Source: a bacterium (GTDB lineage: Bacteria; Bacillota; Clostridia; Christensenellales; Aristaeellaceae). Taken from it: DNA of 46,024 nt. Location of the stretch: NCBI GenBank assembly GCA_029009515.1, contig JAQXJZ010000091.1, positions 1-46,024 of the forward strand. Direction: 5' to 3'. Under the pieces are notes generated by a model. It was not told where the DNA came from. It made no database searches and saw nothing but the letters and a program-made list of their open reading frames with translations. Shown piece by piece: positions 1-46,024 of this stretch (within the stretch, counting starts at the first letter, position 1; every line of letters starts with the position of its first letter). The translations under genes and the position numbers were made by a program.

Positions 1-201
1 GTTCGTAGTCACATCCTGAATGGCGAGTGGGACTTCATTGACGTGTACAAGCGCATGAAGCCCGCCCGCAGCCTGCCCACGCCCATGCGCAGCGCCAACG
101 GCGGCGCGGGTGTGATGAACATCAGCGGGATGGATGAAAACCAGTTTGATAAGCTCAATGCCATGCTCAAGAAGGGCATGAAGGTGGATATGAGCTACTG
201 A
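1..201 (+). CDS. C-terminal end of an unrecognised phage protein (partial)
   Basis: The open frame enters at the window edge and stops with TGA at 199-201, leaving 66 residues. The visible tail has the segments LPTPMRSANGGAG and MDENQFDKLNAMLKKGMKV. I recognise no family. It lies directly upstream of the major capsid gene on the same strand, where portal, scaffold or protease genes usually sit, so a head-assembly role is plausible but not shown. The start lies outside the window. Confidence 0.6.
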   Translation, partial: VRSHILNGEWDFIDVYKRMKPARSLPTPMRSANGGAGVMNISGMDENQFDKLNAMLKKGMKVDMSY

Positions 202-296
202 AGGAGTGAAATCCGCTGCGGCGGGTGAAATCTGCCTTCGGCAGGTGAAATCCGTCCGGAGGACGGATGAAATCTCCTGCTAAAGCAGGAGGATTG
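202..296 (+). repeat. Array of four short hairpins separated by an RTGAAATC spacer
   Basis: Four small stem-loops follow one another. Their arms are CCGC/GCGG (213-224), CTGCC/GGCAG (232-244), CCGTCC/GGACGG (252-266) and CTCCTGC/GCAGGAG (274-291), with loops of 3-4 nt. Each is preceded by GTGAAATC or ATGAAATC (206, 225, 245, 267). Stem sequences differ while spacer and architecture stay constant, which suggests selection on RNA structure. The array sits between the partial upstream gene and the capsid gene. A two-hairpin relative occurs at 42869-42905. Function unknown; mRNA processing or stability is a guess. Confidence 0.75.
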
Positions 297-372
297 AAGT
301 TAGAACCCAGGAAACAGGAGGCAGCGTGCCTGCCCCTATCGTTCAATCTTTGTATCACATAAGGAGGAAAAC

Positions 373-1581
373 ATGATGGCTCTGTTTGACAACATGAATC
401 TCACCACCAGCCAGGGCGTAGCGCCCGGTGTGGTGGACTACTACGAACGTACCCTCATCGAAAACGTGCGCCCCGAGATGGTGCATGGCCGCGATGCGCA
501 GAAACGCCTGCTGCCCGAACACAACGGCAAGCATGTGCAGTTCCGCCGCATGATTCCCTATGAAGCCTGCATCGAACCCCTGAAGGAAGGCGTGACCCCC
601 GATGGTCAGGAAATCCGCCAGACGGCCTTCACCGCGATGGTCAAGCCCTATGGCCGCCACGTGGAGCTGACCGACGAGCTCAACTTCTACCAGCTGGACA
701 ACATGCACCAGGAGGTGGCCAAGCTGCTTTCCGATCAGGCGGTGCTGTCGCTGGACACCATCTGCCGCGACGCCATCAACGCCGGCATGAACGTGCAGTA
801 CGCCGGCAAGAAGGCGGGCCGCACCGCTATCACCGCTGCCGACAAGCTGACCCCCGAGGAGATCAAGCAGGCGGTGCGCACCCTGCGCCGCAACAACTGC
901 CAGCCCTTCGAAGACGGCTTCTACCACGCCATTGTCCATCCCGACGCCATCTATGATCTGACGGCTGACGAGCAGTGGATTGACGTGGCCAAGTATCAGG
1001 ACAAGGAGAAGATCGAGCGCTACGAGCTGGGCTGCATGTACAAGGTCAAGTTCTTCGAATCCACCAACGCCAAGGTGTTCAAGAAGGAGAACTACCTCTA
1101 CGGCACCACCGCTGCGCTGACCGTGGCCACCGTGGACGCCGATGGCCGCTGCATCACCGTGTCCGAAGCACTGACCACCGACGCCGCCCGCGAGCTGACC
1201 GGCAAGCTGGTGCTGGTGGGCACCGAGCCCATGTGCGTGGATCGCGTGGACGCGGCGGGCAAGAAGGTCTACTTCCGCTGGATGCCGGATGCTTCCGTCT
1301 CCGGCGCGTGGAACACCTCCACCAAGATCACGCCCACCGGCGGCGGTGCGGACGGTGTGAACGTGTACAGCACCGTCATCTACGGCCAGAACGCCTACGG
1401 CGATATCGAGCTGGGCATGGGCGGCGAGAACGTGAAGATCATCATCAATCCTCCGGGCTCTTCCGGCGCGGCTGATCCTCTGGAGCAGCGCGGCACCATC
1501 GCCTGGAAGGTGAAGGGCTTCTGCTGCGCCATCCTGCAGGATGCCTTTATTGTCCGCATCGAACATGGCGCGACTGCCTGA
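373..1581 (+). CDS. Major capsid protein, N4-gp56 family
   Basis: This 402-residue protein should form the icosahedral shell of the phage head. It matches the N4-gp56 capsid family: an N-terminal arm, then KRLLPEHNGKHVQFRRMIPY, an EGVTPDGQEI segment, a conserved YGRHVELTDEL stretch, and the following helix with QAVLSLDTICRDAI. The family is known from phage N4 and many prophages. AAGGAGG at 361-367 precedes ATG at 373; the adjacent ATG at 376 has slightly better spacing and would remove one Met. It opens the head part of a tightly packed late operon. The family is clear from motifs; the particle type is inferred from neighbours. Confidence 0.88.
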   Translation: MMALFDNMNLTTSQGVAPGVVDYYERTLIENVRPEMVHGRDAQKRLLPEHNGKHVQFRRMIPYEACIEPLKEGVTPDGQEIRQTAFTAMVKPYGRHVELTDELNFYQLDNMHQEVAKLLSDQAVLSLDTICRDAINAGMNVQYAGKKAGRTAITAADKLTPEEIKQAVRTLRRNNCQPFEDGFYHAIVHPDAIYDLTADEQWIDVAKYQDKEKIERYELGCMYKVKFFESTNAKVFKKENYLYGTTAALTVATVDADGRCITVSEALTTDAARELTGKLVLVGTEPMCVDRVDAAGKKVYFRWMPDASVSGAWNTSTKITPTGGGADGVNVYSTVIYGQNAYGDIELGMGGENVKIIINPPGSSGAADPLEQRGTIAWKVKGFCCAILQDAFIVRIEHGATA

Positions 1582-1602
1582 TTCAGAAAGGAGAGATCAT
1601 AA

Positions 1603-1800
1603 ATGGCTAACAACAACATCAAAGTGGAACCCGTGGTGCGCATCTTTCTGCCCCTGTGCGAGGCCGACGGCGAGGTGAATGTGGATCAGACCGAAAATGT
1701 CATCATCAACGGCGTCGTCACCCAGATCCGCCGCGGCGAGTATGTGGACGTGAAGGTGCCTGTGTTCATGCAGCTCAAGCAGCGCTATCCCAGCCTGTAA
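1603..1800 (+). CDS. Small phage protein after the capsid gene (unknown)
   Basis: A 65-residue protein with a good ribosome-binding site (AAGGAGAG) 21 nt after the capsid stop. The sequence is acidic and beta-rich in character (VEPVVRIFLPLCEADGEVNV, QIRRGEYVDVKVPVFMQL). No family is recognised. Position directly behind the major capsid gene is typical for head decoration or cement proteins, but nothing in the sequence proves this. It is cotranscribed with the next gene, 12 nt downstream. Confidence 0.65.
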   Translation: MANNNIKVEPVVRIFLPLCEADGEVNVDQTENVIINGVVTQIRRGEYVDVKVPVFMQLKQRYPSL

Positions 1801-1812
1801 GGAGGGAACAGC

Positions 1813-2181
1813 ATGAATCTGCTGGAGCTCAAGCAGCAGGTGATGTTCCAGACCGGCAACGACGCTGACGACCTGGGCGATTTCCAGCCCCATCTGACGG
1901 ACTATCTCAATGAGGGATATGACCGGCTGATGATGGCTTATGTGCGCGAGCACATCGGCGGCGACGGCGATTCCCCCGAGCTTGGCCACGACAAGAGCCG
2001 GCCCGAGCTGCCCGAATGGCTGCACCGCGCCATCGCGGATTACGCCACATGGCTGGTCTACCGCAACGGCAGCGCCGAAAAGCAAAGCCGCGGCTTTGTA
2101 TTCCGCAAGGCCTTCGAAGAGGCGGAAATGAAAGCGCGAACCTTCAGCGCCGGTAAATACATCACCCATATCCCAATGTAA
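1813..2181 (+). CDS. Putative head-completion / head-tail adaptor protein
   Basis: 122 residues, preceded by AAGGAGG. It is mostly helical: MNLLELKQQVMFQTG, then a DYLNEGYDRLMMAYV helix and a second helical part with ADYATWLVYRNGSAEKQ. This size, the opening helix and the helix-loop-helix pattern resemble phage head-completion or connector adaptor proteins (gp6/gp11-like), which bind under the portal ring. The match is by pattern and gene order only. It is followed by a 174-nt non-coding segment that holds strong hairpins before the next structural gene. Confidence 0.5.
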   Translation: MNLLELKQQVMFQTGNDADDLGDFQPHLTDYLNEGYDRLMMAYVREHIGGDGDSPELGHDKSRPELPEWLHRAIADYATWLVYRNGSAEKQSRGFVFRKAFEEAEMKARTFSAGKYITHIPM

Positions 2182-2189
2182 CAACCCAA

Positions 2190-2219
2190 CGCAAGGCGGT
2201 GTGAATAAACCCACACCGC
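2190..2219 (+). terminator. Strong hairpin after the head genes
   Basis: The arms AGGCGGTGTG and CACACCGCCT pair across a loop of about 8 nt, starting 10 nt after the adaptor gene stop. The downstream tract is C-rich then TTTT (2228-2231), so it may act as a weak terminator or a processing site that sets the ratio of head to tail transcripts. Confidence 0.5.
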
Positions 2220-2230
2220 CTGCCCCCTTT

Positions 2231-2347
2231 TGAGGCCGCTTTGCGGCCTCAAACTACGGGATTCTTAAGGGCCTTAGGCCCTTAAGCGGGATCCAAGGGC
2301 AGCGCCCTTGGCCGCCGGAGGCATCCCGTAATCCCCCCAAAAAAAGG
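2231..2347 (+). repeat. Structured intergenic repeat, copy 1
   Basis: A run of stem-loops: TGAGGCCGC/GCGGCCTCA, CTTAAGGGCC/GGCCCTTAAG, CCAAGGGC/GCCCTTGG, with an outer pair TACGGGAT/ATCCCGTA around the last two. The same order of stems, with many identical bases and paired substitutions, recurs at 14257-14376 on the host side. The end of this copy runs into the AAAAAAAGGAGG ribosome-binding site of the tail gene at 2356. It looks like a REP/MITE-type element of Clostridia genomes; mobility is not shown. Confidence 0.75.
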
Positions 2348-2355
2348 AGGACCGA

Positions 2356-3834
2356 ATGTCGGACTTTGTGAGCATCAGGAGCGGATCGGCCACGGTCCGC
2401 ATTCCGCAGTTTCGCGGACTGTGCCAGTATGGCGACGGCGTGGGGAGCGATCCGCGCTGCGCGGTGGAAAGCGAGAACGCGCTGACGGCTGAGGGCGTGT
2501 TGAAGCCCATGGCTGCATGCACTTATCTGCAGGGCGATCTGCCCGCCCCCATCGAAACGCTGTCGCGTCTGCACAGGCGGTACTACACCGCCGATCATGA
2601 AAAGGACGTGCTCATCGCCGCGGCAGGCGGGCAGCTGTACTGGCGGCTGCCCTCTGCGGACGGATGGCACCTCATCCCCTTGCCGCCCACCATGCTGGGT
2701 AAGCGGTATCAGTCCAGCCGCTTCAGCTGCGTGAGCTATGAAATCAATCCGGAGGGCAGCGCTGCTCCTGTAGATGTGCTGCTTCTGAGCAACGCGCAGG
2801 ACGGCATGCTGTGCCTGCGCGGCGACGACCTGACCGTTTCGCAGGTGGAAACGCCGCGCGCATTTGGCGTGATCGCAAGGCATGCCGAGCGCATCTGGGG
2901 CGGCGCCATCGAAGGCGATCCGGACATGCTGGTGTATTCCGCACCGTACAACCCCTTCGACTGGACGCAGAACGATGCCATCCCCGAGGACGGCGCAGGC
3001 GACGTGCTGCAGCCCTCGTGGGACGGCGACAGCTTTACGGCGCTTCTGTCCTTTGGCAGCCAGCTGCTGGCGTTTAAGAAAACCCGCGTGTGGCGCGTGA
3101 TTGGCACCAATCCGGGCGAGTACGCCTTCAAGGAGCAGTTCGGCGGCGGCGCGCGATATGAACGCACGGTACAGGCGGAAGGCATGCGCGTTCTCATGCT
3201 GGGAAGCGACGGCCTTTTGCAGTACGACGGCGAGAATGTATCGCCCTACCGCCAGGCCATGTGCCGCACCGTGTTTGACCGCATGAATCAGGACGCGCTG
3301 GGCAAAGCCTGCGCCTGTGTGCACCGGGGCGTGTACTACTGCGCCCTGCCGCTGGATGACAGCCCGGTCAACAATGCCGTGCTCATCTACGATCCCACGG
3401 AGGATACATGGCTTCTGCGCACGGACGTGCAGGTGGAAAGCTTCCTGTCCACGGAGAACAGCCTGTTCTTCACCAGCGCCAGCGCGCCGGGCCGCATCGG
3501 CCTGTGGCAGGAGGACGGCCCGTCCGTGCCCATGCGCTGGGTGAGCCCGTGGCAGGATCTGGGGCTGAAGAACATCGTCAAGGGCAGCTTTCAGGTGTAC
3601 ATGACGGTGGAATGCGATCAGCCCGCCCAGCTTTGCGTCAGCATCGAAACCGAAAAGAAGAAAAAGACCAAGACGGTTATGTTTCCGGCAAGCGGTGCGC
3701 ACGCGCGGCAGAAGCGGCTCAGCTTCGGCGGCAGCGGGCGCAGGTTCCGCCTGATGATCGAAAGCGACACGGCTGTGCCGTGGCGCATCGCGGGCGGCGT
3801 GCAGATTGAGATGGAAACCGACCGCGACGGATGA
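2356..3834 (+). CDS. Phage tail protein, probable beta-propeller nozzle/stabilisation type
   Basis: 492 residues behind a strong GGAGG. It is beta-rich throughout, with short repeated blade-like elements such as LIAAAGGQLYWRLPS, GVIARHAERIWGGA, YSAPYNPFDWTQND, LMLGSDGLLQYDGEN and VLIYDPTEDTWLLR. The 'aeRiWgg...gdPd.l.YSap.nPfdWt' pattern is common in podoviral tail-tube or packaged-DNA-stabilisation proteins, which form a beta-propeller nozzle below the portal. A basic KKKKTK patch lies near residue 435. Assignment to a virion tail protein is likely from pattern and context; the exact family would need profile search. Confidence 0.6.
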   Translation: MSDFVSIRSGSATVRIPQFRGLCQYGDGVGSDPRCAVESENALTAEGVLKPMAACTYLQGDLPAPIETLSRLHRRYYTADHEKDVLIAAAGGQLYWRLPSADGWHLIPLPPTMLGKRYQSSRFSCVSYEINPEGSAAPVDVLLLSNAQDGMLCLRGDDLTVSQVETPRAFGVIARHAERIWGGAIEGDPDMLVYSAPYNPFDWTQNDAIPEDGAGDVLQPSWDGDSFTALLSFGSQLLAFKKTRVWRVIGTNPGEYAFKEQFGGGARYERTVQAEGMRVLMLGSDGLLQYDGENVSPYRQAMCRTVFDRMNQDALGKACACVHRGVYYCALPLDDSPVNNAVLIYDPTEDTWLLRTDVQVESFLSTENSLFFTSASAPGRIGLWQEDGPSVPMRWVSPWQDLGLKNIVKGSFQVYMTVECDQPAQLCVSIETEKKKKTKTVMFPASGAHARQKRLSFGGSGRRFRLMIESDTAVPWRIAGGVQIEMETDRDG

Positions 3835-3844
3835 GGAGATCAAC

Positions 3845-4024
3845 ATGAAAAAAGCGCAGTATCAGTATGAACCGCTGGTCACGCCGGAAGGCTGGCAGGG
3901 CAGCGAAAGGCGCTTTGCCATCAGGCTGACAGAGCTGCTGGATGCGCTGTTTCAGCGTCTGGGCAGCATGGAAAGACGGCTGCGCGCACTGGAGGCAGCC
4001 GCACAGAAGGAGGAAGAAACATGA
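3845..4024 (+). CDS. Small phage structural-operon protein (unknown)
   Basis: 59 residues starting at ATG 3845, chosen because GAGGAG sits about 7 nt upstream; a longer in-frame start overlaps the previous gene and has no such site. The C-terminal half is a predicted amphipathic helix or coiled coil (RLTELLDALFQRLGSMERRL, followed by RALEAAAQKEEE). The stop overlaps the next start as ATGA, so the two are translationally coupled. It could be an oligomerisation or chaperone factor for the following fibre proteins; no family recognised. Confidence 0.65.
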   Translation: MKKAQYQYEPLVTPEGWQGSERRFAIRLTELLDALFQRLGSMERRLRALEAAAQKEEET

Positions 4025-4632
4025 GTGACATTCAGACCGCGCCGGCCATCAGCATGTCGCTGAATTCATGGCGCGGCTACAGCGCCTACGAAATCGCCGT
4101 GCAAAACGGCTTTGAAGGCACGGAAACGGAATGGCTGGCAAGCCTCAAGGGCGAGCCCGGCGATGCGGCGGACGGCGTGACCGTCAATGGCCGCGAGGCC
4201 GTGGAGGGCAATATCACCCTGCGCGGCACGGATATCTACGTGCGCTCCGGCACAGCCACCACCATCGCGCAGGCGCTGGAGAGCTGCATGCGGCAGGATG
4301 CGGTGGTGGATTCGCTGGAGTCGGACGACACCACCAAGCCGCTGAGCGCGGCAAAGGGACGGGCGCTGAACGAGGCTATCGCCCTCAAGCCCGATATGAT
4401 GACCGCATCGGTCACGCTGAGCGCGTCCGGCTGGACAGGCAACCAGCAGACCGTGGCCGTGGACGGCCTCAAGGCGCTCCATGCCGTCATCGTCACCGCT
4501 GCACCCGATACCTATGAGCATTACAGCGACTGCATCGTGCGCTGCAGCGCACAGGGCGAAGGCACGCTGACCTTCACGGCCAGCTACACGCCGTCTCAGG
4601 AGCTGCGCGCCAACGTGCTCATCTTTGGCTGA
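4021..4632 (+). CDS. Phage tail fibre/baseplate-type protein
   Basis: 203 residues, start coupled to the previous stop. The N-terminus carries GYSAYEIAVQNGFEGTETEW followed by LASLKGEPG, a module I associate with the start of fibre and baseplate proteins of Firmicute phages, which leads into a short collagen-like Gly-X-Y stretch. The middle includes SAAKGRALNEAIALK, typical of fibre shaft segments, and the C-terminus is beta-rich (LTASGWTGNQQTVAVDG-like and SCIVRCSAQGEGTLTF-like strands). It likely contributes to host attachment. Exact position in the virion is unknown. Confidence 0.65.
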   Translation: MSDIQTAPAISMSLNSWRGYSAYEIAVQNGFEGTETEWLASLKGEPGDAADGVTVNGREAVEGNITLRGTDIYVRSGTATTIAQALESCMRQDAVVDSLESDDTTKPLSAAKGRALNEAIALKPDMMTASVTLSASGWTGNQQTVAVDGLKALHAVIVTAAPDTYEHYSDCIVRCSAQGEGTLTFTASYTPSQELRANVLIFG

Positions 4633-4643
4633 AGGGAGGGCGG

Positions 4644-5642
4644 ATGATGTACAGAATCAACGGCTACGATGTGGAACTCACCCGAGGCGACAGCCTGACG
4701 CTGCGCGTGCTGCTCTCCGGGCGCGACCTGCCCGAAGGCACCGACGCGGTGTTCACCCTCAAAACCAAGCCCAGGGAGACGGCGCATCTTCTGCAGAAGC
4801 GCTTTGATGCGTCCGACGAGCAGGTGATCATCACCCTCACGCCGGACGAGACGGATCTCGCGCCCCGAACCTATTACTGGGATCTGAGGCTGCAGATTCC
4901 GCAGGACGCGGGCGGATATGAGATCTACACGCCCATGGAATATGCGGCGTTTACCATTCTGGATGTGATCGGCGCGTCCATCGGCACAGGGGAGAGCGAA
5001 AGCATGAACCCGGATCTGCCGGTCTTGCAGGTGGTGCTCACCCAGGCGCGTGAGGTGCTGGCAGCGGCGGAAACGGCGGTCAACGCGGTAAACGGCATGA
5101 CAGCGGAGGCATTCGAAAGCGATACGCCCAGCGCCGCCGTTACCGACGTGGATGGTCACAAGCACATCGCCTTTGGCATCGTGCGCGGGCCGGAAGGCCA
5201 GCGCGGCCCGCAGGGCGAACCCGGCGCAGGCCTGCGCATCCTTGGTACGCACGCCAGCCAGAGCGCGCTGGCCTCGGCCGTCGCCGCGCCCAAACAGGGC
5301 GATATGTATCAGGTGGGCACGGCTGCGCCCTATACCATCTGGATGTGGGATGCAGCGAAGGGCTGGCTTTCTCTTGGCCAGCTGCAGGGCGCACAGGGCG
5401 CTACCTTCACGCCGTTTTTGTCCACCAATGGCGACCTGAGCTGGAGCAATGACAACGGCCTCATCAACCCTGAAACCGTCAATATCAAAGGCCCACAGGG
5501 CAATCCCGGCCCCGCCGGTCAGGACGGCAGCGACGGCGCGGACGGCTACACGCCCGTGCGCGGCACCGACTACTGGACAGACGCGGACGTGGCGCAGATC
5601 AAGGCCTATGTGGATGACGCCATTCTGGAGGGAGCGTGGTAA
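4644..5642 (+). CDS. Phage baseplate/fibre protein with collagen-like segments
   Basis: 332 residues. The first ~110 residues form a beta-sandwich-like domain (RGDSLTLRVLLSGRDLPEGT, YYWDLRLQIP) resembling N-terminal domains of upper baseplate proteins. Then come a helical linker (LTQAREVLAAAETAVNAVNG) and collagen-like stretches GPEGQRGPQGEPG and GPQGNPGPAGQDGSDGADG, which suggests a trimeric shaft. Start at ATG 4644 or 4647; the second has better spacing from GGAGGG. The gene ends 1 nt before the next start. It is part of the host-attachment set with its neighbours. Confidence 0.65.
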   Translation: MMYRINGYDVELTRGDSLTLRVLLSGRDLPEGTDAVFTLKTKPRETAHLLQKRFDASDEQVIITLTPDETDLAPRTYYWDLRLQIPQDAGGYEIYTPMEYAAFTILDVIGASIGTGESESMNPDLPVLQVVLTQAREVLAAAETAVNAVNGMTAEAFESDTPSAAVTDVDGHKHIAFGIVRGPEGQRGPQGEPGAGLRILGTHASQSALASAVAAPKQGDMYQVGTAAPYTIWMWDAAKGWLSLGQLQGAQGATFTPFLSTNGDLSWSNDNGLINPETVNIKGPQGNPGPAGQDGSDGADGYTPVRGTDYWTDADVAQIKAYVDDAILEGAW

Positions 5643-5643
5643 T

Positions 5644-6213
5644 GTGAGCATCAAAACCAAAATGACCGCCATCGCCGACAAGCTGCGCGCGATGCTGGGC
5701 ACAGCGGATTCCCTTTCGCTGGATGGCATGGCTGCTTCGCTGGATACGCAGGCGGCGCAGGTAACGGCCTCCTTTTCCGCCGTGGCGGAGAAGGGCGGCA
5801 CGGTGCCGGTTTCACAGCTGGCCTCCACCCTGCCGGACGCCATCCGCACCATTCCGTCCGGCGTTGAGGTGCAGACCGCCAGCGGCAGCTTTACCACCAC
5901 CACCAAGGGCGTGGGCACCATCAACTGCGGCTTCCAGCCGGATCTGATTGTGCTGTACGTCAGCACAACAACGGATGACGGCGTGCAATATGAAAACAAC
6001 CTGTCGCTGGCCATTGCCGAACGCAAGCAGACCAGCGGCCATACCCTCAACAATCTCTCATGGTACGATGACGCAAACCTGATGGAGGTGGAGCTGACCA
6101 GCCTGAGCGGCTCCGGAGCGACGCTGCTTCTGGCCGGATACGATGCCAGCTGGAACTACGGCTATGCCTCCAGAAGAACCTTCAGATGGAAGGCTGTCAA
6201 ATACACTGCATAA
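5644..6213 (+). CDS. Phage tail/fibre protein, GTG start
   Basis: 189 residues from GTG 5644, which has GGAGGG about 10 nt upstream; an ATG at 5662 is the alternative. The N-terminal pattern KLRAMLGTADSLSLDGMAAS and a following LPDAIRTIPSG recur at the start of tail and fibre proteins in clostridial prophages. The rest is beta-rich with aromatic ends (YDASWNYGYASRRTFRWKAV), fitting a receptor-binding head domain. No specific family can be named. It directly follows the collagen-like protein. Confidence 0.6.
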   Translation: MSIKTKMTAIADKLRAMLGTADSLSLDGMAASLDTQAAQVTASFSAVAEKGGTVPVSQLASTLPDAIRTIPSGVEVQTASGSFTTTTKGVGTINCGFQPDLIVLYVSTTTDDGVQYENNLSLAIAERKQTSGHTLNNLSWYDDANLMEVELTSLSGSGATLLLAGYDASWNYGYASRRTFRWKAVKYTA

Positions 6214-6225
6214 GGAGGCGATCCA

Positions 6226-6630
6226 ATGAAAGCCAAAACAGCAGCAAGACTGCACAAAACCATCATGGCCGCCGTTTCGGCCATCGGCGATCAGCAGGCC
6301 AGCGAGGGCGTGGAGCTGTTTCCCAAGCTCAGGCAGGATGGTTCGCTCATCCCTGCCGGCACGCGCATCAACTGGCACAAGCAGCTCAAGCGCGCCGCCG
6401 TCGACCTGTGGGACACGGCGGAAAACACTCCGGACGCCGCGCCAGCCCTGTGGGAGGACGTGGCCTACCGGCTGGGATGGCGCATCATTCCCGAAACCAT
6501 CACCTCCACGCTGGCCTTTGCCAAAGGCGAATGCGGCTGGTGGAAGGACGTGCTGTACCGCAGCCTGATGGACGGCAATAGCCACACGCCTGATGACGCG
6601 CCTGAGGTGTGGGAGGTGGTGGAGGGATGA
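6226..6630 (+). CDS. Phage protein with carbohydrate-binding-like Trp motifs
   Basis: 134 residues, ATG 6226 behind AAGGAGG. The second half has repeated tryptophan-containing elements: DAAPALWEDVAYRLGWRIIP and GWWKDVLYRSL, followed by DDAPEVWEVVEG. The 'aP.lWe' spacing resembles the CBM5/12-like tail of some phage fibre and lysin proteins that bind surface glycans. The stop overlaps the start of the Gly-rich protein (ATGA), so both are probably made together. A role as fibre accessory or glycan-binding subunit is inferred. Confidence 0.55.
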   Translation: MKAKTAARLHKTIMAAVSAIGDQQASEGVELFPKLRQDGSLIPAGTRINWHKQLKRAAVDLWDTAENTPDAAPALWEDVAYRLGWRIIPETITSTLAFAKGECGWWKDVLYRSLMDGNSHTPDDAPEVWEVVEG

Positions 6631-7418
6631 TCTTCAACATCGGCGGGCGCATCAATCCCGCCACGCAGATGCCTGCATTCACCTTCGACGGCGAATATGA
6701 TCTCATCAACGACGGCTTTTCCAACGGCGTGCAGAACTGGCGCATCCGCCTGTACGACAGCGGCTCCATCCGCTTCAGCCGCGTGGTGAGCGACATCGAG
6801 GTGTTCCTGGTGGGCGGAGGCGGAGGAGGCGCGGCAGCAGGAGGCGGCGGTGGCGGCGGATGCACCGAGATGGGCAGCGCCGCCATTGCGCAGGACACGC
6901 CCTATGACATCTCGATCGGCCAGGGCGGCATGGGCAGCGCCAAGGGCAGCGGCACCGGCGGTTCGTCCGGCGGCACGACCAGCGCCTTCGGACTGCACGC
7001 CGCGGGCGGCCGGGGCGGACAGTATCAGAACGGCATGAATGGCACCTACGGCGGCGCGGGCGGTTCGGGCGGCGGTGGATTCGGCGGCGGCAGCGGCGGC
7101 GCAAACGGCGCATCCGGCGGCCAGGCGCGCTCCGGATATCCCGGCGGCGCAGGTCAGGGCCATTCCACGCGCGAGTTCGGCACCGGCACGCTCTACGCGG
7201 GCGGCGGTGGCGGCGGCAACTACAGCGAATGGGGCTACGTGGGCGGCAGCGGCGGCGCAGGCGGAGGCGGCGACGCGCATCAGAGCCAGTTTGAAAATGG
7301 CCACGACGGTCAGCCCAACACCGGCGGCGGTGGCGGCGGCGGTCTGAAAGCCTCGGATGGCACCAGCGGCGGCAATGGCGGCAGCGGCATTGTGGTCATC
7401 CGCAACAAGAGGACATGA
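6627..7418 (+). CDS. Glycine-rich phage adhesin (tail fibre tip)
   Basis: 263 residues starting at ATG 6627. Residues ~1-60 form a small attachment domain. From ~62 to 255 the protein is dominated by glycine blocks (VGGGGGGAAAGGGGGGG, GGAGGSGGGGFGGGSGG) separated by variable polar or aromatic segments such as YQNGMNGTYG, STREFGTGTLY and NYSEWGYVG. It ends in a conserved-looking SGGNGGSGIVVIRNK. This layout is that of polyglycine-sandwich adhesins, where Gly helices pack in layers and the variable loops at the tip touch the receptor. Such loops are often hypervariable. Start overlaps the previous stop by 4 nt. Confidence 0.75.
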   Translation: MIFNIGGRINPATQMPAFTFDGEYDLINDGFSNGVQNWRIRLYDSGSIRFSRVVSDIEVFLVGGGGGGAAAGGGGGGGCTEMGSAAIAQDTPYDISIGQGGMGSAKGSGTGGSSGGTTSAFGLHAAGGRGGQYQNGMNGTYGGAGGSGGGGFGGGSGGANGASGGQARSGYPGGAGQGHSTREFGTGTLYAGGGGGGNYSEWGYVGGSGGAGGGGDAHQSQFENGHDGQPNTGGGGGGGLKASDGTSGGNGGSGIVVIRNKRT

Positions 7419-8143
7419 ATATGAACAAGGCAGCAGAAAAAGCCCTGTCTCTGGTGGGACAGGGCTATCTCTATGGCGCAAAGGGGCAGATCTGCTCGCC
7501 CGCCTTCCGTCAGCAGCAGGCAGCACAGTATCCGGATCAGGCGCACCACATCCTTCATACCGGCGCAAAGTGGGACGGCCAGCCCGTGTGGGACTGCGCT
7601 CAGCTCACCCGCGCCGCCGCCAAAGCAGCGGATGTGGTGCTGGTCAGCGGCGCTACCAGCCAGTGGAACAAGACGGACTGGGCGCGCAAAGGCACGATCG
7701 ATACTCTGCCGCAAGGCGAAACCGTCTTTCTCTACCGCCAGGCGGAGGGCAGAATGCAGCACACCGGCGTGGCCATCGGCGACGGCACCTGTGTGCACGC
7801 GCGCGGAACGGCCTACGGCGTGGTCAGACAGAGCATGAACGAATACGCATGGACGCACTGGGCCAGCCCGTGGAAGGAAGAAACCGAAGCCATCGGCACG
7901 GCCATGGTGTGGGCGCAGACGGGCGAAACCGTCAACGTGCGCAAGGAACCCGGCGGCAGCGTGGTCTTCCGCCTGCCTGTGGGATCTGCGGTGGAGATCA
8001 CCGCGCGCAGTGCAGGCTGGTGCGCCATCCGCCACAAACAGGGCGCAGGCTACATGCAAAGCGCCTTTCTCAAACAGCAAACCCCGACGCTGGAGGAACG
8101 CGTCGCACAGATTGAACAGCGGCTGATCAAAGCCGGCCTGTGA
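7415..8143 (+). CDS. Endolysin: NlpC/P60 peptidase with SH3 domain
   Basis: 242 residues. The N-terminal NlpC/P60 domain should cut a peptide bond in peptidoglycan stems. Probable catalytic residues are Cys61 in WDCAQLTRAA, His116 in HTGVAIGDG and His128 in VHARG. An SH3b-type cell-wall-binding domain follows (about residues 155-215: GETVNVRKEPGGSVVFRLPV), and a short coiled tail ends the protein. There is no signal peptide, as expected for a holin-released phage lysin. ATG 7415 overlaps the previous stop; ATG 7421 is an alternative. The holin gene follows immediately. Confidence 0.87.
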   Translation: MNMNKAAEKALSLVGQGYLYGAKGQICSPAFRQQQAAQYPDQAHHILHTGAKWDGQPVWDCAQLTRAAAKAADVVLVSGATSQWNKTDWARKGTIDTLPQGETVFLYRQAEGRMQHTGVAIGDGTCVHARGTAYGVVRQSMNEYAWTHWASPWKEETEAIGTAMVWAQTGETVNVRKEPGGSVVFRLPVGSAVEITARSAGWCAIRHKQGAGYMQSAFLKQQTPTLEERVAQIEQRLIKAGL

Positions 8144-8157
8144 AAGGAGGAAACAAC

Positions 8158-8601
8158 ATGGAACGAATGTGGGATAAGACCATCAAGGGACTGGCAGCCT
8201 GCGTGGGCGCGGTGGCCGGTCTGCTTGGCGGCTGGGATGCGCTTTTGCAGGTGCTCATCTCGCTGATGGCGGCGGATTACCTGAGCGGCGTCATCGTGGC
8301 CGCAATGGGCAAGAGCACCAAGACCGAATACGGCGGCCTCTCCAGCAAGGTGGGCGCAGCCGGGCTGGCGCGCAAGGGCCTGATGCTGCTGGTGGTGCTG
8401 GTGGGCGCGATGCTCGACCGCGCCATGGGCACGGGCAGCGCCATGTGCCGTGATGCGGCCTGCTGGTTTTACATCGCCAACGAGGGCATTTCCATTCTGG
8501 AAAACGTGGGCCTCGCGGGCGCGCCGTATCCGGCCAAGCTGAAGGAACTGCTGGGCCAGAAAATGAACGAAGGAGGCGAGGAAAATGGCGCAGACGCTTG
8601 A
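8158..8601 (+). CDS. Phage holin, toxin-secretion/lysis holin family
   Basis: 147 residues from ATG 8158, behind AAAGGAGG; an upstream GTG is possible but contains the ribosome-binding site. Three hydrophobic segments are visible (about 10-28, 33-55, 78-95). Family landmarks are MAADYLSGVIVAAMG, the GLARKGLMLLVVLVGAMLD helix and the C-terminal NEGISILENVGLAG, all typical of the Phage_holin_4 group. It forms membrane lesions that release the endolysin encoded just upstream. The C-terminus is charged and overlaps the next gene by 17 nt. Confidence 0.87.
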   Translation: MERMWDKTIKGLAACVGAVAGLLGGWDALLQVLISLMAADYLSGVIVAAMGKSTKTEYGGLSSKVGAAGLARKGLMLLVVLVGAMLDRAMGTGSAMCRDAACWFYIANEGISILENVGLAGAPYPAKLKELLGQKMNEGGEENGADA

Positions 8602-9139
8602 AAGGCTGATGGGCCGCATGGGCGGCGACAGCGCCTACAATCAGGCTTTGAGACGCTACCAGAGCGTGTACGATCAGCGCAGGCTGGCTGCAAAGCAGGC
8701 CTATGAAACCACCGATGCATCGCTGGCGCGTGAGCTGGCAGGCCTGAGGGATACCTACGACCAGCAGCGCGCAAAGAGCGCCGGCGATACCGCGCAGGCC
8801 TACTCGCAGGCCGACCGGCAGGCGCTTTCGCGCGGCATGCAGCGAAGCAGCTACACCGGCGCAACGCTTGGCAACATCAGCCTGTCAGGCGTCGCCGACC
8901 AGCGCAGGATTGACGAAAGCCAGCGCAAGCACGAAGGCGATATCGCCAGCCAGCGCACGCTGCTGTCCAGCCAGCTTTCCCAGCAGCTCAGGCAGTACGA
9001 CGCGGATCAGCAGAATGACGCGCTGGCCTACGCCGACGAGCTGCGCCGCGAACAGCAGCAGTATCAGCTGCAGCTTCAGCAGATGCAGATGGACTACTAC
9101 ATGTGGAAATCTGAGTTCGACGCCAAGTACGGCGCTTGA
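8585..9139 (+). CDS. Coiled-coil phage protein downstream of the holin
   Basis: 184 residues, very rich in Gln, Arg, Ala and Asp and with almost no hydrophobic patches. Helical stretches include YQSVYDQRRLAAKQAYETTD and RREQQQYQLQLQQMQMDYYM. Its start lies inside the holin gene (17-nt overlap) behind AAGGAGG. No family is recognised. In short-tailed phages, Gln-rich coiled-coil proteins are often internal virion or ejection proteins. That would fit the absence of a tape measure, but the role is inferred. It is the last gene of the late operon. Confidence 0.6.
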   Translation: MAQTLERLMGRMGGDSAYNQALRRYQSVYDQRRLAAKQAYETTDASLARELAGLRDTYDQQRAKSAGDTAQAYSQADRQALSRGMQRSSYTGATLGNISLSGVADQRRIDESQRKHEGDIASQRTLLSSQLSQQLRQYDADQQNDALAYADELRREQQQYQLQLQQMQMDYYMWKSEFDAKYGA

Positions 9140-9156
9140 GTTTTTGCGCCAAAACC

Positions 9157-9228
9157 GCAGCCAAAAAAATTTTTGGCTGCGCAGATTGTCAAAAAAGGCC
9201 GCTGCTTGCGACCTTTTTTGACAATCTG
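9157..9228 (+). terminator. Two long hairpins after the late operon
   Basis: The first hairpin is a perfect 11-bp stem (GCAGCCAAAAA/TTTTTGGCTGC, 9157-9180). The second has a perfect 17-bp stem with arms 9182-9198 and 9212-9228 around a 13-nt loop. Both contain A/T runs that can give a U tract on either strand. They follow the last phage late gene by 18 nt and should stop late transcription. Confidence 0.8.
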
Positions 9229-9229
9229 T

Positions 9230-9256
9230 GAGGCCGTTAATCAACGGCCTCTTTTT
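9230..9256 (+). terminator. Intrinsic terminator overlapping the DUF551-like gene end
   Basis: Arms GAGGCCGTT and AACGGCCTC, loop AATC, followed by TTTTT. This is a standard terminator for the plus strand. It overlaps the 3' end of the opposing gene, whose stop codon is at 9237-9239. Confidence 0.85.
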
Positions 9257-9455
9257 GGGGAGGTTTCGGCAGTTCCATCCAGTCAATGATGTGTCGCAGC
9301 GGCGCAAATACCACCACGCCGTCACCGTCGAAAAACATGGCGTGTTTCATACTGTACCATGCAATGTTTACTTCGTATCCGTCATAGCAAAGATAACGCC
9401 CGTCATGATCGGGTGCACGATCCTTCAAGCAAGTCCAGCTGAGGTTCAAATCCAT
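9237..9455 (-). CDS. DUF551-like phage protein
   Basis: 72 residues. The pattern LSWTCLKDRAPDHDGRYLCY ... FAPLRHIIDWMELPKPP matches the small DUF551 module (W.s.kdrlP..dG.Yl ... .iThWmplPepP) common in phages and prophages; biochemical function unknown. GGAGGGG lies 3-9 nt upstream of ATG 9453-9455. It is transcribed from the promoter at 9476-9504, whose spacer is an operator palindrome, so the adjacent XRE protein probably represses it. Base composition is less GC-biased than the surrounding genes. Confidence 0.72.
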   Translation of the reverse strand: MDLNLSWTCLKDRAPDHDGRYLCYDGYEVNIAWYSMKHAMFFDGDGVVVFAPLRHIIDWMELPKPPQKEAVD

Positions 9456-9475
9456 TCCCCCTCCTTCTTGAGGCT

Positions 9476-9504
9476 ATTTTAACCTGAAACAGGTTATAAG
9501 TCAA
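9476..9504 (-). promoter_or_regulatory. Promoter for the DUF551-like gene with embedded operator
   Basis: On the minus strand, TTGACT (9499-9504) and TAAAAT (9476-9481) are 17 nt apart. The spacer holds the palindrome AACCTGAAACAGGTT (9481-9495), placed where a bound repressor would block RNA polymerase. Confidence 0.8.
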
Positions 9505-9521
9505 TACTCTGAAACAGGTTA
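9481..9521. promoter_or_regulatory. Repeated operator sites for the XRE regulator
   Basis: CTGAAACAGGTTA occurs at 9484-9496 and again at 9509-9521, a 13-bp direct repeat 25 bp apart (about 2.4 helical turns). The first copy is completed to a full palindrome and the second is partly symmetric. A TACAAT box at 9525-9530 could be the -10 of the XRE gene on the plus strand, so both directions would be controlled. Confidence 0.72.
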
Positions 9522-9548
9522 ACATACAATAGCATGCGAGGTGATCGC

Positions 9549-9764
9549 ATGTACCCCCGGATACGTGATCTGAGGCAGGACAGGGACTGGACTCAGAAGG
9601 AAGTGGCTGGTATGTTGGGCATGTCTCAGACAGGTTATTCCAAATACGAAACAGGTGAAAACGATATTCCTACAGCGGTATTGATTCGTCTGGCCGATCT
9701 ATACTGTACCAGTGTGGATTATCTGCTGGGACGAACCAAGCATCCGGAACCGTATGGAGAATGA
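9549..9764 (+). CDS. XRE-family transcriptional regulator
   Basis: 71 residues, a single helix-turn-helix domain: IRDLRQDRDWTQKEVAGMLG then MSQTGYSKYETGENDIP and LADLYCTSVDYLLGRT. This is the standard Cro/C1-type fold. Start ATG 9549 is preferred because GAGGTGAT lies 4-11 nt upstream; ATG 9534 would add five residues. It is divergent from the DUF551-like gene with repeated palindromes between them, so it probably represses itself and that gene. Position next to the phage late region suggests a prophage repressor. Codon use is less GC-biased than in neighbours. Confidence 0.87.
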   Translation: MYPRIRDLRQDRDWTQKEVAGMLGMSQTGYSKYETGENDIPTAVLIRLADLYCTSVDYLLGRTKHPEPYGE

Positions 9765-9835
9765 ATCGACGAAAACGATCCTGCCTGACGGGAAAAGATC
9801 TTGAACTCAAGCAGCCCATACACAAAAACGAAATA

Positions 9836-9882
9836 CATACAAGACCGCCGGAGCACCTGTATGTGCTCCGGCATCTTGTATG
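9836..9882. repeat. Long imperfect hairpin between XRE gene and nhaC
   Basis: CATACAAGA/TCTTGTATG form the base and CCGGAGCAC/GTGCTCCGG the top of a 47-nt hairpin with a 6-nt loop. It lies 72 nt after the XRE stop. No strong U tract follows, so it may be a weak terminator or a stabilising 3' end. The remaining non-coding sequence at 9765-9918 shows nothing else I can name; the phage-host boundary could lie here. Confidence 0.6.
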
Positions 9883-9916
9883 CAGTCAGAAACAAACCGG
9901 CATATCGACCAAGGTA

Positions 9917-9958
9917 CAGAAAAGCCCCCTGCGACCCGGTAGTGGGTCGCAGGGGGGC
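9917..9958 (-). terminator. Terminator of the nhaC gene
   Basis: On the minus strand a 14-bp G+C-rich stem (arms 9924-9937 and 9944-9957, loop GGTAGT) is followed by CTTTTCTG. It begins about 19 nt after the transporter stop codon. Confidence 0.85.
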
Positions 9959-9976
9959 AGGTGCAGGGGTTCAGGT

Positions 9977-11590
9977 TCAGCCCCTGTCGCCGTAGAACTT
10001 CTTGGCGCCGAACATCACAGCCAGCATCAGCACGATGGCGATGGGCAGCACGATGAGCGCGTTGGGGATGAAACCGGCGATGATGTAGCTCACAAAGCTC
10101 ACGGCAGCCACGGTGATGGCGTAGGGCAGCTGGGTGGACACATGGGCCACGTGGTTGCACTGCGCACCGGCGGAAGCCATGATGGTGGTATCAGAGATGG
10201 GGGAGCAGTGGTCGCCGCAGACAGCACCGGCCATGCAGGCGCTTACGCACACCACACCCAGCGGATCGGTCAGCGGGAAGACGCTCAGGGTGATGGGAAT
10301 CAGAATGCCGAAGGTGCCCCAGCTGGTGCCGGTGGAGAAGGCCAGGAAGCAGCCGATCACGAACACGATGGCGGGCAGGAAGGCGTGGAAGCCGCCGGCG
10401 GAGGTCTCCACCAGGTTGGCCACAAATTCCTTGGCGCCCAGAGAATCGGTCATGGCCTTCAGGCTCCACGCGAAGGCCAGGATGAGGATGGCGGGCACCA
10501 TGCTCTTGAAGCCTTCGGGAATGCAGTTCATGATTTCCTTGAAGCTGATGACGCGGCGGATGAGGTAGTAGACGATGACAATGATGAGGGTCACGGCAGA
10601 GCCCAGCATCAGGCCCACGGAAGCGTCGCAGTTGGAGAACGCATCGATGAAGCCCGCGCCTTCAAAGAAGCCGCCGGAGTAGATCATGCCGATCACGCAG
10701 GAGACGATGAGCACCACGATGGGCAGGATGAGGTCAAGCACCTTGCCCTTGGGGTTGGCTTCCTCGTTGGCGGCGCTGGCGTACTCGTTCAGACCGGAGA
10801 AGATATCGCCGTTGGCTTCGGCGTTGCGCTCATGCTTTGCCATGGGGCCATAGTCCAGCTTGAGCACGGCCAGCGCGATCATCATGACGATGGTCAGGAT
10901 GGCGTAGAAGTTGAAGGGGATGGCGCTGAGGAACAGAGCCAGACCGTTGCCCTCCTCCACATAGCTGGATACCGCAGCCGCCCAGGAGCTGATGGGCGCG
11001 ATGATGCAGATGGGCGCGGCGGTGGCGTCGATGACGTAGGCCAGCTTCGCACGGGAGATCTTGTGCTTGTCGGCCACGGGACGCATCACGCTACCCACGG
11101 TGAGGCAGTTGAAGTAGTCGTCGATGAAGATCAGCACGCCCAGGACCACGGTGGCCAGCTGCGCGCCGGTGCGGCTCTTGATATACCTGGAAGCCCAGCG
11201 GCCGAACGCGGCGGAGCCGCCGGCCTTGTTCATCAGCGCAACCAGCGCGCCGAGGATGACCAGGAACACCAGGATGCCCACGTTGTAGCTGTCGGCCAGC
11301 ACAGAGCCGATGCCATCGCAGAACACATGGGTGAGGGTGCCTTCAAAGTTGAAGTTGGAGTAGAGCAGGCCGCCGGTGAGAATGCCGATGAACAGGGAGG
11401 AATAAACCTCCTTGGTGATCAGCGCCAGCGCGATGGCGATGACGGGGGGCAGCAGGCTCCAGGCGGTCTGCTGGAACATGTTGGCGGCGACGGGCGCGGC
11501 TTCCTCCACGCTCTCCGCCAGCGCAAATGCGCCAAAGGCGCACAGGCACAGTACGGCCATCACGGCCATCAGGGTACGGATCTTTCTCAT
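9977..11590 (-). CDS. nhaC: NhaC-family transporter, predicted lysine transporter
   Basis: 537 residues from ATG 11588-11590 (AAGGAG upstream). It starts with a hydrophobic signal-anchor-like segment and has about 11 further membrane spans. Typical NhaC-superfamily features include FIDDYFNCLTVGSVMRPVAD, ATAAPICIIAPISSWA and the C-terminal FSTGTSWGTFGILIPIT and GDHCSPISDTTIMAS motifs. The family is named for Na+/H+ antiport. However, members behind a lysine riboswitch have been predicted by comparative genomics to be lysine transporters, and this gene has a clear lysine riboswitch with terminator upstream. It stands as a single-gene unit. Function as lysine uptake is inferred from regulation. 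Confidence 0.85.
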   Translation of the reverse strand: MRKIRTLMAVMAVLCLCAFGAFALAESVEEAAPVAANMFQQTAWSLLPPVIAIALALITKEVYSSLFIGILTGGLLYSNFNFEGTLTHVFCDGIGSVLADSYNVGILVFLVILGALVALMNKAGGSAAFGRWASRYIKSRTGAQLATVVLGVLIFIDDYFNCLTVGSVMRPVADKHKISRAKLAYVIDATAAPICIIAPISSWAAAVSSYVEEGNGLALFLSAIPFNFYAILTIVMMIALAVLKLDYGPMAKHERNAEANGDIFSGLNEYASAANEEANPKGKVLDLILPIVVLIVSCVIGMIYSGGFFEGAGFIDAFSNCDASVGLMLGSAVTLIIVIVYYLIRRVISFKEIMNCIPEGFKSMVPAILILAFAWSLKAMTDSLGAKEFVANLVETSAGGFHAFLPAIVFVIGCFLAFSTGTSWGTFGILIPITLSVFPLTDPLGVVCVSACMAGAVCGDHCSPISDTTIMASAGAQCNHVAHVSTQLPYAITVAAVSFVSYIIAGFIPNALIVLPIAIVLMLAVMFGAKKFYGDRG

Positions 11591-11618
11591 AAGGGATTCT
11601 CCTTTGCTTTGGTATTTT

Positions 11619-11663
11619 GCGAAAACAATGAATGGAGCCGCGACGTCCGTCACGACTCCATTC
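11619..11663 (-). terminator. Riboswitch expression platform: attenuator hairpin
   Basis: On the minus strand, GAATGGAGTCGTG pairs with CGCGGCTCCATTC (arms within 11630-11663) and is followed by ATTGTTTTCGC. Just upstream, GCATAAAGCGCCCTTGCTTT and the adjacent GGGTGC form an alternative fold. This is the expected layout of a terminator closed by the lysine-bound riboswitch. Confidence 0.75.
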
Positions 11664-11699
11664 GTTTCTGCACCCAAAGCAAGGGCGCTTTATGCAGTC

Positions 11700-11866
11700 T
11701 GACAGCTCTCCGTCCGCAATGCAGACGACAGTCCGACGGATGTTCTCCGGCGGCCCGGGCATCAGACAGGACAGGCATCCCTCTGACCCCTCGGCGGCCA
11801 GCCCTTTCGCCCATCCACATGCCTGTTTCGGATTGGGGTACTCTTGCTTTCCGCGCCTCTATCACG
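11700..11866 (-). ncRNA. Lysine riboswitch (L box)
   Basis: Read on the minus strand, the conserved blocks appear in order: GTGATAGAGGCGCGG, AAGAGTA, GGGCGAAAGGG with CCGCCGAGG, GGGCCGCCGGAG, GGACTGTC and GGAGAGCTGTCA. The basal stem P1 forms from TGATAG with CTGTCA. These match the lysC L-box core of Bacillus block by block. It lies in the 5' leader of the NhaC-type transporter and should shut it off when lysine is plentiful. The remainder of the 322-nt gap is the promoter and the attenuator. Confidence 0.92.
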
Positions 11867-11888
11867 TATTCATTCAGTTTTCGGTTCT

Positions 11889-11916
11889 ATTATAGCCAAT
11901 TCCCGGTATCTGTCAA
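11889..11916 (-). promoter_or_regulatory. Promoter of the lysine riboswitch / nhaC unit
   Basis: Minus strand: TTGACA (11911-11916) and TATAAT (11889-11894) separated by 16 nt, both perfect consensus boxes. The -35 box overlaps the TGA stop codon of metA (11913-11915). Confidence 0.88.
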
Positions 11917-12833
11917 CCCTTCAATTCGTGCAGATCATACGGCGTGGTCTGGTACACGAAGTAGTTGAGCCAGTTGGAATACAGCAGGTTTGCATGGGAT
12001 CGCCAGCTGACCACGGGCTTCTTTGTGGGGTCGTCGCCGGGGTAATAGTTCTTCGGCACCGCAATGGGCTTGCCAGCAGCCACATCGCGCTTGTATTCCT
12101 TTTCAAGGGTCAGCGCGTCGTACTCGCTGTGGCCGGTGATGAAGATCTGCCTGCCGTTCTTGGTGGCGATGGCATACACACCCGCCTCTTCGGACGAGGC
12201 CAGAATGCGCAGCTCCGGCACCTTTTCAATCTCCTCGCGGCTGACGGTGGTGTGGCGCGAATGCGGCACCATGAAGATTTCGTCAAAGCCGCGCAGCAGG
12301 ATGGAGCGCTCGTAATCCCGCTTGTGCGGGAATACGCCGAACATCTTTTCAGGCAGAGGCTGCTTGCCCACGCCGAAGTGGTAGTACAATCCCGCCTGCG
12401 CGCCCCAGCAGATGTGGAAGGTGGAGTGCACGTGCGTCTTGCTCCACTCCATGATCTCGCACAGCTCGTCCCAGTAGTCCACCTCTTCAAAGGGCAGATG
12501 CTCCACCGGCGCGCCGGTGATGATCAGACCGTCGAAGTTGGTATCGCGGAATTCGTCGAATTCCTTGTAGAAGGCCAGCATGTGTTCTTCGGGCGTGTTC
12601 TTGCTCTCATGCGACTTGGTCTTCACCAGCGTCAGCTCCACCTGCAGGGGCGTGTTGCCCAGCAGGCGCGAAAGCTGCGTTTCGGTATCGATCTTGGTGG
12701 GCATGAGGTTCAGAAGCATGATCTTCAGCGGGCGGATGTCCTGCGTCATGGCGCGGGTTTCGGTCATGACGAAGATGTTTTCCTCAGCAAGGGTCTGCGC
12801 GGCAGGCAGCGCGTTGGGGATTTTGATGGGCAT
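11913..12833 (-). CDS. metA: Homoserine O-acetyltransferase, MetA family
   Basis: 306 residues. MetA activates homoserine with an acyl-CoA in methionine synthesis. The catalytic residues are in register with the family: Cys142 (FHICWGAQ), His235 and Glu237 (TGHSEYD). Residue 111 is Glu in [16 protein letters not shown]; in characterised members Glu111 selects acetyl-CoA and Gly111 selects succinyl-CoA, so this enzyme should be an acetyltransferase despite the common 'succinyltransferase' name. It follows metY by 22 nt on the same strand, which uses exactly this product. AGGAG lies upstream of ATG 12831-12833. Confidence 0.93.
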
Positions 12834-12855
12834 CTTGTGTCAGCTCCTGAAAGAA

Positions 12856-14139
12856 TCAGATTTTTTCCAGCGCCTGAGCGATATCCTCGATCAGGTCTTC
12901 CTTGCTCTCCAGACCGCAGGAGAGACGCACCAGATCGCCGGGCACACCCGCGGCGATGAGCTCTTCCTCGTTCATCTGGCGGTGGGTGGAGGAGGCGGGA
13001 TGCAGGCAGCAGGTGCGGGCGTCGGCCACGTGGGTTTCGATGGCAGCTAGGCGCAGCGCGGCCATGAAGGTTCCGGCAGCCTCACGGCCGCCCTTCACGC
13101 CAAAGCTGACCACGCCGCAGGTGCCCTTGGGCATGTACTTCTGAGCCAGAGCATAGTAGGGGCTGTCGGGCAGACCGGCGTAGTTGACCCACGCGATCTT
13201 CTCGTGCTGGCTGAGGTACTCGGCCACAGCCTGCGCATTCTCGCAGTGACGGGCCATGCGCACATGCAGGCTTTCCAGACCCATGTTGAGCAGGAAGGCG
13301 TTCTGCGGCGCGGGAGAGCAGCCGAAATCGCGCATGAGCTGCGCGGTGGCCTTGGTGATGAAGGCGCCTTCCTTGCCGAACTTCTCGGCATAGGTGATGC
13401 CGTGGTAGCTGTCGTCGGGGGTGCACAGGCCGGGGAATTTCTCCGCATGCGCCATCCAGTCAAACTTGCCGCTGTCCACGATGCAGCCGCCCACCTGGGA
13501 GCCGTGGCCGTCCATGTACTTGGTGGTGGAATGGGTCACGATGTCCGCACCCCACTCGAAGGGACGGCAGTTGACAGGGGTGGCGAAGGTGTTGTCCACA
13601 ATCAGCGGCACCTGATGCGCATGCGCAGCCTTGGCGAAGCGCTCGATGTCGAACACGGTCAGCGCGGGGTTGGCGATGGTCTCGCCGAATACGGCCTTGG
13701 TGTTGGGGCGGAAGGCGGCTTCCAGCTCTTCATCGGAGCAGTTGGGATCGACGAAGGTGAATTCCACGCCCATCTTCTTCATGGTGACGGAGAAAAGGTT
13801 AAAGGTGCCGCCGTAGATGGACGCGCTGGAGATGACGTGATCGCCGGTAGTGGCGATGTTGAACACGGCAAAGAAGTTGGCCGCCTGACCGGAGGAGGTG
13901 AGCATGGCAGCGGTGCCGCCTTCCATGTCGCAGATCTTGGCGGCCACATGGTCGCAGGTGGGGTTCTGCAGGCGGGAGTAGAAATAGCCGCTGGCTTCCA
14001 GGTCAAACAGCTTGCCCATATCTTCAGAGGTGTTGTACTTGAAGGTGGTGGACTGGATGATCGGAATCTGGCGCGGTTCGCCGTTGCCGGGGGTATAGCC
14101 GCTCTGCACGCACTTGGTTTCAATACGGTAATTGCTCAT
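12856..14139 (-). CDS. metY: O-acetylhomoserine sulfhydrylase (PLP enzyme)
   Basis: 427 residues, Cys/Met metabolism PLP family. It makes homocysteine from O-acetylhomoserine and sulfide. The PLP lysine is Lys207 in THSTTKYMDGHGSQVGG; other family landmarks are SSGQAANFF near residue 83, the SIYGGTFNLF segment, VDNTFATP and NPALTVFDIE. Length is typical of the sulfhydrylase branch. GAGGAGGG precedes ATG 14137-14139. It is the first gene of a metY-metA operon with its own promoter; no SAM riboswitch is visible in the short leader. Cystathionine-type activity is less likely given the metA partner. Confidence 0.92.
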   Translation of the reverse strand: MSNYRIETKCVQSGYTPGNGEPRQIPIIQSTTFKYNTSEDMGKLFDLEASGYFYSRLQNPTCDHVAAKICDMEGGTAAMLTSSGQAANFFAVFNIATTGDHVISSASIYGGTFNLFSVTMKKMGVEFTFVDPNCSDEELEAAFRPNTKAVFGETIANPALTVFDIERFAKAAHAHQVPLIVDNTFATPVNCRPFEWGADIVTHSTTKYMDGHGSQVGGCIVDSGKFDWMAHAEKFPGLCTPDDSYHGITYAEKFGKEGAFITKATAQLMRDFGCSPAPQNAFLLNMGLESLHVRMARHCENAQAVAEYLSQHEKIAWVNYAGLPDSPYYALAQKYMPKGTCGVVSFGVKGGREAAGTFMAALRLAAIETHVADARTCCLHPASSTHRQMNEEELIAAGVPGDLVRLSCGLESKEDLIEDIAQALEKI

Positions 14140-14207
14140 GGAATTGTACCCTCCTCATGTGTATGAAAAAAGCCTGAAAAGGCATACGCCGATTGGGAAT
14201 TGCGAAT

Positions 14208-14237
14208 ATGATAGCATGCAATATCCTCTGATGTCAA
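14208..14237 (-). promoter_or_regulatory. Promoter of metY-metA
   Basis: Minus strand TTGACA (14232-14237) and TATCAT (14208-14213), spacing 18 nt. The leader to the start codon is only about 60 nt and holds a short GCC/GGC hairpin followed by T6 (around 14166-14183), too small for a SAM riboswitch. Confidence 0.78.
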
Positions 14238-14256
14238 CGACGTTCGTCTTTCCCGC

Positions 14257-14376
14257 TTTGCGGCCGTATACGGCCGCAAAACATGGGATTCTTAAGGGAC
14301 TTAGCCCCGTAAGCGGGGTCCAGGGGCAGAGCCCCTGGCCGCCGGAGGCCCCGCATCCTCCCCAAAGAAATGGGAG
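14257..14376 (+). repeat. Structured intergenic repeat, copy 2
   Basis: Stems in order: TTGCGGCCG/CGGCCGCAA, the GGGATTCTTAAGGG block, and CCAGGGGC/GCCCCTGG, then CCGCCGGAGGC. Apart from local substitutions it has the same layout as 2231-2347, including an A-rich end followed by GGGAGG. Changes within stems are largely paired (CAAGGGC/GCCCTTG versus CAGGGGC/GCCCCTG). It fills the gap between comF and the metY promoter and may also terminate comF transcription. Confidence 0.75.
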
Positions 14377-14406
14377 GAAACCGGGGCCTTGTACATTTGA
14401 TGTTTT

Positions 14407-15081
14407 TTACGCATCTTTTTCCGCTCTGCAGGCCGTGACCAGCGATACGGAGATAGTGCCCGTCCACCACAGCGCCTCGGCGCAGGCGATGGCGGTTGCG
14501 CCGGTGGTGAGCACGTCATCCACCAGCAGGATGCGCTTGCCGCTCAGCCTGTGCGGGTCGGATACGGCAAACGCGCCGCGAAGCGCCTGCAGACGTTCTG
14601 CGCGCGTGCGTCCTACCTGCGTGCCGGTAGGGCGCGAACGCACCAGCGCATCGCTGATCAGCTCCAGCCCGGTGCAGCTGCACAGCACCTGTGCAAGCAG
14701 CAGCGACTGGTTGTAGCCGCGGTCCTGCAGCCTCTGCGCGTGCAGCGGCACGGGAATCACCGCATCCGCATTGGCCAGGGAGGAGCGGGCAAGCACGGCG
14801 GCCATGTGCTCGCCCAGCCATTGCGCCAGCGCAGTATCGGCCTGGTATTTGAGCAGATGCACCAGCTGCTTGGGTACGCCGCGATAATAGAATGCGCTGA
14901 CCGTGCCGCCCAGCTGCTGCAGATCATACCCCGCCTGCTGCGAAGGAGGCAGATGACAGCCGCGGGCGCGTCGCTCACAGTCCGGACAAAGCAGACGGGC
15001 ATGCTCCAGGGCACGCCCGCAAAGATGGCATACGTTCAGCTGCGGAAACAGCAGAGCGGAAAGGGATTGGACAAGCGACAT
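14407..15081 (-). CDS. comF: ComF family protein (phosphoribosyltransferase fold)
   Basis: 224 residues. The N-terminus has a zinc-finger-like set Cys18, Cys21, Cys32, Cys35 (CHLCGRALE ... LLCPDC). The C-terminal half is a type I phosphoribosyltransferase fold with VIPVPLHAQRLQDRGYNQS and the PRPP-loop motif ILLVDDVLTTGAT. ComF proteins help single-stranded DNA uptake during natural transformation; many genomes keep comF without other competence genes, so the role here is uncertain. It ends in a host operon downstream of glmM, with one nucleotide between glmM stop and comF start. Confidence 0.9.
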   Translation of the reverse strand: MSLVQSLSALLFPQLNVCHLCGRALEHARLLCPDCERRARGCHLPPSQQAGYDLQQLGGTVSAFYYRGVPKQLVHLLKYQADTALAQWLGEHMAAVLARSSLANADAVIPVPLHAQRLQDRGYNQSLLLAQVLCSCTGLELISDALVRSRPTGTQVGRTRAERLQALRGAFAVSDPHRLSGKRILLVDDVLTTGATAIACAEALWWTGTISVSLVTACRAEKDA

Positions 15082-15082
15082 A

Positions 15083-16438
15083 TCAGCTGCGGTTCAGCTC
15101 GCGCTCGATGAGCTTGCTGAGAGAGTACACGTCGCGCTCGATCTCGCGCTGGTCGGGACCTTCGATCATCACGCGCACGCGGGGCTCGGTGCCGCTGGCG
15201 CGGATGACCAGACGGCCGCGGTCCTTGTACTTGGTCTCCAGCTCGGCGATACGGGCCGCGATCTTTTCGTTCTTGTCGTAGTCGTATTTCTTGCTGTCGG
15301 GCACGTTGGCGGCGTAGAGGCTCTGGGGCATCATCTGCATCACGGCGGCCAGGCGGCTCAGGGGCTGCTTGGCGCTGACCATCGCGCTGATGACCTGCAC
15401 AGCCGTCACCAAACCGTCGCCGGTGGTGTTGTAATCCAGAAGGATCACATGGCCGCTCTGCTCGCCGCCCAGGTTGAACCCGTCAGCCAGCATCTTTTCC
15501 AGCACGTAGCGGTCGCCCACCTTGGTCTTTTCAATCTTCACGCCATGCTTCTTCATGGCGATGTCCAGACCCATGTTGCTCATCACGGTGGCCACCAGCG
15601 TGTTCTGGCGCAGACGGCCCTGCTCCTTGAGATAGAGGGCCAGCATGGCCATCACCTGGTCGCCGTTGATGAGGCGGCCGCGCTCGTCCACGGCGATCAG
15701 GCGGTCGGCGTCGCCGTCAAAGGCAAAGCCCACGTCCGCACCCAGCTCGCGCACCAGCTCGCACAGGCGGCTGGGATGGGTGGAGCCGCAGTTGTCGTTG
15801 ATGTTGGTGCCGTCGGGCTCGTGGTAATAGCAGCTCACCTGCGCGCCCAGCTCACGGAACACCTGCGGCGCTACCTCGTAGCTGGCGCCCTGCGCGCAGT
15901 CCAGCACCACATGCAGGCCATCCAGACGCACGCCGGTGGTTTCCTTCACAAAGTCCACGTAGCGGCGGGTGGCGTTGCGCTGGCGCACAGGACGGCCCAC
16001 GCCGTCGCCCACGGGCATTTCAAAGTCCTCAGGCATGCCGCCCATGACGATCTCTTCAATTTTGTCTTCAATGCAGTCGGGCAGCTTGTAGCCGTTCTTG
16101 TCAAAGAATTTGATGCCGTTGTATTCGACCGTGTTGTGGCTGGCGGAAATCACCACGCCCGCGTCCGCCTCATAATAGCGGGTGAGATAGGCGATGGCGG
16201 GGGTGGGCAGCACCTCCACCAGCACCGCGCGCGCGCCTACCGAGCAGATGCCCGCCACCAGCGCGCTTTCCAGCATTTCACCGCTGATGCGCGTATCGCG
16301 GCCCACCAGAATGGTGGGGCGGTGCACGTCGCTGGCCAGCACGTAGGCGCTGGCCTGACCCAGACGGTAGGCGAGGTCGCAGGTGAGGTCCTTGTTGGCA
16401 ATGCCGCGCACGCCGTCGGTACCGAACAGTCTGGCCAT
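15083..16438 (-). CDS. glmM: Phosphoglucosamine mutase
   Basis: 451 residues from ATG 16436-16438, chosen because MARLFGTDGVRG is the conserved family start and AGGAGG lies upstream; a longer in-frame extension is not supported. GlmM converts glucosamine-6-P to glucosamine-1-P for UDP-GlcNAc and peptidoglycan. The active-site serine is Ser100 (VVISASHN), and the metal loop is Asp241, Asp243, Asp245 (FAFDGDADR). The C-terminal phosphate-binding loop RASGTEPRVRVMIEG is intact. Length is normal for the family. comF follows almost without gap. Confidence 0.95.
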   Translation of the reverse strand: MARLFGTDGVRGIANKDLTCDLAYRLGQASAYVLASDVHRPTILVGRDTRISGEMLESALVAGICSVGARAVLVEVLPTPAIAYLTRYYEADAGVVISASHNTVEYNGIKFFDKNGYKLPDCIEDKIEEIVMGGMPEDFEMPVGDGVGRPVRQRNATRRYVDFVKETTGVRLDGLHVVLDCAQGASYEVAPQVFRELGAQVSCYYHEPDGTNINDNCGSTHPSRLCELVRELGADVGFAFDGDADRLIAVDERGRLINGDQVMAMLALYLKEQGRLRQNTLVATVMSNMGLDIAMKKHGVKIEKTKVGDRYVLEKMLADGFNLGGEQSGHVILLDYNTTGDGLVTAVQVISAMVSAKQPLSRLAAVMQMMPQSLYAANVPDSKKYDYDKNEKIAARIAELETKYKDRGRLVIRASGTEPRVRVMIEGPDQREIERDVYSLSKLIERELNRS

Positions 16439-16546
16439 AGATGAATGATCCTCCTGAATGTCAAAATAGGTCGTATTAAGTCGTATTGTTATATCGGAAA
16501 GAGAGCGGGACGGCGGCATGCGCCGTCCCTGTATCTCCGTGAGCGA

Positions 16547-17515
16547 TCAGGCCCAGAATACTTCTTCGTTCTTGGCCTCGAAGGTGAGCACCTGCTTGAG
16601 GAAGCCGATGGCCTTCTGCAGACCCTCGTTGGGGGTCATCAGGCTGTCTTCATGCTCAATGGAGAGCACATCGTCATAGCCCACCAGGCGCAGGTTGGAG
16701 ACGATGTCCTTCCACACGGCGTAATCGTGGCCGTAGCCGACGGAGCGGAAAATCCAGCTGCGCTCCACTTCGCGGGTGAAGTTCTTGGTGTCCAGCACGC
16801 CGTTGACGGGGCAGTTGATGGGATCCAGCTTGGTGTCCTTGGCATGGAAGAAGTAGATGGCGTCCTTGAGGTAGCGGATGGCGGCCACGGGGTCGATGCC
16901 CTGCCAGAACAGGTGGCTGGGATCAAAGTTGGCGCCGATCAGCGGACCCACCGCGTCGCGCAGGCGCATGAGGGTTTCGGGGTTGTACACGCAGAAGCCG
17001 GGGTGCATTTCCAGCGCGATCTTTTCAATGCCGTGAGCCGCAGCAAAAGCGGTGGCCTCGCGCCAGTAGGGGATGAGCACCTCGTTCCACTGGTAGTCCA
17101 GAATCTTGGGGAAATCGTCCGGCCAGGCGCAGGTCACCCAGTTGGGCGTCTTGTCCTCGGGAGAGCCGCCGGGGCAGCCGGAGAAGCCGATGATGCGCTT
17201 TACGCCCAGCTTTTCAGCCAGCAGCACGGTGCCGGTGAAATCATCGCGGAACTTCTTGGCGATTTCGGGATCGGGATGCACGGGGTTGCCGTGGGTGGAC
17301 AGAGCGGCGATTTCCAGATGGTTGTCCTTGAGCACCTTCTTGAAATGCTCAAATTTCTCTTCGTCGTTGAGCAGCACCGCAGGATCGCAGTGAGCCTTGC
17401 CCGGGAAGCCGCCCGCGCCGATTTCCACGGCCTGCACGCCGCTGTCGGCCAGGTACTTCATTGCTTCCTCAAAAGTCATGCCCGCCAGAACAGGATTGAA
17501 TACACCCAGTTTCAT
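16547..17515 (-). CDS. Sugar phosphate isomerase/epimerase (TIM barrel)
   Basis: 322 residues from ATG 17513-17515 behind AAGGAGG. It has the xylose-isomerase-like TIM-barrel pattern of the IolE/IolI group. Candidate metal ligands occur in order: Glu in IALEMHPGF, Asp in ANFDPSHLFWQG, His in FHAKDT and Glu in SIEHEDS. The substrate cannot be told from sequence; inositol- or hexose-derived ketoses are typical for the family. It lies upstream of glmM on the same strand with a 108-nt gap, so it may or may not share its transcript. Confidence 0.82.
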   Translation of the reverse strand: MKLGVFNPVLAGMTFEEAMKYLADSGVQAVEIGAGGFPGKAHCDPAVLLNDEEKFEHFKKVLKDNHLEIAALSTHGNPVHPDPEIAKKFRDDFTGTVLLAEKLGVKRIIGFSGCPGGSPEDKTPNWVTCAWPDDFPKILDYQWNEVLIPYWREATAFAAAHGIEKIALEMHPGFCVYNPETLMRLRDAVGPLIGANFDPSHLFWQGIDPVAAIRYLKDAIYFFHAKDTKLDPINCPVNGVLDTKNFTREVERSWIFRSVGYGHDYAVWKDIVSNLRLVGYDDVLSIEHEDSLMTPNEGLQKAIGFLKQVLTFEAKNEEVFWA

Positions 17516-17590
17516 AATGCAAAATCCTCCTTCATGAAAAATGGAGACATAAACGCATGGATCAATCTTCCCCAGTATACTCCCATTCCC

Positions 17591-17625
17591 GGCAAAAAGC
17601 AAGGAGCGCCGCTGAGGGCGCTCCT
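17591..17625 (-). terminator. Terminator of the E2-like gene
   Basis: Minus strand: AGGAGCGCC/GGCGCTCCT stem (17602-17610 with 17617-17625), followed by TTGCTTTTTGCC. It lies about 10 nt after the stop codon of the minus-strand gene at 17635. Confidence 0.85.
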
Positions 17626-17634
17626 GGATGGTTT

Positions 17635-18564
17635 TTAGACAGATACGGTGGCTTCTTCCTTCACCGGGGGCTGGAACACGCCTTCGGGCTTGGGAGAATG
17701 ATATTCCACACCCTGGTTGAAGTAGACCTTTTCGGGCGCCTTCTCCAGCAGTTCGGGATGGCACAGGCACTGCTTCATGACGGCGAAGAACTTGGCGTAG
17801 GTCGCGCCGCCGCACACGCGCTCGTCCACCGTGATGCCGATGGGCAGCTGGCACTTGCGGATGACATTGCCCTTGGCGTCCACCGTGTTGTAGCGCTTGG
17901 GAATGCCCATGCCGAAGAACACGCTGGTGTTGCCGAAGTTGTAGATGTGGTGGTACACGCGCATGAGGCCGATGGAGGCGTTGTTGGTGATATACATGCT
18001 GGTGTGGAAGGGCAGGGCGTCCAAGAGCGCCTTGGGGCACAGACCGTAGCGGTCCAAAAGCTTCACCAGTCCGACCACAAGGTTGGGCAGCAGCGGAATT
18101 TTCATCACGAAGCTGGCCAGCTTGAGTGCAAAGCCGGCAGTTTCCTCCTTGCGGTTGGCGGCCACAGCCTGCTTCATGCGGGCGGACACGTCAAAGATGG
18201 TGTCGGTGGGATCAAAGAAGATCTTCACCGCGTTTTCCTTGATGCTGCCGTCCTCGGTATCCATGAGGATGGTGTAGCTCACGGTGAGCTCCTTGCGGTT
18301 GTAGAACTGCTTGTTCATGATGAAGCGGTTGATCTCCGGCACCTGCGATACAGCGCGAACGTAGGAGGCTACCACCAGCTCCATAAAGGTGATCTTGGCG
18401 CCTTCGCGGCTCTTCTGGGCGATGTAGCGCATGAGGGGCTCGTACTCCACGTCGTAGTCCAGAAACACCTGCGCATCGCAGCGCATGGGCATCAGGTAGG
18501 GCGTGATCTGCACAATGGGGTCAATGCCGCGCACGCGGCGGCCTTCGGGGCGGAATCCAAACAT
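17635..18564 (-). CDS. E2/chloramphenicol-acetyltransferase-fold protein, altered active site
   Basis: 309 residues from ATG 18562-18564 (GGAAGG upstream). The overall pattern is that of the 2-oxoacid dehydrogenase acyltransferase catalytic domain: an N-terminal FLDYDVEYEPLMRYI helix region, NRFIMNKQFYNR, MYITNNASIGLMRVYHH and near the end a cassette equivalent to the HxxxDG active site. Here that cassette reads ITVDERVCGGATYAKFF, so the usual His is Glu and the usual Asp is Gly. No lipoyl or E1-binding domain is present. It is therefore either a non-catalytic relative or uses another chemistry. It is a single-gene unit, divergent from an exporter operon. Confidence 0.7.
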   Translation of the reverse strand: MFGFRPEGRRVRGIDPIVQITPYLMPMRCDAQVFLDYDVEYEPLMRYIAQKSREGAKITFMELVVASYVRAVSQVPEINRFIMNKQFYNRKELTVSYTILMDTEDGSIKENAVKIFFDPTDTIFDVSARMKQAVAANRKEETAGFALKLASFVMKIPLLPNLVVGLVKLLDRYGLCPKALLDALPFHTSMYITNNASIGLMRVYHHIYNFGNTSVFFGMGIPKRYNTVDAKGNVIRKCQLPIGITVDERVCGGATYAKFFAVMKQCLCHPELLEKAPEKVYFNQGVEYHSPKPEGVFQPPVKEEATVSV

Positions 18565-18668
18565 GGCGTTCCTTCCTTTCGTACGGGGATTGGGGGGAAA
18601 TCTTCCATGCAGGCCGTAATGAATAATGACAGTATATAGAAACTGGCGCACATGGAACCAACAGGCAT

Positions 18669-18698
18669 ATTGTAGTCCAAAAAGGCAGGATGCGTCAA
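18669..18698 (-). promoter_or_regulatory. Promoter of the E2-like gene
   Basis: Minus strand TTGACG (18693-18698) and TACAAT (18669-18674), spacing 18 nt. Only 10 nt separate its -35 box from the -35 box of the opposing leader promoter; the two boxes form an inverted repeat GTCAAG...CTTGAC. Confidence 0.8.
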
Positions 18699-18708
18699 GC
18701 CTTCCTGC

Positions 18709-18737
18709 TTGACATCCTCTGCCCTGTGCGGTATACT
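18709..18737 (+). promoter_or_regulatory. Promoter of the leader peptide / ABC exporter operon
   Basis: TTGACA (18709-18714) and TATACT (18732-18737) with a 17-nt spacer, near consensus. The start of transcription should be close to 18744, about 30 nt before the leader ORF. Confidence 0.87.
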
Positions 18738-18772
18738 GAACCCAATACAGGACAGAAAGGAGGATGAAACCC

Positions 18773-18868
18773 ATGACGGCTCAGCTGCGTTTTTGCGTTT
18801 TCGTGGGTCTTCAAATTTCTGTTTCTGCCTCCAAGGGGACAGGTCTGCCCATTTGGAGGAACGCATAA
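18773..18868 (+). CDS. 31-residue leader peptide of an attenuator
   Basis: ATG 18773 follows AAAGGAGGATGAAACCC, a strong ribosome-binding site, and the frame ends with TAA at 18866-18868. The peptide begins MTAQLRFCVFVGLQ and ends GTGLPIWRNA. It is not part of any larger gene. Its own coding sequence holds a stem CCTCCAA/TTGGAGG (18828-18834 with 18853-18859), and the stop codon abuts an antiterminator/terminator pair. A ribosome that finishes at the stop would cover the 5' arm of the antiterminator and allow termination; a ribosome stalled earlier would leave it free. This is the classic design of antibiotic-responsive leader attenuators upstream of efflux genes. The inducer is unknown. Confidence 0.75.
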   Translation: MTAQLRFCVFVGLQISVSASKGTGLPIWRNA

Positions 18869-18928
18869 GGCTTTTCTGGTCAGAAATCAAGCCGTTCCGC
18901 GGGCAGACGCCTGCAGGACGGCTTTTTT
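18869..18928 (+). promoter_or_regulatory. Antiterminator / intrinsic terminator switch
   Basis: The antiterminator is GGCTTTTCT (18869-18877) pairing with AGAA and AAGCC (18882-18893). The terminator is AAGCCGTTCC (18889-18898) with GGACGGCTT (18916-18924), an inner GCGGGC/GCCTGC stem and a T6 run (18923-18928). AAGCC is shared, so the two folds exclude each other. The switch lies between the leader stop codon and the first permease gene. Confidence 0.8.
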
Positions 18929-18965
18929 GTACTATTCAAAAATGAAAGAGAAAGAGGCAAGAGCA

Positions 18966-19745
18966 ATGATTGCTTTCATCAAACCCTACTGGTCGGAGAT
19001 GCGCATGAGCGCAAGGCTGTCGCAGTCCTTCGGCATGGCGTCGCTGGTGGGCAGCTATGTGCTGCGCGCGCTTCGCGTGGGATTTCTGCTGCTGATGTGG
19101 CGGTCGCTGTTTCAAAACGGCGCGCCCATGGACATGACCCTTCCGCAAACCCTCCAATACACCCTGTGCTCGGCGGCGCTCGCGCCGCTGCTGGATTTGC
19201 GCACGCCTGCGGGCGGCTGGCTGCACGACGGTGCGGTGGCCAGCCGCACGCTTCGGCCCATGGGCATTCTGGGGCAGCTGGCGGCGGATGCGCTGGGCGG
19301 CGCGGCGGTGCCCATCATGGTGTTTGCGCCGCTTTGCCTGCTGCTGGGCTGGTGGATGGATGTGCCGCTTGCGCCTGCAAGCGCGTGGTTTCTGCCGTCG
19401 CTGCTTCTGTGCATGGCGCAGGGGTTCATCATCGATATGGCGTTTGCGTGCATCATCATCCGCGTGGGGAATTTAAGCTGGCAGGTGGACCTTCTGCGCA
19501 GCTCGCTCACCACGCTGCTGACCGGCGGGCTCATTCCCTTTGCGGCACTGCCGTGGGGACTGGGACGCTGGCTGGCGCTTTCGCCGCTGGGTACGCTGGC
19601 TGGCGCGCCGCTGAGCCTGTACGCCGGGCTGAGCGCGCCCATGCAGGTGATTCCGGTGCAGATTTTCTGGAACATCGTTTTGTGGCCGCTCATCCTGTGG
19701 TGGTTCGGCCGCTCCATGGAAAGGCTGGTGAGCTTCGGTGGGTAA
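18966..19745 (+). CDS. ABC-2 type exporter permease, subunit 1
   Basis: 259 residues from ATG 18966 (AAGAGG about 12 nt upstream); ATG 18942 is an alternative without a ribosome-binding site. Six hydrophobic segments are visible. The topology and the WSEMRMSARLSQSFGMASLV start resemble the PF06182 type of ABC-2 permease, which works as a heterodimer with a second related permease and one ATPase, as in viologen or lipid-like compound exporters. The second permease gene overlaps its end by 8 nt. The substrate is unknown; the leader attenuator upstream suggests a ribosome-targeting compound or another translation-disturbing stress. Confidence 0.8.
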   Translation: MIAFIKPYWSEMRMSARLSQSFGMASLVGSYVLRALRVGFLLLMWRSLFQNGAPMDMTLPQTLQYTLCSAALAPLLDLRTPAGGWLHDGAVASRTLRPMGILGQLAADALGGAAVPIMVFAPLCLLLGWWMDVPLAPASAWFLPSLLLCMAQGFIIDMAFACIIIRVGNLSWQVDLLRSSLTTLLTGGLIPFAALPWGLGRWLALSPLGTLAGAPLSLYAGLSAPMQVIPVQIFWNIVLWPLILWWFGRSMERLVSFGG

Positions 19746-20571
19746 GCGGCTTTTGAAGATGTGGGCGCTGTACGCCCGGCTGGACTGGTACTACACCACG
19801 CAGGATGTGTTCACCGCCTCGGTCACCATCTTCAGCGAGGTTCTGTGGGGCATGGCCACGCTGTCCGGCACGGCGCTTCTGGCAGTGCGGTTTGGCGGCG
19901 TGGGCGCGCTGAGCGCACAGGAGGTGCTGGTGATGCTCTCCTTCCACCTGTTTGCCCGCGGCTGGGAAGTGATGCTGTTTGCGGGCAACAACGTCAGCTG
20001 CATCAGCCGCCGCATCGGCCGCGCGCAGGTGGATCACATGCTCATCCAGCCCATCCCGCTGTGGATGCAGCTGCTCACCGAGGGCTTTATGCCGGTATCG
20101 GGCTGCCAGCAGCTGCTGTGCGGGCTGATCGCGCTGTGCATCTTTGTGCCAAAGGCGGGCATAGCGGTGAGCGTGGGATGGATTCTGCTGCTTGTTTTGC
20201 TCATCCTGTGCCGTCTGGCCATCTATCTGTCCATCTCCTATGCGGCCGGTTCCGCCGCGTTTTACAACCCCGTCGGCTGCGAGGAACTGAGCTGCATTGT
20301 CATGGATCTGTGCGATACCGTGTCCGATTATCCGCTCAGCGGCATGCCGCGGCTGCTTGTGGGCGCGCTGTGCACGGCGGTTCCGCTGGGCGCGTTCACC
20401 TATCTGCCGGGGCTTTTGCTCATTGGCCGTCTGGACGCCGTGTGGGCCGCATGGCCGGTGCTGCTGGCCGTTTTGCTGGTGACACTGGCGCAATCTTTAT
20501 TCAGGAAAGGAATGAAACATTATGTTCAAGTGGGCTGTGCAAGATATAAATCCATGGGACATCGCCGCTGA
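19738..20571 (+). CDS. ABC-2 type exporter permease, subunit 2
   Basis: 277 residues, GTG start at 19738 inside the end of the previous gene. It has about six membrane segments, with the early ALYARLDWYYTTQDVFTASV and the later YLSISYAAGSAAFYNPVG typical of PF06182-family partners. The last 17 codons overlap the start of the ATPase gene by 50 nt in another frame, which indicates tight translational coupling. It should form the membrane channel together with the upstream permease. Confidence 0.8.
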   Translation: MGKRLLKMWALYARLDWYYTTQDVFTASVTIFSEVLWGMATLSGTALLAVRFGGVGALSAQEVLVMLSFHLFARGWEVMLFAGNNVSCISRRIGRAQVDHMLIQPIPLWMQLLTEGFMPVSGCQQLLCGLIALCIFVPKAGIAVSVGWILLLVLLILCRLAIYLSISYAAGSAAFYNPVGCEELSCIVMDLCDTVSDYPLSGMPRLLVGALCTAVPLGAFTYLPGLLLIGRLDAVWAAWPVLLAVLLVTLAQSLFRKGMKHYVQVGCARYKSMGHRR

Positions 20572-21505
20572 GATGAACGGCGTAAGCAAGACCTTTGTGC
20601 AGAAGCAGCACACGGGGCTGTTTCAGCACGAAAAGCGCATCGTGCATGCGCTGGACGGCGTGAACCTGCAGATCCGCAGGGGCGAGTTTGTGGCCTATGC
20701 AGGTCCGAACGGGGCGGGCAAATCCACCACGTTCAAGCTGCTGTGCGGCCTGCTGGCGCCTGATGCCGGACAGGTGCGCGTGATGGGCATGGATCCGCAG
20801 AAGGAGCGCATCCGCCTCATGCGCCATACCGGCGTGTTCTTTGGCGGACGCACGGAGCTGTGGTGGGATCACCCCGTCATGCGCTCCTTTGAATGGAAGC
20901 GCGACGTGTGGGATATTCCCCAAAAGCGCTGGCAGGAAAACGTGGAAAAGTACGCGGATATGCTGGATCTGCACCCGTTTCTCAACACCTTCGTGCGCGA
21001 ACTGAGCCTGGGTCAGCGCATGCGCGCGGATCTGGCCATGATGCTTCTGCACGATCCGGATCTCATCCTGCTGGACGAACCCACCCTTGGGCTGGACGTG
21101 CTGGCCAAGCGCCGCATGATCGACTGCCTGCGCACGCTCAACCGCGAGCGCGCAGCCACCATCCTCGTCACCAGCCACGACATGGACGATCTCACCGCCA
21201 TGGCGCAGCGGCTGGTGCTGATCGCACAGGGGCGCATCGCCTTTGACGGCACCAGTGAGGAGCTGCTCAGGCGCACCGGCGATCAGCGCGTGCTCACCCT
21301 GCGCGCGGACGGCCAGCCGCCGGTGATCGACGGCGCGGCGTGGCAGAAAAGCGAGGACGGCCAGCATGTGTACGCTTTCTCAGGCGAACAGGCCTCGCGG
21401 GTGCTTGCCTCTGTGGGGCAGGTGAAAAATCTGCGTGATGCGGACATCACCCACGCGCCCATCGAGGAGGTCATCGCCGGGCTGTACGAGCAGTGGTCGC
21501 GGTAA
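20522..21505 (+). CDS. ABC exporter ATP-binding protein
   Basis: 327 residues. Walker A GPNGAGKST at 61-69, ABC signature LSLGQRMRADLA near 160, Walker B and the following region LILLDEPTLGLDVLAKRRM, then the switch His in TSHDMDD. A C-terminal extension of about 90 residues (VLTLRADGQPPVIDG onward) is usual for exporters of this class. ATG 20522 is preferred because GGAAAGGA lies upstream; ATG 20573 would remove a 17-residue tail. Last gene of the attenuator-controlled operon; it powers the two permeases. Confidence 0.9.
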   Translation: MFKWAVQDINPWDIAAEMNGVSKTFVQKQHTGLFQHEKRIVHALDGVNLQIRRGEFVAYAGPNGAGKSTTFKLLCGLLAPDAGQVRVMGMDPQKERIRLMRHTGVFFGGRTELWWDHPVMRSFEWKRDVWDIPQKRWQENVEKYADMLDLHPFLNTFVRELSLGQRMRADLAMMLLHDPDLILLDEPTLGLDVLAKRRMIDCLRTLNRERAATILVTSHDMDDLTAMAQRLVLIAQGRIAFDGTSEELLRRTGDQRVLTLRADGQPPVIDGAAWQKSEDGQHVYAFSGEQASRVLASVGQVKNLRDADITHAPIEEVIAGLYEQWSR

Positions 21506-21513
21506 AAAAGCAG

Positions 21514-21537
21514 GGGGCGGGCCAAAGGGTCCGCCCC
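21514..21537 (+). terminator. Probable terminator of the exporter operon
   Basis: GGGGCGG/CCGCCCC stem around a 10-nt loop (21514-21537), 8 nt after the ATPase stop. The following TTCAAAT is a poor U tract. The polC -35 box begins directly at its 3' end. Confidence 0.6.
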
Positions 21538-21566
21538 TTCAAATCTACGTGGAATCATGATATAAT
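21538..21566 (+). promoter_or_regulatory. Probable polC promoter
   Basis: TTCAAA (21538-21543) and a perfect TATAAT (21561-21566) with a 17-nt spacer. The -35 box is weak. The leader to the ATG at 21599 is about 26 nt. Confidence 0.65.
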
Positions 21567-21598
21567 ATCAATCTATCCCATTTCTGAAGAGGTCACTC

Positions 21599-24500
21599 AT
21601 GAACAAGACAGAGCTTTTGCGCATTCTGGAACAGACGGTTCCGCCGCTGGAGGGCAAGCTGCACATCGAGCGGGTGCTGTATAAAAAAGAGGCCAACAAG
21701 GCCTACATGAGCTTTCTGAGCGACGTGCTGGTTGGTCAGCGCGATTTTTTGCTGCTGGAAAGAAAGCTGCGCGAGCTGTTTCCCAACATGACGGTGGCCA
21801 TCCGCGTGGCCAGCCCGGCGCTGGGCGAGGATTTCCTTGCGGATGTGAACAAGTACAAGTCCGTCCTGACGGATTTTCTGCGCCGCCAGAGCCCGGCGCT
21901 GTCCGCGTGGATCGGCGATGTGGGCTGGTCCATGGAGGACGGCCGCATCCAGCTGACCTGCCCGGACCGGATTGCCATGGATTATTTCAAGCGCAACCGT
22001 CTGGATGAAAAGCTCTCCGTGGCCGTGTACGATATCTTCCGCGTGCGCGTGGCTGTGAACATCGGCGTGTGCGGCGAGCGCGAGGCGTGGGTGAAGAAGA
22101 TGCGCGAGGAGCGCGGCTTTTCCTTCCCGGCAAAGATGGCCGCGCCCACGCAGGACGAGGAGCCGCCGTGGGACGACGCCGCCATGGAGGCGCAGGCCGC
22201 CGCCATGTTTGGCACGCCCGCGCCCAAGACCGCGCCCCAGCCCAGGGCTGCCGCCGCGCCCAAGGCGCCCGCTGCGCCCAAAGAGCCCGTGCCCAAGGGC
22301 AATGTGCTCAAGGGCCGCGCCATCGGCGATCATCCCGTACCCATCGGCGAATTGGCCGAGGACAGCGGCATCGTGGTCATCGAAGGCACCGTGACCGGCG
22401 TGAACGAGCCCAAGGAACTCAAGGGTGGCGAAACGGTGCTGGTCACCTTTGCCGTCTACGACGATACCTCCACCATCTACTGCAAGGCCTTCTACCAGTA
22501 CCGCATGCGCCGCGGCGGCATGGGCGAAACGCCCCAGCCTCCCACCGAGGAAGAGCGCCAGCGCGTGAAGGAGCAGATTGACCAGATCAAAAACGGCATG
22601 CGCGTGCGCCTGCGCGGCGACTGCCGCATGGATACCTTCCTGGGCGAGCTGAGCGTGGGCGTGCGCGACATGCAGGAGATGCCCAAGAAGGAGCGCAAGG
22701 ACACCGCCGAGGAGAAGCGCATCGAACTGCATATGCACACCAACATGTCCACCATGGACGGCATCGCGGATGCAGGCGCGCTGATCAAGCAGGCGGCCAA
22801 GTGGGGCCATCCGGCTGTGGCCGTCACCGACCACGGCGCGGCGCAGGCCTTCCCGGCGGCGTTCGGCGCGGCCAAGAAAAACGATATCAAGCTCCTGCCC
22901 GGCGTGGAGGGCTATCTGTGCGATCTGGCGGCCATTGTGCAGGACGCGGACGAACGGCCCATCGACACGCCCATTGTGGTGCTGGACTTTGAAACCACTG
23001 GCCTGTCCCACACCATGGACCGCATCATCGAGGTGGGCGCGGTCAGGCTGGAAAACGGCCAGGTGACGGACGAACTGAGCCTGCTTTGCGACCCCGGCGT
23101 GCCGCTCAAGCCCAAGATCACCGAGATCACCGGCATCACCGACCTGATGCTTGCCGGCAAGGAAAGCCCGGCGGAGGGTGTGCAGAAGCTGCTGGATTTC
23201 ATCGGCGACTGCCCGGTGGCGGCGCACAACGCGCCCTTTGACATGGGCATGCTGGAGGCCGAGTGCAAGCGCATGGGCGTTGCTTTCCATGCGCCGGTCA
23301 TCGATACGCTGGTGTTTGCCCGAAAACTCTATCCCACCCAGAAGAGCCACCGCCTTGGCGCGGTGTGCCGTCTGCTTGGCGTGTCGCTCAAAAACGCGCA
23401 CCGCGCCGTGCATGACGCGGCGGCCACGGCCCAGTGCCTGGCCAAGATGATGGAGGAAGCCGGCAAGAAGGGCGCCAAGACCCTCCAGGATCTGGACGCC
23501 GTCATTCAGGGCGATACCATCGGCGAAAGCCACCACATCATCCTTCTGGCCAAAACCCAGAAGGGCATGCAGAACCTCAACCACCTCATCTCCGATTCCA
23601 ACGTGCGCTACTTCTACCGCCACCCCAACATGCCCCGCCACCTCATCAACCAGTACCGCGAGGGCATCATCCTGGGCAGCGCGTGCGAGGCGGGCGAGCT
23701 GTTCAAGGCCATCGTGAACGAGCGGCCTGAGGAGGAGATCGAAAAGATCGCCAGCTGGTACGACTATCTGGAAATTCAGCCCGTTGGCAACAACGAATTC
23801 ATGATCCGCAACGGCACCGCGCGCGACGTGGAGCAGCTGCGCGATTTCAACCGCAAAATCGTGGCCCTTGGCGAAAAACTGGGCAAACCCGTGTGCGCCA
23901 CCGGCGACGTGCATTTCCTGAACCCCGAGGACGCCATCTACCGCACCATCATTCAGGCCGGTCTGGGCTTTGATGACTGCGACCAGCAGGCGCCGCTGTA
24001 CTTCAAGACCACGGATGAAATGCTGGAGGAGTTCAGCTATCTGGGCAAAGAAAAAGCCTATGAGGTGGTCATTGCCAACCCGAGGCTGATTGCCGATCAG
24101 GTGGATCAGCTGCGCCTGTTCCCCAAGCATCCTGAAGGCAAAGACACCTTCCAGCCCTTCTGGGAGGACGCGGCCAACGACATCGAAACCCGTTCGTGGA
24201 CGACCGCCAAAGCCCTCTACGGCGATCCGCTGCCGGAGATCATCCAGAAGCGCCTGGAAAAGGAGCTGGGCTCCATCATCGGCTACGGCTTCGGCACGCT
24301 GTACTCCATCGCGCAGAAGCTTGTGAGCAAATCCCTTTCCGACGGTTACCTCGTCGGCTCGCGCGGTTCCGTCGGCTCCAGCTTTGTGGCCACCATGTGC
24401 GGCATCACGGAAGTAAATCCCCTGCCGCCGCACTACCGCTGCGACCACTGCCACAAGATGTTCCTCACCCCGCCGGAGCTGGCCAGCGTGGGCGTTGACC

Positions 24501-26035
24501 TGCCGGACAAGAACTGCGAAATCTGCGGAAATCCCTTGTCCAAGGACGGCTTCGATATTCCCTTCGAGGTGTTCCTGGGCTTCAAGGGCGACAAGGTGCC
24601 GGATATCGACCTCAACTTCTCCGGCGAATACCAGCCCCGTGCCCATGCCTACATCGAGGAGCTGTTCGGCAAGGGCTATGTGTACCGCGCCGGCACCATC
24701 AGCGGTCTGGCCGAAAAGACGGCTTTCGGCTTTGCGGCCAAGTACTGCGAGGAGCGCGGCATCCGCGCCGGACGCGCGCACAAGGAGCGCCTGGCCGCCG
24801 GCTGCGTGGGTGTGAAGCGCACCACCGGCCAGCATCCCGGCGGCATCGTCGTGCTGCCCAAGGAGTACGACATCTGCCAGTTCACCGCCATCCAGCACCC
24901 GGCGGATGACATCGAAGGCACCACCCTCACCACCCACTACGACTTCAACTCCATGCATGACATCCTCGTCAAGCTGGACTGCCTCGGCCACGACGACCCG
25001 ACCATGATTCACCGTCTGGAGGAGCTGACGGGCGTGAACTTCAAGCAGATCCCGCTGGACGACAAAAAGGTGATGAGCCTGTTTTCCAAGCCCGACGCGC
25101 TGGGCGTGACGGCGGAGGAGCTGATGTGGGAGACCGGCACGCTGGGCATTCCGGAATTCGGCACCAGCTTCGTGCGCGGCATGCTGATGGAAACCCGCCC
25201 CACCACCATGGAGGAACTGGTGCGCATTTCCGGCCTTTCCCACGGTACGGACGTATGGCTGGGCAATGCGCAGGATATCATCAACAGCGGCAAAGCCAAG
25301 CTGGCGCAGTGCTTCTGCACGCGCGACGATATCATGAACTTCCTTATCTCCAAGGGCATGCAGGAGAAGATGAGCTTCGATATCATGGAAAGCGTGCGTA
25401 AGGGCCGCGGCCTCAAGCCCGAGTGGGAAGAGGCCATGCGCGAGCATGATGTGCCCGAGTGGGCCATCGACAGCTGCCACAAGATCAAGTACATGTTCCC
25501 GCGCGGCCACGCCGTGGCGTACGTCACCATGGGTCTGCGCGTGGCGTGGTACAAGGTGTACCGTCCGCAGGCCTATTACGCGGCGTATTTCTCCATCCGC
25601 GGCGACGGTTTTGACGCTGGCCGCATGCTTCTGAGCAAGGAAACCCTGCGCGACCGCCTGACGGAATTCCAGAACCGCGAAGAAAAGATGAGCGTGCGCG
25701 AAAAGCAGGAGGAAAACGCCTACCGCATGCTGCTGGAAATGCAGCTGCGCGGCATCCGCATGCTGCCGGTGGATCTGTACAAGAGCCATCTCAACCGCTT
25801 CCTCATCGAAGGCAACGACCTGCGCTGTCCCTTCACCGCCATCAGCGGCTTCCCCGAAGCGGCGGCACAGGGCATCATCGAAACCCGCGACCCGGAGAAA
25901 CCCTACATCAGCATTGAGGATCTCAAGGTACGCGCCCACATTGGCGACTCCACCATCGAGGCGCTGCGCAATCAGGGCGCGCTGGAAGGCATGCCCGCCA
26001 CCAGCCAGGTGGATCTGTTCTCGCTGATGATGTAA
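21599..26035 (+). CDS. polC: DNA polymerase III alpha subunit, PolC type
   Basis: 1478 residues, the replicative polymerase of low-GC-type Gram-positives. Domains in order: N-terminal domain (1-180), a Pro/Ala-rich linker (about 195-240), an OB domain, PHP (ELHMHTNMSTMDG near 376), the inserted DEDDh proofreading exonuclease (VVLDFETTGL near 460, HNAPFDMGML, HRAVHDAAATAQCL near 605), the second PHP part, a zinc-binding segment CDHC...CEIC (near 947-980), the catalytic PDIDLNFSG (near 1000) and the C-terminal helix-hairpin-helix. All expected catalytic motifs are intact. It starts behind GAGG at ATG 21599. Slightly long for the family because of the linker. Confidence 0.97.
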   Translation: MNKTELLRILEQTVPPLEGKLHIERVLYKKEANKAYMSFLSDVLVGQRDFLLLERKLRELFPNMTVAIRVASPALGEDFLADVNKYKSVLTDFLRRQSPALSAWIGDVGWSMEDGRIQLTCPDRIAMDYFKRNRLDEKLSVAVYDIFRVRVAVNIGVCGEREAWVKKMREERGFSFPAKMAAPTQDEEPPWDDAAMEAQAAAMFGTPAPKTAPQPRAAAAPKAPAAPKEPVPKGNVLKGRAIGDHPVPIGELAEDSGIVVIEGTVTGVNEPKELKGGETVLVTFAVYDDTSTIYCKAFYQYRMRRGGMGETPQPPTEEERQRVKEQIDQIKNGMRVRLRGDCRMDTFLGELSVGVRDMQEMPKKERKDTAEEKRIELHMHTNMSTMDGIADAGALIKQAAKWGHPAVAVTDHGAAQAFPAAFGAAKKNDIKLLPGVEGYLCDLAAIVQDADERPIDTPIVVLDFETTGLSHTMDRIIEVGAVRLENGQVTDELSLLCDPGVPLKPKITEITGITDLMLAGKESPAEGVQKLLDFIGDCPVAAHNAPFDMGMLEAECKRMGVAFHAPVIDTLVFARKLYPTQKSHRLGAVCRLLGVSLKNAHRAVHDAAATAQCLAKMMEEAGKKGAKTLQDLDAVIQGDTIGESHHIILLAKTQKGMQNLNHLISDSNVRYFYRHPNMPRHLINQYREGIILGSACEAGELFKAIVNERPEEEIEKIASWYDYLEIQPVGNNEFMIRNGTARDVEQLRDFNRKIVALGEKLGKPVCATGDVHFLNPEDAIYRTIIQAGLGFDDCDQQAPLYFKTTDEMLEEFSYLGKEKAYEVVIANPRLIADQVDQLRLFPKHPEGKDTFQPFWEDAANDIETRSWTTAKALYGDPLPEIIQKRLEKELGSIIGYGFGTLYSIAQKLVSKSLSDGYLVGSRGSVGSSFVATMCGITEVNPLPPHYRCDHCHKMFLTPPELASVGVDLPDKNCEICGNPLSKDGFDIPFEVFLGFKGDKVPDIDLNFSGEYQPRAHAYIEELFGKGYVYRAGTISGLAEKTAFGFAAKYCEERGIRAGRAHKERLAAGCVGVKRTTGQHPGGIVVLPKEYDICQFTAIQHPADDIEGTTLTTHYDFNSMHDILVKLDCLGHDDPTMIHRLEELTGVNFKQIPLDDKKVMSLFSKPDALGVTAEELMWETGTLGIPEFGTSFVRGMLMETRPTTMEELVRISGLSHGTDVWLGNAQDIINSGKAKLAQCFCTRDDIMNFLISKGMQEKMSFDIMESVRKGRGLKPEWEEAMREHDVPEWAIDSCHKIKYMFPRGHAVAYVTMGLRVAWYKVYRPQAYYAAYFSIRGDGFDAGRMLLSKETLRDRLTEFQNREEKMSVREKQEENAYRMLLEMQLRGIRMLPVDLYKSHLNRFLIEGNDLRCPFTAISGFPEAAAQGIIETRDPEKPYISIEDLKVRAHIGDSTIEALRNQGALEGMPATSQVDLFSLMM

Positions 26036-26047
26036 GGAGGAAAGCTC

Positions 26048-26578
26048 ATGGACATGCCAAAACTGCTGGAGGATCTCAGCGCCACCGTGCAGGAAATGCT
26101 GATGAAGCTGGACGCGCCCGCTATGACGCTCAGCCTCAACTACCCCCTGCCCACGCTTGAGCGCCTGCTGGGCGAGCAGCTCTCGCAGGAGGAGATGCTC
26201 GAAACGCTTGAAAAAGGCTTTGCCGGCGTGCAGGATTGCTACGGCCTGATCACCGCAAGGGATGCGGGCGAGGGGCTGCTGTGCCTCACGGTGCCTGCAA
26301 AAGGCGCGGCATACATGCTCGCCCACGGAGCAGGCGCGGATTTTCTGCGCGATCTGCTCGGTGCGGTGAAGGGTCACGCTTCCATGCAGGACGTGATGGC
26401 CGTGTTTGAAAAGCATGGACGCGCGCATGCGGAGAAGATGGACAATCCGGAATTTGATTATCTGGTGTACTTTGAGGACGGGCAGCCGGACAGCTTCCGT
26501 TACTGTCTGAGCCAGCACGGCGGCCATGTGAGCTATCACCGCTTCGCCAAAGAGGACTATGAATCTTTCGGATTCTGA
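26048..26578 (+). CDS. Uncharacterised protein, DUF3877-like
   Basis: 176 residues, 12 nt after polC, AAGGAGG upstream. The protein is soluble, with helical N-terminal and beta-containing C-terminal parts. The closing pattern YLVYFEDGQPDSFRYCLSQH ... VSYHRFAKEDYESFGF resembles the C-terminus of the DUF3877 family found in gut Clostridia; function unknown. Gene order suggests cotranscription with polC, but a functional link is not implied. Confidence 0.65.
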   Translation: MDMPKLLEDLSATVQEMLMKLDAPAMTLSLNYPLPTLERLLGEQLSQEEMLETLEKGFAGVQDCYGLITARDAGEGLLCLTVPAKGAAYMLAHGAGADFLRDLLGAVKGHASMQDVMAVFEKHGRAHAEKMDNPEFDYLVYFEDGQPDSFRYCLSQHGGHVSYHRFAKEDYESFGF

Positions 26579-26695
26579 AAAATCTTTTTCACGTTTGCAA
26601 GAAAATGTCCGGCTCCATCGTATGAATGATGTACGCCCGCTGACAGAAGTTCTGCCGTTTTTTGCAGGCGACCCAAATGAAGGAGGACAAACGAA

Positions 26696-27499
26696 ATGAA
26701 AAAGATGATGATGACTTTGCTCAGCCTCGTGCTGGCGCTGACCCTGCCCCTTGCCGCTGTGGCGGAGGAACCGGAAATGGATCTGCTGCTGGAAGGCCTG
26801 GTAACGGAGATTGTGGACGGCGGCTTTGTGCTGGACGACATCAACCAGGGCGAAGTGATGGTGAACACCAGCGAGGAAACCGTGCTGGACGGCGTGCTGC
26901 TGGAGGAAGACCTGCAGGTTGGCATGTATGTGATGGTGGACTTCAACGGCATGATGACCTTCAGCCTGCCCCCGCAGGTGCATGCCGACCGCATCGGCTG
27001 CTACCGCCTGAGCGGCTCTATCAGCGAAGTGTTTGAGGATGGCAGCTTCCTGCTCACCGGCGATCCCATCTACGACGAGCTGATCGTACACACCGCGCTG
27101 GACATGAACCTGTTTGTGGACATGCCCATCACTGCGTACTTCAACGGCGCCGTGGCTATGAGCCTGCCTGCTCAGGTTGGTGCGCTGCACATCATCGTGC
27201 CCACGCTGGAAGGCAGCATCAGCGACCTGACCGAGGAAGGCTTCACCCTCACCGACGCGGAAGGCACGGCCTACGAGGTCAAGCTGACCGAAGAAACCCT
27301 GCTGAGCCTGCAGATGGAGGAAGAATCCGCCGAGGAAACCGCTGAGGAAGAGACTTCTGAAGAAGTGACCGAAGAGGAAGAGGCCGAAGTGATCCTGGAG
27401 CTGATGGACGGCCAGACCGTGAAGGTCATCTACAACGGCATGATGACCCGCAGCATCCCCGCCCAGATCACTGCGCTGGAGATCATCATCCAGCGGTAA
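26696..27499 (+). CDS. Secreted protein with three internal repeats
   Basis: 267 residues. A signal peptide (residues 1-23, cleavage near AVAEE) precedes three similar modules of about 65-90 residues, each ending in a shared element: VDFNGMMTFSLPPQVHADRI (81-100), AYFNGAVAMSLPAQVGALHI (147-166) and VIYNGMMTRSIPAQITALEI (244-263). The third module is interrupted by a very acidic Glu stretch (208-230). Each module alternates short beta strands like an OB-type fold. No family is recognised with confidence. AAGGAGG precedes ATG 26696 and a strong terminator follows. Confidence 0.75.
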   Translation: MKKMMMTLLSLVLALTLPLAAVAEEPEMDLLLEGLVTEIVDGGFVLDDINQGEVMVNTSEETVLDGVLLEEDLQVGMYVMVDFNGMMTFSLPPQVHADRIGCYRLSGSISEVFEDGSFLLTGDPIYDELIVHTALDMNLFVDMPITAYFNGAVAMSLPAQVGALHIIVPTLEGSISDLTEEGFTLTDAEGTAYEVKLTEETLLSLQMEEESAEETAEEETSEEVTEEEEAEVILELMDGQTVKVIYNGMMTRSIPAQITALEIIIQR

Positions 27500-27519
27500 A
27501 GAACAGAAAAGAGACTGAA

Positions 27520-27546
27520 GAGACTGCCCGGGCAGTCTCTTTTTTC
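27520..27546 (+). terminator. Intrinsic terminator after the repeat protein
   Basis: GAGACTGC/GCAGTCTC stem with CCGG loop (27520-27539), followed by T7. Confidence 0.9.
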
Positions 27547-27604
27547 TTTCCATTTCGATCAGAATGTGGTAGAGTAGAGCGTTACAAGGAGGTGTTTTTC
27601 CACC

Positions 27605-28336
27605 ATGAATACCTATGTTGAAACCTTTGTTCTCCGCTCCAGCCAGTGCGACATGTACGGCGCGTGGAAGCCCAGTGCCATTTTGGAATGCATGCAGGAA
27701 TCGGCTGGCGTGCACAGCGCGCTTTTTGGCCTTGACCGCGCCGCCATGAACGGTATGGGCATCACGTGGGTGCTTTCGCGCGTGAAGGTGCACATGGACC
27801 GCGTGCCGCTGGTGGGCGAATCCATCACCGTGGAAACCTATCCCACGCCCAACCGCCACCTGTTCTTTCCGCGCACGCACATCTTCCGCGATGAAGCAGG
27901 CAACCAGATCGGCTGCGCCAACAGCCTGTGGGTGCTGATGGAGATTGAAACGCGCAAAATCACGCGCCATGAGGAAGTGCTGGCCCGCGTGCCCAACGAT
28001 CCCTCGCTCAAAAGCCCGCTGGGTCTGCCCGCCACCGTGCGCGCCCTCGGCTGCGACGGCGTGACCAGCCCGCTGCTGCCCGCCTTTACGGACTACGACA
28101 CCAACCACCACGTCAACAACACCAAGTATCTGGACTGGTGCCTGAACGCCCTGGGGCTGGAGGTGCTGGAAAGCCGCTGCATCGCGGACTTTGACGTTAA
28201 CTACGATGCGGAAATCCTGCCCGGCATGCGGGTGGAAACCGAGTTGAGGCTGGACGGCGACGCCTTCACCTTCTTCGGCCGCACCGGAGACAAGCAGCAC
28301 TTTGCCGTTGGCGGCACGCTGTGCAGCCGCGCATGA
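27605..28336 (+). CDS. Acyl-ACP thioesterase
   Basis: 243 residues, double hot-dog fold. It releases fatty acids from acyl carrier protein. The first hot dog begins YVETFVLRSSQCDMYGAWKP and holds the FGLDRAAMNGMGITWVLSR segment. The second contains DYDTNHHVNNTKYLDWCL, where Asn and His are the expected catalytic residues (near residue 167). Length and motifs match bacterial FatA-type enzymes (PF01643). GGAGGTG precedes ATG 27605. A bidirectional terminator separates it from pgsA. Confidence 0.9.
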   Translation: MNTYVETFVLRSSQCDMYGAWKPSAILECMQESAGVHSALFGLDRAAMNGMGITWVLSRVKVHMDRVPLVGESITVETYPTPNRHLFFPRTHIFRDEAGNQIGCANSLWVLMEIETRKITRHEEVLARVPNDPSLKSPLGLPATVRALGCDGVTSPLLPAFTDYDTNHHVNNTKYLDWCLNALGLEVLESRCIADFDVNYDAEILPGMRVETELRLDGDAFTFFGRTGDKQHFAVGGTLCSRA

Positions 28337-28384
28337 ACACAAAAAAGGAACGCAGCCTGAAAAGCTGCGTTCCTTTTTTGTGTT
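28336..28384. terminator. Bidirectional terminator between thioesterase and pgsA
   Basis: A perfect 21-bp stem (arms 28336-28356 and 28364-28384, loop CTGAAAA) with A6 and T6 runs inside the arms, usable in both directions. It begins on the thioesterase stop codon and ends just before the pgsA stop. Confidence 0.92.
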
Positions 28385-28386
28385 GA

Positions 28387-28980
28387 TCAGAATTCCCCGG
28401 TCTTTTTCACAGCGCGCACGCCGCGGCGCACGTAGATGAGCAGGGCGCACAGCGTGAGGATGACGGACGTCCACAGGAAGATGAGATCCAGCGGCATAAA
28501 CCAGCCGGCGCAGACCATCACAAACCAGTCGTGGAAGTATACCATCACAAGACTGGCGATGAAGAAGCACTGCGCCACCTTGCCGATCATGGTGGAGTAG
28601 ACCACGATCTGGTATTTGAGCATCACGATGCTGCCGATGACCATGACCGCTTCCTTCACAAACAGCACCACCACCGCCGCCCACGGAATGACGGCGGAGA
28701 TCACCTTGTTGCCAATGGCCATGCTGATCATGGCGGTCAGCACCATCACCTTGTCGGCCAGCGGGTCCATCAGCTTTCCAAAATCGGTGATCAGGTTGTA
28801 CTTGCGCGCAATGCGGCCATCCAGCAGGTCGGTAAAGCTGGCCAGCATGAAAACGGTGAGCGCGGAGTACTTTTCACCCATGGCAAACAGCACGATGTAC
28901 ACCGGCACCAGAACCAGCCGGATGAGCGTGAGAATGTTGGGAATGTTCAGATTCTGCTTGACATATTCCCTTACGGTCAA
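28387..28980 (-). CDS. pgsA: CDP-diacylglycerol-glycerol-3-phosphate phosphatidyltransferase
   Basis: 197 residues, integral membrane enzyme of phosphatidylglycerol synthesis. The CDP-alcohol phosphotransferase motif is complete: DLLDGRIARKYNLITDFG followed by KLMDPLADK. The N-terminal NIPNILTLIRLVLVP is typical of PgsA. About five to six membrane spans. The start is TTG at 28978-28980, supported by GGAGGAG upstream and by the family N-terminus; no ATG is available nearby. Own promoter upstream. A cardiolipin-synthase-like activity is a less likely alternative. Confidence 0.9.
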   Translation of the reverse strand: MTVREYVKQNLNIPNILTLIRLVLVPVYIVLFAMGEKYSALTVFMLASFTDLLDGRIARKYNLITDFGKLMDPLADKVMVLTAMISMAIGNKVISAVIPWAAVVVLFVKEAVMVIGSIVMLKYQIVVYSTMIGKVAQCFFIASLVMVYFHDWFVMVCAGWFMPLDLIFLWTSVILTLCALLIYVRRGVRAVKKTGEF

Positions 28981-29012
28981 AACAGTCTCCTCCTTTTTGG
29001 AATGCAGAAGAT

Positions 29013-29041
29013 ATTATATCATCATCCCCAAAACTGTGCAA
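29013..29041 (-). promoter_or_regulatory. pgsA promoter
   Basis: Minus strand TTGCAC (29036-29041) and TATAAT (29013-29018) with a 17-nt spacer. Confidence 0.8.
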
Positions 29042-29086
29042 TATGTGAACCGAAAGGGCCGGATTAGAATTGTCTGAAGGGACAAA

Positions 29087-29120
29087 AAAGGCTGCTTCCC
29101 ATATTCGGGAAGCAGCCTTT
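29087..29120 (-). terminator. purA terminator
   Basis: Perfect 14-bp stem with arms 29087-29100 and 29107-29120 and loop ATATTC. On the minus strand the hairpin is followed by TTTTTTGTCC. It starts 7 nt after the purA stop. Confidence 0.92.
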
Positions 29121-29127
29121 GACTTTG

Positions 29128-30402
29128 TCAGCGGTACAGCATCTCGCTGCGCTTGGGGCCGGTGGAGACCATGCGGATGGGCACCTCCAGCTCCTTTTCG
29201 ATGAATTCGATGTAGCGGCGGCAGTTTTCCGGCAGAGCATTCCAGTCGGTCACGCCACGCACATCCTGCTTCCAGCCGGGCAGCACGGTGTACACGGGCT
29301 TGCACTTGAGCAGCGTGGGGGTGGCGGGAAAATCGCGAATGATCTGACCATCCACCTCATACCCTGTGCAGACGGGAATTTCATCCAGATAACCCAGCAC
29401 GTCCAGGTTGGTCATCACGGTTTCGGTCGCGCCCTGCACCATGCAGCCGTAGCGCGTGGCCACCGCGTCAAACCAGCCCACGCGGCGCGGACGGCCCGTG
29501 GTGGCGCCGTATTCGCCGGCGTCGCCGCCCCTGCGGCGCAGCTCCTCGGCCTCATCGCCGAACAGCTCGGTGGTGAAGGGGCCTGCGCCCACGCAGCTGG
29601 AATAGGCCTTGGTCACGCAGATGACGTCCTTCATGGCCGTCACCGGCACGCCGGCGCCCACCGGGCCGTAGCCCGCCAGCGGCGAAGAGGAGGTGGTGTA
29701 GGGGTAGATGCCGTGGTCGGGATCGCGCAGGGAGCCCAGCTGGCCTTCCAGCAGCACGGTCTTGCCCTCCTTGAGGGCGCGGTGCAGGTAGGCCGTGGTG
29801 TCGATCACCATGGGGCGGATGCGCTCGCCCAGGGCCTGCACATGCGCGATGAGCGCTTCCAGGTCGATGGGCTCCTTGTGGTAGAGGTTTTCGAGGGTGA
29901 TGTTTTTCTGACTGACGGCGCTGGAAAGGCGCTGACGCAGAATGTCCTCGTCGTAGATCTGGCACACCTGAATGCCGATCTTCAGATACTTGTCGCCGTA
30001 GAAGGGCGCAATGCCGCTCTTGGTGGAGCCGAAGCTGGCCTTGCCAAGGCGCTCTTCCTCGTAGCAGTCAAAGGCCACGTGGTAGGGCAGCATCACCTGT
30101 GCGCGGTCGGAGATGTAGAGGGTGGGCTTGGGCACGCCGCGTTCGATAACGCCGTCGTACTCCTTGAGCAGCTTTTCAATATCCAGCGCTACGCCCGGGC
30201 CGATGATGTTGGCAATCTGCTGGTGGAAAACGCCCGAGGGCAGCAGATGGAGGGCAAACTTGCCATAGTCGTTGATGATGGTATGCCCGGCATTTGCGCC
30301 GCCCTGAAAGCGCACCACCACGTCGCTGCTTTCGGCCAGCACGTCGGTGATCTTGCCCTTTCCTTCATCGCCCCAGTTGGCGCCTACGATGGTACGGACC
30401 AT
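29128..30402 (-). CDS. purA: Adenylosuccinate synthetase
   Basis: 424 residues. It joins IMP and aspartate with GTP in AMP synthesis. The nucleotide-binding loop GDEGKGK is at 11-17 with the catalytic Asp; other landmarks are VRFQGGANAGHTI, the VGAGPFTTEL segment and the TGRPRRVGWFDAVA block. Length and order are those of a complete enzyme. AAAGGGG precedes ATG 30400-30402. It forms a single-gene unit with its own promoter and terminator; no purine riboswitch is visible in the short leader. Confidence 0.96.
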   Translation of the reverse strand: MVRTIVGANWGDEGKGKITDVLAESSDVVVRFQGGANAGHTIINDYGKFALHLLPSGVFHQQIANIIGPGVALDIEKLLKEYDGVIERGVPKPTLYISDRAQVMLPYHVAFDCYEEERLGKASFGSTKSGIAPFYGDKYLKIGIQVCQIYDEDILRQRLSSAVSQKNITLENLYHKEPIDLEALIAHVQALGERIRPMVIDTTAYLHRALKEGKTVLLEGQLGSLRDPDHGIYPYTTSSSPLAGYGPVGAGVPVTAMKDVICVTKAYSSCVGAGPFTTELFGDEAEELRRRGGDAGEYGATTGRPRRVGWFDAVATRYGCMVQGATETVMTNLDVLGYLDEIPVCTGYEVDGQIIRDFPATPTLLKCKPVYTVLPGWKQDVRGVTDWNALPENCRRYIEFIEKELEVPIRMVSTGPKRSEMLYR

Positions 30403-30451
30403 GTGTCATGATCCCCTTTCCATGTGGATTCGGGCCTTTCGGCCACTCTTT

Positions 30452-30481
30452 TTTATACACCACCTGCATCCCCAAAGTCAA
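30452..30481 (-). promoter_or_regulatory. purA promoter
   Basis: Minus strand TTGACT (30476-30481) and TATAAA (30452-30457), spacing 18 nt. The leader includes a small GGCC/GGCC hairpin (GGCCGAAAGGCC). Confidence 0.75.
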
Positions 30482-30501
30482 GAAAACTGGAGGAATGAAC
30501 C

Positions 30502-31002
30502 ATGACAAAAAGAAAACTATGTGCGCTCCTGGCCCTGACGCTGCTGCTGAGCGCATCCGCAGCCCACGCGCTGGAAAACGGCGTGTACCGCGATCAGGCG
30601 GATGGCTACGGCGGCAAGGTGATTCTCACGGTGATTGTGCGGGACGGAAGGATCCAGTCCGTGGAAACCGAAAACACCGGCGGCGAGAAGAGCGAGTATT
30701 ACCGCAAGGCGGAGGAAGCCATGATTCCGGCCATCATCAAGGCCAACGGCACCGACGGCGTGGATACCGTGGCCGGAGCAACCGGCACCAGCGAAAGCAT
30801 CCTCAAAGCCATGGAGGGCGTCCTGGAGCAGGCCGCCTACAACGGCATGACGCAGGGCGTGGTGCAGGATGTGAAGAACGCGGTCAAGGATGCGGGCCAG
30901 ACCGTGCAGAACGTCGGAAACGCCGTCAACGATGCGGCGGAGGACGCGGTGAACAGCGTCAAGGAACCCACCCTCACGCCTGAACCCAAGCCTACTGTAT
31001 GA
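30502..31002 (+). CDS. Secreted FMN-binding domain protein
   Basis: 166 residues. A signal peptide (about 1-24, ending AAHALE) is followed by one FMN-binding domain (PF04205): GVYRDQADGYGGKVILTVIV and VAGATGTSESILKAM, whose second Ser/Thr cluster corresponds to the (S/T)GAT.S motif for covalent flavin attachment on Thr in RnfG/NqrC-like proteins. The C-terminal third is an amphipathic helical repeat (DVKNAVKDAGQTVQNVGNAV), then a Pro-rich end. It probably carries flavin in an extracytoplasmic electron-transfer chain. GGAGG lies upstream of ATG 30502. Confidence 0.87.
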   Translation: MTKRKLCALLALTLLLSASAAHALENGVYRDQADGYGGKVILTVIVRDGRIQSVETENTGGEKSEYYRKAEEAMIPAIIKANGTDGVDTVAGATGTSESILKAMEGVLEQAAYNGMTQGVVQDVKNAVKDAGQTVQNVGNAVNDAAEDAVNSVKEPTLTPEPKPTV

Positions 31003-31011
31003 AAAAATGGA

Positions 31012-31039
31012 ACCGCCCGGTCTTGATCAGCCGGGCGGT
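31012..31039. terminator. Bidirectional terminator
   Basis: ACCGCCCGG/CCGGGCGGT stem (31012-31020 with 31031-31039). On the minus strand it is followed by TCCATTTTTTC, suiting the aldolase gene; on the plus strand only ATTTG follows, so it is weaker for the FMN-binding gene. Confidence 0.82.
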
Positions 31040-31048
31040 ATTTGCTGT

Positions 31049-31939
31049 TTACAGGAGCCCTTCCTGCTTCATGATGGCAAGCAGCTTTGCATCGTCCGCT
31101 TCCGTTGCCTCGGGCAGCGGGAAGGTGGCGCAGGACTGCACGCCGATGCCGCGCAGCGCCATGGCGCGCTTGATGAAGGGCACAAAGGGCATGCCCACGC
31201 CGTAGATGCTCATCATGCGGTCAATCTTCTGCTGGCCGAGGGCGATGCCTTCCGCGTCGCCTTCGTTGACGGCCTTTGCCCATGCGCTGGTTACTTCAGG
31301 CGCGAGGTTGGACAGACCGGCGATGCAGCCGTCGCCGCCGGAGAGCACGTTGTGGGCAAAGTTGTCGTCAAAGCCGGAGTAGATCTCGAAATCCGGACGG
31401 ACGGGCTTGACGGCCTTGATCATCTCGCGGGTGTGATCCATGCCGGCGATGGTGTCCTTGCAGCCCACGATGTTGGGGTATTTTTCGGCCAACCGCCTGA
31501 TGACCTCCACGGAGAGCTGGTAGCCGGTGCGGTCCGGGAAGTTGTAGAGGTAGATGGGGCCGTCGATCTGCTCGGCCAGCGCGGAGTAGTACTTTTCCAC
31601 GCTGGCGTCGTTGAGCCAGAAGTAGAACGGCGGCACGATGATCACGCTGTCCGCGCCGGCCTTCAGCGCGTAGCGGCTCAGCTCCAGCACGTTATCAAAC
31701 ACCATGTCCGCCGTGCCCACGATGAGCGGAATGCGGTGATTGACGGCTTCCACCGCCACGTCGATGAGCTGCTTTTTCACTTCCATGCTCAGGGCGAAGA
31801 ACTCGCCGATGCTGCCCAAAACCAGAATGCCGTCCACGCCGCCGGTGACGAGGTGCTCATACAGCGCCTTTGCGCCCTGCACGTCCAGCGTGCCGTCCGC
31901 GTTGAGGGGGGTGACGGCGGGGGTGATGTATTTGGCCAT
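31049..31939 (-). CDS. DapA-family aldolase, probably for a 2-keto-3-deoxy sugar acid
   Basis: 296 residues, class I TIM-barrel aldolase of the dihydrodipicolinate synthase/NAL family. Schiff-base Lys161 is in GCKDTIAG and the catalytic Tyr132 in LYNFPDRTG. The pyruvate-binding motif reads GSIGEF instead of the GTTGE of true DapA, so the second Thr of the DapA proton relay is replaced by Ile. With the IlvD/Edd-type dehydratase directly upstream (15 nt) this fits a 2-keto-3-deoxy-aldonate aldolase giving pyruvate and an aldehyde. Real DapA activity cannot be excluded. Last gene of the minus-strand sugar operon. Confidence 0.82.
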   Translation of the reverse strand: MAKYITPAVTPLNADGTLDVQGAKALYEHLVTGGVDGILVLGSIGEFFALSMEVKKQLIDVAVEAVNHRIPLIVGTADMVFDNVLELSRYALKAGADSVIIVPPFYFWLNDASVEKYYSALAEQIDGPIYLYNFPDRTGYQLSVEVIRRLAEKYPNIVGCKDTIAGMDHTREMIKAVKPVRPDFEIYSGFDDNFAHNVLSGGDGCIAGLSNLAPEVTSAWAKAVNEGDAEGIALGQQKIDRMMSIYGVGMPFVPFIKRAMALRGIGVQSCATFPLPEATEADDAKLLAIMKQEGLL

Positions 31940-31954
31940 AGTTGTTTTCCTCCT

Positions 31955-33673
31955 TTAGAATCCTGCGCCCTTCATGGCGGACAGCGCCCACTCGGTGTAG
32001 CGCTTCAATACGCCCTTGCGCACGGGCGGCGTGCGCAGAGGCATGGTCTGCCTGCGCTCCTCCAGCACGGCGGTGCATTCCTCGATGCTCATTTCCTTGC
32101 CGTCAATGCCCACCACGTTGAGGGTGCGCGCTTCGATGTCGTAGGCCACGATGTCGCCGGTGCACAGGTAGGCCAGCGGGCCGCCTGCGGCTGCCTCGGG
32201 GCTGACGTGGCCGATGGCCGCGCCGCGGGTTGCGCCGGAGAAGCGCCCGTCCGTCACCAGCGATACGGAGCCGTTCAGGCGCTTGTCGCACACGATGGCC
32301 TCGGTGGTCATGAGCATTTCGGGCATGCCGCTGCCGCGCGGGCCTTCGTAGCGGATCACGAGGATCTCGCCGGGGTTGATTTCGCCTGCCACCACCGCGT
32401 CGTGCGCAGCTTCCTCGCTGTCATACACGCGGGCCACGCCCTTGAGGGTGCGCATGTTTTCGGCGCAGGCGGAGTACTTGATCACGGAGCCTTCGGGGGC
32501 CAGGTTGCCCTTGAGGATGGCGATGGAGCCGGTCTCGGTCACCTGATCGACGGGGATGATAACGTCTTCCTTCTTCAGGCCGTAGTTGTGCAGATAGCCT
32601 TCGCCGCGCTCGAAGAAACCGCTCTTTTGCAGAGCCTCGAGGTTCTCGCCCAGCGTCTTGCCGGTTACGGTCATCACACTCAGATCCAGCTGATCCCTCA
32701 GCGCCCACTGCACCGCAGGCACGCCGCCGGCAAACCAGAAGGATTCCGTCAGGTGCTGGCCGCTGGGGTTGATGTTGCCGATGTGGGGGATGATGCGGTT
32801 GATTTCGTCAAACAGCTCCGGCGGCAGCTCCATGTCCAGCTCGCGGGCGATGGAGGGCAGGTGGAGCGTGGCGTTGGTGGAGCCGCCGATGGCGCTGTGC
32901 ACGATGATGGCGTTGCGGAAGGCGGCAGGGGTGAGGATATCGGACGGCCGGATGTCCTTTTCCACCAGGTTCATGATGGCGCGGCCCGCGGCGCGGGAAT
33001 AGGCCAGTATGTCGCGCATGGTGGCAGGCACCAGCGCGCTGCCGGGCAGGGCAAGGCCCAGCGCCTCGGCCATGCACTGCATGGTGGATGCGGTGCCCAG
33101 GAACGTGCACGCGCCGACTGACGGGCAGCCGGTGAGCTTGTAATTGCGCACTTCCTCCAGCGTGATATCCAGCTTCTGCTTCTGGCGCAGCGAGATGCCG
33201 CCCGCCACCAGCGAGGTGGTCTGATCCGGGCCGGGGCGCATGCTGCCGCCGGGCACGAAGATGGCGGGAATGTTGATGCGCGCCATGGCCTTGAGGTGCG
33301 CGGGGATGGATTTGTCGCACGAGGAGGCCAGCACCATGCCGTCCCACGGCACGAAGCCCGCGTGCAGTTCCACCATATCGCAGAGGGTCTCGCGCGAGGC
33401 GAGGATCATGTTCATGCCGTCGTGACCCTGCGCGCATCCGTCGCAGATGTCCGTGGCGTGGAAGCGGCCGGGGCAGCCGCCTTTTTCGTAAATGCTGCGG
33501 CAGATGTGCTCGCTGACCTGGTTGAGGTGCACGCTGCCGGGGTGGCTATCGCCGTAGACGTCCTCCACGAGGATCTGCAGCTTGTCCACGTCCTCCTCAT
33601 CCCAGCCGGAGCCCAGCTGCAGCGCGTCAAACTGCGCCCACAACGCTCTTTCTCTTGTGCTGCGGATGGCCAT
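31955..33673 (-). CDS. IlvD/Edd-family dehydratase (probable sugar-acid dehydratase)
   Basis: 572 residues. It removes water from an aldonic acid or dihydroxy acid using an iron-sulfur cluster and Mg. Candidate cluster cysteines are Cys77 (ICDGCAQGHDG), Cys119 (SSCDKS) and Cys189 (GACTFLGTAST). SATSRG-like C-terminal features appear in TDGRFSGATRGAAIGHVSPE. Position between a beta-helix carbohydrate enzyme and a DapA-type aldolase suggests an aldonate (pentonate or hexonate) substrate rather than branched-chain amino acid synthesis; no ilv genes are nearby. AGGAGG precedes ATG 33671-33673. Confidence 0.85.
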   Translation of the reverse strand: MAIRSTRERALWAQFDALQLGSGWDEEDVDKLQILVEDVYGDSHPGSVHLNQVSEHICRSIYEKGGCPGRFHATDICDGCAQGHDGMNMILASRETLCDMVELHAGFVPWDGMVLASSCDKSIPAHLKAMARINIPAIFVPGGSMRPGPDQTTSLVAGGISLRQKQKLDITLEEVRNYKLTGCPSVGACTFLGTASTMQCMAEALGLALPGSALVPATMRDILAYSRAAGRAIMNLVEKDIRPSDILTPAAFRNAIIVHSAIGGSTNATLHLPSIARELDMELPPELFDEINRIIPHIGNINPSGQHLTESFWFAGGVPAVQWALRDQLDLSVMTVTGKTLGENLEALQKSGFFERGEGYLHNYGLKKEDVIIPVDQVTETGSIAILKGNLAPEGSVIKYSACAENMRTLKGVARVYDSEEAAHDAVVAGEINPGEILVIRYEGPRGSGMPEMLMTTEAIVCDKRLNGSVSLVTDGRFSGATRGAAIGHVSPEAAAGGPLAYLCTGDIVAYDIEARTLNVVGIDGKEMSIEECTAVLEERRQTMPLRTPPVRKGVLKRYTEWALSAMKGAGF

Positions 33674-33695
33674 TTGTCATTCCTCCTGTTCTCTG

Positions 33696-35699
33696 TCAGT
33701 TGAGGGTGCGCCCGGCGCACCTGGGGCATACGAAGGGGCCGGGCAGCGGATTCAGACCGCGATGGCTGCCGAAGTAGTCCTCATCGAAGGTGATGGGGCT
33801 GCCGTCGGCGGCTTCAAACTTCTGCTCAGGCTCAAAGGCCTCGCCCAGCATTTCGGTGGCGATGACGCCCAGCTTCATCTCGGGCAGCAGATCGTACAGG
33901 TTGGTTTCCAGCCTGTATTCGCCGTTTTCTTCCCTGAGCGCCAGGGTCACTTCGCCCTCCACAATCGTGGCGTCCTTTTCGGTATCGCAGGGCTGTGCGC
34001 CGCCAAAGTACACGTTGCCGCCGGTGTAGACGGGCAGGTGACCGTAGTAGGGCTCCTTGTAGCCACGGCTGAAGTACGTGGTGAACTGGCCAAAGTAGGC
34101 CTCCGGGGTGGGGTAGCCATCATAGGGCTTGGTGCCGCAGATGAAGTTGACAAAGCCCAGACCGTAGTTGCCGCGCTCCTTGGCCTGATCCGCCAGATCA
34201 GCGCGCTCGGGCATCTGCACGAAGATGTTGTTGTAGAACCTCGCGTCGCCGTGCAGGAAGGTCATGAAGCCCATCACCTCGGTGCGGTGCGGCACATGAT
34301 AGGGCGTGTAGCGCGGGCTGTGCTCGTTTTTGGCGCCGTTATCTGTGCCGTTGCCAACGAAGGTGAAGGAACCCGCAATGAGATTGTGCACAAACGCAAG
34401 GCCCTGCGTGCTCAGGCGGCAGGCGCATTCGGACAGGAGCAGGTTGTTGTCGATGAGGGTGGGGCCGTGGGACACTTCCACAAAGATGTCCTCGCCCAGG
34501 GCCAGACCATCCACCAGCTTGGTGCCAACCGGCGGATGATTGTGGTGGAACAGGTTCTGGGTCACGCGGGTGCCCTGCGCCTGCCAGTCCAGCCACAGGC
34601 CGCGGGTGCAGTGGTGGATGTGGTTGCGGCGGTACACCACGTCGATGGCGGCGTGCATCTTGATGCCGCCAATCTCAGCGCCGGCCAGGTTCTGCTTGTT
34701 GTTGATGTGGTGGATGTGGTTGTCCTCGATGATGGAGAACACGCCGCCCAGATGGCCCACAATGCCGGTCTGGCCGCAGTCGTGGATATTGCAGCGGCGC
34801 ACGATGTGCGAGCCGATGTTTTCCTTGGTCCAGCCCTCCAGCTGCGCCTGGCAGATGGCGTCGCGCTCGTTCTGGGTGCCGTCCTTGCAGAAGCGGGTGG
34901 TCCACTTATTTTCGTTGTTGGGTTGCAGGTACTTGCCCAGCGAAATGCCGGAGCACTTGGAGTGAGAAACCTCGCAGTCCTCAATGATCCAGCCCTTGGA
35001 CCAGTGCGGGCCGATCATGCCTTCCTGATACGCCGTGGGCGGCGCCCAGGTGGTGGCGGCCTGACGCACGGTGAAGCCGGAGAGGGTGATGTAGCTGATG
35101 CCCATCTGGCTGGGATGGAAACAGTTGCGGCGCACGTTGATTTCCACGTTTTCCGCGTTGGGATCATACTGGTGGAAGTTGGCGTAGAGCACGGTTTCGT
35201 CGCCGTCCTGCTCGGTGTACCAGGTGTAGACGGTAAAGTCCGGATCCCAGGAGGAAGCGTACACCTCGGGGCTGAACACCTTCTCCTTCACAGGCACTTC
35301 GTACAGGGATTTGCCGTTCAAGTACACCTCGCCCGTGTGAGCGATGCACTCCGGATTGAACCAGTCGCCCTTGACCAGCGTGGTGTAGGGGTTATAGCTG
35401 CCAAACAGGCTGTTGGGGATGCGCGCCGTCCACACGGTGCCTTCCACCTTCGTCCAGTTCTTTACGCTCTCCGCGCCGGTGATGACGGCCTTGAGCGGCT
35501 CCACGGAACGGTAGGTGATGCGGCAGCGGTCGTCCGTACCACCGCGGGCAGGATCGATCTGCTCGTGATACACACCGGGGGCCACCAGCACCTCATCGCC
35601 TGCCACGGCAATAGCGGCGGCCTCGCTGATGCGCTGGAAGGGGCGCAGCCGGCTGCCGTCGCCGCTGCGGATGGCGGATGCATTGACGTAATAGATCAT
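33696..35699 (-). CDS. Right-handed parallel beta-helix protein (likely glycan-active enzyme)
   Basis: 667 residues from ATG 35697-35699 behind AAGGAGG. It opens with YYVNASAIRSGDGSRLRPFQ and EVLVAPGVYHEQIDPARGG, the DUF1565-like start of pectate-lyase-fold proteins. Helix rungs follow: IIEDCEVSHSKCSGISLGKY, IVRRCNIHDCGQTGIVGHLG, IEDNHIHHINN, RRNHIHHCTRGLWLD. There is no signal peptide, so it should act inside the cell on an imported oligosaccharide, as hydrolase or lyase; I cannot name the CAZy family. The very C-terminus has a CPRC motif. First gene of the operon with the dehydratase and aldolase. Confidence 0.75.
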   Translation of the reverse strand: MIYYVNASAIRSGDGSRLRPFQRISEAAAIAVAGDEVLVAPGVYHEQIDPARGGTDDRCRITYRSVEPLKAVITGAESVKNWTKVEGTVWTARIPNSLFGSYNPYTTLVKGDWFNPECIAHTGEVYLNGKSLYEVPVKEKVFSPEVYASSWDPDFTVYTWYTEQDGDETVLYANFHQYDPNAENVEINVRRNCFHPSQMGISYITLSGFTVRQAATTWAPPTAYQEGMIGPHWSKGWIIEDCEVSHSKCSGISLGKYLQPNNENKWTTRFCKDGTQNERDAICQAQLEGWTKENIGSHIVRRCNIHDCGQTGIVGHLGGVFSIIEDNHIHHINNKQNLAGAEIGGIKMHAAIDVVYRRNHIHHCTRGLWLDWQAQGTRVTQNLFHHNHPPVGTKLVDGLALGEDIFVEVSHGPTLIDNNLLLSECACRLSTQGLAFVHNLIAGSFTFVGNGTDNGAKNEHSPRYTPYHVPHRTEVMGFMTFLHGDARFYNNIFVQMPERADLADQAKERGNYGLGFVNFICGTKPYDGYPTPEAYFGQFTTYFSRGYKEPYYGHLPVYTGGNVYFGGAQPCDTEKDATIVEGEVTLALREENGEYRLETNLYDLLPEMKLGVIATEMLGEAFEPEQKFEAADGSPITFDEDYFGSHRGLNPLPGPFVCPRCAGRTLN

Positions 35700-35840
35700 A
35701 TCATGGATCCTCCTTGTATATGGTTCAAAGAAACGCGCGCAGGAATGGTTAACCGCATCATAGCACAAAACACGCTTTGATGAAAAGCGAAAAATTCTCC
35801 TTCCTGATACGGAATTTCAACTTTCCTTATGCAGAAAATT

Positions 35841-35855
35841 CACTTGTGCAAAGTG
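35841..35855. promoter_or_regulatory. Palindromic site in the divergent carbohydrate control region
   Basis: CACTT-GTGCA-AAGTG is a palindrome inside a larger TTATGCA...TGCATAA inverted repeat (35827-35861). It lies between the beta-helix gene and the solute-binding protein gene and could bind the YesN-type regulator of the same locus or a LacI/GntR-type factor. A weak minus-strand promoter (TATGAT near 35757) lies to the left; the rest of the 269-nt gap holds no other recognisable element. Confidence 0.45.
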
Positions 35856-35913
35856 CATAAAAAGAGTTGAGAAAGTACACCCAATCGCAAGAGAGTGCAA
35901 TTGAGTTTCTCCC

Positions 35914-35942
35914 TTGAAACCTCTAAACTATTTTTATCAAAT
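35914..35942 (+). promoter_or_regulatory. Putative promoter of the sugar ABC transporter operon
   Basis: TTGAAA (35914-35919) and TCAAAT (35937-35942) with a 17-nt spacer. The -10 box is weak, as expected for an activator-dependent promoter. Confidence 0.5.
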
Positions 35943-35968
35943 AAAACTCGATAGGAGGCCACTGACCC

Positions 35969-37591
35969 ATGAAGAAACTTGCTGCTATCCTGGCTCTCGT
36001 TCTGGCTCTGTCTCTGGCGATCGCTCCCGCTTACGCGGAAGATCCCTTTGGCAAGTATGATCCGCCCATCACTGTCCACTTCGTTCGTGACACTGATGAC
36101 ACCCTGGACGCCAACTTCTTCTCCCAGCACCCCGACAAGACCATGACCGACAACCTCTGGACCGATCTGTATCGCGATGAGCTGGGCATCATCGTCGAGT
36201 ACGACTGGATCGTCAAGGGCGGCGACGAGTACGACCAGAAGCTCAACATCGCTCTGGCTACCGGCGACATCCCCGAGTTCGTCAGCCTGACCGCTCTGCA
36301 GGTCAAGCAGCTGGCCGAGGCCGGAATGATTCAGCCTCTGGACGAAGTGTACGAGAAGTACGCTGCTCCCCTGACCAAGGAAATGCTGATGTGCACCGGC
36401 ACTGCTCCCTTCGACGCCGTTACCTTCGATGGCAAGCTGTACGCTCTGCCCGAGGTTGACTCCACCCTGATGCTGGCGGACGTGATCTGGATCCGCGTTG
36501 ACTGGCTGGAGAAGCTGGGTCTGGAAATCCCCAAGACCATGGACGATCTGATGAACGTGATGGAAGCCTTCGTCAATGCTGACTTCGACGGCAATGGCGT
36601 GAAGGACACCATCGGCATGGGCATCTCGAAGGATCTGTGGGCCGGCCTGTTCGGTCTGCGCGGCTTCTTCAATGCTTTCGGCGCTTTCCCCACCATCTGG
36701 CACGAGGATGCTGAAGGCAACCTGGTGTACGGTTCCACCACTCCCGAAACCAAGACTGCTCTGGCCAAGCTGAACGAGATGTTCCAGAAGGGCTACATCG
36801 ATCCCGAGTTCGGCGTCAAGACCGGCGGCAAGGTTGCTGAAAGCACCACCGCCGACAAGTGCGGCATCCTGTACGGTGCTCAGTGGAACTCCATCTACCC
36901 CCTGCAGTCCAGCTACGACCTGACCGGCGCCAACTGGCAGGCCATCCCGATCGTGTCCGCCACCGGCGCTCCCGTGAAGGCTCAGACCGAAATCGGCACC
37001 GTGGGCTGGGTGGTTGCCCGTCATGACGTCGAGCATCCCGAAGCTCTGGTGAAGCTGTTCAACATGTTCCTGGAGAAGAACTGGGGCGAAACCAACGAGA
37101 ACGGCGTGTACTACGCTCCCCTGGATTCCGAGTCCATCTGGAAGCTGTCTCCCGTCGTGCCCACCTACCCCGACAAGAACATCGACGCTTTCCTCGCTCT
37201 GGAAGAAGCCCGCGCCACCGGCGACACCAGCAAGGTGACCGGCGAAGCGTACTCCATCCTCAAGAAGCTGGAAGCTTTCGAGTCCGGCTCTGAAGACGGT
37301 TTCGCCATGTGGGGCTGGGAGCGCATCTACGGTGCTAATGGCGCTTACGGCGTGCTGGCCGATTATCAGGCTGCCGGCCTGCTGCAGGACGAAATGTTCG
37401 TTGGTGCTCCCACCGAGACCATGACCGAGCGCATGACCACCCTGGAAGCCATGCAGGACGAAGTGTTCACCAAGATCATCCTTGGCGAAGCTCCCGTGGA
37501 CGATTTCGACAAGTTCGTCGAGGACTTCTACAAGCTCGGCGGCGCCGAGATCACTGCTGAAGTCAACGAGTGGTATCAGTCTGTGAAGTAA
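35969..37591 (+). CDS. Extracellular solute-binding protein, LipO/YtcQ-like, without lipobox
   Basis: 540 residues, the sugar-capturing subunit of a carbohydrate ABC importer. The signal peptide (residues 1-23, ...APAYAED) lacks a lipobox cysteine, unlike most Gram-positive binding proteins. The mature part has the family layout: DYDWIVKGGDEYDQKLNIAL-like region, GDIPEFVSLT, ALPEVDSTLM, WIRVDWLEKLGLEIPKTMDD, and DFDGNGVKDTIGMG, a Ca-binding-like loop. Codon use is richer in GCT and GTT than in neighbours, consistent with high expression. GGAGG lies upstream of ATG 35969. A terminator follows before the permeases, so this protein is probably made in excess. Confidence 0.9.
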   Translation: MKKLAAILALVLALSLAIAPAYAEDPFGKYDPPITVHFVRDTDDTLDANFFSQHPDKTMTDNLWTDLYRDELGIIVEYDWIVKGGDEYDQKLNIALATGDIPEFVSLTALQVKQLAEAGMIQPLDEVYEKYAAPLTKEMLMCTGTAPFDAVTFDGKLYALPEVDSTLMLADVIWIRVDWLEKLGLEIPKTMDDLMNVMEAFVNADFDGNGVKDTIGMGISKDLWAGLFGLRGFFNAFGAFPTIWHEDAEGNLVYGSTTPETKTALAKLNEMFQKGYIDPEFGVKTGGKVAESTTADKCGILYGAQWNSIYPLQSSYDLTGANWQAIPIVSATGAPVKAQTEIGTVGWVVARHDVEHPEALVKLFNMFLEKNWGETNENGVYYAPLDSESIWKLSPVVPTYPDKNIDAFLALEEARATGDTSKVTGEAYSILKKLEAFESGSEDGFAMWGWERIYGANGAYGVLADYQAAGLLQDEMFVGAPTETMTERMTTLEAMQDEVFTKIILGEAPVDDFDKFVEDFYKLGGAEITAEVNEWYQSVK

Positions 37592-37608
37592 TCCCAAACC
37601 AATCCTTT

Positions 37609-37640
37609 GGGGGCTGATCGCATTAGATCAGCCCCCTTTT
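37609..37640 (+). terminator. Internal terminator between binding protein and permeases
   Basis: Perfect 11-bp stem GGGGGCTGATC/GATCAGCCCCC (37609-37619 with 37626-37636) and TTTT. It sits 17 nt after the binding-protein stop and 24 nt before the permease start; probably partial, giving more binding protein than permease mRNA. Confidence 0.85.
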
Positions 37641-37664
37641 GGAAACTTTAGGAGGGGAATGGTT

Positions 37665-38603
37665 ATGACCAAATCCACCCAGCCGACGGTCATCAACACG
37701 GGAAAGAAGCACTGGTTCCGCAAGGAGCTGCCCTTCCACCTGTTCCTGCTGCCGGCCGTCATCATCGTTTTTATCTACATGTATGTGCCCATGGGCGGCC
37801 TGATCATCGCTTTCCAGAAGTTCATTCCCGCCAAGGGTCTGTTTGGCAAACAGAAATGGATCGGCCTTGACAACTTCGTATTCCTCTACAATCTGCCCAA
37901 CGCCATGCAGGCGCTGCGCAACACCATCGTCATCGCGTTCTGGAAGATCGTGCTGCACCTGGTGATTCCCATCATGGTGTCCATCCTGCTCAACGAGCTG
38001 AGCTCTGCCTGGTACCGCCGCAGCGTGCAGACCCTCATCTATCTGCCGCACTTCCTCAGCTGGATCATCTTCGGCGGCATCCTGATTGATATCCTTTCGC
38101 CTTCTTCGGGTCTGGTCAACCGCTTCCTTGGCATTTTCGGCGTCAAGCCCATCTTTTTCCTGGGAAGCAATGACTGGTTCCAGTTTACCGTCATTGCTAC
38201 GGATGTGTGGAAAGAGTTTGGCTTTGGCACCATTGTGTATCTGGCTGCCATCACCAACATCGATCCCACCCAGTATGAAGCTGCCACCATCGACGGCGCC
38301 AACCGTTTCCAGCGCATCATTCACGTCACCATTCCCAACATGCGCATGATCATTGTGCTGATGATGGTGCTCAGCCTTGGCAACGTGCTCAACGCCGGCT
38401 TCGACCAGGTGTACAACCTCTATAGCCCGCAGGTATACGAGACCGGCGACATCCTGGATACCTTCATCTACCGCATTGGTCTGCTGGAAGCGCAGTTTGG
38501 CGTTGCTACGGCCATGGGTATGTTCAAGTCCCTGGTATCCACGCTGTTCATCTCCGTAAGCTACTACTGCGCGTACAAGTTTGCGGACTACCGCATCTTC
38601 TAA
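37665..38603 (+). CDS. Carbohydrate ABC permease, LplB type
   Basis: 312 residues from ATG 37665, which is correctly spaced from AGGAGGGG; ATG 37659 is too close to it. Six membrane spans. The N-terminus ELPFHLFLLPAVIIVFIYMY and the coupling-helix EAA-type motif YEAATIDGANRFQRIIHVTI identify the LplB/YtcP permease pair of oligosaccharide importers. It pairs with the next gene. No ATPase gene is in the locus, so a shared MsmX-type ATPase is expected elsewhere. Confidence 0.9.
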   Translation: MTKSTQPTVINTGKKHWFRKELPFHLFLLPAVIIVFIYMYVPMGGLIIAFQKFIPAKGLFGKQKWIGLDNFVFLYNLPNAMQALRNTIVIAFWKIVLHLVIPIMVSILLNELSSAWYRRSVQTLIYLPHFLSWIIFGGILIDILSPSSGLVNRFLGIFGVKPIFFLGSNDWFQFTVIATDVWKEFGFGTIVYLAAITNIDPTQYEAATIDGANRFQRIIHVTIPNMRMIIVLMMVLSLGNVLNAGFDQVYNLYSPQVYETGDILDTFIYRIGLLEAQFGVATAMGMFKSLVSTLFISVSYYCAYKFADYRIF

Positions 38604-38621
38604 GAAAGGGGGAGCTGAAAA

Positions 38622-39506
38622 ATGGTTGAATCCAAGCATCCTGCTAATATCGCCTTTACGATCATCAATTACATCGTTACCGGCTTCCTCGGTCTGATCT
38701 GTCTGATCCCGCTGATCCACGTGTTTGCCATTTCGCTGTCCAGCTCTGCGGCTGCGACCGGCGGTCTGGTAACCCTGTGGCCGGTGGACTTCACCCTGGA
38801 ATCCTACGCCTACGTAGCCCGCCGCGCCGCCTTCTGGAAGTCCATGGTGGTGTCCGTGCAGCGCGTGATCATCGGTGTGGGCCTGAACATGTTCTTCTGC
38901 ATCATGTGCGCCTATCCGCTGAGCAAGGCCAAGGATCAGTTCCGCTGCCGCAGCATCTACGCCTGGTACTTCTTCATCACCATGCTTATCTCCGGCGGCC
39001 TCATTCCCCTGTACATGGTCATCCGTGAAACCGGCCTGCTGGGCACCATCTGGGCGCTGGTGATTCCCGGTGCGGTGCCGGTGTACAACATCGTGCTGCT
39101 GCTCAACTTCTTCCGCCAGACGCCCCGCGAGCTGGAGGAAGCCGCCATCGTGGACGGCGCCAGCCAGTGGACCATCCTGTGGCGCATCTTTGTGCCCACC
39201 TCCACTGCCGCACTGGCCACCGTGGGTCTTTATTCCACGGTTTACCACTGGAACGACTGGTTTAGTGGTATACTGTATCTGAAGCTGCCCGAGCAGTACC
39301 CCCTGCAGAGCTACCTGCGCTCCGTTGTGATTGACATGAAGCTCAACAACATGGGCGCTCAGGACTGGCAGGCCCTGGCGCTGGTGAGCGACAAGACCGT
39401 CAAGTGCGCGCAGATCTTCCTGGCCGCTCTGCCCATTCTGTGCGTGTATCCTTTCCTGCAGAACTACTTTGTCAAGGGTATGGTGCTGGGCTCTGTGAAG
39501 GGATGA
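38622..39506 (+). CDS. Carbohydrate ABC permease, YtcP type
   Basis: 294 residues, second permease of the importer, 18 nt after the first. Six membrane spans. Typical are the start NIAFTIINYIVTGFLGLICL, PLIHVFAISLSSSAA, the EAA-type motif ELEEAAIVDGASQWTILWRI and the closing KYFVKGMVLGSVKG-like end (QNYFVKGMVLGSVKG). It should form a heterodimer with the LplB-type subunit and take sugar from the upstream binding protein. Confidence 0.9.
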   Translation: MVESKHPANIAFTIINYIVTGFLGLICLIPLIHVFAISLSSSAAATGGLVTLWPVDFTLESYAYVARRAAFWKSMVVSVQRVIIGVGLNMFFCIMCAYPLSKAKDQFRCRSIYAWYFFITMLISGGLIPLYMVIRETGLLGTIWALVIPGAVPVYNIVLLLNFFRQTPRELEEAAIVDGASQWTILWRIFVPTSTAALATVGLYSTVYHWNDWFSGILYLKLPEQYPLQSYLRSVVIDMKLNNMGAQDWQALALVSDKTVKCAQIFLAALPILCVYPFLQNYFVKGMVLGSVKG

Positions 39507-39513
39507 TGAACCA

Positions 39514-41232
39514 ATGAGACAACAGCCGATCAGCCTGAAAAGGAGCGTATTCATCCGACTGCTGGCCCTTACCGTGGCCGTAGTTCTCCTTTTCTATGCC
39601 ATCGGTCTGTATCTCAACTTCACTGCCATCAGCAATGTCCGCGACGGCCTGCAGGTCTCGCTGGACACAGAGGCACAGTACATCGCTGGCGAGCTGGAGC
39701 GCGAGCTGAACAACCTGCTGGTTTTCCAGCAGGAGCTCGCCAGCGATGACTACCTGCTGCGCTATTACATCACCCATCCCACGCTCAGTGCGTACAAGCG
39801 CATTGAGTACATCAAACAGATCTCCAATCAACTGTGGCGCATCACGCGTTTTTCATCCATCGTGGAAACGGCCCGGGTTCACTTCAGGCAGCTGGGTACC
39901 ACCATTGCCGCTGACCAGGCTTTTTACGATACGCTGGATGAAAGTGCGTGGGCGCGTTTTTCCGTGTATACGGGTGCTACGCCCTTCCATGTGGAAAAGT
40001 GGAACAACCGGGTGTACCTGCTCTATTCCAAGATTGAGCGCAAGGAGCCCGCGTTCATCATCGAAATTGGCATTTCTCCCGAAAAGCTGCTTGCCCGTCT
40101 TTCCAGCATGCGAAGCAGCGATGGCATCGCCATGCTGCTGGTGCACGAGGACGGCAGACCTTTTGCCGGCACGCCCGAAGCCAACGCGCTGACGGGACGG
40201 CTCAAGCGCGTTGGGCACAAATATCTGGTGGACGAGGCGGAGTATCTGGTATCGGCAGCGGAGATTCCCTCGCTGTCGATGCGCATGCTGTGCTGTGCGC
40301 CCGTCAACACCGCCATGAAGCCCCTTCTGCAGCACAACCTGTGGGTATGGGGTCTGACGCTGCTGGCAGGCATCCTGCTGGTGGCCTACCTGCTGTACTA
40401 CCGCCAGTACATTCTCCACCCCCTGAACACGATCTTTGAATCCGCACGCCGTGCCGAGGAGACGGGCCGTTTCCTCATTGAGCAGCGCAACACGGATTTT
40501 GACGATATTTACGCCCAGTTCACCTCCATGGTGGAGAGGCTTGAGCGCATGGCCGGGCGCGCCTACGAGGAGCAGCTGCGCGCCCAGCGGGCTGAGCTGC
40601 AGCAATTGCAGATGCAGATCAACCCACACTTCTTCTACAACACCCTGTTCATGGTGTACCGCATGGCGCAGAACGAGGGCTGCGAGGACATTGCGCAGGT
40701 GTGCCTCAACCTGAGCAACTACTACCGCTACATCACCAAGATGCCCGGCCACGATGTGCCGCTTCGGGACGAGGTGGATCACATCCGCCAGTACCTGGAC
40801 ATCCAGCGCATCCGCTTCTCGCCGCGCATCACCATCCACATGGATGACCTGCCGCAGGACATCGAGAACGAAAAGATTCCGCCGCTCATGCTGCAGCCCA
40901 TTGTGGAAAACGCCTTTGTGCATGGCGTCAAGAACCGCACCAGCGGCGGCTATGTGGAAATGCACTACCAGTACACGGATACGTGGTACCGCGTCATCGT
41001 GTACGACAACGGCGGCAACATGGACGAGGCCGCTGTGGAAGAGCTCAACCGCCGTCTGACCTGCGGCGATCTGGAGGCCGGAAGCGCCCTGCAGAACCTT
41101 GCCCGCCGCATGGAGCTGCGCTACGGCGACAAGTATGATCTCAAGCTGGAAAGCTATCATCACGGACTGCGCGTGTCCATCACTTTCCCCAGACAGGAGG
41201 GATCTGACCATGATGTCATTGCTGGTGGTTGA
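39514..41232 (+). CDS. Sensor histidine kinase, YesM family
   Basis: 572 residues. Membrane helices at about 15-35 and 270-295 bracket an extracytoplasmic sensing domain; a HAMP-like linker follows. The His_kinase domain starts at LQMQINPHFFYNTLFMVYRM with the phospho-acceptor His near residue 372 (family usually FLYNTL). The ATP-binding N box is QPIVENAFVHGVKN near 464. It follows the permeases by 7 nt and overlaps the response regulator by 23 nt. It probably senses a sugar, perhaps via the binding protein, and controls this locus. Confidence 0.92.
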   Translation: MRQQPISLKRSVFIRLLALTVAVVLLFYAIGLYLNFTAISNVRDGLQVSLDTEAQYIAGELERELNNLLVFQQELASDDYLLRYYITHPTLSAYKRIEYIKQISNQLWRITRFSSIVETARVHFRQLGTTIAADQAFYDTLDESAWARFSVYTGATPFHVEKWNNRVYLLYSKIERKEPAFIIEIGISPEKLLARLSSMRSSDGIAMLLVHEDGRPFAGTPEANALTGRLKRVGHKYLVDEAEYLVSAAEIPSLSMRMLCCAPVNTAMKPLLQHNLWVWGLTLLAGILLVAYLLYYRQYILHPLNTIFESARRAEETGRFLIEQRNTDFDDIYAQFTSMVERLERMAGRAYEEQLRAQRAELQQLQMQINPHFFYNTLFMVYRMAQNEGCEDIAQVCLNLSNYYRYITKMPGHDVPLRDEVDHIRQYLDIQRIRFSPRITIHMDDLPQDIENEKIPPLMLQPIVENAFVHGVKNRTSGGYVEMHYQYTDTWYRVIVYDNGGNMDEAAVEELNRRLTCGDLEAGSALQNLARRMELRYGDKYDLKLESYHHGLRVSITFPRQEGSDHDVIAGG

Positions 41233-42802
41233 CGATGAGATCATCATCGCCGACGGATTGTATCAGATGCTTCAGAAAACCTTTCAGGACGAGCTGGTGG
41301 TGCGCCGCTGCTATTCCTTCTACGAAGCGCAGCGCATTCTGGAAAACAACCGCATCGACATTCTGCTCACCGATATCGAAATGCCCGACCGCTCCGGCCT
41401 GGAGCTGCACCGCTGGGTGAGCGAACGCTGGCCCATGGTGCGCGTCATCTACCTGACCGGATATTCGGATTTTGGCTATGCGCGCCAGGCGCTGCAGCAG
41501 CAGGCCATGGCCTACGTCCTCAAGAGCGAGGGCGACCAGGTGATTGTGAAGGCGGTGGAAAGCGCCATGCAGTCCCTGAGGGAGGAAAGCTCGCACCTGC
41601 TCAGCCGCGCCATGAGCGCGCCCAAGCACTTTGGCCGCGTGCATCAGCTGCTGTATCACGCCATGCACGGCGGCGCGGTAACGCCGCAGCAGCTGCAGCA
41701 GGCCTTTGACGAAAGCGGCGAGCCCTTCACCACCGATGAACCGCTGCAGCTGGGCTACTGTTTTTTTGAGCAGCAGGGACCCGTACTGCAGCAGAGCATG
41801 AACCTGATTGAAAAGCTGGCGGGTGACCGCCTGCATCTGCTGCTGACGGAGATGACCTCGCGCGCCATGCTGCTCGTCTGCCAGCCCAAAACGCCGGATG
41901 AACGCAGCATGCTCACCGGCATTCTGGAGGCGGCGCAGTTTGTGCTGGAAAAGCAGAACGACCTGATGACGGTGTGCCTGATGAATCAGCCCGTGCAGTG
42001 GAGCAGCCTGCCGCAGGCCGGCGAATGGATGCTGGAGCAGCTCAACCGCACCAGTCCCGCTGCCGGAGAGCTGCTGGTGATTGACACGCCGGCCGCGCAG
42101 TCCGAACCTCTCATGCTGAGCCACGAATGGCCCGAGGTGCTGGAAAGCCTCAAGCGCCTCAACGAATACCTGCTCACCGGCCAGCCGGATTTGTACTTCG
42201 ACGAGGAAGCCCGGCTGTGGACGCTGGCGGATCTGCGCCAGAACCGCAGGCAGGCCATCACCATCAGCAACACGCTGGCCATGTCGCTTCTGCACAGCGC
42301 CAGCAATCTGCCCCAGAGCAGCGCCCTGCGCAGCCAGCTTGAAAAATACAATGCGGCTGCCAAACTGGATTTGCATCAGGTGCCGGGCGAACTGCATGAG
42401 TTTGCTGAGCATTTCTTTGAACTGCGCGGCCAGAACCGCAGCAATCGTCAGCGCACGCTGGTAACGCAGGTGAATGATTACATCGCCGAGCATATGGACG
42501 GCGATCTGTCCCTCACCACCATTGCGGACGCTGTGCATTTCCACCCGGTCTACCTCTCCCGCATCTACAAGGAGCAGGCGGGCATGTCCCTGAGCGATTA
42601 CATCGCCGGTCAGCGTCTGGACAGCGCCTGCACCCTCCTGCGTACCACCACCTCCTCCGTTTCCGCCATTGCACGCGAGACGGGCTTTACCTCCTCCAAC
42701 TACTTCTCGCGCTGGTTCCGCAAAAAGACCGGCATGACCCCTCAGGACTACCGCGACCGTCAGCCAGGCGCAGCGCCCCTCCACCCCGAACCGAAGCCCT
42801 GA
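41210..42802 (+). CDS. Response regulator, YesN type (REC + AraC)
   Basis: 530 residues from ATG 41210 (GGAGG upstream), overlapping the kinase end. The receiver domain has VVDDE near 7-10, phospho-acceptor Asp55 (LLTDIEMPD) and Lys105 (AYVLKSEG). A long middle region (about 130-420) is typical of YesN proteins. The C-terminal AraC domain has two helix-turn-helix units (DLSLTTIADAVHFHPVYLSR and VSAIARETGFTSSNYFSRWF). It should activate the importer and the beta-helix/dehydratase/aldolase operon. End of the operon; a terminator follows. Confidence 0.93.
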   Translation: MMSLLVVDDEIIIADGLYQMLQKTFQDELVVRRCYSFYEAQRILENNRIDILLTDIEMPDRSGLELHRWVSERWPMVRVIYLTGYSDFGYARQALQQQAMAYVLKSEGDQVIVKAVESAMQSLREESSHLLSRAMSAPKHFGRVHQLLYHAMHGGAVTPQQLQQAFDESGEPFTTDEPLQLGYCFFEQQGPVLQQSMNLIEKLAGDRLHLLLTEMTSRAMLLVCQPKTPDERSMLTGILEAAQFVLEKQNDLMTVCLMNQPVQWSSLPQAGEWMLEQLNRTSPAAGELLVIDTPAAQSEPLMLSHEWPEVLESLKRLNEYLLTGQPDLYFDEEARLWTLADLRQNRRQAITISNTLAMSLLHSASNLPQSSALRSQLEKYNAAAKLDLHQVPGELHEFAEHFFELRGQNRSNRQRTLVTQVNDYIAEHMDGDLSLTTIADAVHFHPVYLSRIYKEQAGMSLSDYIAGQRLDSACTLLRTTTSSVSAIARETGFTSSNYFSRWFRKKTGMTPQDYRDRQPGAAPLHPEPKP

Positions 42803-42821
42803 CAAGTTTGCATAACAAGAA

Positions 42822-42853
42822 AGCCGTGGCACACAAAGCGCCACGGCTCTTTT
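42822..42853 (+). terminator. Terminator of the carbohydrate importer operon
   Basis: AGCCGTGGC/GCCACGGCT stem (42822-42830 with 42840-42848), then CTTTTAT. Confidence 0.85.
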
Positions 42854-42868
42854 ATAGGTTATCAAATC

Positions 42869-42905
42869 TTTCCGCGAAGCGGAAAACTTCACTTGCCGAA
42901 GGCAA
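42869..42905 (-). repeat. Two-hairpin relative of the GTGAA hairpin array
   Basis: On the minus strand TTGCC-TTC-GGCAA, spacer GTGAAG, then TTTCCGC-TTC-GCGGAAA. Loop size, stem length and spacer resemble the four-hairpin array at 202-296. It begins immediately after the ABC-F stop codon and lies between two convergent genes. Confidence 0.6.
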
Positions 42906-42906
42906 A

Positions 42907-44832
42907 CTACTCCTGTTCTGCTTCTTCCACGGCCATTTCGGCCGCTTCCAGCGCTTCGTACAGCGCGTCGGTCTTGTCCTGCTCTGCGCGGTATTCTTCG
43001 CCCACGCGCAGGGCTTTTTCGTTGTCCTCGTAGGTGGCGGGATCAGCCAGCACAGCTTCCAGCTCGGCAATGCGCTGCTCGTTCTGTTCGATGGCTTCCT
43101 CAGCCTTCTTCACCAGCGCCTTGAGCTCGCGGATGCGGGCGGACTGCTGACGGTCGCGCTTGCGCTCGCGCAGGAGGGCGGTTTTGGTCACCTCGCCGCT
43201 CAGCAGCTCCGGCGGAGGCGCAGGGCGGTTGCGCTTTTCGATGTAATCGTCAAAGTTGCCCAGATACTCGGTCATGCCGTCGGCGTTCATCACCATCACG
43301 CGGTCGGCGAAGCGGTTGATGAAGTAGCGGTCGTGGCTGATGGCCAGAATGGTGCCCGGGAAGTCCTGCAGCGCGTCCTCCAGCACCTCGCGGCTGTCCA
43401 TATCGAGGTGGTTGGTGGGCTCGTCCAGCAGCAGGAAGTTATCCTTCTTGAGCATCAGCTTGGTCAGCGCCACGCGCCCGCGCTCGCCGCCGGACAGGCT
43501 CTGGATGGTGTCAAACACGTCGTCGCCGCTGAAGAGGAACATGCCCAGCGCGCCGCGCACCTTGCTCTGCTCCATGGTGGGAAAGCTGTTCCACACCTCG
43601 TCCAGCACGGTATTGGCCGGATTGAGCGACTGCTGATGCTGGTCGTAGTAGCCCACGTCGATGTTGGTGCCGTATTTCATGCTGCCGTGATCGGGGGCCA
43701 TCTGGTTCATGAGAATCTTGAACAGGGTACTCTTGCCCACGCCGTTGGGGCCGATGAGCGCCACGCGGTCGCCGGTGCGCATTTTGAACGACACGTTTTC
43801 AAACACAGGCTTGCCGTCGAAGGTCTTCTTGAGCTCCTTGACCTCCAGGGCTTCCTCGCCGCTTCTCCTGCGCGCGTCAAAGCTGAAATGCACCTGATGC
43901 TCCTCTACGGGCTTTTCAAGCCGTTCTATGCGGTCCAGACGCTTCTGCCTGCTCTCGGCCGCCTTGATGCTTTTCTCCCTGTTAAAGCTGCGATAACGCT
44001 CGATAATGGCCTTTTCGCGCTCGATCTCCTTCTGCTGCAGGTTATACGCCTTCATGCGCGTTTCAAAATCGGCCGTGCGCTTGCGCATGTACTCGGTATA
44101 GTTGCCGGTGAACTTGATCATCTTGCCGCCCAGAATTTCGCCCATGGTATTGCACACATGGTCGAGGAAATAGCGGTCATGGCTGATGAGCAGCAGAGAG
44201 CCCTTGTACTCGGTCAGGTATTCCTGCAGCCATTCGATGGCTTCCAGGTCGAGGTGGTTAGTGGGCTCGTCCATGAGGATGATATCCGGCTTCTGCAAAA
44301 GCAGCTTGGCCAGCGAAAGCCTCGTCCTCTCGCCGCCGGACAGCGTGCCCACCACGCGCTGATGCATATCCGCCTTCAGGCCAAGGCCGTTCAGCACGCC
44401 CAGCATCTTGCCTTCGTAGGCATAGCCTTCGGCCTCGTTGAACTTTTCCAGCAGCTTCTGATAATCCTCCGTCAGCCGCATGGCCTCATCGGGATCGCTG
44501 TTTTCCTCCATCTGCTTTTCCAGCATACGCAGGCGTTTTTCCATGGCGATCTCGTTTTCAAACACGCGCAAAAGAGCGCCCCACACCGTATCGGTGAGCG
44601 CGATATCATCCACCTGCGCCAGATAGCCGATGCGCAGGTCCTTATTGCGGTGGATCATGCCGCCGTCTGATTCCACCTCGCCCGTGATGATGCGCATGAG
44701 CGTGGTTTTGCCGCAGCCATTCACGCCCACCAGGCCCATTTTTTCGCCTTCCTGCAGGCTGAAAGACACGCCCTTGAGCACCTCATGCGTGCCAAAGCTC
44801 TTCACAATATCCTGAACCGAAATGAGAATCAT
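42907..44832 (-). CDS. ABC-F family ATPase
   Basis: 641 residues from ATG 44830-44832, chosen for AAGGGG upstream and the family start ILISVQDIVKSFG; a 12-codon extension has no ribosome-binding site. Two ABC domains in one chain without membrane segments: Walker A GVNGCGKTT and GPNGVGKST, signatures LSGGERTRLSLAKLL and LSGGERGRVALTKLM, Walker B with DEPTNHLD twice. The interdomain linker (about 235-310) is helical and charged, and the C-terminus is a long acidic coiled coil from residue ~545. Such proteins act on the ribosome E site, as housekeeping factors (Uup/YdiF-like) or antibiotic-protection factors; this one looks housekeeping. Confidence 0.92.
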   Translation of the reverse strand: MILISVQDIVKSFGTHEVLKGVSFSLQEGEKMGLVGVNGCGKTTLMRIITGEVESDGGMIHRNKDLRIGYLAQVDDIALTDTVWGALLRVFENEIAMEKRLRMLEKQMEENSDPDEAMRLTEDYQKLLEKFNEAEGYAYEGKMLGVLNGLGLKADMHQRVVGTLSGGERTRLSLAKLLLQKPDIILMDEPTNHLDLEAIEWLQEYLTEYKGSLLLISHDRYFLDHVCNTMGEILGGKMIKFTGNYTEYMRKRTADFETRMKAYNLQQKEIEREKAIIERYRSFNREKSIKAAESRQKRLDRIERLEKPVEEHQVHFSFDARRRSGEEALEVKELKKTFDGKPVFENVSFKMRTGDRVALIGPNGVGKSTLFKILMNQMAPDHGSMKYGTNIDVGYYDQHQQSLNPANTVLDEVWNSFPTMEQSKVRGALGMFLFSGDDVFDTIQSLSGGERGRVALTKLMLKKDNFLLLDEPTNHLDMDSREVLEDALQDFPGTILAISHDRYFINRFADRVMVMNADGMTEYLGNFDDYIEKRNRPAPPPELLSGEVTKTALLRERKRDRQQSARIRELKALVKKAEEAIEQNEQRIAELEAVLADPATYEDNEKALRVGEEYRAEQDKTDALYEALEAAEMAVEEAEQE

Positions 44833-44914
44833 CGGTCTGTACCCCTTTGTGCTTGCTGAAACGGCCATACAAAGCCATTTAATAGTATACCATAAAACGG
44901 GAGAATACGGAAGG

Positions 44915-44966
44915 GCAGGGGCAGTGCCCCTGCACCCCAGACTGCGCCTTCCTTTGGAAGGCGCAG
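44915..44966. repeat. Two intergenic hairpins
   Basis: GCAGGGGCA-TGCCCCTGC-type stem (44915-44933) and CTGCGCCTTCC-TTT-GGAAGGCGCAG (44942-44966). The second stem recurs with the same arms at 45853-45876 next to rplA, so it is a local repeat. Confidence 0.7.
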
Positions 44967-44989
44967 AGGGGGATGGTTGGGGTTGCGTA

Positions 44990-45028
44990 TAAGACCGCCG
45001 CTCCCCGGAAGGGGTCGCGGCTCGCTTG
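44990..45028 (-). repeat. 39-bp repeat, left copy
   Basis: The reverse complement of this segment (starting CAAGCGAGCCGCGACCCCTT) is identical over all 39 bp to 45782-45820, so the two form a perfect inverted repeat 753 bp apart. A diverged direct relative of the right copy is at 45712-45750. Each copy itself contains a small CCCC/GGGG hairpin. Confidence 0.9.
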
Positions 45029-45062
45029 AGTGCAGGGGGGAGAAACGCCGCTGCGGCGGCTA

Positions 45063-45276
45063 CACCTCATCAGTCCCTTCGGGACAGCTTCCCCTCAAGG
45101 GGAAGCTCGAGGACTTGGCTGCTATTTTTACATGTGTGTTCTAACTTGCTTATTTCTGTTGGAAATAGAGCGCATGCTTTCCAGCTTCCCCTTGCCAAGG
45201 GGAAATGGCATGTATCGAATCAGAGATTCGATGCATGCCACCGTTCGGAAGCACCCGCGCGGCGGGTGATGAGGTG
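45063..45276. repeat. MITE-like element with CACCTCATCA termini
   Basis: CACCTCATCA (45063-45072) and its reverse complement TGATGAGGTG (45267-45276) bound a 214-bp AT-richer segment. Inside are GCTTCCCC/GGGGAAGC (45088-45107) and a related CTTCCCC..GGGGAA hairpin near 45183-45213. From memory, the CCTCATCAG...GCTTCCCCTCAAGGGGAAGC layout is frequent between genes in gut Clostridia. No protein is encoded. Together with the neighbouring repeats this accounts for the long gap after the ABC-F promoter region (44833-45293). Confidence 0.65.
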
Positions 45277-45293
45277 CCCAGTTTCTCGTCAGC

Positions 45294-45536
45294 TCAATTC
45301 CAAACAAACGTATACGTAAGCACAGCAAGCTTTTCTTCGGTTTCCTCGTCAACGATCGTACATTGACAAGCAATTTTATTTTCAATCAATCGTTGAGCTT
45401 CATTCTCTGCCAACTCAAACACCAAATGCTGCCCAACGCCTCTCTGGTTCTCCAGCATCTTCTGCAGCGACGCTCCTCGCTCATCCACTGAAAAACCAAC
45501 CCTTCGGAGCGGTTGTGGATCAGTTTGTCGAGCCAT
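45294..45536 (-). pseudogene. Small ORF, possibly the shifted 3' part of a secreted protein gene
   Basis: 80 residues (…VGFSVDERGASLQKMLENQR…VLTYTFVWN). It begins inside the end of the signal-peptide ORF at 45520-45642 in another frame, with no ribosome-binding site of its own. The sequence looks like a genuine soluble domain rather than random translation. The simplest reading is that both frames were one secreted protein of about 115 residues, broken by a frameshift; overlapping coupled genes are the alternative. AT-richer codons than the surrounding genome suggest foreign origin. Confidence 0.45.
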
Positions 45537-45642
45537 TCAGAGCGCCTTCGGCTACATTTACGTCAACGGTAACCATTTCCTCCGCTTGAGCAGCACCCTG
45601 CAGCAGACCAATCATCACAAGAAACACAAGCAGCTTTCGCAT
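45520..45642 (-). CDS. Short secreted peptide (signal peptide plus ~20 residues)
   Basis: 40 residues from ATG 45640-45642, preceded by GAGGAGGG. MRKLLVFLVMIGLLQGAAQA is a clear signal peptide with an AQA/EE cleavage site; the mature part EEMVTVDVNVAEGALNGSTN is short and ends at TGA. It may be a complete exported peptide, or the front of a gene interrupted by a frameshift (see 45294-45536). It is enclosed by the inverted 39-bp repeat. No family recognised. Confidence 0.55.
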   Translation of the reverse strand: MRKLLVFLVMIGLLQGAAQAEEMVTVDVNVAEGALNGSTN

Positions 45643-45711
45643 GGTTTTCCCTCCTCTTCGGTACTGACCATATAACGAAGCAGGCGACCTAAATTTTCCC
45701 ATCTATGCACT

Positions 45712-45750
45712 CAAGCGAGCCGGGAGGCCTTCCGCCGACCGGCGGTCTGA
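45712..45750 (+). repeat. 39-bp repeat, diverged middle copy
   Basis: Starts CAAGCGAGCCGGGAGGCCTT and ends GGCGGTCTGA; same length and ends as the copies at 44990-45028 and 45782-45820, but the centre differs (GGAGGCCTTCCGCCGACC versus CGACCCCTTCCGGGGAGC). Confidence 0.8.
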
Positions 45751-45781
45751 ACTATCCAGCAAACAGGAAAAAGCATACCGA

Positions 45782-45820
45782 CAAGCGAGCCGCGACCCCT
45801 TCCGGGGAGCGGCGGTCTTA
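45782..45820 (+). repeat. 39-bp repeat, right copy
   Basis: Perfect inverted partner of 44990-45028. It lies 32 bp after the middle copy and just before the rplA terminator. Confidence 0.9.
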
Positions 45821-45837
45821 GCAGCAAGGCAAAACAC

Positions 45838-45886
45838 AAAAAAACCCACCCCCTGCGCCTTCCCAGGAAGGCGCAGAGAGCGGGTT
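45838..45886 (-). terminator. rplA terminator
   Basis: On the minus strand AACCC...CTGCGCCTTCC-TG-GGAAGGCGCAG...GGGTT forms a two-part stem (45843-45886) followed by TTTTTT (45838-45844). A second small hairpin AAGGGGCT/AGCCCCTT (45887-45903) lies between it and the stop codon. Confidence 0.8.
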
Positions 45887-45904
45887 AAGGGGCTCAGCCC
45901 CTTA

Positions 45905-46024
45905 TTAGAACTTCAGGGGGTTGACCTTGATGGCGGGACCCATGGTAGCGGTCAGGTACAGAGACTTGATGTAAGTACCCTTGGCAGCGGCGGGCTTGGC
46001 CTTGTTGATGGCGTCCATCAGAAC
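45905..46024 (-). CDS. rplA: Ribosomal protein L1, C-terminal part
   Basis: The last 39 codons before a TAA stop (with a second TAA directly after) are present; the gene continues beyond the window. The residues [20 protein letters not shown] and [13 protein letters not shown] are the conserved L1 C-terminus. L1 binds 23S rRNA at the L1 stalk and often represses its own operon. A rplK-rplA order upstream, outside the window, would be normal. Confidence 0.95.

Follow-up and report, generated by a model that had tools for sequence, protein, structure and literature searches.

A probable ribosome-mediated transcription attenuator before a PF06182-type exporter operon carries a 20-nucleotide element that recurs near other resistance-type genes of Bacillota

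Attenuation by a leader has already been published for an ABC multidrug exporter, BmrCD of Bacillus subtilis, and the portions of that report drawn on here describe a requirement for translation and induction by ribosome-targeting drugs (PMC4191407). The bmrB-bmrCD leader resembles the leader analyzed here, which lies in the window (the whole 46,024-nucleotide stretch of DNA under study), in having a translated leader ORF, alternative stem-loops, and a terminator in front of an ABC exporter. However, BmrCD is an LmrCD-like heterodimer, whereas the window has two permeases and an ATPase in a PF06182-type operon, and the terminator lies inside the coding sequence of bmrB but 3' of the stop codon in the window. 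The B. subtilis ABC-F gene vmlR is preceded by an upstream ORF, an anti-antiterminator, an antiterminator, and a terminator, with stalling leading to read-through, as in our model for the window. In the excerpts of that work used here, the vmlR upstream ORF is a tripeptide with arrest at initiation and is accompanied by a NusG TTNTTT pause motif (PMC9226507), whereas TTNTTT is absent from the window leader between 18744 and 18922. The mef(E)/mel and msrD systems share with the window a short leader peptide and a terminator, and excerpts of the two reports describe macrolide-dependent read-through before the Mef and ABC-F genes there; the peptides given are MTASMRLR and MYLIFM, whereas the window peptide has no RLR (PMC4335068, PMC10314930). 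Furthermore, a survey of terminators, consulted as an excerpt, predicted 205 attenuated ABC-transporter candidates and mobile attenuators beside transposases (PMC2965389). No leader-attenuated PF06182 exporter appeared among the matches listed in our searches of the literature, made mostly without subscription papers. The statement of the first-pass annotation that such leaders are undescribed for PF06182-type exporters is retained within that scope and qualified by the bmrCD case. The class of mechanism is thus known from bmrCD, vmlR, and mefE; the leader family, the element described below, and the link to PF06182 look new.

The features of the leader and of the exporter genes behind it are as follows.

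18709-18737, + strand: sigma-70-type promoter, TTGACA, 17-nt spacer, TATACT (-35 at 18709-18714, -10 at 18732-18737; 11/12 consensus matches)
18756-18763, + strand: leader ribosome-binding site (RBS), AAAGGAGG
18773-18868, + strand: leader ORF of 31 codons, MTAQLRFCVFVGLQISVSASKGTGLPIWRNA, with ATG at 18773 and stop codon TAA at 18866-18868
18828-18859, + strand: in-ORF hairpin, the proposed anti-antiterminator (-16.2 kcal/mol by folding; stable in the window)
18836-18855, + strand: conserved 20-nt element, GGGACAGGTCTGCCCATTTG, consensus GGG-N9-CCC-WTTT (24.8 bits with the window excluded from the matrix)
18843-18864, + strand: predicted 5' strand of the antiterminator, the 3' part of the leader ORF (folding and own-terminator pairing)
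18869-18893, + strand: inner hairpin 3' of the stop codon, GGCTT at 18869-18873 with AAGCC at 18889-18893, nested in the larger antiterminator (folding)
18889-18928, + strand: intrinsic terminator, hairpin 18889-18924 and U-tract 18923-18928 (folding against shuffles)
18891-18908, + strand: predicted 3' strand of the antiterminator, overlapping the 5' arm and loop of the terminator (folding and pairing)
18966-19745, + strand: exporter permease 1, no Pfam match, start picked by eye against homologous operons
19738-20571, + strand: exporter permease 2, PF06182 ABC2_membrane_6 (E 1.7e-25)
20522-21505, + strand: exporter ATPase, PF00005, best NCBIfam model DrrA under its cut-off, start uncertain

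The promoter, the RBS, the 31-codon ORF, the in-ORF hairpin, and the strong T6 terminator were all found where the first-pass annotation had placed them, and an in-frame ATG at 18764 immediately adjoins the leader RBS. The terminator region folds at -31.0, whereas its shuffles average -17.5 (z -4.65; none of 200 shuffles equal), and the whole leader gives a folding z of -4.72, with none of 200 shuffles as good; the terminator was missing from the output of a simple terminator scan. The peptide start, MTAQLRF, loosely recalls Erm-type leaders, but inspection by eye finds in the peptide no R-x-R, the arrest motif of Erm and Mef leaders (MTHSMRLR, MTASMRLR), whereas another locus with the element (L178, below) has MTHSMRLRFPTLNC. 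A PolC-type DNA polymerase gene follows the exporter genes. Permease 2 had no sequence match in the PDB, and among the exporter proteins only the ATPase matched defence models, best mads_3 at 2e-25.

Thermodynamic folding of the window leader predicts an antiterminator with one bulge, in which 18843-18850 pairs with 18901-18908, G18856 with C18900, and 18858-18864 with 18891-18898. With the RNA before 18836 masked, as by a stalled ribosome, and the polymerase at 18914, the predicted probability of this structure was 0.97; once the full terminator exists, the terminator outcompetes it. The first-pass annotation had an antiterminator beginning at the stop codon and sharing the AAGCC arm with the terminator. 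That GGCTT/AAGCC hairpin exists, but in these folds it caps a larger antiterminator, the main strand of which lies inside the ORF. When the RNA was masked codon by codon, the antiterminator reached at least 0.7 at codons 4-13 and 15-19 with RNA to 18911 (15 of 19 codons), and at least 0.49 at codons 4-11 and 16-19 only with RNA to 18914 (12 of 19). Without a ribosome, its probability was 0.70, 0.41, and 0.10 with RNA to 18908, 18911, and 18914, respectively. For a ribosome at the stop codon, the outcome depends on the position of its rear edge: the antiterminator is blocked with that edge at 18848, mostly blocked at 18850, and not blocked at 18852. The earlier prediction that complete translation favours termination is upheld at the first of these edges, largely at the second, and fails at the third, and this result makes our main reading marginally weaker.

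We propose that during free translation a ribosome at the stop codon would cover much of 18843-18864, allowing the terminator to form, and that in the absence of translation the hairpin at 18828-18859 would compete for the same strand and favour termination again. A stall early in the leader would block this hairpin, and the 3' part of the ORF could then pair with 18891-18908 before the 3' arm of the terminator is made, giving read-through into the exporter genes. On this model read-through is the expected outcome of stalling and termination that of complete or absent translation, in fine balance. The stalling signal would most likely be a ribosome-targeting compound exported by the pump. The layout is kept in related genomes; by analogy with known antibiotic-sensing attenuators, this suggests that the pump is turned on when ribosomes stall. 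Sequence and comparison together establish a promoter, an RBS-led leader ORF, a terminator, and an antiterminator strand complementary to its own terminator. We therefore retain leader-dependent transcription attenuation, as first annotated, and, given the conserved layout and the own-terminator pairing described below, consider a ribosome-mediated transcription attenuator of the exporter operon to be the best reading, with a probability of roughly 0.82. If this is correct, the exporter family, for which our searches gave no known substrate, would be a candidate antibiotic pump equipped with its own sensor.

Relatives of the exporter provided the comparison. Of 60 relatives' genomes, 11 (counting that of the window) had a match to the PF06182 permease at E <= 1e-10. 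A scan of a species-genome collection with an alignment of seven permeases yielded 73 loci, or 74 with the window locus; contigs shared by both locus collections were counted once, as the species-genome-scan copies. Many of these loci have a short RBS-led ORF upstream of permease 1, and we sorted them by eye into class A (24 loci) and class B (13 loci). Class A ORFs have 31 to 47 codons (75 in L112, perhaps an over-long start choice) and GxxLP or GxxMP near the end, and class B ORFs have 52 to 67 codons with blocks like SALLPV and CAHF. The peptide blocks of the two classes are the same nucleotides, GGG-N9-CCC-WTTT, in different frames.

This 20-nt element was scored with a weight matrix of 30 copies, from which the copies of the scanned locus were removed and in which close relatives were kept. 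It exceeded the best of 140 control scans (11.9 bits) in 47 of the 70 exporter loci that remained after 4 of the 74, with too little upstream sequence, were set aside. Two further copies recognized by eye (L073 and L075, 11.4 and 10.2 bits) bring the motif loci to 49, which form 42 clusters at 80% identity over 140 nt; the other 21 of the 70 homologous exporters have no element. At 42 of the 49 loci the element lies within a short RBS-led ORF (12 to 75 codons, with 5 nt or more matching the RBS), compared with 13 of 475 control positions chosen at random on the opposite strand. By frame, the 43 element-spanning ORFs divide into 24, 16, and 3. Since two main reading frames pass through the element, its conservation is at the level of nucleic acid and not mainly of peptide, and a GxxLPF peptide-arrest motif, at one point taken as the main conserved feature, was dropped since the same nucleotides occur in the second frame. 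Conservation across frames points to a function of the element as nucleic acid. From its position and its GGG...CCC-TTTT form, we guess that it probably acts as a pausing or folding signal during transcription, holding the polymerase in register with the ribosome.

The peptide itself is not conserved. A search with a 34-amino-acid form of the leader in 200 relatives' genomes gave matches at E up to 1 in 34 genomes, the window's own included, and no significant match beyond the window's own (best other E 0.055); searches of plasmids returned six records, the best at E 5, and searches of phages returned none. A comparison of seven related leaders gave 110, 108, and 208 differences at the first, second, and third codon position, so that the third varies most, as expected for translated sequence; in a set of four leaders they numbered 49, 43, and 62. 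Silent and amino-acid-changing codon differences numbered 149 and 173 in the seven leaders and 26 and 75 in the four. Amino-acid changes exceed silent ones in both sets, indicating that the peptides change freely.

These data bear on the alternative of a structured RNA, either a riboswitch or a protein-binding leader, in which the element would be the sensor and the ORF incidental or only modulating. Such an RNA would account for the conservation of the element as nucleic acid across frames, and for copies with no obvious leader ORF, one of them preceding rpoB (L160) and others located where transposase genes end. However, an RBS-led ORF spans the element at most exporter loci, third codon positions vary most in the seven related leaders, and the window leader matches no Rfam family, and we regard a structured-RNA sensor as unlikely.

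A terminator of -12 kcal/mol or better was found 3' of the element in 47 of 48 motif loci. Exporters that lack the element had one in 5 of 21 cases and coding controls in 20 of 69, the searched stretches being unequal in length; a stricter scan gave 38 of 48, 2 of 21, and 8 of 69, respectively. We then compared how the leader pairs with its own and with foreign terminators. For class A, 14 of the 24 loci were used, 5 that depart from the element pattern and 5 close relatives having been removed, and the terminator sequences were supplied manually. The stretch of the ORF between mid-element and the stop codon paired with its own terminator at a mean of -24.9 and with foreign terminators at -20.8 kcal/mol (0 of 20,000 permutations). 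Among the 14 terminators, a locus's own was the best partner in 4 loci, including the window, and came second to ninth elsewhere. The best 26-nt leader partner of the terminator starts within -7 to +11 nt of the element start in 12 of 15 loci. With the partner shortened to the first 62% of the terminator, pairing clearly beat shuffles in 3 of 15 loci, a weak result. In 11 of the 13 class B loci, the own terminator gave -19.3 and foreign terminators -15.1 (0 of 20,000 permutations), and CCGTATTGAATGCC, close to the end of the ORF, is the pairing partner of the conserved terminator loop CAAACGG; with fixed columns, covariation in the class B antiterminator was no greater than in shuffles. At eight loci with ABC-F-like or Mef-like genes, where terminators were picked by eye, the values were -13.2 and -10.4 (permutation 0.0006), and the own terminator came first in 4 of 8. 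The analysis thus finds a mutually exclusive antiterminator and terminator that are maintained by evolution, with the half-terminator and fixed-column versions weaker or negative.

A simpler alternative is an ordinary promoter and terminator with a chance short ORF, the operon being transcribed by weak read-through. Terminators at the threshold do occur in exporters without the element and in coding controls, as the counts above show, but the co-occurrence of element, ORF, and terminator and the preference of leaders for their own over foreign terminators make this reading very improbable.

Attenuation through a leader ORF also calls for an anti-antiterminator, and here the two classes differ. 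In class B, GCATTCAA within the ORF pairs with TTGAATGC near the ORF end. Ten cells of the alignment are changed on both sides of this helix, a count that none of 500 shuffles reached, and slid versions of the helix score worse; the helix was chosen on the same alignment used for testing, which favours it, and one of five measures, further pair types, was not extreme (43 of 500). In class A, no common local hairpin was found among 15 loci. A local GGG:CCC hairpin, considered as the common part, was rejected, with a probability above 0.5 in only 6 of the 15 loci and a mean z of -0.5. Pairing of the upstream leader with the antiterminator strand nevertheless beat foreign pairing in these 15 loci (p 0.0008), at no fixed place. 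The first-pass annotation had named a lack of conservation of ORF or stems as grounds for refutation, and the comparison did not refute the claim: the RBS-led ORF and the covarying class B helix are kept in relatives, whereas class A has no common hairpin and the peptide is not conserved. RNAalifold on the class B alignment A2 also showed columns 7-19, the RBS block GGUGGUGAGAGG, to be complementary to columns 202-213 near the ORF end (CCUCUCGCC; CCTCTCGCC), suggesting that the class B leader's own RBS can be sequestered.

In trp-type attenuation, a leader senses an amino acid or a general slow-down of translation. The same geometry would suffice for such sensing here, with no drug involved. 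However, by eye no run of codons for a single amino acid occurs in the leaders compared, and the genes behind related leaders include ABC-F-like and Mef-like ones, whose families take their names from resistance to drugs that target the ribosome; we hold amino-acid or slow-down sensing to be quite unlikely.

We searched for the element beyond the PF06182 exporter loci. Among 391 genomes of the class, 13 had its strict pattern, one of them being the genome of the window, and among 398 of the phylum, 5 had the pattern with one more T; the reversed pattern did not occur among the matches listed. Twenty matches lie outside the window, and the following tally of their contexts leaves out L148, L157, and L159. 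Genes of ABC-F-like (L154, L156) or Mef-like (L167, L170) type follow four of them, with leader regions and terminators. A repeat present behind a DDE transposase in a single genome accounts for three (L158, L161, L162), and a different repeat for two (L166, L171). Two more fall within the last codons of a gene, which is a DDE transposase gene in L168 and, in the shorter L169, matched no family. The element was also found upstream of spoIIGA (two matches) and of rpoB, murA, and a formate transporter gene (one each). In the rpoB case (L160), it lies at 1501 on the reverse complement, a few tens of bases past promoter-like sequence, with no clear leader ORF. Two matches were rejected as attenuators: in L149 the element is antisense within a gene with TRCF-type domains, and in L153 (1352-1520) the pattern is the terminator behind a molybdenum riboswitch before the formate transporter gene. 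In viral contigs the strict pattern occurred in three stretches, two of them within predicted ORFs by eye. On plasmids, a padded form of the element gave no match, in a search that the query length makes weak.

A second route to related leaders was the curated protein family RAxF-45 (NCBIfam NF041642), for which the family search gave no function; nothing on RAxF-45 or on the peptide strings was found in the literature, searched mostly without subscription papers. The model matched in 4 of 299 genomes at E <= 0.001, two matches being above its cut-off. The genes behind these matches are ABC-F-like (three, cut off by the locus ends) or Mef-like (one), all under the cut-offs of those models. All four loci carry the element at 24.1 to 24.9 bits, with second-best sites at 5.0 to 6.7. 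In L175, L176, and L177, an RBS-led ORF of 50 to 53 codons runs through the element. In L178 (1420-1527), before the Mef-like gene, the leader holds MTHSMRLRFPTLNC, which is nearly the Erm(K) leader quoted in the consulted part of PMC4335068, then the element, and then, by eye, two terminator-like hairpins; here the element lies behind a separate Erm-like leader ORF, outside the short ORF. The window peptide had no match to RAxF-45 at E up to 1 (model cut-off 27 bits). Five of 10 related leaders matched it at 12.7 to 14.9 bits, and among 40 relatives 21 matched at E up to 1 and none above the cut-off.

Resistance genes of another type were scanned with the same matrix. The region upstream of tet(M) (L172) has one element-like site at 657-676 (20.2 bits), and that upstream of tet(O) (L173) has one at 656-675 (15.3 bits), each overlapping the end of a terminator; upstream of tet(S) no site exceeded 7.1 bits.

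Collectively, these contexts incline us somewhat towards a portable element that is a shared part of drug-responsive attenuators before unrelated resistance-type genes (PF06182, ABC-F-like, Mef-like, and perhaps tet(M)) and before some transposase genes across Bacillota, with RAxF-45 as the translation of such leaders. The position of the element outside the short ORF in L178 makes this reading slightly weaker. The element may correspond to the 'Transposase-resistance' motif of Weinberg et al. 2010, whose entry in the portion of that report consulted lists several phyla, cis-regulation as 'y', and RNA as '?' (PMC2864571); the name fits the contexts found here, the two having been compared by name and table entry alone. 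If the portable-element reading is true, hidden drug-responsive attenuators in gut and environmental Bacillota could be spotted by sequence alone, and a curated protein family of unstated function would be explained as a regulatory leader. It would also prompt one to ask how a nucleotide signal shared by resistance and transposase genes acts on the polymerase or the ribosome.

Some further RNA matches were observed. Across 18 loci searched with Rfam at E up to 1, matches occurred only in the two tet leaders and in L153. RF02864, 'Enterococcus sRNA 30', matches the tet(M) leader (L172, 481-645) at 197.5 bits and the tet(O) leader (L173, 480-643) at 71.6 bits, under the cut-off, and from these matches this 'sRNA' looks like the leader of tet genes. 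Over the window, Rfam gave two matches in total, both away from the leader: a lysine riboswitch at 11695-11869 on the - strand (84.9 bits) and a Gut-1 RNA at 204-278 on the + strand (64.4 bits).
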